From Candidatus Woesearchaeota archaeon (GTDB taxonomy: Archaea; Nanobdellota; Nanobdellia; Woesearchaeales; JAFGPW01): a stretch of DNA of 64,000 nt. Position numbers and translations under genes: made by a program. The stretch is taken from positions 186,001-250,000 of the forward strand of contig JAFGPW010000005.1 in the NCBI GenBank assembly GCA_016935985.1. The letters are read 5' to 3'. This document shows positions 1-64,000 of this stretch, one piece after another; position 1 is the stretch's first letter, and every line of letters begins with the position of its first letter. Under the pieces are notes generated by a model that had not been told where the DNA came from, searched no databases, and was given only the letters and a program-made list of their open reading frames with translations.

Positions 1-480
1 GACAGCATGGACACCTGCCCGCGCGTCAGGAACCCCCAGCAGGAGGACGCTGACGGCGACCGCATCGGCGACGCGTGCGACCCGGACAGAACCACCATCA
101 ACACGCTGCCACCAACGGACGCGCCATTGTCGGACTCGATCTACACCGACCGCGACTACGGCGTCGTCTTCTTCTATGCGAAGAACTCCGACTGGTGGAA
201 CATGTACAACGGCTTCGGCTTCGGCGCTGCAGGGGGAGGGGTCCTTGTCAGCGGCACCCTCGTCGCGATCGGGGCCTCGGGCGGCACCCTCCTCATCGCC
301 GGTACCGTGATCGGCGCCATCAGCGGCGGCGCCATCGGCGCCTATCTCGGCGGCGACCCTGACATCCGGTGGTCGGCAGGCGTCATGCTCGTCCCCTGGG
401 AGACGGACTATCTCGACCAGCTGCAGTGCACCTACCTCCCCGCCGAGCAGGAAGGGGCCGATGACGGATCTGACTCCTGA
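1..480 (+). CDS. C-terminal part of a thrombospondin type 3 repeat-like surface protein with a Gly-rich hydrophobic segment (5' truncated by window)
   Basis: Frame 1 is open from base 1; Asp-rich DxDGDxxGDxCD-type motif (EDADGDRIGDACD) followed by a GxxxG-rich hydrophobic stretch; stop at 478-480. Confidence 0.7.
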   Translation, partial: DSMDTCPRVRNPQQEDADGDRIGDACDPDRTTINTLPPTDAPLSDSIYTDRDYGVVFFYAKNSDWWNMYNGFGFGAAGGGVLVSGTLVAIGASGGTLLIAGTVIGAISGGAIGAYLGGDPDIRWSAGVMLVPWETDYLDQLQCTYLPAEQEGADDGSDS

Positions 481-521
481 GGCCTGGCGTCCCGGTCGCT
501 ATTCCTCGGCAGCCAAGGGAA

Positions 522-535
522 ACATTTATAAGCGG
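522..535 (+). promoter_or_regulatory. Archaeal TATA-box promoter upstream of the 592-11044 cluster
   Basis: aaacatttataagc, AT-rich box in a GC-rich context, just after the preceding stop. Confidence 0.5.
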
Positions 536-591
536 AGTATCCCCTGATGCTGCATGCTGATACGCGCCGTCGCTGCCATCAGCGGATTGCA

Positions 592-750
592 ATGAGTCTC
601 GGAAAAAGAGGTATCACCGTCACCTGGGAGATGTTCCTGTATTTCGCCGTGGCGATAGTCGGGCTCATCATCTTCATCTGGATAGCGATGAGCAGCAACA
701 ACTCAATCCTCGGCGACTTCCTCTCACAATTCTTCGGGTTCCTGCCATGA
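592..750 (+). CDS. Small prepilin-like membrane protein (GKRG-ITVTWEM + hydrophobic helix)
   Basis: ORF 547-750, internal ATG at 592 preferred; N-term MSLGKRGITVTWEMFLYFAVAIVGLIIFIW. Confidence 0.65.
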   Translation: MSLGKRGITVTWEMFLYFAVAIVGLIIFIWIAMSSNNSILGDFLSQFFGFLP

Positions 751-1106
751 GACGACCACTTCCTGCCGGCCGGAAAGGGGACATAAGCCAGTTCGTGCTC
801 ATCATCGGTGCGCTCCTGGGAGTCGCCGTCTTCCTCGGCGTCGTGCTGCCGCCGCTCCTCTCGAACCAGTGGGTTTCTTTCACGGTCAACGATACGATCG
901 ACGACGCCCAAGGGCGGTTCCCCATCCACTGCGCCGACGACTCGGCGGAAGGATGTCGGACGCACGACGTCGGGTACCAGACAGAATCAGAAAACCCCCT
1001 GGGGGGATTTTCCGGCCAGTGCGACATAGATTTGTATCGCTGCATCAAGCAGGACCCGCTCTGCGACGACGCCTACTGCACCTGCATCGTCGAGTGTATG
1101 GGATGA
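747..1106 (+). CDS. Prepilin-like membrane-anchored small Cys-rich protein
   Basis: ATGA overlap with upstream stop; GRKGDISQFVLIIGALLGVAVFLGVVL then Cys-rich C-term (CDIDLYRCIKQDPLCDDAYCTCIVECMG). Confidence 0.7.
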   Translation: MRRPLPAGRKGDISQFVLIIGALLGVAVFLGVVLPPLLSNQWVSFTVNDTIDDAQGRFPIHCADDSAEGCRTHDVGYQTESENPLGGFSGQCDIDLYRCIKQDPLCDDAYCTCIVECMG

Positions 1107-1435
1107 TGACCATGATACCTCCCGCACGCGGCAGACGAGGAGAGCTCTCGTTCCAGATAATCGTGATAGCGGCGCTCTGCCTGCTCATCCTCGTCATCCT
1201 CGCGATCATCATCACCGGCAGGTTCGGGGTTTTCAACAAGAGCCTCTCCCAGACCTGTACGCAGCAGGGAGGGGTCTGTGCGGCGGCGGACCCGCAGAAC
1301 ACGAACGACCGGCTGTGCGACAGCCCGGACTACCCGATCAAGATCTTCGCCAACGGCTGCAGCGACGACGGCTCGATCTCGACGACGAAGGACGTCGGGC
1401 CGTGCTGCCTGCCGCTCGCGAGGCAGGGACAATGA
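1103..1435 (+). CDS. Prepilin-like membrane-anchored small Cys-rich (CC-motif) protein
   Basis: Start codons at 1103/1106/1112 overlap upstream stop; GRRGELSFQIIVIAALCLLILVILAIII; CTQQGGVC...GPCCLP. Confidence 0.7.
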   Translation: MMTMIPPARGRRGELSFQIIVIAALCLLILVILAIIITGRFGVFNKSLSQTCTQQGGVCAAADPQNTNDRLCDSPDYPIKIFANGCSDDGSISTTKDVGPCCLPLARQGQ

Positions 1436-1662
1436 GGATGCGACGCGGGATGCTCTCGATGGAGGTGCTGGTTATGATAGCCATCGCCCTCATCGTGCTC
1501 TTCCTCGCGTTCTACATGGTCACGACCCGGTCGAGCGTCGCGGACAGGAGCCTGAACGACTGCGTCGCCAACAACGGGGTATGCAAGCAGTACTGCGACG
1601 GCATGCCGACCGGCTACACCGGCTGCCCTGAAGGGCAGTCCTGCTGCGTCGAGCCAGGATGA
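1432..1662 (+). CDS. Prepilin-like membrane-anchored small Cys-rich (knottin-like spacing) protein
   Basis: ATGA overlap; RMRRGMLSMEVLVMIAIALIVLFLAF; CVANNGVCKQYCDGMPTGYTGCPEGQSCCVEPG. Confidence 0.7.
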   Translation: MRMRRGMLSMEVLVMIAIALIVLFLAFYMVTTRSSVADRSLNDCVANNGVCKQYCDGMPTGYTGCPEGQSCCVEPG

Positions 1663-1676
1663 TCGTGAGGTGTGTC

Positions 1677-2150
1677 ATGATGAACAAGCGCGGAGAAGTC
1701 CAGTTCTGGGTGGTCGCCCTCGCGATCGCCCTGCTCGTCCTCTGGGTGTCGAGCTCGTTCGCCGGCAGGACCGGCTCCTCGGTCTTCAGGACCGTCAGCA
1801 AGATCGAGTTCCAGAGCTCGATGGGGCTGTGCGAAGGGAGGTCGGCGAGCCTGAAGAACAGCCCCCAGTGGATCGACGTCGACGGCGACGGCAACTACGA
1901 CGGCTGCGACGTCTGCATCCTCGACCCTGAATCTCGTAACGGACCTGCCGGGAGCGTGCAAGACTCCGACTTCGACCTCGTGCCCGACGCCTGCGAGAGC
2001 GATCAGACCAAGAACGACCAGAGCAAGATCCAATGCGCATACGCGGTGGTAAACATCGAGAAACGGGAGTTCCATTGCTGTTCGTTCTCTGGTACGAGAT
2101 GCATGAACCCTCCCGATGGGCCTCCCTGCATAACCTGCGGCCCGACATGA
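1677..2150 (+). CDS. Prepilin-like membrane-anchored protein with Asp-rich/Cys ectodomain
   Basis: ORF 1659-2150; GAGGTG SD then ATG at 1677; MNKRGEVQFWVVALAIALLVLWV; DVDGDGNYDGCDVC motif. Confidence 0.7.
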   Translation: MMNKRGEVQFWVVALAIALLVLWVSSSFAGRTGSSVFRTVSKIEFQSSMGLCEGRSASLKNSPQWIDVDGDGNYDGCDVCILDPESRNGPAGSVQDSDFDLVPDACESDQTKNDQSKIQCAYAVVNIEKREFHCCSFSGTRCMNPPDGPPCITCGPT

Positions 2151-2190
2151 CCCCGCATGACTGCCCGGCCCCACTATAAAGGATGATGAT

Positions 2191-3306
2191 ATGAGGAATA
2201 TCTCTCACGACAGGCGGGGAATGGGCGACGAGCTGCTGCGCATGCTCTTCGTCATCGTCGGCATCATCCTGATAGTCACTATGACCCTCATCATGCTGAA
2301 GGTGACCGGTCTCCTCGGACCCACCAAGGCGGAGGATACGGCGCGGGCGTCGCTCGAGCGGCTCGCGTGGGCAGTGCGCGAGATCCTTGAGGACGACACC
2401 GTCTATTCGCAGACGGTCGTCCCGCAGCTCTCGATCCCTGATGGCTATATCATCGTCGGCTTCGACACCGAATGGGACGGCCTGCGCACCGTCACCGACC
2501 ACCAGTTCGACGAGTACGTGATAAAGCCCTCCGAGCCGCCGGAGGACTGCTCAGGGTCCGCCTGCCTGTGCCTGTACGAGAACACCGAGGGGCCGGATTT
2601 CGGCGACTACAGCTGGAACCTCGGCGGCTACAAGCAGGACAACTTCCTGATCGACTGCGTGCGGCTGCGCGGCGACATAGTCTTCCTCGGCCCCACCGAC
2701 GAGTTCGACCAGGACGTGAAGAACTACGGCCAGCTGCGGAATCCGATCGTCCAGCCGCTCTTCGCGGAGACGCCGCTCGCGGACCGCCGGTACGAGTACC
2801 TCCTGCTCTATGGCGTCACCCACCACGCGGGGACCGTCGGCAGGGACGAGTGGAGGGCGACGAACATGTACGTCGAGAAGACGGCTGTCCAGATCGCTGA
2901 CGGCCAGGAACGGACGCTCGTCTACATCGCCAAGTGGAATGACGATTCCTTGCGCAGGAAGGCGAGGATCGGGATGATCGCGCCCGGCAACGAACCCTGC
3001 CCCGACTCATCGACCGTCTTCCAGTGCAACGGCGTCCGCAGGGACCAGGTAGTAACGGCCGAGATCATACCGGTCGGCCTCGGCACTGCCCCTCCCTCAG
3101 GGACGAGGGAAGAGCGCTTCTACCAGTGCGCCTACGACGAGAGCGATGGCGCCTGCTCGTTCGACGAGATCCCTCCCTGCATACCGCCAGGAGGCGTCCA
3201 GGCGACGAACGTCAGGCTCTACACCCTCTGCCGCTGCGGCGACCTCGCCTACTATGACGGCGTGTGCTACGGCAACGAGCTCTACCTGACCGAGCAGGGG
3301 GGCTGA
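2191..3306 (+). CDS. Membrane-anchored Cys-containing ectodomain protein, paralog A
   Basis: RRGMGDELLRMLFVIVGIILIVTMTLIM; ACLCLYE and RYTLCRCGDLAYYDGVCYG-type Cys motifs shared with the next CDS. Confidence 0.75.
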   Translation: MRNISHDRRGMGDELLRMLFVIVGIILIVTMTLIMLKVTGLLGPTKAEDTARASLERLAWAVREILEDDTVYSQTVVPQLSIPDGYIIVGFDTEWDGLRTVTDHQFDEYVIKPSEPPEDCSGSACLCLYENTEGPDFGDYSWNLGGYKQDNFLIDCVRLRGDIVFLGPTDEFDQDVKNYGQLRNPIVQPLFAETPLADRRYEYLLLYGVTHHAGTVGRDEWRATNMYVEKTAVQIADGQERTLVYIAKWNDDSLRRKARIGMIAPGNEPCPDSSTVFQCNGVRRDQVVTAEIIPVGLGTAPPSGTREERFYQCAYDESDGACSFDEIPPCIPPGGVQATNVRLYTLCRCGDLAYYDGVCYGNELYLTEQGG

Positions 3307-3308
3307 CG

Positions 3309-4379
3309 ATGCGACCGCTCACCGGACGGAGGGGGGACACGCACCGCATCCTCTCCATCTTCATCGACACCATCATCTTCATCATCTTCATCGTCCTCAT
3401 CCTCACGGTCTTCTCCAAGGCCTACTCCGGCTGCCCGCTCATCCCGAAGGATTACCAGTCCGCGAAGTTCAGCGCCGAGTACCTCAGGGCGGAGCTGCTC
3501 GACCTCATCGACGAGAAAGGGACCTATGCGGTCTATGACAACGTGCCCATCAACATCAATCCCGGCTACGCCTACGCCCTCTTCGGCACCGCGTACGAGC
3601 CGATGTACCCCTGGTTCCTGCTCGACGACATCGAGAGCGTCACCGCACGGCCCATCGGGTTCTCGCTGGTGCGGATTCAGAAGCCCAAAGTCCCCGCCTG
3701 CGAGGACAAGGCATGCCTCTGCATCTACGAGTTCGAGCTCGATCAGGACAACTTCGCGGCGTCGCAGGAGAACATCGAATGCCTAACCATAACCCACGAT
3801 CCTGTAACCTTCGTCACCTACCGCGGCTACGGCACCTATTCCGACGTCCCGCAGGACGAGATCTACCCGGAAGGGCTGCCCAAACTCCTGCTCAGCGGCG
3901 CGTATAGGGGGCGTGAGCGGGTGTACGGGACGCCGGTCCTCCATGGCGAGGGGACGTCTCAGACCGGGATTCGCAATACCTGGAACCACCGGTCCCTCTA
4001 TCTCGACAAGTACACGAAGGAGGATGGCGAGACGATCGTCTTCATCGCGCTCCTCTCGGACGAGGTGATGCGACGCTCGATACTCTGGACCAACCGGGCG
4101 CTCAACAATCCTCCCTGCGAGCGGGGCCAGCCGTTCTGCATCACCGCGAACCGAGGGGAGGTCATCCTGGTCGAGCACGCATTCGGCGAGAATCCCGGGA
4201 ACCGCTACTACGCGTGCCCCTATGACGCGGCAGAACAGGCGTGCCTGATCGAGGGCCCCTACCCCCTCTGTCAGGATCGGACTGCCATCGAGGACTGGTG
4301 CCAGTGCGGCGACCTGGTCTGGTACACGGGCTTCTGCAGGGAGGGCGTCTGGTACCGCGAGGACCCCGGCCTCGCCTAA
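3309..4379 (+). CDS. Membrane-anchored Cys-containing ectodomain protein, paralog B
   Basis: GRRGDTHRILSIFIDTIIFIIFIVLIL; ACLCIYE and CQCGDLVWYTGFCREG motifs aligned with paralog A. Confidence 0.75.
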   Translation: MRPLTGRRGDTHRILSIFIDTIIFIIFIVLILTVFSKAYSGCPLIPKDYQSAKFSAEYLRAELLDLIDEKGTYAVYDNVPININPGYAYALFGTAYEPMYPWFLLDDIESVTARPIGFSLVRIQKPKVPACEDKACLCIYEFELDQDNFAASQENIECLTITHDPVTFVTYRGYGTYSDVPQDEIYPEGLPKLLLSGAYRGRERVYGTPVLHGEGTSQTGIRNTWNHRSLYLDKYTKEDGETIVFIALLSDEVMRRSILWTNRALNNPPCERGQPFCITANRGEVILVEHAFGENPGNRYYACPYDAAEQACLIEGPYPLCQDRTAIEDWCQCGDLVWYTGFCREGVWYREDPGLA

Positions 4380-4407
4380 AGGGCCGCACTGCCCGCCACA
4401 GCCAAAA

Positions 4408-4416
4408 AGATATAAA
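4408..4416 (+). promoter_or_regulatory. Internal TATA box upstream of the amidase-like CDS
   Basis: aaagatataaatagcacc about 27-30 nt before ATG 4441. Confidence 0.5.
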
Positions 4417-4440
4417 TAGCACCGGTCCCCCTTTAAATAC

Positions 4441-5541
4441 ATGGCTGCGGGGAAAAGAGGTGCGAGCAGGTTTCTCGTCTCGAAGCGGGGCGACGTCACG
4501 GAGGCGCTCCTCTTCAGGATCCTGGAAGCGCTCATCGCGATGCTCGCGGTCGTCGCGATGTTCGCCTTCATCGACGCCTACGCCGCGAACACCGTCCTCG
4601 AGAAGATGTACTTCGCGCGGGACCTGGCCTATCTCACCGACATCGTCCAGGCGAGCCCCTACGGGATCGAGGTCACCTACTACAACCCCAGCTTCGCCGA
4701 GGTGCCGCTCTCCACGTTCGAGGTCACGTTCGTCAGGAACGAGGTGGACATCAGGGGCGGCGAGGAGGAGATGGAGATCTATTATCCCCTCGCCTACAGC
4801 GAGCTCTTCACCACTCCGCTCTCGGCGCACCTCCAGAACCCGGGAGCCATTACCTTCTCCAAGACCGACACCGGCCTCCTGATAACCAATCCCTGGGAGC
4901 AGGGCCTCGACCCCCGGCTGCTCACCTGCCCGCCGCATGAGCAGGACACCGAGCTCTCCACCATCGACATCGTCCTCGACCCTGCCCACGGCGGCGCCGA
5001 CCACGGGGCAGAGAACCGGGCGGCGCTCCTGCAGCAGCCGCCGATCGAGCTCTTCGAGTCGCGCCAGGCCTTCCTCATCGCGAACGGCGCGCTCTCGCGG
5101 CTCAGGCCTGACGTCAGCTCCGTATCGCTCACGCGCGGGGAGGACGCCTCGCCGACGCTCGAGGAGCGCCAGGCTGTCGTCTCACCCGAGACCGACGTCT
5201 TCATATCCATCGGCACCGGCAGCGACCCTGAGCTGCTGATCGGCGAGCTGCGCGCCTACATCCCTCCCGAGTACGCGCTCCGCGACAACAACACGCGGCT
5301 CGCGTGCCTGCTCACGAACGCCATCCTCGAAGCGGTCCCCTCCCTCTCGCGGGCTGCGGTCATCGTCTCGGACGACCCGCTCCTCGACCTGCCCCATCCG
5401 GAAGGGTCAGACCCGAAGACGCTCGCGGTCATGCTCGAGATCGGCAACATCCAGATACCGCCTGCCGAGAACCCCCTCTCGACAGACTGGGACACGATCG
5501 CGGGAGCCGTCGACGCCGGCTTCCGGAGGTACTACCGATGA
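4441..5541 (+). CDS. Membrane-anchored N-acetylmuramoyl-L-alanine amidase (Amidase_3)-like protein, one metal-ligand position apparently replaced
   Basis: SKRGDVTEALLFRILEALIAMLAVVAMF; IVLDPAHGGADHGAEN, LTRGEDASPTLEERQAVV, DVFISIGTGSDP (usually SIHAN), AVMLEIGNI. Confidence 0.65.
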   Translation: MAAGKRGASRFLVSKRGDVTEALLFRILEALIAMLAVVAMFAFIDAYAANTVLEKMYFARDLAYLTDIVQASPYGIEVTYYNPSFAEVPLSTFEVTFVRNEVDIRGGEEEMEIYYPLAYSELFTTPLSAHLQNPGAITFSKTDTGLLITNPWEQGLDPRLLTCPPHEQDTELSTIDIVLDPAHGGADHGAENRAALLQQPPIELFESRQAFLIANGALSRLRPDVSSVSLTRGEDASPTLEERQAVVSPETDVFISIGTGSDPELLIGELRAYIPPEYALRDNNTRLACLLTNAILEAVPSLSRAAVIVSDDPLLDLPHPEGSDPKTLAVMLEIGNIQIPPAENPLSTDWDTIAGAVDAGFRRYYR

Positions 5542-6074
5542 TACGCGGCAGGCGTGGCGGCGTCTGGCTCGATTCGCTCACCATGATGCTCAGGATGGGC
5601 TTCCTGATCATCGTCTTCATCACGCTCGTCCTCCTGGTCCGCAGCTACAACGTGGCGGTCATCGAGACCTACGAGACCGAGGCGCTCGTGTTCGCGAACG
5701 CGGTGATATACTCCCCTGACGCGATATCCTACCACGACCCCGAGATAAACAGGGTCTACCCCGCGATCATCGACCGCACGAGGTTCAAGCCGGGCATCGA
5801 GCCGCGCCTCGACGAGGTCTTCAGCTACGGCGACACGAACACCCAGATCGCCGCGCAGATGACGCTCCGGCCGGTCGGCGAGACGCCGATAACGATCGTC
5901 TACAACAGGGACAGGTTCGACGCCTGGTACCAGCTCGCCTCGACGAGCTACGGCGCCCTCGGGCCCGGCGGCGTCGAGAAGCGCGAGTACGCCTTCCCGG
6001 TCCTCGCGAGGGACCAGGCAGGCGACCTCACGCAGGCGGACCTCGACTTCATCATCGTCATGCCACGGTCATAG
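5538..6074 (+). CDS. Prepilin-like membrane-anchored protein of unknown function
   Basis: ATG overlaps upstream stop; GRRGGVWLDSLTMMLRMGFLIIVFITLVLLV. Confidence 0.7.
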   Translation: MIRGRRGGVWLDSLTMMLRMGFLIIVFITLVLLVRSYNVAVIETYETEALVFANAVIYSPDAISYHDPEINRVYPAIIDRTRFKPGIEPRLDEVFSYGDTNTQIAAQMTLRPVGETPITIVYNRDRFDAWYQLASTSYGALGPGGVEKREYAFPVLARDQAGDLTQADLDFIIVMPRS

Positions 6075-6078
6075 GGCT

Positions 6079-6666
6079 ATGGGAACAGGACACACGGCAT
6101 CAAGGAAGCGCGCCCAGGCAGGGCCAGTCGTCGACTTCTGGTCGTACCTAGCCTTCATACTCATCGTGATCGTCTTCTTCATCATCTTCCAGTTCTCCGG
6201 CGGCGAGAAATCAGACAACAAGGTGCTCGCCACGCAGGCGGACATGGACCTCAAGATGGAATTCCTCAACTTCATGCGCCTGCCGGTCGTTTCGCTCATC
6301 CCGCGCATCGACCTCGCCCGGCTCAACGAGGCCCAGCTCGCGGTCTACGACGAGGCGACGCTGCGGGACATGCGCATCGCCGAGGTCTTCCATCTCATGA
6401 CGGTCGAGATGTACGGCGCAGACGGCGACCGGCTCTGGAACGAGAACGACGTCGTCGGGTTCGTCAACGCGGTCGCGGAGCAGACGACCACGGCGCTCAG
6501 GGAAGAATACTGCTCCATCACGCCGCTCCTGCGCAAGAACGTCGCGAATCGGCTGGTCGCCCAGTACTCGTTCCCGCTCCCCTATGACCTTGAGAAGCGC
6601 ACGGTCGACATTAACCTCTATTGCATCGCAAAGGACGACGGGCGTCCGGGAGGAGGGTTCCTATGA
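6079..6666 (+). CDS. Single-TM membrane protein of unknown function
   Basis: Hydrophobic helix VDFWSYLAFILIVIVFFIIFQF near N-term; co-directional, ATGA overlap with next gene. Confidence 0.7.
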   Translation: MGTGHTASRKRAQAGPVVDFWSYLAFILIVIVFFIIFQFSGGEKSDNKVLATQADMDLKMEFLNFMRLPVVSLIPRIDLARLNEAQLAVYDEATLRDMRIAEVFHLMTVEMYGADGDRLWNENDVVGFVNAVAEQTTTALREEYCSITPLLRKNVANRLVAQYSFPLPYDLEKRTVDINLYCIAKDDGRPGGGFL

Positions 6667-7742
6667 TGAAGACCCGCATCCGTTCTGGCCGTCGGGCTCT
6701 CATCTTCGTTCCCTTCGTCGTCATCATGCTGCTCGCTGCGCTGATCACCGCGCTCGTGCTCCTCAGCCAGAAAGGGGACCCGTTCAACGAGCGCTTCATC
6801 GGCATGAGCCAGTACGAGGTGATCGACGCCTACCAGAAGGGCGAGGACGCCCTCCTCTACATCGACCTCTCGGCCGAGCACGCGGCGAGGCAAGCGCTCT
6901 TCGACCTCGGCCAGGGCGGCGGCTACGACCTCCTCGGCGGCACCTATAACGAGGAGGAGAGCCCCTGCGGCACCTACCTCGGCTTCGCGAGCTGGGGGGA
7001 CACCCAGAAGACCTGCTTCCCCAGGCCGGCGCAGCTCGAGGACGCCTTCGAGATCTACTTCTCGCGGAACCTCGACGAGTACCTCAACGCCTATCCCCTC
7101 TTCCCGCTGCCCCTCATCGACACGATAGCCCTGCGGACCGACGGCGATGCGCTGACGATCATCGGCACCACCACCGGCATGATGGAGATCCCGATCGGCG
7201 CGTACACGAGACCCAGCGAGTACGGCATGTTCGCCTGGCCGCTCGACCTCTCGAAGCCCAAGAATCGGCTGATCACCTCCTGCATCGGGCTGCGCGACTG
7301 CACCAACTGCCTGGACAGGGACCACGACGGCACCGACATCGACAGCGTCGACGAGGCGGTGCCTGCGCCGGCCGAGCCGGTACTCGCTATCGCTTCAGGG
7401 ACGGTGGTGAAAGGCGCGAATGACCCGGACGATTTCAACACGACCATCATCGACCACGGCGGCGGCTACACCTCGCGCTACCTTCATCTGAACACGCGAG
7501 AGGTGCTGCGCGGCGACATGGTCGTCCAGGGCCAGAGGATCGGTACCGTCGGCGGTGCGGGGCCGCTTCCCTATGGTTGGCACCTCCATTTCGAGATCCG
7601 CAAGGACAACCACAGGCTCGACCCCCTCACCTTCTACGACCTCGACGCCCTCGACCTCGTCTTCTGGGAGCAGTCGAACTGCTACTACCGCGCCTACACC
7701 TACCCCTATGCCGCCTATATCCTGACCCATACGACACCATGA
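6663..7742 (+). CDS. Membrane-anchored M23 (LytM-like) metallopeptidase
   Basis: RSGRRALIFVPFVVIMLLAALITALVLL; HDGTD (HxGxD), SRYLHL, GQRIGTVGGAG, GWHLHFEIR (HxH). Confidence 0.85.
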   Translation: MMKTRIRSGRRALIFVPFVVIMLLAALITALVLLSQKGDPFNERFIGMSQYEVIDAYQKGEDALLYIDLSAEHAARQALFDLGQGGGYDLLGGTYNEEESPCGTYLGFASWGDTQKTCFPRPAQLEDAFEIYFSRNLDEYLNAYPLFPLPLIDTIALRTDGDALTIIGTTTGMMEIPIGAYTRPSEYGMFAWPLDLSKPKNRLITSCIGLRDCTNCLDRDHDGTDIDSVDEAVPAPAEPVLAIASGTVVKGANDPDDFNTTIIDHGGGYTSRYLHLNTREVLRGDMVVQGQRIGTVGGAGPLPYGWHLHFEIRKDNHRLDPLTFYDLDALDLVFWEQSNCYYRAYTYPYAAYILTHTTP

Positions 7743-10700
7743 GGAACCGCCCCAACCGACGGACCAGCGCAGCAGCATTCGGCCAGGCAGCGGTGCTGCT
7801 CTTCCTGCTCCTCCCTCTCGCCTCGGCGCTCGATGCCCCTGCCGTCACGAAGGGGGCGGTCACGCCCGAACCCCTCCCCACTGACGGGTTCGGCAGGGTC
7901 ATCCCTTCCGCCTCTGCTCTCCCCGAGCAGACGTCGCCTCCGGATCCCGTTCCCGGGCGCCAGCCGCTCTCCTTCCCTGCGGCCGCCGTGCTCCTCATCA
8001 CCAGCATCCTCGGCTGCTCGCTCTACTACAGGCACGACGACGACCATCTCCCTGAGCGGCGGCCGCTCATCACCCTCCTCTTCACCCTCGCTGTCGTCCT
8101 CGGCGCGCTCATGGTCTACCTGCTCGCCGGCACGTCGGGCGACGGCGGCATCACCGGCGCGGTCACCGTCGACGACGCCCTCCTCGCGCTGATCTCATCC
8201 TACGACCCGGCGATAAGCCAGGCCTCGATCCAGTACGGCGTCGAGGTCCCGCTCATCAAGGCGGTGATGACCCGGGAATCGCGGGGGGTGGCCGACATCG
8301 TCTCGCCGGTCGGGGCGGCGGGGCTCATGCAGCTCATGCCCGGCACCGCCAGGGACGAGGGTCTCGAGGTGCCCGACTACCCGCAGAGCGGGACGATGAT
8401 GATCGACGGGCAGCAGTACTCCCTCGTAACACCGATCACCGACCCGGCGGTCGACGAGCGGTTCGACCCGGAGAAGAACATCAGGGCGGGGACCGCCTAC
8501 CTGAAGAAGCAGCTCGCCGCCTTCACGACGATGGAGCTCGCGCTCGCCGCCTACAACTGGGGCCCGGGCAATGTGGAGGACAACTGCGCGGCCGGCTGGA
8601 CGAGCTGCACGAACCTGCCCGACGAGACGCGCTCCTATGTCGGCAACGTCAGCGCGTACTACACCTACTACGGCGGGAGGGGACTCTCCGCGGTCATCGG
8701 CAGCAGCGGGCGCTACCTGCTCAAGCCCTCGTTCAAGCACACCATGTACCAGAACTTCGACGCCTACTCCCATGTCGCAGAGGCCCTGGTGAACGCGACG
8801 ACGCTGTGCTCCGGCAACCACCAGTGCGTCGCCGACTGGGTCGTGATGAACGACGAATGGCGCCTCGACGAGGCCTTCATCCCGCAGTCGACCGGCTACG
8901 ACTGGCTGATACGGGCGGACGGCGAGGTCCTCACCACCCTGGCGAACGCCACCGACGTCTTCCCCGAGACGGAGAAGTGGTTCGACTACTGCGAGACCCC
9001 GGGGGAAGTCTTCTTCAACGACTTCGTGGAGTCCTTCCTCGTCTGCAACGAGTCGGTCCAGGACGGCTGCGTCTGCAACATCAGCATCCCGGACATGGAC
9101 ATCGACTACTATTACGATATCATCCTCGACAACTACTCGGAGAAGGCCGAGCGCTTCGGACCTGCCGAAGGCGATCCCGCCATGACCCGGTTCTCCTTCC
9201 GCGTCAATCCCGACTGGCCGCAGGACACCTCGTCGCCGATCCTCTACGACACCGCGCTCAACGCGACCAACTACGTGCGGTTCAACGCATCCTCACATGA
9301 GCTCGCGTTCGAGCCGGAGACGGCCGAGCAGACGGTCCTCACCTACCGCCACACCGGCACCTGCGTGCCCCTCCTCGGCTGCGTCAACATGGACTTCTGG
9401 ATCAACCGGGACGAGCTCCACACCGGCAGGGTCCCGCTCGACGAGGCGATCGGCTACAAGCTCTACAAGAGCGATGAGAGGATGGGCATCCTGTCCCCCG
9501 AAGCGCATGAGGCGTATGACGACGCCCACGCCGACGCGCCGCTCGAGTACTGCGCTGTCCGCCCCCGGATGCTGAAGGTGTGCGTGCTCACCGCGCACCC
9601 GCAGTTCGAAGACCTGTACCAGGACACCTACTTCGACCGCTACCGGAAAGAGCAGCATGAGACCAACCCCCTCATCAAGCTCGCCTTCTACAACCGCGAC
9701 GTCGTCCCGCCGCCGCCGGTAGGGAACCTATCGGCCGTCGACAAGCTCCGCGACTCGGGACGGGTGCTCCTCAAGTGGACGGCGCCCGACGCCCAGGACA
9801 TCGCCGGCTACCGTATCTACCGCTCAGAGCGCGACCTGTCCGCGCTCACCCTCGAGCAGATCAGGAGGGTCATCGCCGAGCCGCCGAACGAGACGGAGCT
9901 CCGCATCCACGAGGAGTCCTTCGACGCCGAGGGCGTGCCCCAGCACTTCGGCAGCATCGACCTCTCCTACTGCTATTACAACCGGCTCCTCGGCGACTGC
10001 GTCTACATGGTGAGCGTCGAGAAGGACCTCGCAAGCTACCACTACCCCTTCCTCTTCGGCGCCTACCCGAAGGCGCATTTCTTCCTCGACCCCGACTACG
10101 TCTATATTGTTGACGTCCCTGACGGGATAGTCTATTCCTTCGTCGTCACCGCTTTCGACTTCGAGGGGAACGAGATCACGAACGACCCGGCGGATCCCTC
10201 CCAGCGCTTCCCGTCGGTCCGGGGCGGCTCCATCGACGACGCGCCGCCGGGCAACCCCCGCGACGTCGACATACGGATGAACCAGACCGCGGTGAACATC
10301 ACCCTCAGGCCCGACCCTGAGGTGACCGAGCTCTACTTCACCTTCGTCGAGCGCGACGACCGGAACCAGGCGCTCCACCAGGTCTCGACCACGATCGACC
10401 TGCTCCGGCCGCCGACGATCTACCCGATCACGCGGGAGGAGGACCGCATGACCATCACCTTCATGAACCTCGGTTTCATACCGACCGAGATCAGCGTACG
10501 GTCGAACAAGCGGTTCGACGAGGGCCAGACCGCGATGCAGGCGATACTGCTCACCGAAGGAAACATCGAGGTCACCTCCCCGATGCTCCGCAAGCGGCTC
10601 GCTGACGCCGGGCCGCCGCCGGCTTCTCCTGATGGCGGTTCCCCAGACGAACGCGATATCCCCGTCTGCCAATCCTGCCTCACCGATGCGATAGTCGCGG

Positions 10701-11044
10701 AGACGTGCAGGTGTCCGGATGGGTGCGGGCTTCCCGCGGGATCCACGATCGTCGGGGATTATTATAATAGTAAGAAAAACAGCATCGAGCGCTATGTCAG
10801 GTGCGAAGAGCAGAGCGGTGCCGCTGATGAGGCTGACCTAATGATCGGCAAGTCATTCGGCGACACGACCTTCGGGGCATTGGTCGTCGATTGTTTGGGC
10901 ATAACCTCCGCCTCCCAGTGCGACGAGTCCCAATCCTTGCCGCCCGGTGGACGCTGTAAGTGTCCCGCCATATGCACGAAGGGAGGCGATACGATTGGGG
11001 ACGACGAGGATTGCGGGAGCGCCGTGCAGTCTTCTCCACCATAA
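7739..11044 (+). CDS. Large membrane protein with SLT-type lytic transglycosylase domain and Fn3-like/Cys-rich extensions
   Basis: ORF 7577-11044, ATG 7739 overlaps the upstream stop; TRESRGVADIVSPVGAAGLMQLMPGTA, NIRAGTAYLKKQL, ALAAYNWGPGNV; Fn3-like LLKWTAPDAQDIAGYRIYRSE. Confidence 0.85.
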   Translation: MRNRPNRRTSAAAFGQAAVLLFLLLPLASALDAPAVTKGAVTPEPLPTDGFGRVIPSASALPEQTSPPDPVPGRQPLSFPAAAVLLITSILGCSLYYRHDDDHLPERRPLITLLFTLAVVLGALMVYLLAGTSGDGGITGAVTVDDALLALISSYDPAISQASIQYGVEVPLIKAVMTRESRGVADIVSPVGAAGLMQLMPGTARDEGLEVPDYPQSGTMMIDGQQYSLVTPITDPAVDERFDPEKNIRAGTAYLKKQLAAFTTMELALAAYNWGPGNVEDNCAAGWTSCTNLPDETRSYVGNVSAYYTYYGGRGLSAVIGSSGRYLLKPSFKHTMYQNFDAYSHVAEALVNATTLCSGNHQCVADWVVMNDEWRLDEAFIPQSTGYDWLIRADGEVLTTLANATDVFPETEKWFDYCETPGEVFFNDFVESFLVCNESVQDGCVCNISIPDMDIDYYYDIILDNYSEKAERFGPAEGDPAMTRFSFRVNPDWPQDTSSPILYDTALNATNYVRFNASSHELAFEPETAEQTVLTYRHTGTCVPLLGCVNMDFWINRDELHTGRVPLDEAIGYKLYKSDERMGILSPEAHEAYDDAHADAPLEYCAVRPRMLKVCVLTAHPQFEDLYQDTYFDRYRKEQHETNPLIKLAFYNRDVVPPPPVGNLSAVDKLRDSGRVLLKWTAPDAQDIAGYRIYRSERDLSALTLEQIRRVIAEPPNETELRIHEESFDAEGVPQHFGSIDLSYCYYNRLLGDCVYMVSVEKDLASYHYPFLFGAYPKAHFFLDPDYVYIVDVPDGIVYSFVVTAFDFEGNEITNDPADPSQRFPSVRGGSIDDAPPGNPRDVDIRMNQTAVNITLRPDPEVTELYFTFVERDDRNQALHQVSTTIDLLRPPTIYPITREEDRMTITFMNLGFIPTEISVRSNKRFDEGQTAMQAILLTEGNIEVTSPMLRKRLADAGPPPASPDGGSPDERDIPVCQSCLTDAIVAETCRCPDGCGLPAGSTIVGDYYNSKKNSIERYVRCEEQSGAADEADLMIGKSFGDTTFGALVVDCLGITSASQCDESQSLPPGGRCKCPAICTKGGDTIGDDEDCGSAVQSSPP

Positions 11045-11076
11045 GGGACCACCCCCTCCTGGCCCACCACAAACTA

Positions 11077-11086
11077 TTTATATAAT
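11077..11086 (+). promoter_or_regulatory. TATA box of RPA gene
   Basis: aaactatttatataatcc about 27 nt before ATG 11109. Confidence 0.6.
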
Positions 11087-11108
11087 CCCCTGTTCCGCCG
11101 TCTCTATC

Positions 11109-12185
11109 ATGATCCGCATGCCCTATGAGAAGATCATCGGGAAGATCAAGGAGAGCGCGAAGCTCTCCGACCAGGAGATCGACGAGAGGATCAAGCTCAA
11201 GCTCAGCCAGCTCGCCGGGCTCATCTCGAAGGAGGGCGCCGCCCACATCGTCGCGAACGAGCTCGGCATCAAGCTCTTCGACGCGAACGGCGGCAAATTC
11301 AAGATCCAGGACATCCTGATGGGCATGAGAAGCGTCGAGACCGTCGGGCGCGTCACCCAGGTCTTCCCGACGAGCGAGTTCACCCGGCGGGACGGCACGC
11401 CCTCGAAGGTCGGCTCGTTCGTCATCGGCGACGAGACCGGCACCATCCGGGTCGCCTGCTGGGGCGACAAGGCGGACGTGCTCAAGGGGCTCAGGCCTGG
11501 CGACATCGTGAAGGTCAAGGACACGTATGTGCGGGACAACCGCGGCAGGCTCGAACTCCACGCGAACGACCGCGCGGTCATCCAGGTGAACCCTGCAGGC
11601 GAGAGCGCGCCCGAGATACCGGTGCGCCAGGCGCAGGCCCGCACCAGGAAGAAGATAGCCGACCTCCAGGAGAACGACCAGGACGTCGAGCTGCTCGGCA
11701 CCATCGTCCAGGTCTTCGACCCGCGCTACTTCGAGGTCTGCCCTGACTGCAACAGGCGCGTGCGCGACGCGGGCGACGGGTTCTCCTGCGAGCAGCACGG
11801 CAAAGTGACGCCCGACCTCTCCTTCGTCTTCAACCTCTTCATCGACGACGGCTCTGAGACCATCCGCGTTGTCTGCTTCAGGAACCAGGCGGTGAACCTC
11901 ACGGGGAGGACGCAGGGAGAGATAATCGCCATGCGCGACCAGCCCGAGGCTATCGAAGCGATCAAGACCGACCTCTTGGGGAACACCATCAAGGTCGTCG
12001 GCCGCGCGGTCAAGAATGAGATGTTCGGCCGGCTCGAGTTCATCGCGAACATCGTGGACCCGAAGCCAGACCCGAAAGATGAGGTCTCGAGGCTCAAGGA
12101 TGAGATCGCGAAAGAGGAAGCCGGCCAGAAGCCGTCAGCCCAGCCGCAACCTTTTTCTGCAGATGCCGCTTTCCCTCCCCCATGA
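11109..12185 (+). CDS. rpa: Replication factor A / RPA-like OB-fold single-stranded DNA-binding protein
   Basis: OB-fold motifs VGRVTQVFP...GTIRVACWGDKADVL...VKVKDTYVRDNRGRLELH; zinc-finger-like CPDCNRRV...CEQHG; ATG 11109 fits TATA. Confidence 0.85.
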   Translation: MIRMPYEKIIGKIKESAKLSDQEIDERIKLKLSQLAGLISKEGAAHIVANELGIKLFDANGGKFKIQDILMGMRSVETVGRVTQVFPTSEFTRRDGTPSKVGSFVIGDETGTIRVACWGDKADVLKGLRPGDIVKVKDTYVRDNRGRLELHANDRAVIQVNPAGESAPEIPVRQAQARTRKKIADLQENDQDVELLGTIVQVFDPRYFEVCPDCNRRVRDAGDGFSCEQHGKVTPDLSFVFNLFIDDGSETIRVVCFRNQAVNLTGRTQGEIIAMRDQPEAIEAIKTDLLGNTIKVVGRAVKNEMFGRLEFIANIVDPKPDPKDEVSRLKDEIAKEEAGQKPSAQPQPFSADAAFPPP

Positions 12186-12931
12186 GACCCCTTTGGCTCC
12201 TGCTCCCGCTGTGCCTGCTCTTCCTCCTGCTCCTCTCCGACTACCTCATCTTCGATTCGGCGAACGACTTGCCCCCTCCGGTATCCCGAACCGTCCTCCT
12301 CGGCTTCGACCTCGAGGAGCCGGACACTGACGAGGATGTCGCGGCACTCCTGGACCTGCTCGAAGCGCACAGCGCGAGTGCCACCTTCTTCGTGGTGGGA
12401 AAGGTCGCCGAGGAGCGGCCCGAGCTGATGCGGTCGATCCTCGCCGCAGGCCACGAGCTCGCCTGCCATTCCTATTCGCATCCCCAGCTCACCGGCCTGT
12501 CCGAGGCAGGGCAGCGGGAAGAGCTCACGCGATGCGCAGAAGCGCTCCAAGGCCTCGGCATCGAGCATCCGGGGTTCCGGGCGCCCTATACCCGGACGGA
12601 CCGGCACCTCGTGAGCCTGCTCGCTGGCCTCGGCTACGCCTACGACGCCTCCTATATCGAGGAATGGACGCATGCGCCGCGGGCTGGCGTCCCTGGGATC
12701 AAGGTCTCGGCCTCGTTCCTGCCGCTCACCGACTACTATTGGCTCTACCTGCTACGGAGCCCCGGGCCCTTCTACGCTGCGCTCAGGGGGTACCCGGCAT
12801 CGCGGCTGCTCTCAGTGGACCTCCATCCGCGCTACGTGATGCGGTATCCCAGCCATCTGGGCGCCTATCTCGCCTGGTGCGAGGAGGCCGGATGCGCGTT
12901 CCTGAGCCATCAGGAGCTCATGAAAGGCTGA
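12182..12931 (+). CDS. Secreted or membrane-anchored polysaccharide deacetylase (NodB family)
   Basis: N-term hydrophobic helix; LGFDLEEPDT, SATFFVVGKVAE, HELACHSYSHP, GFRAPYTR. Confidence 0.85.
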   Translation: MRPLWLLLPLCLLFLLLLSDYLIFDSANDLPPPVSRTVLLGFDLEEPDTDEDVAALLDLLEAHSASATFFVVGKVAEERPELMRSILAAGHELACHSYSHPQLTGLSEAGQREELTRCAEALQGLGIEHPGFRAPYTRTDRHLVSLLAGLGYAYDASYIEEWTHAPRAGVPGIKVSASFLPLTDYYWLYLLRSPGPFYAALRGYPASRLLSVDLHPRYVMRYPSHLGAYLAWCEEAGCAFLSHQELMKG

Positions 12932-13107
12932 TCCCTCCCATCTATTCACTGGCCACTGGACAGGCTGTCGTGAGCTATAATAAGCGCCCCTTTCCTCTCT
13001 CCTTCTTGCGGTTTACGCGCATACACAACTCCTGTCCCCCACCCTGCTTCCTTTTTTCTTTTCCAGGGGGATTGAAACAAGACCCGAAAGGAATGGAGGT
13101 GTTACGG

Positions 13108-13377
13108 ATGGACAACGGAAAAAAAAACCTGCCGGAGCGGAAGTTCAAGGCAGGGCCTGTGTCTGCAGTGGTCTGGCTCAACCAGTCGGTCACCAAGGAG
13201 GGCGAGGTCCGCGGCTACGCGACCGTCTCCCTCGAACGCAACTACAAGGATAGGGACGGCGAGTGGCAGAAGACGTCATCGCTGCGCCTCTCCGACCTGC
13301 CGAAGGCTGCGCTGATGCTCAACAAGGCCTTCGAGTACCTGGTGACGAAGGACCAGGAATCTGGCTCTTCCGCCTAA
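13108..13377 (+). CDS. Small conserved archaeal-type protein of unknown function
   Basis: GGAGGT SD before ATG 13108; MDNGKKNLPERKFKAGPVSAVVWLNQ...SLRLSDLPKAALMLNKAFEYL. Confidence 0.65.
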   Translation: MDNGKKNLPERKFKAGPVSAVVWLNQSVTKEGEVRGYATVSLERNYKDRDGEWQKTSSLRLSDLPKAALMLNKAFEYLVTKDQESGSSA

Positions 13378-13401
13378 AAATTAATAAATGAGGTGCTTCT
13401 C

Positions 13402-14415
13402 ATGATCGACGCTGCGAAGAGAGGGGCGAACGCCCCTGCGATACCCAAGGACGACACCATGGACAGCCCTGTCCAGAGACGGAAGCGGATGAGCGTGCAG
13501 GAGCTCCCTGGCGTGGGAGCCGCGACAGCGGAGAAGCTCGAGGAGGCAGGCTTCTCAGACGTGATGGCGATAGCGGTAGCCTCCCCCGGCGAGCTCGTGG
13601 AGGCGGCCGGCGTCACCGAGTCGGCAGCCCGGAAGATGATCAACGCCGCAAGGAACAACCTCGACATGGGCTTCGAGTCCGGCGAGGCGGTGCTCGAGCG
13701 GCGCAAGACCGTCAGGAAACTCCACTCCGGCTCCAAGGCGCTCGACAACCTGCTCGGCGGCGGGTTCGAATCAGGGGCGATTACCGAAGTGTTCGGCGAG
13801 TTCGGGAGCGGCAAGACCCAGATAGCCCATGTCCTTGCGGTCAGCTGCCAGAAGGACAACCCTTCCGCCTGCGCCATCTACATCGACACCGAGAACACCT
13901 TCAGGCCGGAGCGCATCCAGCAGATCGCGAAAGGGGCAGGGCTCGACCCGATCAAGGTTCTCAAGAACATCAAGGTGGCGCGCGCCTATAACTCAGACCA
14001 TCAGATGCTGCTCGCCGAGAAGGTGGAGGACCTCATCAAGGTGGAGGACCTCAACGTCAGGGTGGTGATCGTGGATTCTCTCACCGCCCACTTCAGGGCC
14101 GAGTTCATCGGCAGGGGAACGCTTGCCGAGCGCCAGCAGAAGCTCAACAAGCACATGCATATCCTGCTCAAGCTGGCCGACATCCACAACGTGACCGTGC
14201 TCGTGACGAACCAGGTGATGGCGAAGCCTGACATCTTCTTCGGCGACCCCACCCAGGCGATCGGTGGCCATGTGGTGGCGCATGCCTCGACCTTTAGGAT
14301 TTACCTTCGGAAGGGCAAGAAAGGGAGTCGGGTGGCAAAGCTCATCGACAGCCCGAACCTGGCAGAAGGCGAGTGCGGCTTCTTCATCGTAGAGGAAGGC
14401 ATCAAGGACCTCTGA
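13402..14415 (+). CDS. radA: DNA repair and recombination protein RadA
   Basis: HhH ([18 protein letters not shown]), Walker [59 protein letters not shown]. Confidence 0.95.
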
Positions 14416-14554
14416 GGTCCCTTTCTCTCTCTTTTAAACCGGGTTTAATAACAAGTTTTAAATACGATATCCCGTACCCTCCTGCGCTGTCGCACCTGGT
14501 GCGGCGATTCGACGCCCGTGGGGGTGTCATTGGATAGGATAGGTGAAATGGAAT

Positions 14555-14962
14555 ATGTACAGGAATGATAGGGGCGGCGGTTTCCGCCCGCAAGGCAATT
14601 TCGCTCCGGTGAAGGTCGGAGAAGAGCTTGACGTGAAGATAGAGGCTGTCGGCGAGAAGGGCGACGGCATCGCCAAGAAGGGCGGTTTCGTGCTGTTCGT
14701 GCCCGGCACCAAAGAAGGCGACGAAGTGCGGATCAGGGTGACCAAGGTCCTGCGGAAGGTCGGCTTCGCCGAGGTCGTCGGCACTGGCGGCTCCGCTCCT
14801 GCTGAGAAGGCCTCAGAACCTGCTGAGGATGAGGCTGAAGACTACGACGACACCCAGGATTCCGAGGACTTCGGGGAGGATGATTCCGAGCCCGATGAGG
14901 CTGAGGAGGATTCCAACGAGGAGACTGAGGAAGGGCCTGAGAAAGACGAGGAGAAGAACTGA
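14555..14962 (+). CDS. TRAM domain protein with acidic C-terminal tail
   Basis: VGEELDVKIEAVGEKGDGIAKKGGFVLFVPGTKEGDEVRIRVTKVLRKVGFAEVV; ATG 14543 also possible. Confidence 0.8.
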   Translation: MYRNDRGGGFRPQGNFAPVKVGEELDVKIEAVGEKGDGIAKKGGFVLFVPGTKEGDEVRIRVTKVLRKVGFAEVVGTGGSAPAEKASEPAEDEAEDYDDTQDSEDFGEDDSEPDEAEEDSNEETEEGPEKDEEKN

Positions 14963-15023
14963 TTCTTCTCTCTCCTTTTTCTTTTTCTCTACATTTTTAT
15001 ACTTGGCATGATTCTTCCCTCTC

Positions 15024-15584
15024 ATGCGGCTCTTCCTCGGGATATGGCTGAGCGCTGGGGCGCGTGACCATCTGGCAGCCCTCATCTCGAGCATCAGGCC
15101 TGCGCTCCACGCGGATGACCGGCTCGCCTTCGTCCGCCAAGAGAACCTCCATCTCACCCTCTTGTTCCTCGGTGAGGTGAGGGATAGCATGGCCGGGAGG
15201 ATACAGAAGGTCCTCTCAGGTCTCGATGCGATCGGCTTCTCGCTCGCCCTCACTGGCATCGGCGCGTTCCCCTCGCCGGCGAAGCCGCGCGTCATCTGGG
15301 CAGGAATCTCGCCGGAAGAGCCGGTGCGAGCCCTCTACCAAAGGATCTGCGCTGTCCTCGCTCCGTCCGGCTTCTCGGGAGAGAAAGGATACCATCCCCA
15401 TATCACGCTCGCTAGAGTGAAGCGACTCGGTCCTGCATCATCGCTTCCCCTGAGACTCAACCGGACCAAGGTCATGCCCCTTCCTCTCGATGTCAGCTCA
15501 TTCTCGCTCATCAGGAGCGAGCTCACCCCGCAGGGACCACTCTATTCCACCATCTCCTCCTTCCCGCTTAGGAAAGTATTATAA
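15024..15584 (+). CDS. thpR: RNA 2',3'-cyclic phosphodiesterase (2H phosphoesterase, LigT/ThpR family)
   Basis: Two HxT-type motifs (NLHLTLLFLGEV; HPHITLARVK); TATA acatttttatac ~27 nt upstream. Confidence 0.9.
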   Translation: MRLFLGIWLSAGARDHLAALISSIRPALHADDRLAFVRQENLHLTLLFLGEVRDSMAGRIQKVLSGLDAIGFSLALTGIGAFPSPAKPRVIWAGISPEEPVRALYQRICAVLAPSGFSGEKGYHPHITLARVKRLGPASSLPLRLNRTKVMPLPLDVSSFSLIRSELTPQGPLYSTISSFPLRKVL

Positions 15585-15615
15585 ATAAGGGGGCATAAGG
15601 TTCCTGTAGGTAAGT

Positions 15616-16113
15616 ATGGGAAACAGAGGCCAGATACAGTCCTATATAATCATCGTCGCGATGGCTGCCATAATCACGATGCTTCTCGTCTATTTCGGTT
15701 TCCAAGCCTGGAAGAGCATGGGCTCGAAGACGGCAGAGATACAATCCCTGAAGTTCGAGGCGGATTTCACGAATGCGATAGCCGAGATCGAGCGCAGGTC
15801 CGGCTCGGTCGAGCGCGAGTTCGAGCTCCCGGACGGCTATTCACGGATATGCTTCCTCGATCCCTCGAGGTCGCAGCTCCACTTTCCTGATCCGCCGAAC
15901 CCCCTCTTCGTCCAGTTCGCGGAGGAGCAGAAGAACGTCTTCCTCGAAGGGGACAGCATGCCCCTCGGCTACCGGACGAACCAGATAAAGACTGATGTCG
16001 ATGACCGCTGGCCCTGCTTCGAGGCGACCGATGGCCTTGTCAGGTTCAGGATGTCCGGCGGCGGCATGTCCGGCGGCGTGGTCAGGCTCGAGCAGATATC
16101 CTATGCCTCATAA
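15616..16113 (+). CDS. Prepilin-like membrane-anchored protein
   Basis: MGNRGQIQSYIIIVAMAAIITMLLVYFGFQ; TATA tattataaataagg upstream. Confidence 0.7.
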   Translation: MGNRGQIQSYIIIVAMAAIITMLLVYFGFQAWKSMGSKTAEIQSLKFEADFTNAIAEIERRSGSVEREFELPDGYSRICFLDPSRSQLHFPDPPNPLFVQFAEEQKNVFLEGDSMPLGYRTNQIKTDVDDRWPCFEATDGLVRFRMSGGGMSGGVVRLEQISYAS

Positions 16114-16136
16114 TCGAAATACTGCAAGGTGATATC

Positions 16137-19034
16137 ATGAGAACCGCATACAGAAAAGCGCTTGCCCTCTGTATCAATGCTATCTTCTTCCTCACGGCAG
16201 TCGCGTACGCGATGCCGGTCGAGATCGTGGCAGACAAGGTCTGGCTGCTCGATGAGGGCGACCCGACGCGCGTCTATGACTACACGCCGACCTTCTACGT
16301 CGGGACATATGTCGAGGCGGGTGTCAGCTATGACACCAAGAGCATCATCGACTTCAAGAGCCTTCCTGACCTTCCCTCGGTCGAGCAGGCCTATCTCGAG
16401 ATCTCCCTCTATCCCTACGCCGAGGACGTCGGCTTCAATGCGAGCATCAACACCTCCCTCCCCCTCAAGGTCAAGGACCTCGCCGATGTGGCTGAGAATC
16501 CCGCCTATATCGGCGGGTATGTCATCTCCAACCAGTACGAGTACACCGCCTACAGCGTCGACATCGGCCGCTACCGCATCGACGTCACCGGAATGGTGAA
16601 CGACTGGCTCGCGACCCCTTCTTCAGAGAAGGCGGTGCTCCTCGAGGGAGATACCGCTCTTGCGGGGACGGTGAAGGAGTACGACAACACCCTCGAACGG
16701 CCGAAGCTCATCCTCATCACCGATCCCGTGGACATACTCGACCTCGACCCCGATGGGGACGGCCTCACCATCGATGAGGAGATCCAGTTCAAGATCGATC
16801 CCTATCGGGCTGACTCCGATGCAGACGGTATGACCGACGTCGACGAGATCGCCATATACAAGACCGATCCGACGAACAGCGACTCCGACGGCGACACGCT
16901 CCCCGACGGCTTCGAGATAAAGAACCTCATGGATCCGAGGCTCGTCGATTCGAACGGCAACGGCATACACGACGGCCTCGAGGTCCAGATGGGCGACAAC
17001 CCGAGGAATGCCCTCAACCTCGATGGCGACGACGTCATCGGCGCGAACGACATCTGCCCGGTGGAAGGCCCCTACGGGCCCGAGCTCTCCGATGAGGGTG
17101 TCGGGTGCGAGATGCGCCGCATATCGCGCAACGGCTGCTGCTGCGCAGACCTCGATGGCGACGGAAGGTACTACTCGGCGAACGACCCGAGCGGCTGTGC
17201 GCCCCTCGACGTCTGCCCCTATGAAGGGCTCGCCGTGCCCGCAGCCGCGCCGAACGCGAACCAGTATACCATGTGTACCTCGGTCGGTAAGGACGGCTGC
17301 TGCCAGCCTGACGCCGACGCCGATGGCGTCCCGGACAAGAACGATAACTGTCCGCAGACGCCGGCAGGCGAGAAGGTGAACGCCCGCGGATGCCTCTATG
17401 AGGAGGACGACACCGACGGCGATGGGATGCGGGACAACGTCGATCCCTGCCCTTCCAACCCGAACAACGACTGCGGATGCAACCACTGCGGCGTCAACGT
17501 CTTCGGCTTCACGCTCTTCTGCGAAGCCGACGAGTGCCATGCGCTCAGGGACGGGCCGAACTACGGCTGCTTCTACAGCCCGGCGAGCCCGGACAAGTGC
17601 GTCTCGTGCGTCCGGCCGCGATGCTCCGCGTACGACACCCGGGCGGAATGCGCGGCAGACCCCTGTGGCGCCAGCAAGTGCGAATGGGTGGATGATGCCT
17701 GCCGCAGGGACTGCGAGGGCGACTGGGTCATCGCCTGGGGCCCGTGCACCGAACAAGGTGTCCAGTACGGAACCCGCACCTCGAGCAATCCGGCCTGCGC
17801 GGCGCAAGAGACGTTCGCCCCTCTCGAGCGGCCCTGCACGCGGTCCCATGTCGCGATCGACTTCGACGGCGACCTCAAGACCAACCGGGGCGACGAGCCG
17901 CTTGTCGCTATCGGCCACCAGTTCTTCGATTTCGCGGTCGACGGGCAGTCGGTCGGCGGGTTCGCCGACGACGAGTACGCCGAGTACGACGGCTCGAAGT
18001 ACTTCGACTGGCAGGCGGGGACCGTCTCGCTCTGGGTCTACTTTGACCGTTTCACCCAGGAGGACGCGGTCTTCTTCCATACCCCTGACTCGAAGTACGT
18101 CGTCTACTACGACTACTGCCACGGCTGCGTGAATGTCGGCAACAAGCGGATGAAGGGCCGTGCCGGCGGCACCGAGGCGGTGCTCGTCTTCGACCAGGGC
18201 GACACCAGCCCCGATTACCCGAACTCCTGGCAGGGCTCCGGTTGGCATCATGTGGTGATGACCTGGGACGGCGCCCCCTCTGGTCTCGTATCACTCTATG
18301 TGGACGGCACGCTCGCGGACGCGAAGCTCTACTCGTACGGCGCGGTGAACACCAGGTTCAGGATCGGCAACAACTACGGCCTCTGGATGGGCTGGCATGA
18401 AGGAAAGCTCGACCAGTTCAAGCTCTACAACCACCCGCTCGAGGCAGAGGACGTGCGCCTGCTCTACGAGAAGGAGAAGGCGCTGATCCAGCTGCCGCCG
18501 GCATGCGCCGATATCTATGAGCCGGTCTGCGGCAAGGACGGCACGACCTACTCGAACGTGTGCTATGCCGCGCAGGCAGGCATCGCAGTCGCCTATGAGG
18601 GTAGGTGCGTGGACTGCGTCGAGTACGACAACGGCAACTCCCCTGAGATATCCAGCACCATCTTCGGATATTACCGGCAGACAGGTTCGGTTCTGGAGAC
18701 GGTGGATGAATGCGTCGACGGGAAGCGCCTGCATGAGTACTTCTGCAACCAGGAAGGGTTTGTGGATGACGTTCTCGTCACCTGCGGCACTTCCTGCGTC
18801 GATGGGGTGTGCATAGCTTCCGGCGGCTGTTTCGACTCTGACGGCGGCCAGAACTACGGGCAGTTCGGTTGGGTCAACGCGACCGTCACCGGCAGCTCCT
18901 GGGATGCCTACTTCGACGATTGCTTGGACAGGACACACCTCATCGAGTACTATTGTCAAGGCAACGCTGTCGGGATGGCCAATCACACATGCACCGACGA
19001 GTGCAGTGGTGGGGCATGCGTCGTGGGCCGTTAG
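16137..19034 (+). CDS. Large multidomain surface protein: DNRLRE-like, thrombospondin type 3 repeats, LamG-like, Kazal-like and tandem Cys-rich repeats
   Basis: AAGGTGAT SD; signal peptide; DxDGDxxxDxxE repeats; HVVMTWDGAPSGLVSLYVDG; CADIYEPVCGKDGTTYSNVCYAAQAGIAVAYEGRC. Confidence 0.8.
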   Translation: MRTAYRKALALCINAIFFLTAVAYAMPVEIVADKVWLLDEGDPTRVYDYTPTFYVGTYVEAGVSYDTKSIIDFKSLPDLPSVEQAYLEISLYPYAEDVGFNASINTSLPLKVKDLADVAENPAYIGGYVISNQYEYTAYSVDIGRYRIDVTGMVNDWLATPSSEKAVLLEGDTALAGTVKEYDNTLERPKLILITDPVDILDLDPDGDGLTIDEEIQFKIDPYRADSDADGMTDVDEIAIYKTDPTNSDSDGDTLPDGFEIKNLMDPRLVDSNGNGIHDGLEVQMGDNPRNALNLDGDDVIGANDICPVEGPYGPELSDEGVGCEMRRISRNGCCCADLDGDGRYYSANDPSGCAPLDVCPYEGLAVPAAAPNANQYTMCTSVGKDGCCQPDADADGVPDKNDNCPQTPAGEKVNARGCLYEEDDTDGDGMRDNVDPCPSNPNNDCGCNHCGVNVFGFTLFCEADECHALRDGPNYGCFYSPASPDKCVSCVRPRCSAYDTRAECAADPCGASKCEWVDDACRRDCEGDWVIAWGPCTEQGVQYGTRTSSNPACAAQETFAPLERPCTRSHVAIDFDGDLKTNRGDEPLVAIGHQFFDFAVDGQSVGGFADDEYAEYDGSKYFDWQAGTVSLWVYFDRFTQEDAVFFHTPDSKYVVYYDYCHGCVNVGNKRMKGRAGGTEAVLVFDQGDTSPDYPNSWQGSGWHHVVMTWDGAPSGLVSLYVDGTLADAKLYSYGAVNTRFRIGNNYGLWMGWHEGKLDQFKLYNHPLEAEDVRLLYEKEKALIQLPPACADIYEPVCGKDGTTYSNVCYAAQAGIAVAYEGRCVDCVEYDNGNSPEISSTIFGYYRQTGSVLETVDECVDGKRLHEYFCNQEGFVDDVLVTCGTSCVDGVCIASGGCFDSDGGQNYGQFGWVNATVTGSSWDAYFDDCLDRTHLIEYYCQGNAVGMANHTCTDECSGGACVVGR

Positions 19035-19270
19035 GCAGATAACCCATCCCTTTTTTTCTATTCTCTTTTGCTTTTCCCTCCAAGAAAGTGTTGTATTTTC
19101 TCAATTATTTTCTATATAGAAATCAATTATCCCTACCCAAACCTATTTAAACGTCCCGGCAGTTCCTCGCTCCCATTACCAACGCTGACGATCGGCAGCA
19201 GGCGCCTGAGGTGATAAAAACGGCGCACCAACGCTCTCGTTCTCAGCTACGGACGCAAGGTGATTCAAGC

Positions 19271-19873
19271 ATGACCGCAGAAGAGCAGTTCCTGGTCCCG
19301 AGCAAGCAGTACCTGAAAGCAGGCATCCACATCGGCACAAAGTTCAAGACAAAATACATGGAGCAGTTCATCTACAAGACGAGGCCTGACGGGCTCTCGG
19401 TGCTCAACCTCCAGAAGATCGACGAGCGCCTCAAGATCGCAGGACAGTTCCTCTCCCAGTATAAGCCTGAGGAGATCCTCATCGTCTCGCGCAGGGAGAA
19501 CGGCTGGCGCGCTGCGAAGCTCTTCGGCGGCGAGACCGGCATCACGGTCTTCGCCGGCCGCTATCCGCCAGGGATCCTCACCAACCCCCAGCTCGAGGGC
19601 TACACCGAGCCCAAACTCATCCTGGCCACCGACTCCTGGCCTGACCGGAACGCGATCACCGACGCGATCAAGGTCGGCATCCCGGTCATCGCGCTCTGCG
19701 ACACCAACAACCAGTCGAACAACATCGACTTCGTGGTGCCGTGCAACAACAAGGGCAAGAAGTCATTGGGCCTAGTGTTCTACATCCTCGCGCGCGAGTA
19801 CCTGCGGAACACCGGCAGGATCAAGCCCGACGAGGAGCTCAAGATTCCGATCGACGAGTTCGTCGGAGAATAG
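19271..19873 (+). CDS. rps2: 30S ribosomal protein S2 (uS2)
   Basis: GIHIGTKFKTKYMEQFIYKTRPDGLSVLNLQKIDERL; ITDAIKVGIPVIALCDTNNQSNNIDFVVPCNNKGKKSLGLVFYILAREYL; AAGGTGAT SD before ATG 19271. Confidence 0.93.
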   Translation: MTAEEQFLVPSKQYLKAGIHIGTKFKTKYMEQFIYKTRPDGLSVLNLQKIDERLKIAGQFLSQYKPEEILIVSRRENGWRAAKLFGGETGITVFAGRYPPGILTNPQLEGYTEPKLILATDSWPDRNAITDAIKVGIPVIALCDTNNQSNNIDFVVPCNNKGKKSLGLVFYILAREYLRNTGRIKPDEELKIPIDEFVGE

Positions 19874-19882
19874 GCCCGGGCG

Positions 19883-20608
19883 TCAGCCCCTTTCTCTCTT
19901 CTCAGGAGGAGGCAGCTCCTCCAATCCCTTCTCCCTGATCTCGAAGACGACGGTCCGGTCCTCAGGGAGCGAGCGGTGCTTGCGCAGCACCGCCTTCCGT
20001 CTCCCGCTGTGCAGCTTCTGCAGCTCGATCAGGCACTTGCTGCCGTAGCGCAGGATGTCGCCTCCCACCATCGTGACGCCGTTCTCGCGGGAGAAATCCG
20101 CGTACACCTGGTTCGTGAGCAGCACCGGGATGCCCTTCTCGCGGGCGATGATGGTGAGCTTGGAGAGCTGCCTGCCGAGCTCGCGGTTGAGCTCGTACGC
20201 CTCCTGGTCCTTACCCAGCTCCAGCCGGTAGAGCATGGCAATCGAATCGACGACGATTAGCCCCACCTTCTCGTTCACGACCTCCAGCAGCCGCCCGAAC
20301 GCCGCCTTCTGCTCGGCGAATGTGTTGGGCTTGAGGAAGACGATCGACTGGATGATGCTCTCATAGTCCGGCGTGAGCTGTATCATGCGCGCCACCGAGA
20401 AGCTCGCCTCGGTGTCGATATAGATCACCTTCCTGCCGCTCTTGACCTGCTCTATCGCGGCGATGATGCACAGGTTCGTCTTGCCGCTGCCCGCAGGCCC
20501 GAAGATCGTCGTGATGACGTCCTGCTCGTACCCGCCGGCGAGCAGCCGGTCGATCACCGCAGACCCGCTCGGCGTCCGCGGCGGCCCCTTCGCGCTTCCC
20601 TGCCCCAT
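19883..20608 (-). CDS. radB: DNA repair and recombination protein RadB
   Basis: Walker A GPAGSGKTN; VGLIVVDSIAMLYRLEL; VLLTNQVYADF; lacks the RadA HhH domain. Confidence 0.9.
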   Translation of the reverse strand: MGQGSAKGPPRTPSGSAVIDRLLAGGYEQDVITTIFGPAGSGKTNLCIIAAIEQVKSGRKVIYIDTEASFSVARMIQLTPDYESIIQSIVFLKPNTFAEQKAAFGRLLEVVNEKVGLIVVDSIAMLYRLELGKDQEAYELNRELGRQLSKLTIIAREKGIPVLLTNQVYADFSRENGVTMVGGDILRYGSKCLIELQKLHSGRRKAVLRKHRSLPEDRTVVFEIREKGLEELPPPEKRERG

Positions 20609-20686
20609 GGGCCCAGGGATGGCCGACGGCTATTTATGTCTTTCCCCGACGCAACAGTTAAATAGAATGCAGGCGACGGCTGGTGC

Positions 20687-22030
20687 ATGATCATCCAGAA
20701 CCGCGATGAGCTCGCGACCACAGAGCTCAGGGGGGAGGTGCTCGACATCCTGGAGGTGGGCATCGACCGGGTGCTCCCGCGCCGCATCATGCGCGAGGCG
20801 GTGCGGGTCGAGGACGGCGCGCTCGTGGTCAACGGCGAGCGCTTCCCCTTCGCTGGTAGGGTATTCGTCATCGGCGGCGGCAAGGCGTCAGGGGCGATGG
20901 CAGAGGAGCTCGAGCGCATCCTGGGGCCGGACCGGATCGTCGCAGGCGTCGTCTCCTGCAAGGACGATGCCTACCAGACAGCGCGCATCCGGGTCATCGC
21001 CGCTGGCCATCCTGAGCCTGACAGACGGGGTGTCGAGGCGGTGCGGCGGATGCTGGCCCTGAAGGCCGAGCACGGCATCGGCGCCGACGACCTCGTGATC
21101 TGCCTGATATCCGGCGGCGGCTCGGCGCTCATGCCGGCGCCGGCGGAGGAATTGACCCTCACCGACCTCCAGCAGATGACGCGGCTGCTGCTGTCGAGCG
21201 GCGCCACCATCCACGAGATGAACGTGGTGCGCAAGCACCTGTCTAACATAAAAGGTGGGGGGCTTGCCGAGAACTTCTCGCCGGCGCGGGTGGTCTCGCT
21301 CATCATCTCAGACGTGGTGGGCAACGACATCGATGTCATCGCCTCCGGCATCACGGCCCCTGACGCCTCGACCTATGCCGACGCCTTCGGCATCCTCGAG
21401 AAGCACGGCATCCGCGAGCAGTCGCCTGCGAAGGTCATCGCCCACCTGCAGCTCGGACAGGAAGGGGAGCTGCCCGAGACGCCGACGCGTCTTGACAATG
21501 CGCGCAACATCATCATCGGCGACAACATGCTCGCGCTCCGGGCGATGGACATGGCGGCGAGGGGGAAAGGGTTCTCTCCCCTCATCCTCACCGCAGAGCA
21601 GGCCGGCGATACGGCGACGGTCGCGCAGGAGCGAGCCCAGGAGATTATCGATGGCAAGCAGGGCAGCCATGACCTGCTCATCCTCGGTGGGGAGACCGCA
21701 CCCGCGCTTCCGCCGGTATCCGGTGTCGGCGGGCGCAACCAGCACTACTGCCTCGTGACCCTCGAGGCCCTGCGTGGGCGCGCTGCCGAATGGGTCTGCG
21801 CGAGCGTCGGGACCGACGGCTCGGACTATGTGGAGGACGTCGCCGGCGCGATCGTCGATGGTTCCCAGGCAGCGGAGGCAGACATGAAGGGCCTCGATAT
21901 CAAGAGCAGCCTGGAACACTATGATTCAGGAACCTTCCTCGCCTCGCTCGGCAGCTCGCTCGTCCGCACCGGTCCCACCGGCACCAACGTCTGCGATATC
22001 GTGGTCTACGCCCTCTCCAGACCGTGCTGA
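20687..22030 (+). CDS. Glycerate 2-kinase (MOFRL/DUF4147 family)
   Basis: VFVIGGGKASGAMAEELE, AGHPEPDRRGVEA, LISGGGSALMPAPAEELTL, VASGITAPDASTYADA, LILGGETAPALPPVSGVGGRNQ. Confidence 0.9.
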   Translation: MIIQNRDELATTELRGEVLDILEVGIDRVLPRRIMREAVRVEDGALVVNGERFPFAGRVFVIGGGKASGAMAEELERILGPDRIVAGVVSCKDDAYQTARIRVIAAGHPEPDRRGVEAVRRMLALKAEHGIGADDLVICLISGGGSALMPAPAEELTLTDLQQMTRLLLSSGATIHEMNVVRKHLSNIKGGGLAENFSPARVVSLIISDVVGNDIDVIASGITAPDASTYADAFGILEKHGIREQSPAKVIAHLQLGQEGELPETPTRLDNARNIIIGDNMLALRAMDMAARGKGFSPLILTAEQAGDTATVAQERAQEIIDGKQGSHDLLILGGETAPALPPVSGVGGRNQHYCLVTLEALRGRAAEWVCASVGTDGSDYVEDVAGAIVDGSQAAEADMKGLDIKSSLEHYDSGTFLASLGSSLVRTGPTGTNVCDIVVYALSRPC

Positions 22031-22086
22031 GGATTTAAAAAGGGTCCTGCCAAACATATTTATAGCCAAAGGATAACCGGCCTCGC

Positions 22087-23616
22087 ATGGCGAAATCGCC
22101 GCAGGCACGCATACGGAAGGAGCATCTGCTCCTCGCGCTCATCTTCCTCCTCACGCTCGCGATACGGCTCTCCTTCGCCTTCCAGACGCCCTACCTCTCG
22201 ACCGATGAGTCCTACCTCGTGCTCAGGCAGGCGGACGGCGTCCGCGAGTCGCTCGTGCCCTCGTTCCAGGACCCCTTCTCCTACGGCGGCAGGAGCCTCG
22301 TCTACAAGCCCCTCTTCTCCTACCTCCTCGGCCTCCTCGGCCTGATCAGTGACTCGGTCCTCCTCCAGAAAGCGTTCGTGAACGTGCTCGCTTCGCTCCT
22401 CGTCTTCCCGGTCTACCTCATCGCGCGTGAGCTCACCAAGTCAGAGAACGCCGCGCTCTTCGCCGGCTTCATCGGCTCCTTCATCCCGCTCTACGTCGCG
22501 AGGACCACGAACGCGCTCTCGGTCTACGCGCTCCTCGCGCCCGTGCTCCTCACGCTCCTCTACCTCTACCTCCTGATCATGAAGGATGAGAAGGCCTCGA
22601 CATGGCCGGTAACCTGGTTCCTGCTGCTCTTCCTCGTCGCCGTCCTCTCGCACTCGTCAGCCGTCATCCTCGTCCTCGGGCTCCTCTTCTACATGGTGCT
22701 CGTCAGGACCGAACGGCTGACGCTCAAGGGATCGGAGGTTGAGCTGATCATCTTCTCGGCGTTCTTCTTCCTCTGGATCGAGTTCCTCATCTTCAAGAAG
22801 GCCTTCCTCTTCCACGGCCCGCTCGTCATCTGGCAGAACCTCCCTCCTGCGCTCCTCTCAGGGTTCTTCGCGCAGGTGGACGTGCTCGGCGCAGTCCTCG
22901 CGATCGGCGCGATCCCCTTCGTCGCAGGCATCTACATCATCTACAAGTACGTCTTCCGCCAGCGCAGGAAGGAGTTCCACCTGATGATCGGGGTCGTTCT
23001 CGCGATCGCGTTCCTGCTGTGGCTCCGGCTCATCGAGCTCGACGTCGGGCTCCTCTTCCTCGGCTGCATGCTCGCGGTGCTCTTCGCCGAGGCCTACCGG
23101 CTTGTGTTCGCCTATCTCGCGAAGACGAAGATCTCCCGCTACCGCCCCCTCATCATCACGCTCGTCCTCCTCATCTTCGTGCTCAACAGCGTCTTCCCGT
23201 CGATCTCGTTCGCCGCGCAGGAGCTCGCGCACGTGCCGGCTGACGAGGACATCGCGGCCTTCGCCTGGCTGCGCGAGAACACGCCCGAGAACGCGATCGT
23301 CCTGGTGCCGTATACGCAAGGGCACGCGCTCACCTACTTCGCCCGCCGCAAGAGCGTGGCCGACGGGAACTTCCTGCTCGTCGAGGACCCGGGAGCGATC
23401 CTCCACGACATCGACCTGCTCTACACCACGACTCTCGTGACGAAGGCGGTCGAGGTGGCGGACATGCGGGGCATCGACTACGTCCTGCTCTCCCAGGAGG
23501 CGATACGGACCTACAATACCACCGCGCTCCCCGCGGCGGATCCCGCCTGCTTCGTGCCGGTATACGAGCATGAGGACATCGTCTACGAGGCGCGGTGCTC
23601 GCTGGAGGAACGATGA
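22087..23616 (+). CDS. Polytopic GT-C-type membrane protein, STT3/AglB-like organisation
   Basis: Many TM helices; STDES near N-term; PYTQGHALTYFARRKSVADGN near C-term; TATA 22057-22064. Confidence 0.65.
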   Translation: MAKSPQARIRKEHLLLALIFLLTLAIRLSFAFQTPYLSTDESYLVLRQADGVRESLVPSFQDPFSYGGRSLVYKPLFSYLLGLLGLISDSVLLQKAFVNVLASLLVFPVYLIARELTKSENAALFAGFIGSFIPLYVARTTNALSVYALLAPVLLTLLYLYLLIMKDEKASTWPVTWFLLLFLVAVLSHSSAVILVLGLLFYMVLVRTERLTLKGSEVELIIFSAFFFLWIEFLIFKKAFLFHGPLVIWQNLPPALLSGFFAQVDVLGAVLAIGAIPFVAGIYIIYKYVFRQRRKEFHLMIGVVLAIAFLLWLRLIELDVGLLFLGCMLAVLFAEAYRLVFAYLAKTKISRYRPLIITLVLLIFVLNSVFPSISFAAQELAHVPADEDIAAFAWLRENTPENAIVLVPYTQGHALTYFARRKSVADGNFLLVEDPGAILHDIDLLYTTTLVTKAVEVADMRGIDYVLLSQEAIRTYNTTALPAADPACFVPVYEHEDIVYEARCSLEER

Positions 23617-25082
23617 GCCTGATCCCTCCCGCCTATGCGAAACACCTGGACGAGCGCAGGGCGCTCGTGGGAATCATGGTCATCGCGGCGCTCGCGCTCC
23701 TCATCCCGACGGCGGTCCGCCTCGTCGCGTTCGACGGCATGCCGCCGGGCGGCACGTCCTACTACAGCATGCGGATGGCAGGCCATCTGCTCACCGCCGC
23801 CGACCCGTCGTGGGACCCGCTGAGCTACCAGGGGCGGCCGTACATCTACAACCCCTACCACTTCCTCCTCGCCGGCATCGCGCCGGTCGCGAACCCCGGC
23901 ATCATCTCGCTCATGCTCCCGCCGCTCCTCGGGATCGTCGCGGCCTTCCTCTTCCTCGTGCTCCTGCGCAGGCTCGGCATCGAGCTCGAGACCAGGTTCG
24001 TCGTCTCGCTCCTCCTCATCCTCTCCCCTCTCTTCATCTCGGTCTTCACCCAGTCGACCAGGATGCCGCTGCTGGTTGTCCTCATGCTCGGCGCAGCCTC
24101 CCTCTACCTCTCAGAGCGGCAGGCGTTGCGCTTCCTGGGGATCAGCCTCTTCGCCCTCATCCCGCTCTTCGGGCTCGTGCATACCATCGCGTTCCTCCTC
24201 CTGCTCATCGTCCACCATTTCGCCAACCGCGACCGGCTGCCCTGCTTCCTCTCCGCGCTCGCCATCGTCGTCGCCGGGGGTGCGCTCTACCAGTTCTCGC
24301 TCGTCTCCTATGTCGGCCTGTCCGGGCACTCGCCGTTCGCCGGCCAGAACCTGCTCAGCTCAATCGTCTCGGACCTCGGAAGCGAAGCGGGGTTCGGCGT
24401 CTTCAACATGCTGCTTGCGCTGATAGGGATCGTCATCATCTGGCGGAAGAAGAGGCAGTACAGACTCTTCTACATCCTCCTCCTCGCGCTCGTCGCCGTG
24501 GCGCTCCTGTTCGGACGCGAGGCGCACCTCTACCTGGCGTTCGTTTTCGCCTTCCTCGGCGGCGTCGCGTTCGTCACCCTCGCTGGGAGGAACTGGGAGG
24601 CGGGCCTGATCAGGAACCTGACGCTCGGCATCATCGTCTGTGGCGTGCTCTTCTCGCCGGTCTCCTACCTGAACCGCACGAGCACCATGCCCCCGACGCC
24701 GGAGATGGCCGACGCGCTCGCTTGGCTCGGCCGGAACGCGGAGCCTGATTCCGTCGTCCTCTCCCACTACTCGCGCGGCCATTGGGTCACCTACTTCGCC
24801 GGCCTTCCGGTGGTGATGGACAGCAATGTCGCCTACGCGCCGCAGGCCGCCGAGCGGTACGCAGACTCCGCCGGGATATTCAGCTCGCGATCGCTCGAGA
24901 CGACGCGTGCGCTCCTCGACAGGTGGTATGTCGACTACATCTTCATCGACCCTGAGATGAAGCACGGCCTTGTCTGGCGCAAGGACGACGAGGGCCTCCT
25001 CTTCCTCTTCCGGAACAACGAAACATTTAAAAATGTCTATGAGAACCATGATGTCCAGGTCTGGCAGATGCTCCGAGGATAA
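23613..25082 (+). CDS. Polytopic GT-C-type membrane protein, paralogous architecture to the preceding CDS
   Basis: ATGA overlap; many TM helices; HYSRGHWVTYFAGLPVVMDSN and WYVDYIFIDPEM near C-term. Confidence 0.65.
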   Translation: MSLIPPAYAKHLDERRALVGIMVIAALALLIPTAVRLVAFDGMPPGGTSYYSMRMAGHLLTAADPSWDPLSYQGRPYIYNPYHFLLAGIAPVANPGIISLMLPPLLGIVAAFLFLVLLRRLGIELETRFVVSLLLILSPLFISVFTQSTRMPLLVVLMLGAASLYLSERQALRFLGISLFALIPLFGLVHTIAFLLLLIVHHFANRDRLPCFLSALAIVVAGGALYQFSLVSYVGLSGHSPFAGQNLLSSIVSDLGSEAGFGVFNMLLALIGIVIIWRKKRQYRLFYILLLALVAVALLFGREAHLYLAFVFAFLGGVAFVTLAGRNWEAGLIRNLTLGIIVCGVLFSPVSYLNRTSTMPPTPEMADALAWLGRNAEPDSVVLSHYSRGHWVTYFAGLPVVMDSNVAYAPQAAERYADSAGIFSSRSLETTRALLDRWYVDYIFIDPEMKHGLVWRKDDEGLLFLFRNNETFKNVYENHDVQVWQMLRG

Positions 25083-25099
25083 CTGAGGATTGGTATCGC

Positions 25100-26353
25100 A
25101 TGCATATCGTCGTCAACGTGCTGCTGTGGTTCACGTACCTCATCTCTCTCTTCTTCGCGATATTCTGGTTCATCGTGCTCCTCGAGGACCGGCCGCAGAA
25201 GAGGCTCGCGAGGCTCGCGAGGCTCCCCACGGTCTCGATTGTGATCCCCGCCTACAACGAGGAGAAGACGATCAGGGACACGGTCATGTCGGTCATCAGG
25301 CTCGACTACCCGAAGGATCTCATGGAGATCCTCATCATGAACGACGGCTCCACCGACCGCACCCAGGCGATCGTCGAGGGGCTCATCGCGAAGCATCCGG
25401 GGATCGGCCTGCGGCACATCTACCAGGAGAACGCGGGGAAGGGCGCCGCCATGAACCGTGCGCTCAAGGTGGCGAAGGGCGAGTACTTCATCTGCCTGGA
25501 TGCCGACTCCTATGTCTCGAAGGACGCGCTCAAGCGCATGCTCCCCCATTTCACCGACGAGAGGATAGCCGCGGTGCTGCCGACGCTCAAGGTCAAGGAC
25601 CCGAAGAACATGGTCCAGAAGTTCCAGTGGTACGAATACATCGTCAACATGTTCTACAAGAAGCTCATGAGCGACCTCAACTGCGTGCATGTCGCGCCGG
25701 GCCCCTTCTCCATCTACCGCGCCCCTGTGCTCAGGGAGGTGGGCGGCTTTGACCCCAACCGCAACCTCACCGAGGACCTCGAGATAACGCTCCGGCTGCA
25801 GAGCCGCAACTACCGGCTGGTCCAGCTCCTCGACGTCGAGATCGAGACCCAGGCGCCGACCACCTACAGGCAGCTCTACACCCAGCGCAACCGGTGGTTC
25901 AAAGGCGCTCTGCTCAACGCGCTCGCCTACAAGCGCATGCTCTTCAACCGCGCCTACGGCGACTTTGGCATGATCCAGATGCCGACGATCATGGTATCCG
26001 GCATCCTCGCGCTCATCATCATCACCTCCACCGTCTACTACGCGCTCAAGCCCTACATCAAGTACCTCTGGAACCTGAGCTACGTCGACTACGACATCTG
26101 GACCTTCATCCACGACTTCACCCCCAATCTCCACCTCCTCGACCTCAATTTCATGACGCTCGCCGTCGCCTTCATCATGATCATGATCACCGGCCTTGTC
26201 ATCTACAAGTCGCATCAGTCGACGAACGAACGTGTCCTCCAGTTCGGGTTCACGCCGATATTCCTTTACCTGTTCTTCTACTACCTCGTGATCTCTGCCA
26301 TGTGGGTCGGGATCGCCTTCGACCTCGCCACCGGCAGGAGGCAGCACTGGTGA
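25100..26353 (+). CDS. Family 2 glycosyltransferase, membrane-bound
   Basis: VSIVIPAYNEEKTIRDTVMSV, NDGSTDRT, CLDADSYVSKDAL, NLTEDLEITLRL, QRNRWFKGAL. Confidence 0.9.
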   Translation: MHIVVNVLLWFTYLISLFFAIFWFIVLLEDRPQKRLARLARLPTVSIVIPAYNEEKTIRDTVMSVIRLDYPKDLMEILIMNDGSTDRTQAIVEGLIAKHPGIGLRHIYQENAGKGAAMNRALKVAKGEYFICLDADSYVSKDALKRMLPHFTDERIAAVLPTLKVKDPKNMVQKFQWYEYIVNMFYKKLMSDLNCVHVAPGPFSIYRAPVLREVGGFDPNRNLTEDLEITLRLQSRNYRLVQLLDVEIETQAPTTYRQLYTQRNRWFKGALLNALAYKRMLFNRAYGDFGMIQMPTIMVSGILALIIITSTVYYALKPYIKYLWNLSYVDYDIWTFIHDFTPNLHLLDLNFMTLAVAFIMIMITGLVIYKSHQSTNERVLQFGFTPIFLYLFFYYLVISAMWVGIAFDLATGRRQHW

Positions 26354-26357
26354 TCGC

Positions 26358-27083
26358 ATGCAGCAGCGTCGCGTATCCTCGGAGAAGTACGTGATCGCTG
26401 GCGTGATAACGCTCGGCATCTTCCTGCTCGGCCTCTTCCTCGGGCTCGTGATCGAGGGGAAAAGGGTCGTCTACATCCAGTCGATGGCGCGGGAGCAGAA
26501 GCTCGACTTCTCCTCGTTGCAGCTCCAGTACGCTTACATGGACCAGCTCTCGCAGGAGGACAACTGCCCGCGCGTGACGAAGGCCTTCGAGGACTCGATC
26601 GAGAGCCTGGAGGAGACAAGGCTGCGGCTCGAGAGCTACAACCAGAACGCGCAGATCAACAAGTACGACTTCACGGTGCTGCAGCGGGAGTACATCCAGG
26701 CGCAGATCAACTACTGGCTGCTCTCGAAGCGCACGCGCGCGACGTGCAACACGTCAGTCGCGACGGTGCTCTACTTCTACGGCACCAAGCAGCAGTGCCC
26801 CGACTGTGAGGAGCAGGCCTTCATCCTGACCTACCTCAAGAAGCGGCTCAAGGAGAGGCTGCTCGTCTTCGCCTTCGACGCGAACAACGAGGACGAGCCG
26901 ATGATCGACATCCTCAAGAAGACCTACAACTTCCAGGTCTACCCGACGGTCGTGGTCGAGGACACGATCTTCACCGGCCTCACCCCGATGGACGACATCC
27001 TCATCGGGATCTGCCCCTTCTATGACGAGACTGTCGAGGACTGCGCCGGCTTCTTCGCGGCCACCTCAGCCGATGGAGAATGA
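26358..27083 (+). CDS. Membrane-anchored thioredoxin-fold protein
   Basis: N-term TM; TVLYFYGTKQQCPDCEEQAFILTYLKK; cis-Pro-like QVYPTVVVED. Confidence 0.75.
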   Translation: MQQRRVSSEKYVIAGVITLGIFLLGLFLGLVIEGKRVVYIQSMAREQKLDFSSLQLQYAYMDQLSQEDNCPRVTKAFEDSIESLEETRLRLESYNQNAQINKYDFTVLQREYIQAQINYWLLSKRTRATCNTSVATVLYFYGTKQQCPDCEEQAFILTYLKKRLKERLLVFAFDANNEDEPMIDILKKTYNFQVYPTVVVEDTIFTGLTPMDDILIGICPFYDETVEDCAGFFAATSADGE

Positions 27084-28570
27084 GACCGTCCCCTCCCTTG
27101 CGGTTCCTCACGGACCATCGGGAACTGGCGCTGGTCCTCTTCGCGGCGCTCGCCGCGCGCCTCGTCTTCCTGCGCGACCCGCATGAGGTCTGGTGGGACG
27201 CCTCGGTCTACATCGGCATGGGGAGATTCATCTTCTCAGGGGGGGCTGCCGGCCTTTGGGAGCCGATACGCGGCCTTGTCTGGCCCTTCCTCCTCGGCAG
27301 CATCCAGGCGGTGGGACTCCCCTTGCTCCTCTCCGCGAAGGTCCTGCAGATCCTGCTCGTCCTCGCCTCCGTCGTGCTGGCGTACCTGATCGGCGAGCAC
27401 GCCTTCTCGCGCCGGGTGGCGGCATTCTCGGCAGCGCTCGTCGCGCTCTCATCCACTCTCTTCTTCGCGACCTTCCACCTCTACGTCGAGCCGCTCGCGC
27501 TCGCGCTCGCGCTATGCGGCATCCTCTGCTGGCTCAAGGGACGGCACCTGGCGGCGGGCATGCTCCTCTCGCTCGCGTTCCTCGCGAAGTTCCCGGCAGG
27601 GATGTTCTTCGGCATCGTCGTGCTGATCGAGGCGGCATCGCTCCTCTCGACAGACGCTGCGGAGAGGTCGCGGGCTCTCGCCTCGATCGGCAGGATGCTC
27701 CTCGGATTCTCGTTCCTCACAATCCCTTACCTCCTGCTCAACCTGGTGCTGTATGGGAGCCCGCTCTTCCCCCTCTTCCAGGCGAGCGAGGTGATCGGAG
27801 GGGTCGTCGCCTGCACCTCCCTCTACCTGCAGCCGTGGTCGTTCTACCTGGTCCACGCGGCGAAGGATTCCGCGCTCCACCTCTTCGCGGTCCTCGGCAT
27901 CGCCGGCCTCGCCGTCGGCCTGCGCGGCGAGCGGTACCGGCGCAGCCAGCTCGTCCTGCTGCTCCTCTTCGTCCCGGCGCTCTACTTCCAGTCCCTCGCG
28001 TGCAAGACGCCGCGCTACTTCCTGCTGATGCTCCCCGGCCTCGCGTTCCTCTCCGCCGTCGGGATCGATTCACTCGTCAGGCAGGCGAAGCGGCGGGAGC
28101 GGCTCTGGACCGCGCTCGCCCTCATCGCGATACTTGCGGTCGGCCTCCTCTCCGCGATCACGTACTACCATGGGAACGAGCGTTTCGAGATGAAGGGAGA
28201 AAGCTCCTTCTACACCTACCTCTCCGGGAAAGACGTCGACGGCGAGGTGCTCACCACGACACCGCACATCACGCTCTACGCGGACGCCCCGCTCGGCCTC
28301 GTCTACTACCCTCTCTTCGACTCCCGGAAGCTGGATGCGTACTCATCCTACGTGGATGAGAACAGGGACCGCATCGCCTATGTCTTCATCGACACCGCCG
28401 ATATCCCCTGCCCGCCCGATGACGATACGTGCGACGGGAAACGCGAGGGGTTCATCTCGCTGCTGAACCGGACGTTCGGCCAGCTCTACCGCGAGGACCT
28501 CGGCTGGACCGAGCGCCTCATCTTCGGCAGACGAGCAGATAGTGCGGGAAGAGCGCCCGTCGCACCCTGA
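27080..28570 (+). CDS. Polytopic GT39/PMT-type glycosyltransferase
   Basis: DPHEVWWDASVYIGMGRFIF; multiple TM helices. Confidence 0.75.
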   Translation: MRPSPPLRFLTDHRELALVLFAALAARLVFLRDPHEVWWDASVYIGMGRFIFSGGAAGLWEPIRGLVWPFLLGSIQAVGLPLLLSAKVLQILLVLASVVLAYLIGEHAFSRRVAAFSAALVALSSTLFFATFHLYVEPLALALALCGILCWLKGRHLAAGMLLSLAFLAKFPAGMFFGIVVLIEAASLLSTDAAERSRALASIGRMLLGFSFLTIPYLLLNLVLYGSPLFPLFQASEVIGGVVACTSLYLQPWSFYLVHAAKDSALHLFAVLGIAGLAVGLRGERYRRSQLVLLLLFVPALYFQSLACKTPRYFLLMLPGLAFLSAVGIDSLVRQAKRRERLWTALALIAILAVGLLSAITYYHGNERFEMKGESSFYTYLSGKDVDGEVLTTTPHITLYADAPLGLVYYPLFDSRKLDAYSSYVDENRDRIAYVFIDTADIPCPPDDDTCDGKREGFISLLNRTFGQLYREDLGWTERLIFGRRADSAGRAPVAP

Positions 28571-29123
28571 TCCCCTCGACCCTGAACCCCCTCTCCCGCA
28601 GATCGTCCTCGAGCCGCCGCCGATCGAGGTACCACATCCTGCCGCCCTTTGTCATCAGCTTGTCAAGGAGCCAGGTGATGCCGATACGCACGGTATCCGC
28701 AGGGTCGACCTCCTTGACCACGAGAACGCCTCCCCGCCTGAGCCTCGTGGCGCAGGCGTCGATGAGGATCGTCTGGGCGGGCGGCGGGATATGGTGGAGC
28801 AGGTCGACGAGAAGCAGGCAGTCCGCGTGCATGATCGCAGGGTCCTTGACGATGTCCTTCGCGACGAAGGAGAGGTTCGGGACCCTTGCCGCGCTCTCTT
28901 GCGCACGCCTCACCCTGTGGGGATCGAGCTCGAGCCCGACGACATTTCGCGTCCGAGACCGCCGGGCGAGGTAGTTGGCGAGCACGCCGCATCCCGAGCC
29001 GATGTCCACGATGAGCCCCCGCACCGGCACGTGCGCGCCGATCTCCTCGAGCGGGATGATGCGCTGGCGCACCCATACGTAGGCGCGCACGAACGCTCCC
29101 TTATAGTATCGTGCGAACTCCAT
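28518..29123 (-). CDS. Class I SAM-dependent methyltransferase
   Basis: VDIGSGCGVLANYLARR; VGLELDPHRVRRAQE; DCLLLVDLLHHIP. Confidence 0.85.
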   Translation of the reverse strand: MEFARYYKGAFVRAYVWVRQRIIPLEEIGAHVPVRGLIVDIGSGCGVLANYLARRSRTRNVVGLELDPHRVRRAQESAARVPNLSFVAKDIVKDPAIMHADCLLLVDLLHHIPPPAQTILIDACATRLRRGGVLVVKEVDPADTVRIGITWLLDKLMTKGGRMWYLDRRRLEDDLRERGFRVEGIRVRRALFPHYLLVCRR

Positions 29124-29174
29124 AGGGTATCCTTGGCAAAACTATTATATACGGCTTTCGTCTCCTGCCGTGGC

Positions 29175-30032
29175 ATGGGCATCCGGACGCTTGTATCCCT
29201 CATGCGCGTGCCACAATGGTACAAGAGCCTGATGGTCCTGCTCGCGCTCATCTTCTCGGGACGGCTCCTCGACCCCTCTTCCATGCTTCAGGCAAGCATC
29301 GCTTTCGTCGCGCTCTCGCTCGTCTCGTCCGCCGGCTACATCCTCAACGACCTCGTCGACCTGCGGGCAGACCGCGCGCACCCGGAGAAGCGGAAGCGGC
29401 CGGTCGCGGCAGGCCTCGTCTCGAAGCCGGTGGCGGCGCTCGTCATGCTCCTCTCGCTCGTCGTCGGCTTCGGCCTCGGTGCCGCGCTCCCGCCTGGCTT
29501 CCTCCTCGCGATCGCGGGCGTTTTCGGCATATTCGTCCTCTATTCTCTCCTGCTGCGCCGCGTGGCGTTCGCGGACATCCTCGCGATCTCGACGAACTTC
29601 GCGCTGCGGGCGGTCGCCGGGGCGCTCGCGATCTCCGTATGGGTGTCGCCCTGGCTCATCCTCTGCCCCTTCTTCCTCTCCCTCTTCCTCTCGGTGTCCA
29701 AGCGCCGGGCGACGGTCGCGCTGCTTGGGAGGAAGGCGGCCTCCTTCAGCCCTGCCCTTTCCGCCTACACCCCTGAGACCACCGACGCCCTCTCGGTCGT
29801 GAGCCTCACCGCGCTGCTGCTGAGCTACGCCCTCTACAGCTTCCTCTCAGGCAACACCGTCCTCTTCGTCACGCTCCCGGTGGCGCTCTACGCGCTCTTC
29901 CGCTACTTCTGGCTGTCCCGCGCCGATTCGGCGGTCGGCCGCGAGCCGAGCCTCGCTGCTTGGGACCCAGGGCTTCTCCTATCCCTGGCCCTCTGGACCG
30001 GGCTGATCCTCCTCGCCCTCTACCTCGCCTGA
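29175..30032 (+). CDS. UbiA prenyltransferase family protein
   Basis: ILNDLVDLRADRAHPEKRKRPVAAG (NDxxDxxxD); hydrophobic helices; resembles decaprenyl-phosphate phosphoribosyltransferase-type UbiA. Confidence 0.85.
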   Translation: MGIRTLVSLMRVPQWYKSLMVLLALIFSGRLLDPSSMLQASIAFVALSLVSSAGYILNDLVDLRADRAHPEKRKRPVAAGLVSKPVAALVMLLSLVVGFGLGAALPPGFLLAIAGVFGIFVLYSLLLRRVAFADILAISTNFALRAVAGALAISVWVSPWLILCPFFLSLFLSVSKRRATVALLGRKAASFSPALSAYTPETTDALSVVSLTALLLSYALYSFLSGNTVLFVTLPVALYALFRYFWLSRADSAVGREPSLAAWDPGLLLSLALWTGLILLALYLA

Positions 30033-30113
30033 GCGCATTCGGGCCCGGACGGTGGTGAAAAGGGAAAGATTTAAAAACCGAAAACCACCCTTGATTTAAA
30101 AAGAGGTGATGGT

Positions 30114-33100
30114 GTGCACATCACGAAAAAGAGGCTCGCAGTAATCACAGTGCTCCTCACAGCCCTCCTCGCGGTAGGCCTCGCCGCAGGGTTCAGCGTC
30201 ATCATCGAGACCCCGCAGCCGGATGTGGTGATCGAAGGCCTGTATCTCCTCAATGTCTCGATCCTCAATCAGGATGTCACCAATATCACTTTCTTCCTGG
30301 ATTCGTATTCGACCCTCATCGGATTCAACGACACTTTTTCAAACAGCACAAACTACACCTTTTTCTGGAACACCTCAAGCGTCTCCGACGGCCTCTATAC
30401 TCTCTTAGTCAACGCCACGAACTGGTCAGGAGCGAATGTGACGAACAGTTCGGGCAATGTCCGGATCGACAATAACGCTCCCACCTGGTCATCGGAGAGC
30501 TCGAATACGACAATCCGAGCCAGGGAGGTTCTCCTCTCGGTCTACTGGCAGGACACCTTCAACTCTTCATCATACCTCTTTTCTACGAATAACTCCGGGA
30601 TGTGGGTAAATGGATCCTGGACTTCCTTTAACGGTCTCAATTGGTCAAATTCCTCGATACTGCTCAATGACACCGTCGGCGTTCATGTCGGATGGATGGT
30701 CTATGCGAACGATTCCCTCAACCATATGAACCAGACGTCTGTCTTCACCATCGTCACCACCGGCAAGCCGAACACATTACCACAAGCACCAATACTCTTC
30801 TCTCCGGTGAACCTCTCGCAGACCGGCAACCTGACCCCCAACTTCTGGTTCAATGCGACGGATGCCGAGAACGCGACGCTCAACTGCTCGCTCTATGTGA
30901 ACGGCTCCTGGACCGCGTCGGCTGTCGCCTCCAACGGGTCGAACGAGTCAGTCAACTATACCTTCGGTTCATACGGCGATTATCTCTGGTATATAAACTG
31001 TTCTGATGGGGAGTTTGTGAACGCCTCGATCGTAGCCTCCCTCAACCTTACGGATGGCGTCTCGCCAGCGTTCCTATCTGTCTTCAACTACTCGATAACG
31101 AACGAGTCGGCGGTGGTGAACTTCACGCTCGACAAGCTCGCGAACGCGACGCTCACGCTCAACGGCACGAACTACACAAACAGCAGCTTCCTGAGCGATT
31201 ATCTCTTCAATCTCATCGGCCTGAACGCGAGTACCCTGTATGTCTATACAATCACCGCCTGCAACCAATGGGGCTACTGCAACGAGACAGGGCCATACAA
31301 CTTCACGACACAGGTGACGCCAGTGAACACGCCTCCTGACGTGCCGACGCTCTACTATCCGGTCAACACCTCGCAGATCGGGAACCTCTCTGTCTGGTTT
31401 TGGTTCAACGCGACGGATGCGGAGAACGCGACGCTCAACTGCTCGGTGTATGTGAACGGCTCATGGGTTGCCTGGGCACCTGCTTCGAACGGCACGAACG
31501 CCTCGGTCAACTATTCCTTCGGCTCGTATGGGAACTACTCCTGGTATGTCAACTGTTCTGACGGCGAGTACTGGAGCAGCTCGGCGGACGCGTGGATACA
31601 TCATATCGACAACGTCCCCCCAACCTTCCTATCGGTGTTCAACTACTCGATCACGAACGAGTCGGCGGTGGTGAACTTCACGCTTGACAAGCTTGGGAAC
31701 ATGACCGTCACGCTGAACGGCACGAACCATACGAACACTTCTTTCCGGCTCAACCACATCATCGCTCTCTCTGGGCTCAATGCGAGCGCGCAGTATGTGT
31801 ATGCCCTCATCGCCTGTAACCTGTGGGGCTACTGCAACGAGACGGGCCCCTACTCCTTCACGACGAACGCGACCCCGACGCCGAATGCCGGTCCTGATGG
31901 CATCGAGGCGTTCTATCCTGTGTCTGATACGCAGAACGACAATCTGACCGTATTCTTTTGGTTTAACGTGATGGATCCTGACAATGCGACGCTGTCGTGC
32001 GGCCTGTATATCAACGGCACGCTCAACCAGACGAACGCATCGGTTGCGAATAGCACGAACACTTCCTTCACCTGGGCTTTCGGTGCGTACGGCGACTATT
32101 CATGGTCTGTCAACTGCACCGATGGCGAGTACTTCAACTGGACCGCTCCCGCGGCGTTCACCTTGGCTGATACCGTGCCGCCGGCGATATCCGGCGTCGT
32201 CAACCACACCATCACCAATGTCTCAGCGATCGTCAACTTCAGTATCGACAAGCTCGCGAACGCGACGATCGCCCTGAACAGCAGCGTGAACTATACCGAC
32301 ACCTCGTTCAACACGAGCCATAGCATCGCGCTCTCTGGCCTCTCGCCCAACACGAGCTACTCCTACACAGTTTATGCCTGCAACCCGTGTGGCTATTGCG
32401 CCTCTGACGGCCCGTACCTCTTCAACACCACGCCAACCGCACCCAACACCCCGCCGAACGTCACGCTCCTCTACCCGACCGACGGCCTGCAGCTCAACAA
32501 CACCGCGACCGCCACCTTCAACTTCTCGGTCATCGACAACACGAGCGCCTCCCTCACCTGCACGCTCTACATCAACGGGAGCGCGAACGCGACCGATGCG
32601 GCGGTATCGAACGACACCAACAGCGAACTCGCTACCGGCATCGGCAACGGCTTCTACCAGTGGCTCGTCTCCTGCACGGACGGCGAGTACGCCGTGAACT
32701 CGACCGTGTTTGGCCTCACGGTCGCCGACACCCAGCCGCCGGCCTTCCATTCCATCGTCCTCAGCGAGGACTATGTCCAGAGCGGCACCAACGTCACCAT
32801 CACCGTCAACGCGAGCGACGCCTACGGCATCGCCGGCGTCACCGCGGAAGGCGTCTCCCTCAGCTACGCGGCCGGGCTCTGGAGCGGGACGATCGCGCTT
32901 GCCGACAAGGCGGAGGACAATGTCACGGTGAACGCGACCGACAGCAACGGCAACGTCGCCATTAACACCTCGACGGCGTACACCATCGACGACCTCGACC
33001 CAGTCTTCGGGACGATCACCGTCACGCCGAACATCATAACATCATCCGCCACCGTCGCCTATGCCGTCGGCTGCGAGGACAACACCACGGTCGTGAGCGT

Positions 33101-36059
33101 GACTGCCGAAGGCCATTCCCTCACCTATAACGGCACGCACTGGACCGGCAGCGGCGCCACACAGGGCGACGACGTCACGAGCGTGTACGCGGTCGACCGT
33201 GCCGGGAACGCCGGATGGGACAACAGCACCCCCTACTTCACAGACGACGAGGCGCCGGCTCTCGCCATCACCTATCCGACGCAGCTCCAGAACGTGTCAA
33301 ACAAGACCGTCGTCATGCAGTACACCATCACGGACGCGTTCCCGAACGCCTCCTGGGGCTACCAGGACTACCAGCCCGTCGCGATAAACGTCTCCGGAAC
33401 CAACAGGACCCTCGCCTTCGTCTACCCAGGGATCCACTACCTGCACCTCTGCGCGAACGACACCGCCGGCAACAGCGCTTGCGTCAACCGCACCTTCAGA
33501 ATCACCAACTACACGATGGTCATCTCGAACTGGACAGCCGTGCTGAACGGGACCATCAACGCCTCGAACATCTCGGTCCTGCACCCGAACGGCACCGCGG
33601 TGAACGAGACCGAGGAGATGAACCGGAGCCTCACGATCACCATCGAGAAGGAGACCATCACCGTAGAGATCGAGAACGTAACCGGAAGCGAGGCCTCCTG
33701 GGAGACGCCGTTCGACATGAGCGTGAACGACACCAACCTCACGCAGGAGGTGGAGCAGGAGATCGGCACCCAGGCCATCGACTCGGTGCGGCTCACGAAC
33801 TTCAGCCTCTTCCTCAACGACTCGGCTGCGGACTATACGGGTGTCGTCTACCTGCCGCACAACCCCTCCTTCTACGGGCGCATCCACTACTGCGGGAACG
33901 ACAGCTTCGGCGAGTGCGAGCAGGTGCCTGCCTGCACCCAGCCCCGCGTCCCGAGCCCCTGCTATGGGGACAACGGCACCAGGACCAAGGTGTATGTCCC
34001 CCACTTCTCGGGCGTCTTCGGCGCGAACGACACGGTCGTCCCGTCAATCGCCATATCGAGCCCCGCCGACGCAGGCACGCTCGGCTATTCGTACAACATC
34101 CCGCTCCTCGTGAGCGCATCGGAGACGGCGAACTGCTCCTGGGTCCTCAACACGAACGCGAGCGTGGACTTCACGCAGACGGGCGCGGAATCCTTCTCCG
34201 CGCTCCTCGCGATCTACGAGAACGCCGCGCACACGATCAACGTCAGCTGCGCCGACGGCGCCGGCAACGAGGCGTGGAACACGACGACGTTCACGATCAG
34301 CGACCTCTCGGCGGCGCAGCCGAGCCTCACCGTCACCGACACCACCTCCTCGATCACCTTCTCCTGGACCCAGCTCGAGCCGGTGAACTACTCGGTCCGG
34401 TATGGGCTCAACGCCTCCTACAGCTCGAACGACAGCTCGTCATCCTTCACGACCTCCCATAGTCACACCATCTCCTCGCTCTCCGCATCGACCCGTTATT
34501 ACTACAATGTCACGGTCTGCGACCGGCTCGGGAACTGCAATAGCACAGCGAGCAGCGAGGTGACCGATGCGACGAGCAGCGGCTCGGGAGACGACGAAGA
34601 CGAGGATGAAAGCAGCTCGTCCCGGAGATCATCAGCAGGCCTCCCCGGCCTCTCGCTCGACACCGAGCGCGTGACAAAGATTATTTCAAGCCTCGACGTC
34701 GGCGTCACGACCGTCTGGACGATCTCGAAAGAGATACTCGCCGTGACCGAGGTCCGGATAACCGCAGCCATGCGGATCGGCTCCGCCACCATCACGCTCA
34801 CGAAGCTTTCCGGACGGCCTGGGGGCGTGACGACGCTTGCTGGCGGCATATTCCAGTACCTCGAGTTCGAGAAGACGGGCATCACCGACGCGCAACTCGG
34901 CGATGTCGACATTTCCTTCCGCGTCCCGAAGAGCTGGCTCTCGGACCAGGGGATCGTCGCGTCCGACGTGCAGCTGTACCGCTTCACCGAAGGCGGCTGG
35001 ATTGCGCTCCCGACCACGCGCACCGGAAACGACGATGCCGACTATTACTACACCGCCTCCTCTGCGGGATTCTCCTACTTCGCCATCGGCGGGCCGGTCA
35101 CCCTCCAACCGTCCGGCACCGCCGGCGCGGCGGTCGCAGGCACGAACGGGACCGAGGAGCTCGTCATCCCCGAAATCAACGGCACGCTCGAGGAGGGGCT
35201 GCTTGACCTCTCGCCTGACGAGACGACGACGCCCCGCGAGATCACGGCAGAGCCGGATGAGGTCCCTGTCGTAGGAGGGTTCTCGACGCCCTGGTGGCTC
35301 TGGACGCTCGTCGGCTTCGTCGTGGGCGTCGGCGTCATCGGCGCGGTGCTCATCTTCGTCAACATGCACTTCAGGTTCCCGACAGCGCCTCCGCCGGCCG
35401 AGGAGGGCAGCGCTGCCGCGGCTGCCGCGGCGGAAGAGCCCCAGCCAGCGTCTGAGGAAGGGAAGACGACCATCGCGGTCGCCGTCAAGTCGAAGGTAAA
35501 GCCGGTCAAGCGGAAGCTCGGCGAGAGGAAGGCGGGGGCCGAAGCCGAGCTCGCCGAGGCGGTGGAGGCGGCGAAAGCGAGCGCGAAGGAGGGCTTCGAG
35601 GTCGTGTTCCAGCTCGCCGACGGCAGGCAGGTCAGGAACCTCCACGACCTCCTCGACGCCCTCTCTGAGATCGACGACGACACGTTCAGGCTGCATGTGA
35701 CAGACGAGAAGAACGAGATATCCGACTGGGTCAGGCACGTCTTCGAGGACTACAAGCTCGCGAGCCAGATCGATGATGTCCGGGTCCGTGAGGAGATGTG
35801 CCGGAAGATCGAGACGCGGCTCATCGAAGTCGGCAGGCGCATCAAGAAGCAGGAGGAGAAGTCGCTTGACGCGATAGAGAACAACCTCGCGAGGATCGGC
35901 ATCACCGTCCCTGAGGCGAAGATCCGACAGCTCATGAAATATGTCAAGCACGCATTCTCCCATCAGGAGCCTGAGGTCCGTGTGCGCGAGGACATGATCA
36001 GTGTCGGCTGGCCCGAGGAGGTCGTCGACGAGGTCCTCAAAGAGATACGCTCCTCATAA
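30114..36059 (+). CDS. Giant surface protein: signal peptide, Ig/Fn3-like repeats, dense N-glycosylation sequons, PGF-pre-PGF-like domain, C-terminal TM and cytosolic DUF5752-like domain
   Basis: GAGGTGAT SD then GTG start; repeated FWFNATDAENATLNCSxYVNGSW units; SFRVPKSWLSDQGIVASDVQLYRFTEGGW; TM near 35280-35370. Confidence 0.8.
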   Translation: MHITKKRLAVITVLLTALLAVGLAAGFSVIIETPQPDVVIEGLYLLNVSILNQDVTNITFFLDSYSTLIGFNDTFSNSTNYTFFWNTSSVSDGLYTLLVNATNWSGANVTNSSGNVRIDNNAPTWSSESSNTTIRAREVLLSVYWQDTFNSSSYLFSTNNSGMWVNGSWTSFNGLNWSNSSILLNDTVGVHVGWMVYANDSLNHMNQTSVFTIVTTGKPNTLPQAPILFSPVNLSQTGNLTPNFWFNATDAENATLNCSLYVNGSWTASAVASNGSNESVNYTFGSYGDYLWYINCSDGEFVNASIVASLNLTDGVSPAFLSVFNYSITNESAVVNFTLDKLANATLTLNGTNYTNSSFLSDYLFNLIGLNASTLYVYTITACNQWGYCNETGPYNFTTQVTPVNTPPDVPTLYYPVNTSQIGNLSVWFWFNATDAENATLNCSVYVNGSWVAWAPASNGTNASVNYSFGSYGNYSWYVNCSDGEYWSSSADAWIHHIDNVPPTFLSVFNYSITNESAVVNFTLDKLGNMTVTLNGTNHTNTSFRLNHIIALSGLNASAQYVYALIACNLWGYCNETGPYSFTTNATPTPNAGPDGIEAFYPVSDTQNDNLTVFFWFNVMDPDNATLSCGLYINGTLNQTNASVANSTNTSFTWAFGAYGDYSWSVNCTDGEYFNWTAPAAFTLADTVPPAISGVVNHTITNVSAIVNFSIDKLANATIALNSSVNYTDTSFNTSHSIALSGLSPNTSYSYTVYACNPCGYCASDGPYLFNTTPTAPNTPPNVTLLYPTDGLQLNNTATATFNFSVIDNTSASLTCTLYINGSANATDAAVSNDTNSELATGIGNGFYQWLVSCTDGEYAVNSTVFGLTVADTQPPAFHSIVLSEDYVQSGTNVTITVNASDAYGIAGVTAEGVSLSYAAGLWSGTIALADKAEDNVTVNATDSNGNVAINTSTAYTIDDLDPVFGTITVTPNIITSSATVAYAVGCEDNTTVVSVTAEGHSLTYNGTHWTGSGATQGDDVTSVYAVDRAGNAGWDNSTPYFTDDEAPALAITYPTQLQNVSNKTVVMQYTITDAFPNASWGYQDYQPVAINVSGTNRTLAFVYPGIHYLHLCANDTAGNSACVNRTFRITNYTMVISNWTAVLNGTINASNISVLHPNGTAVNETEEMNRSLTITIEKETITVEIENVTGSEASWETPFDMSVNDTNLTQEVEQEIGTQAIDSVRLTNFSLFLNDSAADYTGVVYLPHNPSFYGRIHYCGNDSFGECEQVPACTQPRVPSPCYGDNGTRTKVYVPHFSGVFGANDTVVPSIAISSPADAGTLGYSYNIPLLVSASETANCSWVLNTNASVDFTQTGAESFSALLAIYENAAHTINVSCADGAGNEAWNTTTFTISDLSAAQPSLTVTDTTSSITFSWTQLEPVNYSVRYGLNASYSSNDSSSSFTTSHSHTISSLSASTRYYYNVTVCDRLGNCNSTASSEVTDATSSGSGDDEDEDESSSSRRSSAGLPGLSLDTERVTKIISSLDVGVTTVWTISKEILAVTEVRITAAMRIGSATITLTKLSGRPGGVTTLAGGIFQYLEFEKTGITDAQLGDVDISFRVPKSWLSDQGIVASDVQLYRFTEGGWIALPTTRTGNDDADYYYTASSAGFSYFAIGGPVTLQPSGTAGAAVAGTNGTEELVIPEINGTLEEGLLDLSPDETTTPREITAEPDEVPVVGGFSTPWWLWTLVGFVVGVGVIGAVLIFVNMHFRFPTAPPPAEEGSAAAAAAAEEPQPASEEGKTTIAVAVKSKVKPVKRKLGERKAGAEAELAEAVEAAKASAKEGFEVVFQLADGRQVRNLHDLLDALSEIDDDTFRLHVTDEKNEISDWVRHVFEDYKLASQIDDVRVREEMCRKIETRLIEVGRRIKKQEEKSLDAIENNLARIGITVPEAKIRQLMKYVKHAFSHQEPEVRVREDMISVGWPEEVVDEVLKEIRSS
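30773..32960 (+). repeat. About four diverged coding repeats, period ~555 bp
   Basis: NTPPDVPxLxxPVNxSQxGNLxxxFWFNATDAENATLNCS units starting near 30773, 31327, 31885, 32443; near-identical DNA blocks e.g. around 31083 and 31638. Confidence 0.75.
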
Positions 36060-36104
36060 AGTCTGTTATTTGACATATCAACTAAGTATAATAATTATCA
36101 ATTT

Positions 36105-36257
36105 GTTAAATTATTTAACTATTTTGCCTCACTCCCCAATTCCTATTTCTTGAATGAATGCCTACTATAAGCTATTCTGTTAAATGAATTAACATTTATT
36201 ATGTTATTTCAGGTAACATAGAAAGATATATATAGTATATATGTTAAATGATATAAC
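36105..36257. promoter_or_regulatory. AT-rich operator-like region with four GTTA-N7-TAAC 15-mers
   Basis: GTTAAATTATTTAAC 36105-36119; GTTAAATGAATTAAC 36179-36193; GTTATTTCAGGTAAC 36203-36217; GTTAAATGATATAAC 36243-36257; TATA-like agatatatatagtatat between the last two. Confidence 0.8.
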
Positions 36258-36260
36258 AGT

Positions 36261-36560
36261 ATGGGGGAAGGGCCAGAAACGACCGACCATCTCACTCTCA
36301 GCGAGATGGCGCTCATCACCTACTCGACAGCCCATCTCATGCCGAAAGACAAGACCCGCTTCTACTACGCCCTCAAGGGACGGGACGGGAGGTCCGGCAT
36401 GCTGAAGCGGACGGGCGCCGTCTTCCTCGCGAAGAGCGTGCTCCTGGTCCCCCGGCAGCATGAGGAGGATGTCCGCGGCTTCCTCGGGTTCTGGAAATGC
36501 GGCCACACCGTCAGGCGCGCGCTCGTCAGCCCTGCGGAGGTGATAAGCCATGCGGGCTGA
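36261..36560 (+). CDS. 99-aa uncharacterised protein downstream of the operator-like array
   Basis: ORF with LTLSEMALITYSTAHLMPKDKTRFYYALKGRDGRSGMLKRTGAVFLAKSVLLVP; overlaps next CDS by 11 bp. Confidence 0.7.
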   Translation: MGEGPETTDHLTLSEMALITYSTAHLMPKDKTRFYYALKGRDGRSGMLKRTGAVFLAKSVLLVPRQHEEDVRGFLGFWKCGHTVRRALVSPAEVISHAG

Positions 36561-39500
36561 CGCCATCCGCATCATCCTCATCGCGGCGGTCCTCCTGCTC
36601 GCGCTCCCTCAGGCAGCGGCCGCCGACATCACGGTCTGCGCGTCAGGCTGCAACAGCACCTCTCTCTCGGACGCGCTCATCGCGGCGAACGGCACCGCGC
36701 ACACGGTCATCATCGCCGAGGACGGCACTTACACCATCGCGCTCGGGGCGGTACAGATAGCGGATCCCGACAGCGACGGCGCGCTCGTGCTCGCCGCCGA
36801 CGGCATCACCGTCGACTGCGCAGGCGCGACGCTCTCCGGCCCGGGAGAGGGCACCGGCATCAGGTTCGATTATGCCGACGGCTGCACGGTCCTCCGCTGC
36901 GCGGTCACCGGCTACGCGCACGCCGTCTCGCTCATGGACGCCGAGGACGCGCGCCTCTCCTATTGTTCGCTTTCCGGCGGCACCGACGACCTCCTCATAG
37001 ACGGCGACCACACGCTCGTCTATATAAGGAACTCGACGGTCGACCGGAGCGCGGTCGACCTGCGGGACGGCCTCCTCTACCAGACCTGGGACGTCGCGGT
37101 CTCGACCGCCTACGGCGAGAGCCCGCTCTCAGGGACGACGGTGTCGGTGACCAGCCAGTCGCTCGGCGCCGTCTACTCGGGGACGACCGACGCCGGAGGG
37201 GAGACCGAGCAATTCGAGGCGACTCAGTACCAGCTGCTGCCCGGCGGCCTGACGAACTACTCCCTGCACACCATCACCGCGCAGAAGACCGGCTACAACA
37301 CGACCGCTCTCCAGACGGCGATCGTCGCCGGCGGCACGATACCCCTTTCCATCACCGACACGACCATGCCCGCCATATCAGGGCTCTCGCCGGCGAACGG
37401 CTCGACGCTCCCCGAAGGGACGCGTACGCAAGGGCTGTCATTCACGACGAACGAGGAGGCCGCCTGTAGGATGAGCGCGGCAGGCCCGGCGTTCGATTTC
37501 TCCTCGGGGACGGCGCTCAACACCTCGGACAGCCTCTCCCATGCCGCGACCCTCGTCGGCCTCGCGGACGGCGCCTCCTACACCTACTACTACAGGTGCA
37601 ACGACTCCCGCGGCAACATCAACCCGACGGGCGTCAGGCACGCCTTCTCGGTCGCGGCAGACACGACCGTCCCGCAGGCCTCCTTCATCACGCCGACCCC
37701 AGCCGACTCCTCGACGATAACCCTAACGTCCCTGCAGGTGGCGATATCCGCGGGCGAGCCGGTCAGCGCGACCGTCACTTTCGACGGCCAGACCGCGACC
37801 ATGCAGAACGGCTCGAACGGCACCATCGGCACCCAGCTCTCGAAGACGTTCTCGGGGCTCGCCGACGGCAGCCACACCTTCTCGGTCCGCGCGACCGACC
37901 TGGCGGGGAACAAGCGGGACCTTGCCGAGCGCACCATGACCGTCGACACGATGCCGCCGGCGCTCTCGCTCGTCTCGCCTGCCAACGGCACGGTGCTCGC
38001 GGAAGGGGCGGGCGTCTCGCTCAGGATCTCCACCGATGAGGCCGCGAGCTGCACCTACACCGGGTCCTCGTCGGGGTCCCTCACGGCGACCAGCGGCAAG
38101 AGCCATCAGACGACGTTTGCGGCCGACCTCTCGGACGGAGACTATGCCTACACGGTCACCTGCCTCGACCCCTATTCGCACTCTGAGCAGCTGTACGTCG
38201 CTTTCTCAGTCGTCGACACGACGGCGCCGGTCCCCACCTTCGTCGCGCCGACGCCCCCTGATCGTGAGGTCGTGAACAGCACGACCGTCGTCATCAACTT
38301 CACCACGAACGAGGCGCTCGGTGCGACGCCGATCATCAACCTCGACGGCACGAACCACACCTGCACCGCAGGGTCCGACTACTATTACTACACGGTGTCG
38401 AGCCCGTCGGAGACGAACTATGATTACTGGATCTACCTGGAGGACGCCACGGGCAACAACCGGACCACGTCAGAACGCAGCTTCATGGTCGACCGGACGG
38501 CTCCGGAGATCGAGGTGCACGCGCCGGACGACGATGACACGCTCGATGACTCCAACCTGGTCTACATCAACGTCTCGACGGTCTCCGGCTCGGAGTGCGG
38601 CTTCCTGCTCCTGCGGGACGACGAGACGCTCTGCGAGGACGGGTGCGAGGGTGACCGCGACGCCTGCAGGGACGAGGCGGACGACAGCGACGAGCGCGCG
38701 GAGTGCGACGACGAGTTCGACGCCTGCGAGGACGACTGCGCGAGGGAAGGATGGCGCGAGATCGAGGAGGACGAGCTCGAGGAGACGACAGAGCTCTCCT
38801 GCGACGACTGCCTTGAGGGCTGCCGCGGCGACTGCCTCGCCGACCGGGACGACTGCGACACCGACTGCACGACCGACCGCTGCGAGGACGCGTGCGTGCG
38901 GACGTACCACGACTGCACCTACGAGTGCGTCGCCGAATGCGAAGAGGACTGCATCTCCTACTACGCCGGGGAGGTCGGGGAGACTTTCCTCGACGCCGAC
39001 TACTCCCTCGGCATCGTGTGCATTGACAAGGCGGGGAACAAAGCGGTCGAGAACGTCACCTTCACGATCGAGGACACGACGCCGCCCACCATCACGTCGT
39101 ACGACCCGTCGGGCATCGTCTACGCCGATCACCTCACCCTGACGGTCAGGACAAGCGAGGACGCCTCATGCCGGCTCTCCGAGAGCGCTCGGAAGAACTA
39201 TTCGGAGATGACGAGCCATCTCGTCGGCGATGGGTGGGATCACACCTATCCCTTCCGCGGCCTCAAGGACGGCAACCACACCCGCTACGTCGCCTGCAAC
39301 GACACGAAGGGGAACGTCGGCGTTCCGGCGCCGGTCTGGTTCGAGGTCCTCGATGCCGTTCGCTTCGAGGCCGCCGGACGCCGCCTGCTCGCCGGGCGCG
39401 AATCGGTCTTCTCGATAGCGCAGGACGACCTCCCGGTCGTGCGTATCACCATCTACACGGCTAACAACTACTACGGCGTCGACCTCGGCGTCTACAAGGC

Positions 39501-40539
39501 CGACCCGACGGCATCGGCGAGGCTCGACCGGACCGTCTATTCATACCTCGACATCCGGCTCAACCCGTCCGGGGTGAACCTCACGAACGTCACCGTCGAC
39601 TTCAAGGTGCCTCTCTCCTGGCTCGAGGAGAACCGCATCGAGCCTGCGGGCGTGAGGCTCTACCGTCACGGCCCCTCCTGGGAGACGCTCCTGACCGAGC
39701 ACCTGTCGAGCACCGCGGGATTCGCCTACTACCGCGCTGTCTCGCCGGGGTTCTCCTACTTCGCGATCGCCGGGATCGAGTCCCTTCCTCCTCCTCCTCC
39801 GGCGCGGAACGAGACCGATACCGATCCGCCGCCAAAGAAAGAGACGCCGCCGCCAGAACCGGAAGCTGAGCCTGAGCCGGAAGAACCCACTCAGGAACAG
39901 GAAGGGACGCCGATCTGGCTCTACCTCGTCGGCGGCCTCGTCCTCTTCTCGATATTCGGCGCAGCCGCCTACTTCGTCTTCCATCGGCCTGGCGGCCTCG
40001 AAGGCCCGAAGGACGGTGCCAAGAGGTCCTCGATGCCCTCACTCCCATCCGACCTTCCTCTACCGGACCCCGCGCTCCGGCCGCTCCCTGATGACCTCAT
40101 GAGCCTGCGGGACTATCTCGCCGGCCTGCGGGAGCATGGGCTCATCAAGTCCGAGATCATGGCGCGCCTCTCGGCAGAGGGATGGCATCCCTATGACATC
40201 GAGGCGGTCTTCCTGCAGGTGAATGAGAGCGAGGAGGACCGCAAGCTGAAGGGCATCATCGCCCGCTCGAAGGAGAAGGGGACCGGCCGCGACGAGATAA
40301 AGGGCATCCTCGTCGGCGAGGGATTCGACGACGTCGAGTGCGAGGTGCTGCTCGACGAGATCTACGGCCTGCCGGAAGAGCTCATCTCGTATGTCGCCGC
40401 GCTGAGAGAGGCAGGGGCCTCCCCTGATGCCGTCAGGGAGCAGCTCGTCCAGGCCGGCTGGTCTCTCCTGCAGTCCTCGCTCGCCGTCTCGTCAGGGGAA
40501 AGGGATGAGAGGACGTCGGCCCCTAACCCCGCCTCTTGA
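36550..40539 (+). CDS. Large surface protein: parallel beta-helix-like N-term, Ig-like repeats, Cys-rich insertion, PGF-pre-PGF-like domain, TM, cytosolic helix-repeat tail
   Basis: Signal peptide LIAAVLLLALPQAAAA; DFKVPLSWLEENRIEPAGVRLYRHG...FSYFAIAG; TM IWLYLVGGLVLFSIFGAAAYFVF; repeats EIMARLSAEGW / EIKGILVGEGF / AVREQLVQAGW. Confidence 0.8.
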   Translation: MRADAIRIILIAAVLLLALPQAAAADITVCASGCNSTSLSDALIAANGTAHTVIIAEDGTYTIALGAVQIADPDSDGALVLAADGITVDCAGATLSGPGEGTGIRFDYADGCTVLRCAVTGYAHAVSLMDAEDARLSYCSLSGGTDDLLIDGDHTLVYIRNSTVDRSAVDLRDGLLYQTWDVAVSTAYGESPLSGTTVSVTSQSLGAVYSGTTDAGGETEQFEATQYQLLPGGLTNYSLHTITAQKTGYNTTALQTAIVAGGTIPLSITDTTMPAISGLSPANGSTLPEGTRTQGLSFTTNEEAACRMSAAGPAFDFSSGTALNTSDSLSHAATLVGLADGASYTYYYRCNDSRGNINPTGVRHAFSVAADTTVPQASFITPTPADSSTITLTSLQVAISAGEPVSATVTFDGQTATMQNGSNGTIGTQLSKTFSGLADGSHTFSVRATDLAGNKRDLAERTMTVDTMPPALSLVSPANGTVLAEGAGVSLRISTDEAASCTYTGSSSGSLTATSGKSHQTTFAADLSDGDYAYTVTCLDPYSHSEQLYVAFSVVDTTAPVPTFVAPTPPDREVVNSTTVVINFTTNEALGATPIINLDGTNHTCTAGSDYYYYTVSSPSETNYDYWIYLEDATGNNRTTSERSFMVDRTAPEIEVHAPDDDDTLDDSNLVYINVSTVSGSECGFLLLRDDETLCEDGCEGDRDACRDEADDSDERAECDDEFDACEDDCAREGWREIEEDELEETTELSCDDCLEGCRGDCLADRDDCDTDCTTDRCEDACVRTYHDCTYECVAECEEDCISYYAGEVGETFLDADYSLGIVCIDKAGNKAVENVTFTIEDTTPPTITSYDPSGIVYADHLTLTVRTSEDASCRLSESARKNYSEMTSHLVGDGWDHTYPFRGLKDGNHTRYVACNDTKGNVGVPAPVWFEVLDAVRFEAAGRRLLAGRESVFSIAQDDLPVVRITIYTANNYYGVDLGVYKADPTASARLDRTVYSYLDIRLNPSGVNLTNVTVDFKVPLSWLEENRIEPAGVRLYRHGPSWETLLTEHLSSTAGFAYYRAVSPGFSYFAIAGIESLPPPPPARNETDTDPPPKKETPPPEPEAEPEPEEPTQEQEGTPIWLYLVGGLVLFSIFGAAAYFVFHRPGGLEGPKDGAKRSSMPSLPSDLPLPDPALRPLPDDLMSLRDYLAGLREHGLIKSEIMARLSAEGWHPYDIEAVFLQVNESEEDRKLKGIIARSKEKGTGRDEIKGILVGEGFDDVECEVLLDEIYGLPEELISYVAALREAGASPDAVREQLVQAGWSLLQSSLAVSSGERDERTSAPNPAS

Positions 40540-41005
40540 TCCTGATCACGTCGCCCAGGGTGACATCCTCGCCGCCGGCCGAGAATGCGCCGTCGTGCGT
40601 CTCCTCATGATCCTCGATGAGACTCACCTTCAGGAACCGTTCGAGCTTCCGCGCGAGGCCGATCCCCGGCTCGAAATGGCCTGACTCGATGTTGTGGATG
40701 AGCGACTCCTTCTCCGCGATCCGCATCGCGAGCTCCTTCTGCTTCAGCCCTATCCGCTCACGCGCCGCCTTCACGATGCCCGCATAGCCGTCGACGATCA
40801 CCTGGATTGTCTCGTTCCGTCTCGCCGGCAGCCGGGGACGCTCCTGTGGGGACGGCCGGGCCTTCCTGCGCCTTAGCGCCTCCGGCTGCTCCACCCTGCC
40901 GATCACCCTGCCGAGCGAGGCGCACGACTCGCAGACCTGGAGCTCGGTGCCCTCGATCTCTGCCCTATAGATCTCGCCTGTGGCGCCGCACATGTCGCAT
41001 TGCAT
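40523..41005 (-). CDS. MBF1-like transcription factor: N-terminal zinc ribbon + HTH
   Basis: MQCDMCGATGEIYRAEIEGTELQVCESCASLG; HTH IVKAARERIGLKQKELAMRIAEKESLIHNIESG; alternate start 41023. Confidence 0.9.
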   Translation of the reverse strand: MQCDMCGATGEIYRAEIEGTELQVCESCASLGRVIGRVEQPEALRRRKARPSPQERPRLPARRNETIQVIVDGYAGIVKAARERIGLKQKELAMRIAEKESLIHNIESGHFEPGIGLARKLERFLKVSLIEDHEETHDGAFSAGGEDVTLGDVIRIKRRG

Positions 41006-41019
41006 GGCTATCCCTCCGT

Positions 41020-41433
41020 TCACCGATGCGTATCGGGTATGATCGTGACGATGACCTGCCGTCTCCGCGGGCCGTCGAACTCGCAGAGCATGACATCCTG
41101 CCAGGCGCCGAGCGCGAGCTCCCCGCCGCTGACAGGTATGATCTCGCTCGGCCCGATGATCGCCGCCTTGATATGGGCCGTCGCGTTCCCGTCGATCCGG
41201 TCATGCAGGTATCCGCCGTGCTCCGGCACCGCCTTCGTGAGCGCATCGAGCAGGTCGGAGTTGATGTTCGGGTCAGCGTTCTCATTGATGATGACGGCTG
41301 CGGTCGCATGCGGCACATAGACCGAGCACACACCCTCCTTGACCCCTGATCCCCTGAGTATCTCCTGCACCCTGCTAGTGATGTCCCTGACCTCGTTGTG
41401 CCGAGAAGTCATGATCTCGAAGCGCGCATGCAT
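41020..41433 (-). CDS. YjbQ (UPF0047) family protein
   Basis: SVYVPHATAAVIINENADPNINSDLLDAL; YLHDRIDGNATAHIKAAIIGPSEIIPV; LALGAWQDVMLCEFDGPRRR. Confidence 0.9.
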   Translation of the reverse strand: MHARFEIMTSRHNEVRDITSRVQEILRGSGVKEGVCSVYVPHATAAVIINENADPNINSDLLDALTKAVPEHGGYLHDRIDGNATAHIKAAIIGPSEIIPVSGGELALGAWQDVMLCEFDGPRRRQVIVTIIPDTHR

Positions 41434-41583
41434 GTCCGTTCCCCCCGACCCTATTGGGGATGCCCCATTTTTATATCTTATGCATCTGCGGCGGGGCATC
41501 CTGCCCCTTGCCCCGTGCCATCGCTTCGAACCGGTCCGCAGCCAACCTCAACCTATTTATATGCCCCTGCCTTTCTCTCTCCT

Positions 41584-42339
41584 ATGGCAAAGGAGAAATT
41601 CGTCATGGTCTCCCTGAAGGAGGAGTCGGCGAAGCGGCTCGCGAACGTGATCTCGAACGACACCTCGCGCCGGATCCTCGACGCGCTCGCCGATGGCGAC
41701 CTCACCGAGACCGAGATAGCGAAGAAGCTCGGCCTCCCTCTCTCGACCGTCCACTACAACCTCACCCACCTCCGGAAAGCCCGCCTGGTGGAGGTGGACG
41801 AGTTCCACTATTCCTCGAAGGGCAAAGAGGTCAACCATTACAAGCTCGCGAACAAGTTCATCATCATCGCGCCGAAGGAGACCGCCTCCATGGACAAGCT
41901 GAAAGAGCGTCTCCAGCGGATACTGCCGGTCTCCGCCGTTCTCCTCGCGGCCGCCTGGGCGATCAACGCGGCTGCGCCGCTCTTTTCCGGCGTCGGCTAC
42001 GGCGGCGCCTCTGAGGCGCTCTCAGCCGCCGCTCCCGAGATGCTGAAGGCGCCGCTCGGGATTGCCGAGAAGGCTGCCGCCGACACCGCGGCGGCCGGTG
42101 CGGGGGAGATGCTCTCCGAAGCCGCCGTTCCGGCAGCCCTCGATACCGCGCAGGAAGCAGCGGTATTCGCGACCCGGGACGCCCTCGTTGCCGCAGCGCC
42201 CCAGCGGGTGGCAGAGGCGGTCTCACCATCGACTTCGCTCCTCGGCAGCATCGCCTTCTGGTTCGTCATCGGCGGCATCGCGGCGATCGTTCTCTATATG
42301 GTCTTCGACCTGCTCTTCAGGCGGCTCGCGAGGGACTGA
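41584..42339 (+). CDS. Membrane-associated winged-HTH (ArsR-like) transcription regulator
   Basis: DTSRRILDALADGDLTETEIAKKLGLPLSTVHYNLTHLRKARLVEV; two C-terminal hydrophobic helices; TATA 41555-41562. Confidence 0.85.
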   Translation: MAKEKFVMVSLKEESAKRLANVISNDTSRRILDALADGDLTETEIAKKLGLPLSTVHYNLTHLRKARLVEVDEFHYSSKGKEVNHYKLANKFIIIAPKETASMDKLKERLQRILPVSAVLLAAAWAINAAAPLFSGVGYGGASEALSAAAPEMLKAPLGIAEKAAADTAAAGAGEMLSEAAVPAALDTAQEAAVFATRDALVAAAPQRVAEAVSPSTSLLGSIAFWFVIGGIAAIVLYMVFDLLFRRLARD

Positions 42340-42378
42340 GCGATACCTTTTTTAACCCTCAGTGCCATTGACCGTGGC

Positions 42379-42897
42379 ATGCGCGCCGCGACCGTCGTCT
42401 TCCTCTGCATCCTCACCCTCGCCGCCGGCTGCGGCGGTCCCTCGACCCTCTGCCTCCAGAACGCCGACTGCCGCATGGTCCATGTCTGCGGCTGCGTCGC
42501 GCTCCCCGAGGACTGCCCGCAGGCCTACGGCCTCGACCGCGGCTTCGAGGACGACCTGGTCTGTGAATGCACGAAGCACGACTGCAGGCTCGTCGACACC
42601 GACGCCGACTTCATTGGCATCGAGGAGCCCGGTTCGGTCTGCCACAAGGAAGAGCTCTTCCAAAGCCACCGCAGGGTGGCCTCGCCCGAGGCGGCGGAGG
42701 CCGCGTTCTCGGCCTACATGGCAGCAGAGCACCCCGCTGTCGGCTACCAGATCGAGGACATCTACAGGCACGCGGCGCCGATCGATTCGTTCTGGGCGGT
42801 CAGCTGGACCGCGGATGAGGAGGTCGGGGGCGTCACCCATGCGACCTTCTCAGTGGACGCGGAAGGTAGGGTGTTCGCGATCATCATCTGCGGATAA
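42379..42897 (+). CDS. Putative lipoprotein, Cys-containing
   Basis: N-term MRAATVVFLCILTLAAGCGG lipobox-like; CGCVALPEDCPQAYGL. Confidence 0.65.
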   Translation: MRAATVVFLCILTLAAGCGGPSTLCLQNADCRMVHVCGCVALPEDCPQAYGLDRGFEDDLVCECTKHDCRLVDTDADFIGIEEPGSVCHKEELFQSHRRVASPEAAEAAFSAYMAAEHPAVGYQIEDIYRHAAPIDSFWAVSWTADEEVGGVTHATFSVDAEGRVFAIIICG

Positions 42898-42958
42898 TTT
42901 TTTACCATCCTAGAGTGAATAACTAAGTTTAAATACCGTCTTCCGGACCCATCTCCCC

Positions 42959-43963
42959 ATGACGACCGTCATAAAGATAGACGACCTCTACAAGGCCTTC
43001 GGCAAGAACGAGGTCCTGCGGGGCGTCAAGCTCGAGATCGAGTCGGGCGAGATCTTCGGCATCATCGGCATGAGCGGGTCGGGCAAGACCACTCTCCTCA
43101 ATCTCCTGGTCGGCTTCATGCAGCCGGACCGCGGCGACGTGCTCTTCAAGCTCGAGCACCTGCTCGAGTTCAAGGAGGACAACGCGAGCTTCCGGAGCGT
43201 CTTCAAGAACATCAACGACGTCAAGAAGATCTTCGGCTTCGCGGCGCAGAAGCCCTCCTACTACACCAAGCTCACGCCGCAGGAGAACCTCGACTACTTC
43301 GGCAAGCTCTACGACCTCTCGAAGGACGTGCGCCGGACGAACGCGGAGATCCTGCTCAACTTGATGGCTATCTACGACTCGAAGAACGTGCTCGCCCAGA
43401 ACCTCTCCGGCGGGATGGGAAAGAGGCTCGACATCGCCTGCGCCCTCATCCACGACCCTAAGGTCCTCATCCTCGACGAGCCGACGTCCGACCTCGACCC
43501 GCTCCTTCGCAAGCAGATGTGGAACCTGATCAGGAAGATCAACAACAAGGGCACCACGATCGTCCTCGCCTCGCATTTCGTCGACGAGATCGACCACCTC
43601 TGCGACCGCGTCGGCGTCCTCTTCGACGGCAGGATCGTGAAGGTGGGGACCCCTGACCAGCTCAAGGACTTCTACACCAAGGACGAGGAGATACATCTCG
43701 AGACGAGCCCGGGCCGCTACGACATCATCACCAACCTGCTGAAAGCAAACCAGAAGAAGCTCGAGATCAAGCGCGTCATCAATAAGGGCCACAAGCTCGT
43801 CATCTACGCGGCGCGCGCCGAGAACGTGCTCCATTTCATACTCCATTCCATCGAGAAGATGGGCGAGTCACTCCTCGACGTGTATGTCAACAAGCCGAGC
43901 CTCGAGGAGGCGTTCGAATCGCTCGTCGTCTCGAAGCGCAAGGAAGGGGGCGGGCAGCGATGA
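42959..43963 (+). CDS. ABC transporter ATP-binding protein (ABC-2 type)
   Basis: Walker A GMSGSGKTTLL, signature NLSGGMGKRLDIACAL, Walker B VLILDEPTSDLDP; TATA 42928-42935. Confidence 0.93.
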   Translation: MTTVIKIDDLYKAFGKNEVLRGVKLEIESGEIFGIIGMSGSGKTTLLNLLVGFMQPDRGDVLFKLEHLLEFKEDNASFRSVFKNINDVKKIFGFAAQKPSYYTKLTPQENLDYFGKLYDLSKDVRRTNAEILLNLMAIYDSKNVLAQNLSGGMGKRLDIACALIHDPKVLILDEPTSDLDPLLRKQMWNLIRKINNKGTTIVLASHFVDEIDHLCDRVGVLFDGRIVKVGTPDQLKDFYTKDEEIHLETSPGRYDIITNLLKANQKKLEIKRVINKGHKLVIYAARAENVLHFILHSIEKMGESLLDVYVNKPSLEEAFESLVVSKRKEGGGQR

Positions 43964-46137
43964 AGCTCCATGTCATCATCAAGAAGAACTTCAGGCTGCT
44001 CCTGCGCTCGAAGAGCTCCGCCCTCATCGTGGTCCTCGGTCCGCTGCTCATCATATTCCTCGTCGGGCTCGCGTTCGATACGTCCCAGACCTCTGCGATC
44101 AAGATCGGGGCATACGCCGACTCCTACACCGAGCTCACCGATTCGTTCATCGGGGCGCTCCGGGGAAGCGACCTCATGGTCATCCAGTACCCCAGCCTCG
44201 ACAAGTGCGTTGATGCCATCAAGATGGGCCAGTCCCACGCCTGCGTCGTCTTCCCGGCGGACTTCGAGATACGGAACGACCGGCAGAACGAGATCACCTT
44301 CTACATCGACCGCTCGCGGGTGAACCTCGTCTACCTCATCCTCGACGTACTCTCCTCGAAGGTCGACGTGCGGGCCTCCGAGCTCACGGCAGACATGACA
44401 ACCGTGCTCGTGGAGAAGCTCGCCTTCACGGAGGAGCGCCTCGTGAACGCCTCGCCCCGGCTCGACGCGGTCGACACAGACGCGGACGACATCTCAGGCA
44501 AGCAGGACATCGTCTCGGACAAGCTCACCCGGCTCGACCTCTCCTTCGACGAGGGCGACTTCGGCCTCGATGAGGTCCAGGACCAGGCTGAGGGATTCCT
44601 CGACGCGGTCGACAACATCAAGGACGACGCGCTCGATGCCATCGACTCGGCGCTCGACGACTTCGAGGACCTGCAGTCGGACATCGAGGGCCTGGGCCTC
44701 AACGCGTCGGTCGAGGAGGACCTCCTCGACTCCATCAACGACTCGATGGAGGCTCTCATCTCACGACGGGGGTCGATCGAGGAGATCGCGAACGACACCG
44801 ACAGGGCGAACGAGGCGATCGCTGATATCCTCGACGATATCGCGGAGCGGGTGGAGGAGACCGCGGAGCGGTTCAAGGCGATCGCCGCCGCGCGCACGCA
44901 ATCGATTGCCCAGCTCTCGCTCACCAAGGAGCGGGTGGAGGGTATCAAGGCGGGCATCGCCGACGTCAGGGCGCGCCACCAGGATGTTCTCGCGAGCATC
45001 CGCTCGACAGAGGTCACCGACGTCGTGAGCATCGTCTCGCCGATAACCACCCGGATCGAGGAGGTGACGATCCCCCAGACGCACCTCAACTACATGTTCC
45101 CCTCGATCATCGTGCTCATCATCATGTTCATCTCGATATTGCTCTCCTCCACCCTCATCTCCATCGAGAAGAGCTCCCAGGCGTACTTCAGGAACCTGAT
45201 CACCCCCACCCGGGACATCTCTTTCATCCTCGGCGTCTACGTCACCTCCCTCATCATCCTCATCATCCAGATCGGCATCATCATCGGCATCTCCGCATAC
45301 TTCTTCCAGTCGCTCGTCGCCGAGAACGCGGCCACGCTCGCGCTCATCCTCTTCATGCTGACCACGATCTTTATCTTCATCGGCATGATGGTCGGGTACT
45401 TCTTCAAGTCCGACGAGACCACCATGCTCGCTTCCGTCTCCATCGCGAGCGTCTTCCTGCTCGTCTCGGACCTCATCTTCCCGCTCGAGAGCATGCCGCA
45501 GAACGTCCTCTCGGTCGCGATCTACAACCCCTTCCTGCTCGGGGCCGACCTCGTCAAGAAGGCGCTCCTCTTCGGGACGCCGATCGAGCTCCTGAAGGAG
45601 GACCTCTATGTGCTCATCGCGTATATGGTCATCGGGTTCTGCCTGATGTTCATGGTCGCGATCTTCTCGCGCAAGAACCTCATGAAGCGGCAGAAGAAGG
45701 CGCCGCGCACTAAGTACCAGACGGTCCAGCTCTCGCCGAAGGACTTTCTCGCGATCGACGAGAAGACGAGGATCAAGAGCCTCGCCGAGCTCGAGAAGCA
45801 CCTGCGCACCGTCGACAAGAAGACCTTTAGGGAGTCCTACGACGTCCAGCGCCACAAGATATGCGGATGGCTCAAGGAGCACATCAAGGAGAAGGATCTC
45901 ATCCGCAAGATGGAAACCGAGACCGGGCTCGCCGCGTTCCTCAGGCACCTGAAGGCGCTCGAGAAGAACTACCAGTTCTCAGAGGACTATGAGGAGGCGG
46001 ACCTCGGGATCGAGGCGAAGGAAGCGGTCCCGAAGCCGGAGAGGAAAGCCGCTGACGAGAGGAAGGGCGACGACGGGAAGGATGAGGGCGGCCCCCAGGA
46101 GAAGGAAAAGGCGGCACCTCCCAAGAAGAGGGACTGA
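43960..46137 (+). CDS. ABC-2 type permease with large extracytoplasmic coiled-coil segment and cytosolic DUF5752-like tail
   Basis: ATGA overlap with ATPase; N-term TM, long Asp/Glu-rich heptad-like region, several C-terminal TMs, then FLAIDEKTRIKSLAELEKHLRTVDKKTF tail. Confidence 0.85.
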   Translation: MKLHVIIKKNFRLLLRSKSSALIVVLGPLLIIFLVGLAFDTSQTSAIKIGAYADSYTELTDSFIGALRGSDLMVIQYPSLDKCVDAIKMGQSHACVVFPADFEIRNDRQNEITFYIDRSRVNLVYLILDVLSSKVDVRASELTADMTTVLVEKLAFTEERLVNASPRLDAVDTDADDISGKQDIVSDKLTRLDLSFDEGDFGLDEVQDQAEGFLDAVDNIKDDALDAIDSALDDFEDLQSDIEGLGLNASVEEDLLDSINDSMEALISRRGSIEEIANDTDRANEAIADILDDIAERVEETAERFKAIAAARTQSIAQLSLTKERVEGIKAGIADVRARHQDVLASIRSTEVTDVVSIVSPITTRIEEVTIPQTHLNYMFPSIIVLIIMFISILLSSTLISIEKSSQAYFRNLITPTRDISFILGVYVTSLIILIIQIGIIIGISAYFFQSLVAENAATLALILFMLTTIFIFIGMMVGYFFKSDETTMLASVSIASVFLLVSDLIFPLESMPQNVLSVAIYNPFLLGADLVKKALLFGTPIELLKEDLYVLIAYMVIGFCLMFMVAIFSRKNLMKRQKKAPRTKYQTVQLSPKDFLAIDEKTRIKSLAELEKHLRTVDKKTFRESYDVQRHKICGWLKEHIKEKDLIRKMETETGLAAFLRHLKALEKNYQFSEDYEEADLGIEAKEAVPKPERKAADERKGDDGKDEGGPQEKEKAAPPKKRD

Positions 46138-46225
46138 TCGCGCCAGTCCGGCGATTCTGCCATCTTTCTTTCATTTCTCCCATCCCGCATAAACTATTTA
46201 TACGACCGTCCACTCAGGTGCCTGC

Positions 46226-46699
46226 ATGATCATCGTCGTCACCGGCAGTCCGGGCACAGGGAAGTCGTACGTGGCGAAGAGAATCGCGGAGCGCTACGGC
46301 TACCAGTACCTGGACGTGAACGACCTCATCAGTCGCCATAAGCTGTCATCCGGCTACGACCGGAAGCGCAGGTGCAGGATCATCGATGTCGAGAGGCTCA
46401 ACCGCCACCTCATAAGGGAGATCGGGCGGCACCCGAACATCGTGATCGACTCCCACCTCTCCCACTACCTCCCCCGTAACTACGTCCATCTCTGCCTCGT
46501 CACCAAGTGTGGGCTGAAGGAGCTCGAGCGCAGGCTCGCGCGCCGCGGCTATCCCCCCAGCAAGGTCAGGGAGAACCTGGACGCCGAGATCTTCGACACC
46601 TGCTATGCCGAGGCGCAGGAGCTCGGGCACCACATCATGGTGATCGACACCTCGAACAGCAAGGATGTCGACTACTTCATCGACACGCTCCCGATCTGA
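46226..46699 (+). CDS. AK6/Fap7-type adenylate kinase
   Basis: VVTGSPGTGKSYVAKRIAERYGYQYLDVNDLI; IVIDSHLSHYLP; LARRGYPPSKVRENLDAEIFDTC. Confidence 0.9.
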   Translation: MIIVVTGSPGTGKSYVAKRIAERYGYQYLDVNDLISRHKLSSGYDRKRRCRIIDVERLNRHLIREIGRHPNIVIDSHLSHYLPRNYVHLCLVTKCGLKELERRLARRGYPPSKVRENLDAEIFDTCYAEAQELGHHIMVIDTSNSKDVDYFIDTLPI

Positions 46700-46764
46700 G
46701 CCGACCGATAATCCAGAATCCTTATCCAGCATCTTTATATACCCCTTTCCCCTCCCTCCCGCCC

Positions 46765-47853
46765 ATGGCGCGCATACCCTACGCGGTCATCCTCGCCGCG
46801 GGACGTTCGACCAGGACCGAGCCGCTGACATCAGACCTCCCCAAGCCCCTGCTCAGGCTCGGCGAGAAGAACCTGCTCGAATGGAATCTCGACAGCCTCG
46901 CCGGGCTCGTCGACGAGGCGGTCATCGTCGTCGGCTTCCGGAAGGAGAAGATACGGCGCTATTTCGGCGGCAGCCACAACGGCATCAGGCTCACTTATGT
47001 CGAGCAGACGGCGCAGCGGGGGACCGGGGATGCGGTCAGGCAGGCCGAGCAGCGTCTCTCCGGCAGGTTCCTCATCCTGATGGGGGATGACCTCTACGGC
47101 AGGACCGACGTCGAGAGGATGCTCAGGCACGGCTATGCGGTCCTCGCGAGGCCCGCGCCTCACCCTGAGCGCTTCGGCGTCTACGGCGTCGACGACGACC
47201 TGTATGTCACCAAGCTCGTCGAGAAGCCGGCTCATCCGCCGTCGGAGTATGTGAACAACGCGATGTACCTGCTCGACACCGGGATCTTCACCTACCTGCG
47301 CAGGGTCACGGCCTCGGAGCGGGGGGAGATCGAGCTCACGGACGCGGTCCATGCCTTCGCGCAGGACCATCGCGTGAAGCTCGTGGTCGGCAAGGACTAT
47401 TGGCTGCCCATCGGCTACCCTTGGAGCCTGCTCGACGCGAAGGAGCGCCTCTACGGAGCCCGTTCGATCATCGCGAGCGGCATCGGGCCATCGGTCACGG
47501 TCGAGCGTTCGCTCATCGGCAGGGGCTGCACGATCGGCGACAACGTCACGATCGCCGACTCCATCATCATGGACGGCGTGAGCGTCGCCGACGGCTCCCG
47601 CATAGAGTCCTCGGTCCTCATGGGCGGCGTCGTCCTCAAGGGGGCGCTCACCACCGAGTGCGCGGCAGTCGGACCTACGGTCAGCTCGGACATCAAGGGC
47701 ATCATGACCGATTCAGGGAGGGAACGCCTCGGCTGCGTGCTCGGCGAAAAGGTCACCGTCGAGAGCGACTGCGTGACCGCGCCGGGCGTCAAGGCCTGGC
47801 CGGGAACGCGCATACCCGGCCCCCGTCTTTCTCAGGACCTGCACCAGGCTTAA
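46765..47853 (+). CDS. Sugar-phosphate nucleotidyltransferase with left-handed beta-helix C-term (GlmU-like)
   Basis: AVILAAGRSTRTEPLTSDLPKPLLRLGEKNLLEW; LILMGDDLYG; hexapeptide-like GCTIGDNVTIADSIIMDGVSVADGS; TATA 46734-46742. Confidence 0.88.
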   Translation: MARIPYAVILAAGRSTRTEPLTSDLPKPLLRLGEKNLLEWNLDSLAGLVDEAVIVVGFRKEKIRRYFGGSHNGIRLTYVEQTAQRGTGDAVRQAEQRLSGRFLILMGDDLYGRTDVERMLRHGYAVLARPAPHPERFGVYGVDDDLYVTKLVEKPAHPPSEYVNNAMYLLDTGIFTYLRRVTASERGEIELTDAVHAFAQDHRVKLVVGKDYWLPIGYPWSLLDAKERLYGARSIIASGIGPSVTVERSLIGRGCTIGDNVTIADSIIMDGVSVADGSRIESSVLMGGVVLKGALTTECAAVGPTVSSDIKGIMTDSGRERLGCVLGEKVTVESDCVTAPGVKAWPGTRIPGPRLSQDLHQA

Positions 47854-47885
47854 AGCTTATATAGCAGCGGCGCCATCGGCTCCCC

Positions 47886-48452
47886 ATGCCTGACGACAAC
47901 CGTGGGCGGCTCGCGGTGGAGGCGGGCGACGTGCATGCCTTCATCGACGAGATGCGCGGGTCCGAAATGCCGCTCCCTGACACCGCGACCATCATGGGGA
48001 AGAGGAGGTCAGACGGAGACGGCCCGTACGAGCTCATCGTCGACCACGGCGGCGAGCTCGCTCCGCAGGACGAGCTCTGGCGCGCGATGGAGAGCACGCT
48101 CGCGCTGATCGGCGACCAGGACTTCGAGCCGGCAGAGATGCTCTACCGCGTCTGGGGGAAGGCTTACCATACGCTCCCTGTCGGTGAGGACCGCCGCGAC
48201 GCCTATGTCCGGCTCTTCAACGAGATTGTCTTCTGCCTCAAGATGAACAGGGCGTACGACCATGCGGCGTTGGGCGAGGCGGACCTCGCCCAGGCTCAGC
48301 TCATCGAGTGCGACATCCATCTCTCGCGGATCGACCGGCGGCGTCCGCGCTCGCCGGAGGCTCTCGCGTACGCGCGGCACCAGCACGGGCAGTGTCTCAA
48401 GGCGCTCAACGCGATCGGCACCGCGTGGGAGCGTGGGAGGCAGGGGCCATGA
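47886..48452 (+). CDS. Hypothetical protein
   Basis: TATA cttatatagc ~26 nt upstream of ATG 47886; overlaps start of NFACT gene. Confidence 0.65.
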   Translation: MPDDNRGRLAVEAGDVHAFIDEMRGSEMPLPDTATIMGKRRSDGDGPYELIVDHGGELAPQDELWRAMESTLALIGDQDFEPAEMLYRVWGKAYHTLPVGEDRRDAYVRLFNEIVFCLKMNRAYDHAALGEADLAQAQLIECDIHLSRIDRRRPRSPEALAYARHQHGQCLKALNAIGTAWERGRQGP

Positions 48453-49561
48453 AAGGCCTCTCCTGGCTCGAGCTGAGGCATGTCGTCGCCGAGCTCCAGA
48501 CGCTCGTCGGCGCGCGGGTGAGCAAGATTCACCAGCCGTCTCGCGACGACCTCTATCTCGTGCTCTTCAAGACCGGCGACGTGAAGCGCACCCTGCGCGT
48601 GGCGCTGCCCTCTGCGCTCTTCCTCACCGACAGCCGCGAGCATGGCGGGAGCGCCCCCGACTTCTGCATGGCTCTCAGGAAGCACCTTTCCGGCGCGGTC
48701 GTGCACGCGGTGACGCAGCCGGGGAGCGAGCGCATCGTCGAGGTTCTCTTCGACACGAAAGAGGGGAGGCGCACGCTCGTCCTCGAACTCTTCGCGAAAG
48801 GTAACATCCTCCTCTGCGACGCCGGCCTAACGATCGTCGCCGCTCTCACGCGGAAGGCCTACCGGGACCGTACGGTCAGGCCCCGGCAGGCCTATGCGCG
48901 TCCGCCGTCGAGGATCGATGCCTCGCGCCTCCCGAAGGACGCGTTCATCGGGGCGATGCGCGACCCGTCCTTCGACGCGGTCGTGAAGCGGCTCGCGGTA
49001 GGGCTCGGGTTCGGTAAGCTCCTTGCCGAGGAGATCTGCCTGCGCGCAGGGGTGACCAAGCTCGCCCGCACCGTCGACGACGATGGCGCCGATCGGCTCT
49101 TTTCCGCCTACAGCGCGATCATCGCGGCGGGACCCGCGCCGCTCTGCGTTCTCGACGGCAAGCAGGCCGTCGATGCTGTCCCCTTCCCTCTCCAGCAGTA
49201 CGGGCATCGCCAGTCCGTGGCGTACGGCTCGTTCTCGGCGGCGCTCGCCGCGCTCTGGGAGGCGACGTCCATCAGGCGGACCGACGCGCGCCTGCAGGCA
49301 TACGAGCGCGAGGTCGAGCGTCTCCGCACCGTCGCTGAGAAGCAACGGGCGATGCTCGACGAGTACCAGGCACGGATCGCAGGCGCGACGCAGAAGGGCG
49401 AGGCCATCTACCTCAACTACACGACCGTGAACGCGGCTCGCGAATCGTTCATCGGCATGGGCTCGTTCTCTGATGATGAGCGCGGCGCGCGCGTGAGGGA
49501 GCATCCGCGCGTCGTCTCCGTCGACGCGAGACGCACGATCATCACGCTCGATCTATCATGA
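48449..49561 (+). CDS. NFACT family (RqcH/NEMF-like) protein lacking the NFACT-R region
   Basis: GLSWLELRHVVAELQTLVGARVSKIHQPSRDDLYLVLF; HhH-like region and coiled coil; stops after HPRVVSVDARRTIITLDLS. Confidence 0.8.
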   Translation: MKGLSWLELRHVVAELQTLVGARVSKIHQPSRDDLYLVLFKTGDVKRTLRVALPSALFLTDSREHGGSAPDFCMALRKHLSGAVVHAVTQPGSERIVEVLFDTKEGRRTLVLELFAKGNILLCDAGLTIVAALTRKAYRDRTVRPRQAYARPPSRIDASRLPKDAFIGAMRDPSFDAVVKRLAVGLGFGKLLAEEICLRAGVTKLARTVDDDGADRLFSAYSAIIAAGPAPLCVLDGKQAVDAVPFPLQQYGHRQSVAYGSFSAALAALWEATSIRRTDARLQAYEREVERLRTVAEKQRAMLDEYQARIAGATQKGEAIYLNYTTVNAARESFIGMGSFSDDERGARVREHPRVVSVDARRTIITLDLS

Positions 49562-49656
49562 TAATTCTCTGCGCGAATCATGAGAGCGGGAAAAGCGAAA
49601 CATTTATATAATCAACATCCCAGGAAAGACGGTAGGAAAGTTTTTCATCAAGCCAA

Positions 49657-49664
49657 GAGGTGAT
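49657..49664 (+). promoter_or_regulatory. Extended Shine-Dalgarno GAGGTGAT
   Basis: gaggtgat followed by tcc-ATG at 49668; upstream TATA catttatataatc near 49600-49612. Confidence 0.6.
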
Positions 49665-49667
49665 TCC

Positions 49668-49778
49668 ATGGCAAAGAAGAAGGCCACCAAGAAGAAGGCC
49701 ACCAAGAAGAAGGCTACTAAGAAGAAAGCGACGAAGAAGAAGGCCACCAAGAAGAAGGCAAAGAAAAGAAAGAAGTGA
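49668..49778 (+). CDS. 36-aa lysine-rich (KKKAT)n histone H1-like small basic protein
   Basis: MAKKKATKKKATKKKATKKKATKKKATKKKAKKRKK*; own TATA and SD; T-rich tract just downstream. Confidence 0.75.
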   Translation: MAKKKATKKKATKKKATKKKATKKKATKKKAKKRKK

Positions 49779-49792
49779 ATCGCTTCATCGAT

Positions 49793-49804
49793 CCTTTTTT
49801 TTTT
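49793..49804 (+). terminator. T-tract terminator-like
   Basis: cctttttttttta after the Lys-rich CDS. Confidence 0.5.
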
Positions 49805-50022
49805 ATCATTCATTTTTCTCGATGCGTTGCATAACGGCCTCATACCCCCGACAGAGCGCTGTCCGTAAGCATCGTTCGCAGGTGATCGTCCAGCCGATCG
49901 CTGGTTCTGTTCCGGTCAGCTCCGCGCGTTCTTCCGGCGACCGGCAAGGAAAAACTATTAACCGTATCGCATGACCCCGCCTGTCGCGCCGGAACACCGG
50001 CGGCAGAACGGAGGTGGGAGCG

Positions 50023-50220
50023 ATGGGACTCTCAGACAAGAAGGAAGAGCAGCTCAAGCGGATGCCGATCGTGGAGACCAGGATCTCGAAGGCGAAGGAC
50101 GGCAAGCTCCTCGTGCACAAGACCATCATCACCGACATAAAGCCAGTGGAATACTACAAAGTCGTGCTCGAGTCGGAGCCTGTGAAGGACGAGTGGGCGG
50201 CCGACGAAGGGGCTGCCTGA
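50023..50220 (+). CDS. Small conserved-type protein of unknown function
   Basis: MGLSDKKEEQLKRMPIVETRISKAKDGKLLVHKTIITDIKPVEYYKVVLE; GGAGGT SD upstream. Confidence 0.6.
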   Translation: MGLSDKKEEQLKRMPIVETRISKAKDGKLLVHKTIITDIKPVEYYKVVLESEPVKDEWAADEGAA

Positions 50221-50252
50221 GCGCTTGTCGATGCGGGAAGGGGAAAGAGAAG

Positions 50253-50369
50253 GTGAGACAGCTTTTCCAGTTTCCCGCACATGAGTGCAGTACAGCTGGA
50301 AACGTAGGCTTGCTTGACTTCCGAGTTCGAAATGGGATCGGGTAGTGCCAAGCCACTATGGCCGTCTAC
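50253..50369 (-). rRNA. 5S rRNA
   Basis: Reverse complement reads agacggccatagtggcttggcactacccgatcccatttcgaactcggaagtcaagcaagcctacg...gctgtct: canonical CCCGAUCCCAU..CGAACUCGGAAGU core, terminal helix AGACGGC/GCUGUCU; minus-strand TATA at ~50393-50403. Ends approximate. Confidence 0.92.
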
Positions 50370-50512
50370 AAGGGGGATGGAATCCGCCCCCCTTTATAAA
50401 TCTTTCCCCTCTGAAGCGGCCGCTTTCCCATCCCCTCACACGCCGCATCGTCGTGGCGCAATGTTCGCGACATTCACAATCTATATATAGCATGGAGCGG
50501 CCGGAAGGCCCC

Positions 50513-50977
50513 ATGTACCCGCTCTGGCATCTCCTCCTGTCTGCGGCGATTTCCATCTTTGCAATATTGAAATTAAATGTCGGACCGCTCGAGGTCTCCC
50601 TCATCGTGCTCGGCGGGTTCCTGATCGATGCTGACCACTACCTCATCTACATCATCAACAAGCGCCGGTTCGGGATACGCGCCGCATACCGCTACTTCAA
50701 GGGCAGCCCGAGGGCGCACCTGTGCGTCTTCCACACCGCGGAGTTCATGCTGCTGACGCTGTTCTTCATGCTCTACCTGCCGGTCCTGGGATGGTTCCTC
50801 GCAGGCCTCGCGAGCCACCTGCTGCTCGACATCATCGAGGACGTCGTGATGCGCTTCTACAAGATGCATGAGGGGAGGATATACTTCCTGATCCCCTACC
50901 TGCTGTGGGGGAAGGTGCTCTTCAAGCCTTCGGGCCGGCTGCTGAAGAGCGGCCGTCGGCGTGCGGACGAGCACTGA
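50513..50977 (+). CDS. Polytopic membrane protein with metal-hydrolase-like His/Asp motifs
   Basis: FLIDADHYLIYIINKRRFG, HLCVFHTAEF, LASHLLLDIIEDV; TATA ctatatatagc ~27 nt before ATG 50513 (ATG 50492 also possible). Confidence 0.7.
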   Translation: MYPLWHLLLSAAISIFAILKLNVGPLEVSLIVLGGFLIDADHYLIYIINKRRFGIRAAYRYFKGSPRAHLCVFHTAEFMLLTLFFMLYLPVLGWFLAGLASHLLLDIIEDVVMRFYKMHEGRIYFLIPYLLWGKVLFKPSGRLLKSGRRRADEH

Positions 50978-51006
50978 CGCGACGGTACCGGCCGACACCT
51001 GTCCTC

Positions 51007-52017
51007 TCACGGTCTCTTCTGCTGCGTCCCCCTCTCACCAATCCATCGCCCGAACTTCTTCGTCTCCTTCGCCGTGTAGTGGGGAAGCCACAGCAGGCCC
51101 ACGGCCGCAGAGACGACATACCGGAACGAGAAGAGGAGCCCGAACAGGAGCAGCGTCGCGGGAGCGGCATACGGCGCGAACGCGACGATGAACGCGGTCT
51201 CCCGCGTGCCGATGCCGGCGATCGTTATCGGCAGCATGCCGGCGAGGATGCCGAAGGGTATCAGCCCGATCGCGGCGAAGAACCCGACCGGCGCGCCGAT
51301 CGCGCGGAAGAGCAGCGATCCCTGCACCAGGTGCAGGAACCAGGCAAGCAGCGTCGTGAGGAAGATCAGGAGGACGTTCGCCGGATTCTTTCGCAGGTCT
51401 TGGAAATAGCCGAGCATGTCGAGGGCAAGCGTGCGCAGCCGCGCGAGCCGCCTCCAGCCGAGGAAGAACGAGACGATGCGCTCGCCGAGGCCTCCCTGCC
51501 TGAAGTCGAGGCTGAAGAGGATGATGAGCGCGACGACCGCGACGGCGAGCGAGGCGCTGACCGCGACCGCCCATCCGCGGTCGACGGTCAGGAACAGGAT
51601 GCCGACGCTCGCGAAGACCATGATGCCGAAGAGGTCGATGATCTTCTCGAAGAGCGCGGCCGCGGTGCCGGTGCGAAGGGGGAACCGTTCCGACCGCAGG
51701 AAGAAGACCTTGGCGAGGTCGCCGAGCTTGGACGGCGTGACGACGTTCAGCGACTGGCAGACGAAGAAGAGCCTGACGCTCTCGGCGTACGATATCGTGA
51801 CGTGCTCCCGGACCATTAGCTTGTAGCGCACGCCGTTGACGATGAAAGGAAGGGCGAGGAAGAGGAGCGCGAGGATAAGGCGCGGGAGGTCTATCTTCGC
51901 GATCTCGTCCGAGAGGGCCGAGACGTCGACCGAATAGACGAGCGCGGCGAGGATGGCGAGCGTGAGCGCGGCGGTGAACCCCTGCAGCAGCCACGTACTC
52001 CTCTTCATCCTTTCCAC
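51007..52017 (-). CDS. Lysylphosphatidylglycerol synthase TM-region / AglD-like flippase family membrane protein
   Basis: NGVRYKLMVREHVTISYAESVRLFFVCQSLNVVTPSKLGDLAKVFFLR; LFEKIIDLFGIMVFA; IAGIGTRETAFIVAF. Confidence 0.85.
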   Translation of the reverse strand: MERMKRSTWLLQGFTAALTLAILAALVYSVDVSALSDEIAKIDLPRLILALLFLALPFIVNGVRYKLMVREHVTISYAESVRLFFVCQSLNVVTPSKLGDLAKVFFLRSERFPLRTGTAAALFEKIIDLFGIMVFASVGILFLTVDRGWAVAVSASLAVAVVALIILFSLDFRQGGLGERIVSFFLGWRRLARLRTLALDMLGYFQDLRKNPANVLLIFLTTLLAWFLHLVQGSLLFRAIGAPVGFFAAIGLIPFGILAGMLPITIAGIGTRETAFIVAFAPYAAPATLLLFGLLFSFRYVVSAAVGLLWLPHYTAKETKKFGRWIGERGTQQKRP

Positions 52018-52147
52018 CCCGTCGGTCTTCCGGTAGGACGATGAGACAGGAATGTCCTATATTAACTTTTCTCAACTGTTCTCCGCCTGATGCCGACGGC
52101 ATATTAACAAGATTTATAAAGCGGATGAGCGCCGTTGCGGGTATACG

Positions 52148-52744
52148 ATGGCATCGAGGATCCACCCAACGGCAGAGGTCTCGCCCGACGCGAAGGTCGG
52201 CGACGGCACGCTCATCTGGCACCACGCGCAGGTGCGGGAGAAGGCGAGCATCGGCACGGGATGCGTCATTTCGAAAGGGGCCTATATCGACACGGGCGTC
52301 ATCATCGGCGACCGGTGCAAGATACAGAACTACGTCTCGGTGTACCATGGCGTTGAGCTCGAGGACGGCGTCTTCGTCGGCCCGCACGTCTGCTTCACCA
52401 ATGACAAGAACCCTCGCGCCGTCAATCCCGATGGGAGCCAGAAGTCGGTATCGGACTGGAGGGTCGCGGAGACGCGCATCAGGCGCGGCGCATCGCTCGG
52501 CGCGAACTCGACGATCGTTTGCGGCGTCACGGTGGGAGAATGGGCGCTCGTCGGCGCGGGCTCCGTCGTCACGAAGGATGTCCCGGCGCACGGCGTGGTC
52601 TGGGGAAACCCGGCGCGCCTGCGCGGGCACGCCTGCGTGTGCGGCGCGGTCGTCAAGCAGGAGGGCCTTGGCGCGCCGGGCGAGCGGACGCACACCTGCA
52701 GCGCGTGCGGGAAGCGCTATCCGATCCCCGTCGCCACAAAGTGA
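52148..52744 (+). CDS. Left-handed beta-helix acetyltransferase, WbpD/WlbB-like, with C-terminal Cys4 zinc-ribbon-like tail
   Basis: IHPTAEVSPDAKVGDGTLIWHHAQVREKASIGTGCVISKGAYIDTGVIIGDRCKIQNYVSVYHGVELEDGVFVGPHVCFTND; CVCGAVV...CSACGKRY. Confidence 0.88.
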   Translation: MASRIHPTAEVSPDAKVGDGTLIWHHAQVREKASIGTGCVISKGAYIDTGVIIGDRCKIQNYVSVYHGVELEDGVFVGPHVCFTNDKNPRAVNPDGSQKSVSDWRVAETRIRRGASLGANSTIVCGVTVGEWALVGAGSVVTKDVPAHGVVWGNPARLRGHACVCGAVVKQEGLGAPGERTHTCSACGKRYPIPVATK

Positions 52745-52749
52745 TCCCC

Positions 52750-53850
52750 ATGATCCCGCTCGTCAAGCCGATGCTCGGCCCCGAGGAGAAGGAGGCGGTG
52801 CAATCGGTCCTCGACTCAGGGATGCTCGTACAGGGGCCGAAGGTCGCTGAGCTCGAGGAGGCGTTCAAGCGCGCCTCCGGCACGGTCCATGCTATAGCGG
52901 TCAACTCCGGGACCGCGGCGCTTCACGCCGCGCTCTACGCGGCGGGGATCGGCACCGGGGACGAGGTCGTCACCGTCCCGTTCACGTTTGCCGCGACCGC
53001 GAACGCGGTCCTGATGAGCGGCGCGACGCTCGCCTTCGCCGACATCGAGCCCGGCTCGTTCTGCATAGACCCCTCAGAATTCGAGCGGCGCATAACAAAG
53101 AGGACCAAGGCGGTGCTGCCGGTCGATCTCTACGGTCATCCGTTCGCCAAGGCGATTAATAGGATAGCGGAAGACCATGGGATAACGGTCATCGAGGATG
53201 CGTGCCAATCCATCGGGGCGACGCGCGACGGCACCGCCGCCGGCAAGCTCGGCGACATCGGCGCCTTCTCGCTCTACGCCACGAAGAACATCATCGCAGG
53301 GGAAGGCGGCGTCATCGTCACCGACGACGCATCATACGCGGAACGCGCGAGGATCTTCCGGCACCACGGTCAGGGCGAGACGACGCGGTACCTCTACCAG
53401 GACCTCGGCTACAACTATCGGATGACCGATGTCCTCGCAGCGATCGCGGTCGCCCAGATGAAGCGCCTCGGTGAGCTGACCGGTGCGCGGCAGCGCAACG
53501 CGGCGACGCTCTCGCGGCTCCTCAAGGGGATTCCTGGGCTCACGCTCCCGACGGTCGCACGCGGCATGACCTCAGCGTTCCACCAGTACACCGTCAGGGT
53601 TCCGGCAGCGAAGAGAGACCGGCTGCGGGAAGGCCTCACGAAAGCGGGCATCGGATCGGCGATCTATTACCCTATCCCTCTCCATCAGCATCCGCATTTC
53701 GCGCGCCTCGGCTACCGGCCGGGCGATTTCCCGGAGAGCGAGCGCGCCGCCGCCGAGGTCATCTCCCTCCCCGTCGGGCCGCACCTCTCCGAAGACGAGG
53801 TGCAGCAGGTGGCGCAGGCGCTGCGGACGGTCATGGGGGGGATCGCATGA
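52750..53850 (+). CDS. DegT/DnrJ/EryC1/StrS aminotransferase (WbpE-like)
   Basis: VNSGTAALHAALYAAGIGTGDEVVTVPFTFAATANAVLMSGA; EDACQSIGATRDG; SLYATKNIIAGEGGVIVTDD. Confidence 0.93.
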   Translation: MIPLVKPMLGPEEKEAVQSVLDSGMLVQGPKVAELEEAFKRASGTVHAIAVNSGTAALHAALYAAGIGTGDEVVTVPFTFAATANAVLMSGATLAFADIEPGSFCIDPSEFERRITKRTKAVLPVDLYGHPFAKAINRIAEDHGITVIEDACQSIGATRDGTAAGKLGDIGAFSLYATKNIIAGEGGVIVTDDASYAERARIFRHHGQGETTRYLYQDLGYNYRMTDVLAAIAVAQMKRLGELTGARQRNAATLSRLLKGIPGLTLPTVARGMTSAFHQYTVRVPAAKRDRLREGLTKAGIGSAIYYPIPLHQHPHFARLGYRPGDFPESERAAAEVISLPVGPHLSEDEVQQVAQALRTVMGGIA

Positions 53851-54929
53851 GGGTCGCGGTCATCGGCGCGGGCGCGATGGGCCGCAACCATGCGCGCATC
53901 TATCACGACTTCGACGCCGCTGAGCTCGTGGCGGTCGTGGACCCGGACCCTGCGGCCGAAGCGGTCGCGAGGAAGTACAACTGCAAGTATTATCCGGACT
54001 ATGAGGAGATGCTCGTCGCCGAGCGGCCGGAGGCGGTCTCGGTCGCGACGCCGACCGTGACGCACAAGGACATCGGCATCCGCTGCCTGAGGCAGGGGGT
54101 CCACTGCCTGGTCGAGAAGCCGATCGCGTCCTCGATCGCTGAGGCCGACACGCTCATCGCGGCGGCCGCGGAGGCGGGCGTCACGCTTCAGATCGGCCAC
54201 ATCGAGCGCTTCAACCCGGCGGTGGTCGAGCTCAAGCGCCGTGTCGAGCAGGGCGAGCTCGGGACCGTCTTCCGTCTCGAGGCGCGCCGCCAGAGCCCGT
54301 TCCCGCCGCGCATCCAGGATATCGGGGTCATCATGGACCTCGCCGTGCACGACATCGACATCATGCTGCATGTCCACGGCGCGCCGATCAGCCACCTCTA
54401 CGCCCAGGCCTCGCAGCGGCTGCACGCCCTGCAGTTCGACCTCTTCGACGGCCTCATCCGCTTCTCCGACGGCGTCGTCGGCAGCCTCGGCGTCAACTGG
54501 CTGACGCCGACGAAGATACGGCAGTTCTTCGCCCTCGGCGAGAGGGGCATGTTCAAGGTCAACTACATCACCCAGGAGCTCTTCTTCTACGAGAACGGGA
54601 CCAGGGTCGACTTCCCCGACTACGAGGACATCCGCCGAAGCATCACCGAGGGGAACGTCACGAGGATCGCGCTCCGGAACGAAGAGCCGCTTCGCAAAGA
54701 GCTCGTCGCGTTCCTCGAGTCGGCCCGGACGAACAGCCGTCCGCCCGTCACCGGCGAGGACGGCAGGAGGGCGCTCGAGGTGGCGCTGCGGTTCATGGAG
54801 TCAGCGGAGCAGAACCGGATCGTCGCCGGCGTATCGAAGGCCGTCCCGGCTGTCACCGGCGCGCGCCCGGAGCGCAGTCATAGAGCCCGAAGTACGGATT
54901 TGTCGGATCGAGCCCGGTCAGCGCGGTGA
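53847..54929 (+). CDS. Gfo/Idh/MocA oxidoreductase (WbpB-like)
   Basis: VAVIGAGAMGRNHARIY; VEKPIASSIAEADTLI; IGHIERFNPAV; MDLAVHDIDIMLH. Confidence 0.92.
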   Translation: MRVAVIGAGAMGRNHARIYHDFDAAELVAVVDPDPAAEAVARKYNCKYYPDYEEMLVAERPEAVSVATPTVTHKDIGIRCLRQGVHCLVEKPIASSIAEADTLIAAAAEAGVTLQIGHIERFNPAVVELKRRVEQGELGTVFRLEARRQSPFPPRIQDIGVIMDLAVHDIDIMLHVHGAPISHLYAQASQRLHALQFDLFDGLIRFSDGVVGSLGVNWLTPTKIRQFFALGERGMFKVNYITQELFFYENGTRVDFPDYEDIRRSITEGNVTRIALRNEEPLRKELVAFLESARTNSRPPVTGEDGRRALEVALRFMESAEQNRIVAGVSKAVPAVTGARPERSHRARSTDLSDRARSAR

Positions 54930-56724
54930 CGTCTGCGCAGTTCTCGAGCAGGAACCCCTGCTTGTCCGGATAGTTCGAGTTCCAGGGGAGCGTCCCGGGC
55001 ACGGTAGGATCAATCCTCCCGTCGCTCGTGAACCTTCCGAGCCCCGGCGTGATGCCGTCGTTATAGAACCTGTTCACCACGAGATACCGGAGCTTTCCGG
55101 CAGCGACGTTCTCGGCGAGCCATGCGACGTCGACCGCTTCGTTCCGGTAGTTCGCGCACAGCCTTCCGGTATAGAAGGTGAAGGTGCGCGCGTGCGTGCT
55201 CGCGACGCACGAGTATGTCTCGCCGCCGAGATGGTCGCGGATGTGGAGCGCGACGTCCCGCACCTCGGTCGGCCGGTACATCTGGCCTGCCTTAGCCCCC
55301 ACGAGCCCGAGGGCGAGCACGACGTTCAGCGCGAGGAACGCCCCAACGAACGCCTGCCCGACGCGCCTGCGCATCGCCAGGCTGATGGTGCCATACGGGA
55401 GGATCGGGACGATCCAGGCGGCGGTCGCGACAAGCACCAGCATGACCATGAAGATCCAGTTCTCGTTCACGACGCCGTACAGCCAGCCGAGGCCCGAGGC
55501 GGCGATGAGCGCGCGTGCGGCGCCGAACTCCTCAGGGAAGAGCGCCGGGAAGAGCCTGACCATCCCGATCAGGAAGGATAGTGTGGTCCCCCAAAGGAGC
55601 GGGAACTGCCACCAGCCGGCCCGACGGTCCGCGAACCGGTCGTAGGTCTCGACGACCGCGATGGCTGCGAAGAGCACGAGCACCGGCACGTAGACATCCT
55701 GCCGGTTGATGTGCGGCTGGCCCTGGAGATAGAACACAAGGATCGTCCCGAGCCAGCCGAGCCACAGCCAGGTGACCGGCCGCCGCCAGGCGCGCAGCAC
55801 GAGCGCGAGACCGAAGAAGGACGGCACGGTGATGAGGCAGGCGAGCGGCGAGAGGAATATCTCAGAGCCGAGCGTCCGCACGCTCTCGAGGAAGGGCAGG
55901 TAGTTCGAGCGGTATGACTGGCCGGCGCCGTGGAGCACGCTCTCGGCGAACGTGGCCATGTATCCTGGCTCTCCCCAGAGCAGGGGGAGCGTGAGGTAGG
56001 CGAGGTAGAGGAGCGAAGCGATCAGGAACGACGCCGCCAGATGGGCGACGAGACGCCTCTTTGTCGGCCGTTCGTACCGGCGCCGTTGGGACTGGTGCAG
56101 GATAACGCCGACGAAGAGAACGACGCCGGCGAGCGGGAGCACACCCCGCAGGGGCACGGTCAGCATGTCGATGAGCGCGGCGATACCTGCGAGATAGATC
56201 AGGTGCGGCCTGTTGCTCTCGAGGCCCTCGACCGCGAGCACGACGGTCGCGGCCAGCCAGAAGATGAGGCCGGCATCCGCCGTCCCCATCCGGGAGAAGA
56301 CGAGATGGAACGGGAGAGTCGTGTAGAGGAGGCACGCGGCAAGGCCGACACGTTCGCCGTAGAACCTTCGGATGAGGAGATACAGGAGCGGCAGCGTCAG
56401 CATCGCGAAGAGCGCTGAGGGAAACCGCATCGCGAACGCGCTATAGCCGAAGAGGGAGACCGAGAGCACCGGCCAGAGGGTCGCGAACGGCCGTATCTGA
56501 TAGGCGTCCTGGAAGGCGATCGGCTCGTCGGGCATATGCTGGTAGACCGGACTCACCTCGCCCTCGATGATGAGCCGCGTCATCTCCGCGTAGGTCGAGT
56601 CGTCGCCGCCCGAGAGGTCGCCCGCGTTCCACAGCCGCAAGGCAAGCGCGAGGAGCATCAGGACGATGATAATCGCGCCGCGCACGGTGCGCGGCTCCTT
56701 CAGACCTGCGGATAATCGGCCCAT
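54853..56724 (-). CDS. GT39-type (ArnT-like) membrane glycosyltransferase
   Basis: LSGGDDSTYAEMTRLIIEGE; many TM helices; LPFHLVFSRMGTADAGLIFW. Confidence 0.85.
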   Translation of the reverse strand: MGRLSAGLKEPRTVRGAIIIVLMLLALALRLWNAGDLSGGDDSTYAEMTRLIIEGEVSPVYQHMPDEPIAFQDAYQIRPFATLWPVLSVSLFGYSAFAMRFPSALFAMLTLPLLYLLIRRFYGERVGLAACLLYTTLPFHLVFSRMGTADAGLIFWLAATVVLAVEGLESNRPHLIYLAGIAALIDMLTVPLRGVLPLAGVVLFVGVILHQSQRRRYERPTKRRLVAHLAASFLIASLLYLAYLTLPLLWGEPGYMATFAESVLHGAGQSYRSNYLPFLESVRTLGSEIFLSPLACLITVPSFFGLALVLRAWRRPVTWLWLGWLGTILVFYLQGQPHINRQDVYVPVLVLFAAIAVVETYDRFADRRAGWWQFPLLWGTTLSFLIGMVRLFPALFPEEFGAARALIAASGLGWLYGVVNENWIFMVMLVLVATAAWIVPILPYGTISLAMRRRVGQAFVGAFLALNVVLALGLVGAKAGQMYRPTEVRDVALHIRDHLGGETYSCVASTHARTFTFYTGRLCANYRNEAVDVAWLAENVAAGKLRYLVVNRFYNDGITPGLGRFTSDGRIDPTVPGTLPWNSNYPDKQGFLLENCADVTALTGLDPTNPYFGLYDCAPGARR

Positions 56725-56771
56725 GCTGCATCACGACTATGTCCGAGAATGTCCGGGCGCGCCTCCCGCCG

Positions 56772-58079
56772 TCAGAGGCAGCGGTAGACGAACCCCTTCC
56801 GCTTCGCCTCCTCTTCGGGGAACACCGAGCGTATGTCGACGAGCAGCGGACGCTCGTTCATCCTGGCCTTGATATCGTCGAGCCTGAGTTTCCTGAACGG
56901 CTCGTGCGGCGTCGCGAGGACCACGCAGTCGATATCCGAGGCGTCCTCGAACCGCAGGCGCGGGACCCCGAATCGTGCGAGCTCCTCGTCCGGCACCATC
57001 GGATCGTCGGCGAACACCTCGACGCCGTACCGCTGCAGCTCCCTGATGATGTCCGCGACCTTCGAGTTCCTGGTGTCGCTCACGTTCTCCTTGAAGGTGA
57101 GTCCGAGGACGATCGCCCTGCTCCGCTTCGGCACCTTCTCGCACTCGTTCAGCCCTTCGATGACTTGGCGGGACACGTGCCGTCCCATGGAATCGTTGAT
57201 CGCGCGCCCGGCGAGGATGACCCGCGGCGCGTACCCGAGCTCCTCGGCCTTGTAGGTGAGGTAATACGGGTCGACGCCGATGCAGTGCCCGCCGACGAGC
57301 CCCGGATGGTAGGCGTGGAAATTCCACTTGGTGCTGGCCGCGGCGAGCACGTCCTTCGTCCTGATGCCGATCTTCTCGAAGATGATGGACAGCTCGTTCA
57401 TGAGCGCGATGTTGAGGTCGCGTTGGGTGTTCTCGATGACCTTCGCCGCCTCTGCGGTCTTGATGTCCTTCGCGACGAAGCAGCCGGCCTTGATGACCGC
57501 CGAATAGACCTCCTCCACCGCCTTCGTCGTCGCCGCGTCGCTTCCCGAGACGACCTTGACGATGCGATCGACCGTGTGCTCGCGGTCGCCCGGGTTGATG
57601 CGCTCCGGGCTGTAGCCGATGCCGAAATCCTTGCCGAGCCGCATGCCGGACTCCTTCTCGATGATCGGCAGGCAGACTTCCTCGGTGACGCCGGGGTAGA
57701 CCGTCGACTCGTAGACCACGACGCTTCCTTTCTGCAGGTGAATGCCGACGATCGCCGACGCGCCCCTGAGCGCGGAGAGGTCGGGCCGATTGTGGTCGGT
57801 GATAGGCGTCGGGACCGCGACGATGATGAAGTTCGTCTCGGCGAGGTCCTTCGCCTCGTCCGTGTACCTGACCTTCGCCCTCGCGAACTTGCCGGGCTCC
57901 ACCTCGCCTGTCGGGTCGGTCCCCGCCTTCAGCGTCGCGACCCGCCGCTCCGAGATGTCGAAACCGATGACCGTAAAACCGCTGACCGCGAACTCGACGG
58001 CGAGCGGGAGCCCGACGTAGCCGAGCCCGACGACGCCGATGGTGTAGCGCTCCTGGAGTGTGCCCATGCTGTTCACCAC
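56772..58079 (-). CDS. Nucleotide sugar dehydrogenase (WbpA/WecC-like)
   Basis: IGVVGLGYVGLPLAVEFA; VVYESTVYPGVTEEVCLPIIEKESG; IGYSPERINPGD; GHCIGVDPYYL; VLGLTFKENVSDTRNSK. Confidence 0.93.
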   Translation of the reverse strand: MVNSMGTLQERYTIGVVGLGYVGLPLAVEFAVSGFTVIGFDISERRVATLKAGTDPTGEVEPGKFARAKVRYTDEAKDLAETNFIIVAVPTPITDHNRPDLSALRGASAIVGIHLQKGSVVVYESTVYPGVTEEVCLPIIEKESGMRLGKDFGIGYSPERINPGDREHTVDRIVKVVSGSDAATTKAVEEVYSAVIKAGCFVAKDIKTAEAAKVIENTQRDLNIALMNELSIIFEKIGIRTKDVLAAASTKWNFHAYHPGLVGGHCIGVDPYYLTYKAEELGYAPRVILAGRAINDSMGRHVSRQVIEGLNECEKVPKRSRAIVLGLTFKENVSDTRNSKVADIIRELQRYGVEVFADDPMVPDEELARFGVPRLRFEDASDIDCVVLATPHEPFRKLRLDDIKARMNERPLLVDIRSVFPEEEAKRKGFVYRCL

Positions 58080-58088
58080 CTCATCCCC

Positions 58089-59027
58089 TCATCCCGAGAG
58101 GTTCTCCTTGTACCAGCCGTAGCTCCGCTCGAGGCCCTCGTCGAAGCCGACCTCGACCTCGTAGCCGAGCAGTCGCTTCGCCTTCTCGATCGAGGCGAGC
58201 GAGTGCTTGATGTCCCCCGCCCGCTCGTCCTTGTACTCGGCCTCTATTCTCGTGCCGGTGAGATCCGCAATCCTCTCGAGCAGCCGGTTGAGGCTGATCG
58301 TCTCGCCGGTCGCGATGTTGATCGTCTCGCCTGCCGCCTTCTTCGCGGTGCAGGCGAGGATGTTGGCGTTCACGTTGTTCGTGACGAAGGTGAAGTCGCG
58401 CGTCTGCTCGCCGTCGCCGAAGACGACCGGCCTCTTCCCCAAGAGCGCCGCCTTCATGAAGAGCGGGATCACCGCCGCGTAGGGCGAGTCGGGCGTCTGG
58501 TGCGGGCCGAAGACGTTGAAGTAGCGCAGCGACACCGTCTCGAGCCCGTAGACCGCATGGAAGACCTTGCAGTAGTATTCGCCGACGAGCTTCGAGACGC
58601 CGTAGGGCGAGGTGGGGGCGGCGGGCATGTCCTCCTCCTTCGGCAGCGTCGGGGTGTCGCCGTAGGCGGAGGAGGATGCCGCATAGACCACCCTCTTGAC
58701 GCCGGCGTCGCGCGCGGCGACGAGCACGTTCATCGTGCCGGAGACGTTGTGCTCGTTGCTCGCGATCGGGTCGTCGACCGAGCGTGGGACCGAGCAGAGC
58801 GCCGCCTGATGGAGCACGAAGTCGACGTCCTTTACCGCTTCCCTGACGGTCAGCAGGTCGCGGATGTCCCCCCTGATGAGCTCGATCCGGCCCTTGACGG
58901 CATCGACGTTTCGGGGGTCGCCGGTGCTGTTGTTGTCGAGCACCCGCACCTCCTCGCCTCTCCTGACGAGTTCGAGGACGATGTTCGATCCGATGAAGCC
59001 GGTTCCGCCGGTGACGAGGTATCTCAT
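58089..59027 (-). CDS. NAD-dependent sugar epimerase (UDP-glucose/GlcNAc 4-epimerase-like)
   Basis: MRYLVTGGTGFIGSNIVLELV; VYAASSSAYGD; YGVSKLVGEYYC; SLRYFNVFGPHQ. Confidence 0.92.
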   Translation of the reverse strand: MRYLVTGGTGFIGSNIVLELVRRGEEVRVLDNNSTGDPRNVDAVKGRIELIRGDIRDLLTVREAVKDVDFVLHQAALCSVPRSVDDPIASNEHNVSGTMNVLVAARDAGVKRVVYAASSSAYGDTPTLPKEEDMPAAPTSPYGVSKLVGEYYCKVFHAVYGLETVSLRYFNVFGPHQTPDSPYAAVIPLFMKAALLGKRPVVFGDGEQTRDFTFVTNNVNANILACTAKKAAGETINIATGETISLNRLLERIADLTGTRIEAEYKDERAGDIKHSLASIEKAKRLLGYEVEVGFDEGLERSYGWYKENLSG

Positions 59028-59203
59028 GGTTCGGGCCTCCCTGCAGGCTGTTGGTGACGCAGGGCACCTATAAAAGGTTTCTCTCCTGGAGGCCCCGGAA
59101 AACATATAAGAAGGGTGTTAACCTCTCATTAACAACCTTTAAAAAGCGTCTGGGGACTATCCGCGACGGCAGCCTTATAAACGACCGGCTGCCGCGGAAA
59201 ACG

Positions 59204-60304
59204 ATGAGGATCTGCTACCTGGCGAACGCGGCCGAGACCCACACCCTGCGCTGGGTCGAGCACTTCTCGAAGGAGCACGAGGTCATCCTCATCACCAACC
59301 GGATCGTGCGCTCCTGGTACCGGGAGCTCGTCAGCTCCGGCAGTCTCGAGCTCCATGTGGTCAAGGCCCCGAAGAATCCGGCGCTGCGCTTCATCACGAC
59401 CCTTTTCGCCGTCCGCAGGCTCATCAGGAGGCTGCGGCCGGACATCGTGCATGCGCACTACGTGTCAGAGTACGGCGTCTTCGCCGCGTTCTCGGGCTTT
59501 CGGCCGTTCATGGTCTCTCCCTGGGGCGGCGACATCCAGTTCGAGTGCGATCGCCTCTTCGGCCTCTGGCGGCTGATGGTCAGGCACGTCATCAGGACAG
59601 CAGACCTCGTCCAGGCGCCGGACCCCACAATCGCGAAGTACCTCATGGCCTTCTCCGACCGCGGCAACGTGCGCGTGCTCAAATGGATGGGCGTGAAGAC
59701 GGACCTGTTCAGGCCGCGCACGCGCTCGACCGGGAAGACGGTGCGGATCATCCATCTCCGACGGCTCGCAGCAGAATACTCCAACGACGTCCTCTTCAGG
59801 GCGCTCGCGATGCTGGAACAGCGCGGGGTACGCGGCTTCTCCGTCACCTATCTCGATTTCGGCGTCGACCGGGAACGGATGCGGGCCCTCATACGGAAGC
59901 TCGGCATCGCGCCGCTCCTCAAACCGGCGGATTGGATACCCTATGCCGAGCTCCCATCGGTCCTCGCCGCGCACGACATCTATGTCGACACCTTCCGCGC
60001 CGAGCTCCCCGGCGCCGGCATCGGCATGGGCTGCATGGAAGCGATGGGCTGCGGCTGCGCTGCGGTGTTCGCCGACATCCCCGGCGCCCGCGTCTACCTC
60101 ACGGACGGGAAGAACGCGGTCCTCTACGCGCCGGGCGACCCCGCGTCGCTCGCCGACGCGCTCGGGCGGCTCGTCAGGGACGCCCGGCTCAGGAAGCGCG
60201 TCGCGAGGGCGGCGCGCGCCTACATCCTCGCTAAGCAGGACTGGGATACGAACATGGCTGAGGTCGAGCGGGCGTACGAGGGCCTGCTCGCAGAGCGGAG
60301 GTGA
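59204..60304 (+). CDS. Family 4 glycosyltransferase
   Basis: MRICYLANAAETHTLRWVEHFSKEHEVILITN; DIVHAHYVSEYGVFAA; GIGMGCMEAMGCGCAAVFADIPG; TATA ccttataaac ~27 nt before ATG 59204. Confidence 0.9.
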   Translation: MRICYLANAAETHTLRWVEHFSKEHEVILITNRIVRSWYRELVSSGSLELHVVKAPKNPALRFITTLFAVRRLIRRLRPDIVHAHYVSEYGVFAAFSGFRPFMVSPWGGDIQFECDRLFGLWRLMVRHVIRTADLVQAPDPTIAKYLMAFSDRGNVRVLKWMGVKTDLFRPRTRSTGKTVRIIHLRRLAAEYSNDVLFRALAMLEQRGVRGFSVTYLDFGVDRERMRALIRKLGIAPLLKPADWIPYAELPSVLAAHDIYVDTFRAELPGAGIGMGCMEAMGCGCAAVFADIPGARVYLTDGKNAVLYAPGDPASLADALGRLVRDARLRKRVARAARAYILAKQDWDTNMAEVERAYEGLLAERR

Positions 60305-60310
60305 TGCCCG

Positions 60311-61750
60311 ATGACGATGCTCCCCCGCATCCTCAAGAACATGAGCGTGCTCTTCGCGGCGGAGATCGTCACCAAGATCCTCTCCTTCTTCCTGGTCATC
60401 CTCCTCACCCGCTACCTCGGCGACTACGGCTTCGGCCAGTACTCCTTCATCATCGCCACGACCGGCCTCCTGTACCTCTTCTTCGACTTCGGGATGTGGG
60501 ACTTCGCGCTCAAGGAGTTCCCGCGGCACATGCAGGACTGTAAAAGGTATCTGGACAACATCATCCCCCTCCAGGCGGCCATCGGCGTCGTCTTCGCGCT
60601 GCCGGTCGCGCTCTATCTGGCGACCTCCGGCCACGACCCCTCCTTCAAGCTCTCCTTCGCGCTCGGCTACCTGCTCCTCTTCCTCATGTCGTTCTCCGAC
60701 TCGATGCGCGTCGTCTTCAAGGTGCATGAGGAGATGGAATACGACTCGCTCGAGCGCACCGTCGAGAAGGCCATCTCCTTCGGCGGGGGGGTGGCGGCGC
60801 TCGCTATGGGCCACGGGCTCGTCGGCTTCTTCCTCGTCCTGATCGCCGCGAAGGCGGTCTCGCTCGGCGTCAGCTTCATCATCCTCCGCAGGCGCTACTT
60901 CCGGCCCGGCATCGCGTTCGACCTCGCCTACTGGCGGTACCTCCTCGTCTCGGGCAGCGCCTTCTTCTTCATGATCGTCTTCTACATGATCCACTTCCAG
61001 ATCGACACCATCATGATCAAGCTCTTCCACGACTTCGCGGTGGTCGGCTGGTACGATGCCGCCTACAAGCTCGTCACGACCCTCACCCTGCTGCCGAACA
61101 TCATCCTGATACCGGTGCTGCCGGTCATGACCCGCTCGTTCATCGACGACCGCCGGCTCCTCATCGCGATCTACCGGAAGCTCTTCCGATACCTCTTCAT
61201 ACTCTTCGCGCCGATCGCCGTCGGGACGACGCTGCTCGCCGGCCGGATCATCGGTCTCGTCTACACCGACCAGTTCGCGAACTCAGCCCTCGCTCTCCAG
61301 ATACTCATCTGGGCGGAGCTCTTCGTCGTGCTCTCATTCCTGACGAAGACAGTTCTCGTCTCGATCGACCGCCAGAAGGACTTCACCTACCTGATCGGCG
61401 CATCGGCGCTGCTCAACATATTCCTCAATCTCTACATGATCCCGCGCTACTCCTATGTCGGCGCCGGCATCACGACGGTCATCACCGAAGGAATCGTGTT
61501 CGTCGTGTCCTACCTGGTCATCTCGAAGCGGCTCGCGCGCTTCAGCCTGCTCCGGCTCTGGAAGCCCGCCGTCGCCGCCGCGGCGATGGGGATCGCCGTC
61601 CACCTGATCCGGCCGCTCAACCTCTTCGCCATCATCGCCGTCGCCGCCCTCGTCTACGCCGGGCTCATCCTGCTCCTGCGCGAGGTCACCGGCGAGGACC
61701 TCGCGCTCGTCAGGAAGGGCGTGCTCCCCTGGCTCGACAGGAAGCGATGA
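60311..61750 (+). CDS. Oligosaccharide flippase (polysaccharide biosynthesis/Wzx-like)
   Basis: NMSVLFAAEIVTKILSFFLVILLTRYLGDYGFGQYSF; ~12+ TM helices; FHDFAVVGWYDAAYKLV; GAGGTGAT SD. Confidence 0.92.
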   Translation: MTMLPRILKNMSVLFAAEIVTKILSFFLVILLTRYLGDYGFGQYSFIIATTGLLYLFFDFGMWDFALKEFPRHMQDCKRYLDNIIPLQAAIGVVFALPVALYLATSGHDPSFKLSFALGYLLLFLMSFSDSMRVVFKVHEEMEYDSLERTVEKAISFGGGVAALAMGHGLVGFFLVLIAAKAVSLGVSFIILRRRYFRPGIAFDLAYWRYLLVSGSAFFFMIVFYMIHFQIDTIMIKLFHDFAVVGWYDAAYKLVTTLTLLPNIILIPVLPVMTRSFIDDRRLLIAIYRKLFRYLFILFAPIAVGTTLLAGRIIGLVYTDQFANSALALQILIWAELFVVLSFLTKTVLVSIDRQKDFTYLIGASALLNIFLNLYMIPRYSYVGAGITTVITEGIVFVVSYLVISKRLARFSLLRLWKPAVAAAAMGIAVHLIRPLNLFAIIAVAALVYAGLILLLREVTGEDLALVRKGVLPWLDRKR

Positions 61751-61778
61751 GGATGCGGTCTTGGGGAGCGGCAGGCGC

Positions 61779-63332
61779 TCAGACATCCGTGATCTTCAGG
61801 TAGTCGATCCTCGCCCTCGACACCTTCGCGCGCCTGCCGGTGACCTCACGCCAGACCTTTATCATGAACTTCTTCAGCGGCAGGATCGCGCCGACGAGAT
61901 AATCCGTCTTCCTCCTGCTCCGCAGGATCGCCCTGAGGTAGCGCGGGTCCCAGAGGTAGCTGATGCGCCTGCGCAGGGGATTGAGCCGCGCGTTCGTGCC
62001 GTTCGTCAGCTCCTCCAAGTTGTGGCCGTGCGTCGCGAAGATGAACCGCCTGTCGGTGAGCGCGAGCTTGGCGATGTTGTAGAGATAATACTCCTCCATC
62101 GGCAGGTCGATCCTGCGCTCGTCGTGCAGGTCGGTACCCGGGAACGGCGTGAGGATGCCGAAGCTGTAGGTGTCGGCGTCGAGCTCTTCCGCCAGCCGGA
62201 GCGTGTCCTCGACGTCCTTTTCCGTCTCGCCGGGGCAGTTGAACATGAAATTCGCGAACGTCCTGATCCCATGCTTCTTGCTCCAGGCGAAGCAGTTCCT
62301 GATCTGGTCGATGCGCACGCCCTTCTTCATGCGGTTGAGCATCTCCTGGCTTCCCGCCTCCACACCGAACTCGAGCTGGATGCAGCCGGCCTTCGCCATC
62401 GCCGCCACCATCTCCTCGGTGAGCAGGTTCGCCTTCGTCTGGCAGGCCCATACCATGCCGAGCCTGCGCCTCTCGAGCTCGTCGCAGAACTCGAAGACCC
62501 GCTTCTTCCCGAGGGTGAACGTCTCGTCGGCGATCATGAACGCGTCGATGCGGTACTTCCGCTTGAGCAGCTCGATCTCGTCGACCACCGCCCCGATGCT
62601 CCGCACCCGCGCCATGCCGAGGAGCGCCTCGTTCTTCTTGAAGAGGTTCTTGGACACGCAGAAGGTGCACACCGACGGGCAGCCGCGCGTGGTGAATATG
62701 TAGTAGGTCGAGAGGTAGAGCGGGCGTATCAGGTCCATCTGCGGCTTGCAGTAGAACTCCATGTCGATGAGCGAGAAATCCCGTGGCGGGATCTCGTCGA
62801 GGTCGTGCATGACCGGCATGCGCGGCGTCTCGCGCATCCTGCCGTCCTTCAGGAACGCGATCCCCCGGATCTCGTCGAGGGGCCTGCCGTCCCGCAGCGC
62901 GATCGCGAGCTCGGCGAAAGTGCGCTCGCCCTCGCCGATCACCACCGCGTCGACGGGGCTGTCCGGGAAGATGAAGTCGTCCGGCTTGATGGTCGGATGG
63001 ATGCCGCCGACGACGAGCCGTAGCCCGGGAAGCCGCCTCTTCAGGAGCCGGCAGGTCTGGAGCACCTCAGGCGCCTCGGGGGTGAAGCAGCCGAGCCCGA
63101 CGATCCGTGCGTCCGAGCGCTCGATCCGTTCCGCGATCCTGCGGAACATGGCCTTCCATACCTCCTCGGTGATAGGCCTTCCGATCTCGGACTTCTCGTC
63201 GATGATCGCCGCCCGGACACCCTTAGACCGGCAGTAGGCCTCGATGTCGAGCGAGGCGAAGGGCGGCACCCGCTCGTTCGAGCGCGCGATCGTGGTGACG
63301 AGCGCCACATCATATTGTTTTCCGCCTTCCAT
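61779..63332 (-). CDS. B12-binding-domain radical SAM protein
   Basis: LVVGGIHPTIKPDDF; TTRGCPSVCTFC (CxxxCxxC-type cluster); GVEAGSQEMLNRMKKGV; start 63332 fits minus-strand TATA (aacatttataagg). Confidence 0.9.
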   Translation of the reverse strand: MEGGKQYDVALVTTIARSNERVPPFASLDIEAYCRSKGVRAAIIDEKSEIGRPITEEVWKAMFRRIAERIERSDARIVGLGCFTPEAPEVLQTCRLLKRRLPGLRLVVGGIHPTIKPDDFIFPDSPVDAVVIGEGERTFAELAIALRDGRPLDEIRGIAFLKDGRMRETPRMPVMHDLDEIPPRDFSLIDMEFYCKPQMDLIRPLYLSTYYIFTTRGCPSVCTFCVSKNLFKKNEALLGMARVRSIGAVVDEIELLKRKYRIDAFMIADETFTLGKKRVFEFCDELERRRLGMVWACQTKANLLTEEMVAAMAKAGCIQLEFGVEAGSQEMLNRMKKGVRIDQIRNCFAWSKKHGIRTFANFMFNCPGETEKDVEDTLRLAEELDADTYSFGILTPFPGTDLHDERRIDLPMEEYYLYNIAKLALTDRRFIFATHGHNLEELTNGTNARLNPLRRRISYLWDPRYLRAILRSRRKTDYLVGAILPLKKFMIKVWREVTGRRAKVSRARIDYLKITDV

Positions 63333-63459
63333 GAGGATGCCGTTAAACCAAGCATGCCTTATAAATGTTATTAATGAGCCCCCCACCGCCTACGACCCGC
63401 CGTGATGCCGTGACCGGACATCAACAAGCTTTATTAATGCCTGCCCCCTGCCGGTATCC

Positions 63460-64000
63460 ATGCCACAGCGACAGTTCCTCTATGTGCCCACCTTCGACGT
63501 CGAATATTTCCTCGGCGCGAGGGAGCTCACGCACGATGTGCCGCTCGTCGCTGGTATGCTCTCATCATACCCTAGATTCAAGGCGACCTTCAATGTCGCG
63601 GCGCTCGCGCTGCGCGACCACACGCCCCTCTTCAGGCAGCTGCTTGAGGCGGGCCACGAAATCGCGCTCCACGGCTACCGGCATGACCTGGATTGGGGGA
63701 TGAAGTCCGCTGCCGAGCAGGACGCGCTCATCGGGAAGGCGAAGCGGCTCGCCGAATCGCGGCTCGGCGTCCCGGTCAGGGGCTGGGCGACGCCGCGCGG
63801 CAACTTCCACAGCGCACGGGTCCCGCTCCTCAGGAGGCACGGCTTCCTCTACGTCCGGGACCGGGCGGTGACGGACTACCATTCCTTCGTCCTACCCCGG
63901 ACCGAGGGCGGCATCGTCGACCTCAACCGCTTCGGGCATGACGAGATGGCGTTCATCGCAAACCCGCTCCTGCATCCCCTCATGCGTTGGGGCCTCCAGG
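63460..64000 (+). CDS. Polysaccharide deacetylase (NodB family), truncated by window end
   Basis: Open frame from ATG 63460 to window end: FLYVPTFDVEYFLG, KATFNVAALALR, HEIALHGYRHD, GWATPRGNF. Confidence 0.85.
   Translation, partial: MPQRQFLYVPTFDVEYFLGARELTHDVPLVAGMLSSYPRFKATFNVAALALRDHTPLFRQLLEAGHEIALHGYRHDLDWGMKSAAEQDALIGKAKRLAESRLGVPVRGWATPRGNFHSARVPLLRRHGFLYVRDRAVTDYHSFVLPRTEGGIVDLNRFGHDEMAFIANPLLHPLMRWGLQ

Follow-up and report, generated by a model that had tools for sequence, protein, structure and literature searches.

The 64,000-nt stretch of DNA analysed here (the window: GCA_016935985.1, contig JAFGPW010000005.1, positions 186,001–250,000 of the forward strand, Candidatus Woesearchaeota archaeon) carries the 3' portion of a conserved gene block. 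The block encodes bitopic proteins of about ten families, whose N-termini are prepilin-like, with U0, a large Ca-binding surface protein, preceding the pilin-like families. Judged from its sequence, the last subunit (g11, or g11 together with g12) is a carrier with an exchangeable murein hydrolase as its C-terminal portion. We consider it probable that the block encodes an undescribed apparatus, namely a platform-independent, pilin-like surface complex of Nanoarchaeia that presents murein hydrolases to bacteria.

Organisation of the gene cluster

Twelve co-directional genes at 592–11044 had been recognised in a sequence-only reading and were found as described. The overlaps of the ATGA type claimed there are present as overlaps of 1–4 bp at six junctions, and a K/R-rich N-terminus followed by a single hydrophobic helix is seen in every one of the twelve proteins except g12. 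The twelve genes make up the 3' end of a block of 20 genes that starts ~9 kb upstream of the window and includes eight additional upstream genes (U0, U1–U4, U6–U8), the last of which ends at window base 480. The features are:

1..480, + strand: U8, represented here by its 3' part (the gene begins 620 bp before the window); N-terminus class-III-like, with DxDxDG motifs of the Ca-binding type
592..750, + strand: g1, 52 aa, KRG and one hydrophobic helix
747..1106, + strand: g2, 119 aa, RKG and helix, Cys-rich
1106..1435, + strand: g3, member of the U6/g3/g4 family of small pilin-like proteins rich in Cys
1432..1662, + strand: g4, another small Cys-rich, pilin-like member of the U6/g3/g4 family
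1677..2150, + strand: g5, KRG and helix
2191..3306, + strand: g6, RRG and helix, extracellular Cys-rich domain, conserved family
3309..4379, + strand: g7, RRG and helix, C-terminal CQCGDLVWYTGFC motif similar to that of g6
4441..5541, + strand: g8, conserved pilin-like N-domain and degenerate Amidase_3-like domain (Pfam 1.2e-7)
4969..5352, + strand: Amidase_3-like domain of g8, which retains H, E and the C-terminal E but has G in place of the third His
5538..6074, + strand: g9, RRG and helix, conserved family (44 loci)
6079..6666, + strand: g10, KRA and helix, conserved family
6663..7742, + strand: g11, carrier, conserved N-domain fused to an M23 peptidase (Pfam 7.8e-21, and fold)
7323..7625, + strand: Peptidase_M23 domain of g11; HDGTD, YLHL and HLHF residues intact
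7739..11044, + strand: g12, hydrolase part of the carrier encoded as a separate protein (SLT by Pfam, 1.2e-23)
8213..8584, + strand: SLT lytic transglycosylase domain of g12; catalytic RES...GAAGLMQLMPGTA and AYNWGPGNV intact
11109..12185, + strand: RPA, archaeal ssDNA-binding protein; a conserved neighbour, not a proposed member of the complex

The N-domain of g11 consists of a TM helix and a helical CG..W..C.P domain, and g12 of N-terminal hydrophobic helices, the SLT domain and a C-terminal region that is fused to g11 in relatives. The U8 family was found in 42 loci and that of the g8 N-domain in 41, while the U6/g3/g4 family is represented by 1–5 copies per cluster. No relatives of g1, g2, g5 and g7 were detectable in other loci; the remaining cluster genes have them. 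A DxFxxL repeat motif in the U0 tail is not general.

Conservation and archaeal origin

The gene order of the cluster is conserved across the order, in ~40 of 59 loci from related Nanoarchaeia (Woesearchaeota-type) genomes. U3 and U4 are adjacent in 42/42 loci and g8 and g9 in 35/39. Family U2 occurs in 260 of the 378 class genomes and 91 of the 102 order genomes, the carrier N-domain of g11 in 196 and 93, respectively. The cluster is near-universal in this one symbiont-like archaeal order, being found in nearly all of its genomes, and few lineage-specific genes of this very large archaeal class are as widely conserved as those of its families. Outside the order, g11 is ~250 aa long and mostly devoid of a hydrolase.

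Hydrolase domains of bacterial type inside an archaeal bin might suggest bacterial contamination or a chimeric assembly. This explanation was rejected and is extremely improbable, because RPA lies downstream of g11, codirectional and at a distance of at most 4 kb, in 44 of 62 independent loci; moreover, the GC content of the cluster (0.637) is close to that of the remainder of the window (0.629). The archaeal provenance argued earlier from the downstream genes is thereby upheld.

Core proteins

The earlier suspicion of an undescribed system agrees with the finding that ten core proteins have no counterpart among the families of Pfam or NCBIfam. The predicted structure of U2 (pLDDT 94) shows a 56-residue N-terminal helix followed by a beta domain. 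This model gave no match in the PDB at E<0.001 and no fold match among viral structures (BFVD), on which ground a virus-derived structure was rejected. Comparison of the core proteins with pilins returned no significant match in sequence or fold. The model of g11 (mean pLDDT 73.5) is confident only in parts and the fold of its N-domain was therefore left uninterpreted. U7 and U8 are homologous (hhalign: 200 columns, E 1e-42), and there are hints in the sequences that U3 and g9, and U4 and g10, may be related; since the shared TM helix raises hhalign probabilities for nearly all family pairs, only the U7–U8 relationship was trusted.

Hydrolase domains and their exchange

Pfam located all three hydrolase-family domains named in the sequence-only reading (Amidase_3, M23 and SLT), and the structure of the M23 domain of g11 matches ShyA (E 3.9e-9), in keeping with the hydrolase fold. 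The HxxxD, YxH and HxH residues of M23 are retained in the window, as are the catalytic Glu and the GLMQ and AYN motifs of SLT. Three active enzyme classes in the window are not supported, because one zinc ligand is lost from the amidase-type domain of g8: it reads H-E-G-E instead of H-E-H-E, with a G, in SIGTGSD, at the third zinc His site. The domain is degenerate in most aligned relatives, H-E-H-E being retained in locus L036, and its role is probably structural or in binding. The enzymes at work in this organism would be two, the M23 endopeptidase and the SLT transglycosylase. Catalytic residues are complete in most M23 and SLT domains compared; they are lost in the M23 of L033 and the SLT of L110.

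The last subunit, g11 or its split partner g12, bears one or several hydrolases that differ even between close relatives. Among 83 g11/g12 pieces, Pfam identified SLT (19), M23 (17), Amidase_2 (6), NlpC/P60 (5) and M74 (3); GH25, Amidase_3, M15/VanY, 3D and lysozyme-like domains are also present. Pfam counts were used for SLT because an iterated local SLT profile overcalled (29 versus 19). Single carriers can combine Amidase_2, M23 and SLT (L163) or metallophosphatase, GDSL, M15, M23 and NlpC (L156). At least 27 changes of hydrolase type occurred on the g11 tree, and supported sister pairs carry unlike enzymes (SLT in L149, M23 in L152; Amidase_2 in L167, M15 in L170). SLT matches at the g11 locus number 17 versus 0.2 expected, and M23 matches 17 versus 0.12. 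The murein-hydrolase role proposed for the cluster gains support, as the g11 position selects such enzymes from at least nine unrelated families. SLT or M23 is found at g11 in 30 of 86 order genomes and about half of the order genomes may have no recognisable hydrolase there, so hydrolysis is not a universal function. Nor are the hydrolases the core of the system, because the version outside the order is mostly without them. Pfam detected no separate wall-binding domain in g11 or g12 of the window, and the 25 Pfam families that occur most often on the 83 carrier pieces include none. Many SLT and M23 proteins are also encoded elsewhere in these genomes; this, like the lack of a recognisable hydrolase at many g11 loci and of a pilin match for the core proteins, speaks against the reading as a pilin-like complex presenting hydrolases.

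Relation to type IV filaments

The designation ‘pilin-like’ rests on the N-terminal motif, on the first helix of U2, predicted to span 56 residues, and on the retention of a prepilin peptidase. Class-III-like N-termini (motif and helix) were found in 430 of 572 cluster proteins versus 37 of 453 flanking proteins, and Peptidase_A24 in 22/22 cluster-bearing genomes, 14 of which have no T2SSF platform. The cluster shares with type IV filaments (archaeal T4P, archaellum, Tad, competence pseudopili) these N-termini, the long first helix, several minor-pilin-like subunits per operon and a prepilin peptidase in the genome. It differs in that no motor gene and no platform gene (T2SSF/TadC/FlaJ) lies within it, in that the platform is missing from many cluster-bearing genomes and in that its subunits match no pilin family or fold.

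The cluster might nonetheless supply pilins to a T4P ATPase and platform, forming a type IV pilus or a competence-type pseudopilus, e.g. for DNA acquisition. Besides the N-termini, the adjacency of RPA, with RPA and RadA downstream of the cluster, speaks for this, as does the finding by Makarova et al. 2016 (PMC4858521) that nanoarchaea have T4P ATPases for which cognate pilins are missing. However, of 18 genomes selected among those with the cluster, 14 have no T2SSF, including G234 (96% complete, 4 contigs); in 8 of 9 other genomes the platform protein is present and encoded away from the cluster. T2SSE matches occur in 99/99 genomes, with only weak ones in G234, G240, G168, G276, G296 and G176, and the platform-less genomes sampled have mostly only weak matches (~1e-15). 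In addition, no cluster protein matches a pilin or class III signal family in Pfam. A canonical type IV pilus was rejected because many genomes with the cluster have no platform genes, and the wider explanation appears improbable.

Target of the hydrolases and alternative explanations

No transpeptidase was found in genome G000 or in 96 of 99 order genomes, so no murein of their own is expected, and remodelling of an own wall was rejected. Because these archaea are without such walls, the cluster looks like a contact device for opening bacterial cells, and we infer the bacterial wall as the hydrolase target. An archaeal M23 hydrolase that kills bacteria provides a precedent (PLoS Biol 2025, PMC12352652). 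The subunits would be processed by the prepilin peptidase and assemble in the archaeal membrane as a pilin-like complex or short pseudopilus, which may keep the hydrolase outside the cell at the site of contact with a bacterium. There it could open the wall locally, allowing attachment, feeding or uptake, and swapping of hydrolases would track the wall chemistry of partner or prey.

Surface-held hydrolases might instead break down bacterial debris as a source of sugars, amino acids and fatty acids, leaving live cells untouched. Such scavenging would suit archaea that lack many biosynthetic pathways, as described in the literature; a carrier that combines a GDSL lipase and a metallophosphatase with several hydrolases is suggestive of a platform for digestion, and the additional SLT and M23 proteins of the genome fit as well. 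We regard it as unlikely, since a simple secreted enzyme would suffice and a large conserved multi-subunit complex, kept even without hydrolases, is left unexplained. Somewhat less likely still is an apparatus for surface assembly or adhesion, with hydrolase-derived domains that either bind wall glycans and leave them uncut or remodel the archaeon's own surface. The g8 amidase domain, decayed in most relatives yet persisting as a domain, the residue losses in L033 and L110 and the existence of hydrolase-less versions are in its favour, whereas the retention of all catalytic residues in most M23 and SLT domains speaks against it, and the presence of many unrelated hydrolase families at one site is difficult to account for by mere binding.

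Returning to the contact device, it may, tentatively, be ancestral to Nanoarchaeia as a motor-free structure matured by prepilin peptidase, which Woesearchaeota-type archaea armed with swappable murein hydrolases against bacteria. Cultivated DPANN archaea live on other archaea. If the contact-device reading is true, bacteria and not archaea would be the prey or hosts, making these archaea parasites or predators of bacteria. Whether they live on bacteria is directly testable, because a near-universal surface complex bears many bacterial-wall hydrolases, and hydrolase type could predict the partner of each archaeon. A shared role would also be given to about ten protein families without a Pfam or NCBIfam entry.

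Comparison with known systems

The murein-like lytic transglycosylases fam00969 of Woesearchaeota and Pacearchaeota (Castelle et al. 2021, PMC8204110; Vigneron et al. 2022, PMC9723730) are, by their description, likewise large extracellular SLT-domain proteins of the same archaeal groups with a proposed action on bacterial walls; the passages concerning them mention neither a gene cluster nor a carrier domain, nor that hydrolase families are exchanged. Module 98 is given there as 51 mostly unknown co-occurring families (PMC8204110). The modular peptidoglycan hydrolases Woldo and Danwoldo (PMC12352652) resemble the present enzymes in being archaeal hydrolases, M23 among them, with bacterial murein as their substrate; they are secreted and defined by a catalytic and a wall-binding domain. 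In contrast, the cluster enzyme forms a module of a subunit that is anchored in the membrane and belongs to a conserved complex, and its carriers have no wall-binding domain among the Pfam families listed.

Polymorphic toxins and tail-tip lysozymes combine a conserved delivery part with interchangeable C-terminal enzymes, as does the g11 carrier. They differ from the cluster, which is without recognised immunity genes or phage-tail parts, and in which the modules are nearly all wall-acting and the carrier is a single-pass membrane protein.

Extent and conservation of the gene block

The candidate system proposed by the sequence-only reading is real and conserved. In the window's genome (archaeal, 1.4 Mb, 92% complete; the window is C5:186001-250000) the twelve genes of one direction, g1–g12, are present as claimed, with overlaps of 1–4 bp at six junctions, but the block begins outside the window, further upstream, and amounts to 20 genes including U0:

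C5:166002-176960 (L003 1-10960): open frame of a giant protein immediately upstream of U0, 3652 aa or longer, as the stretch read ends within it
before U1: U0, 1225 aa, with an Ig-like part, Ca-binding DxDxDG repeats, one TM helix and a basic tail
C5:180677-186480: U1–U4 and U6–U8, N-termini of the same kind as in the window cluster proteins
window 592-11044: g1–g12, with Pfam matches to Amidase_3 in g8, M23 in g11 and SLT in g12, and none above cut-off in the other cluster proteins scanned

When g11 was used as query, the first search brought up numerous genomes from the window's order, and the matches often covered residues 1–150 alone; the conserved part is therefore the N-domain and not the peptidase. 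Fifty-nine regions were compared, with protein families built iteratively. Synteny in relatives had been set beforehand as a check, and the gene order is kept across these loci: U0-U1-U2-U3-U4, followed by U7/U8 and the small Cys-rich proteins U6/g3/g4, of which there are one to five, and finally g6-g8-g9-g10-g11. Among loci holding both genes, adjacency was found for U1-U2 in 35/36, U2-U3 in 41/42 and U3-U4 in 42/42, and in the downstream half for g6-g8 in 32/38, g8-g9 in 35/39, g9-g10 in 33/39 and g10-g11 in 30/36; in some genomes U1–U4 are separated from the remaining cluster genes. Relatives of U0 stand beside U1 in about 25 of the compared loci, and RPA lies downstream of g11 in 44 of 62 loci with room for it. 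U2 is present in 260 of 378 genomes of the class and the g11 N-domain in 196; the corresponding order-level figures, counted out of the class-wide result tables, are 91 and 93 of 102. Records matching the U2 motif belong mostly to Candidatus Woesearchaeota and Candidatus Nanoarchaeia archaea.

Core proteins

Class-III-like N-termini ([KR][KR][GA], then a hydrophobic helix) occur in 430 of 572 cluster proteins vs 37 of 453 flanking proteins. None of ten core proteins of L034, a clean relative, had an accepted NCBIfam or Pfam family match. The AlphaFold model of U2 (pLDDT 94.1) opens with an N-terminal helix of 56 residues, continues as a beta-rich domain and ends in a bundle of helices; it gave no match at E<0.001 among PDB and viral structures, and profiles of U2, U3 and the g11 N-domain found no solved relative. 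The literature searched held no description of the cluster, the g11 carrier domain or the hydrolase exchange, and the system is largely undescribed.

Exchangeable hydrolases at g11

Among 83 C-terminal pieces (parts of g11 or of a downstream split partner, with long proteins over-represented and one piece being a flanking helicase), Pfam assigned SLT (19), M23 (17), Amidase_2 (6), NlpC/P60 (5), M74 (3), GDSL and 3D (2 each), lysozyme types, and GH25, Amidase_3, DUF2272, M15 and others (1 each). Many modules occur in combination: Amidase_3+M74 (L104), Amidase_2+SLT (L110), NlpC+SLT (L169), Amidase_2+M23+SLT (L163) and metallophosphatase+GDSL+M15+M23+NlpC (L156); L119 has M23 with GH25 next door. 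A hydrolase was assigned at 44 of 78 g11 loci, some (such as L155, L160 and L170) from matches slightly below the Pfam cut-off. In an estimate free of the length bias, 86 order genomes had a g11 that could be mapped, and 30 of them carry SLT or M23 there; in these genomes 17 of 75 SLT matches (0.2 expected) and 17 of 44 M23 matches (0.12 expected) are located there.

The g11 N-domain tree, a weak one with seven starred branches, implies at least 27 changes of hydrolase type. Supported close relatives with unlike modules are L167 (Amidase_2) and L170 (M15), and likewise L116 (Amidase_2), L032 (M23+SLT) and L160 (NlpC). The hydrolase-armed g11 looks derived, since g11 proteins from beyond the order mostly measure about 250 aa, too short to hold a hydrolase.

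Of the three hydrolase classes read from the window, two look active, because M23 of g11 retains HDGTD, YLHL and HLHF and SLT of g12 retains the catalytic RES, GLMQ and AYNWGPGNV, whereas Amidase_3 of g8 reads H, E, then G replacing the third H, then E. Among g8 relatives the H, E, H, E set is retained in L036 and fully decayed in others. The predicted M23 structure resembles the endopeptidase ShyA.

Proposed mode of action and likely target

What the sequences show directly is the gene set and its order, the N-terminal motif, the hydrolase exchange and the catalytic residues. A discriminating result concerns the type IV filament platform, T2SSF: of 18 selected genomes that bear the cluster, 14 lack it, among them G234, a four-contig genome with the whole cluster. 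For this reason the cluster was not classed as a type IV pilus. Peptidase_A24 was found in 22 of 22 cluster-bearing genomes tested; the prepilin peptidase would be retained to serve the cluster proteins, which would assemble into a complex without the usual motor. A divergent motor may nevertheless drive the complex; T2SSE matches are present everywhere, but weak in the genomes lacking T2SSF. In its working, the complex may resemble a static pseudopilus whose tip carries an enzyme.

Archaea are not known to contain murein. PF00905 transpeptidases were found neither in the window's genome nor in 96 of 99 order genomes; the three with penicillin-binding-type domains are G040 (C1:1062871), G168 (C3:119547) and G402 (C263:5644, a 1207-aa frame also matching M23). 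Judged from sequence, the target of the complex is likely the bacterial wall. Bacteria-killing archaeal hydrolases are established (PMC12352652); for the transglycosylases found in Woesearchaeota and Pacearchaeota, action on bacterial walls has been proposed (PMC8204110, PMC9723730, PMC11537232).

The window's genome encodes a second SLT protein (C4:198061-199572, L187), membrane-anchored and beside two genes resembling MacB/FtsX-type permeases, and a second M23 protein (C7:77862-79448, L005) with a Tat-like N-terminus (RRRFLQALGLTAAAVGGG).

Downstream neighbours

A run of N occupies L050 5714-6733 (G040), just downstream of the cluster. Between RPA and RadA, the protein encoded at window 12182-12931 combines NodB-like motifs (LGFDLEEPDTDED, HSYSHPQL) with a signal anchor; it looks like a putative polysaccharide deacetylase, which could act on wall glycans. 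Just before RadA lies a small protein of about 75–100 aa (SLRLSDLPKAALMLNKAFEYLV; window near 13150-13377, L034 12978-13283), conserved together with RPA and RadA.
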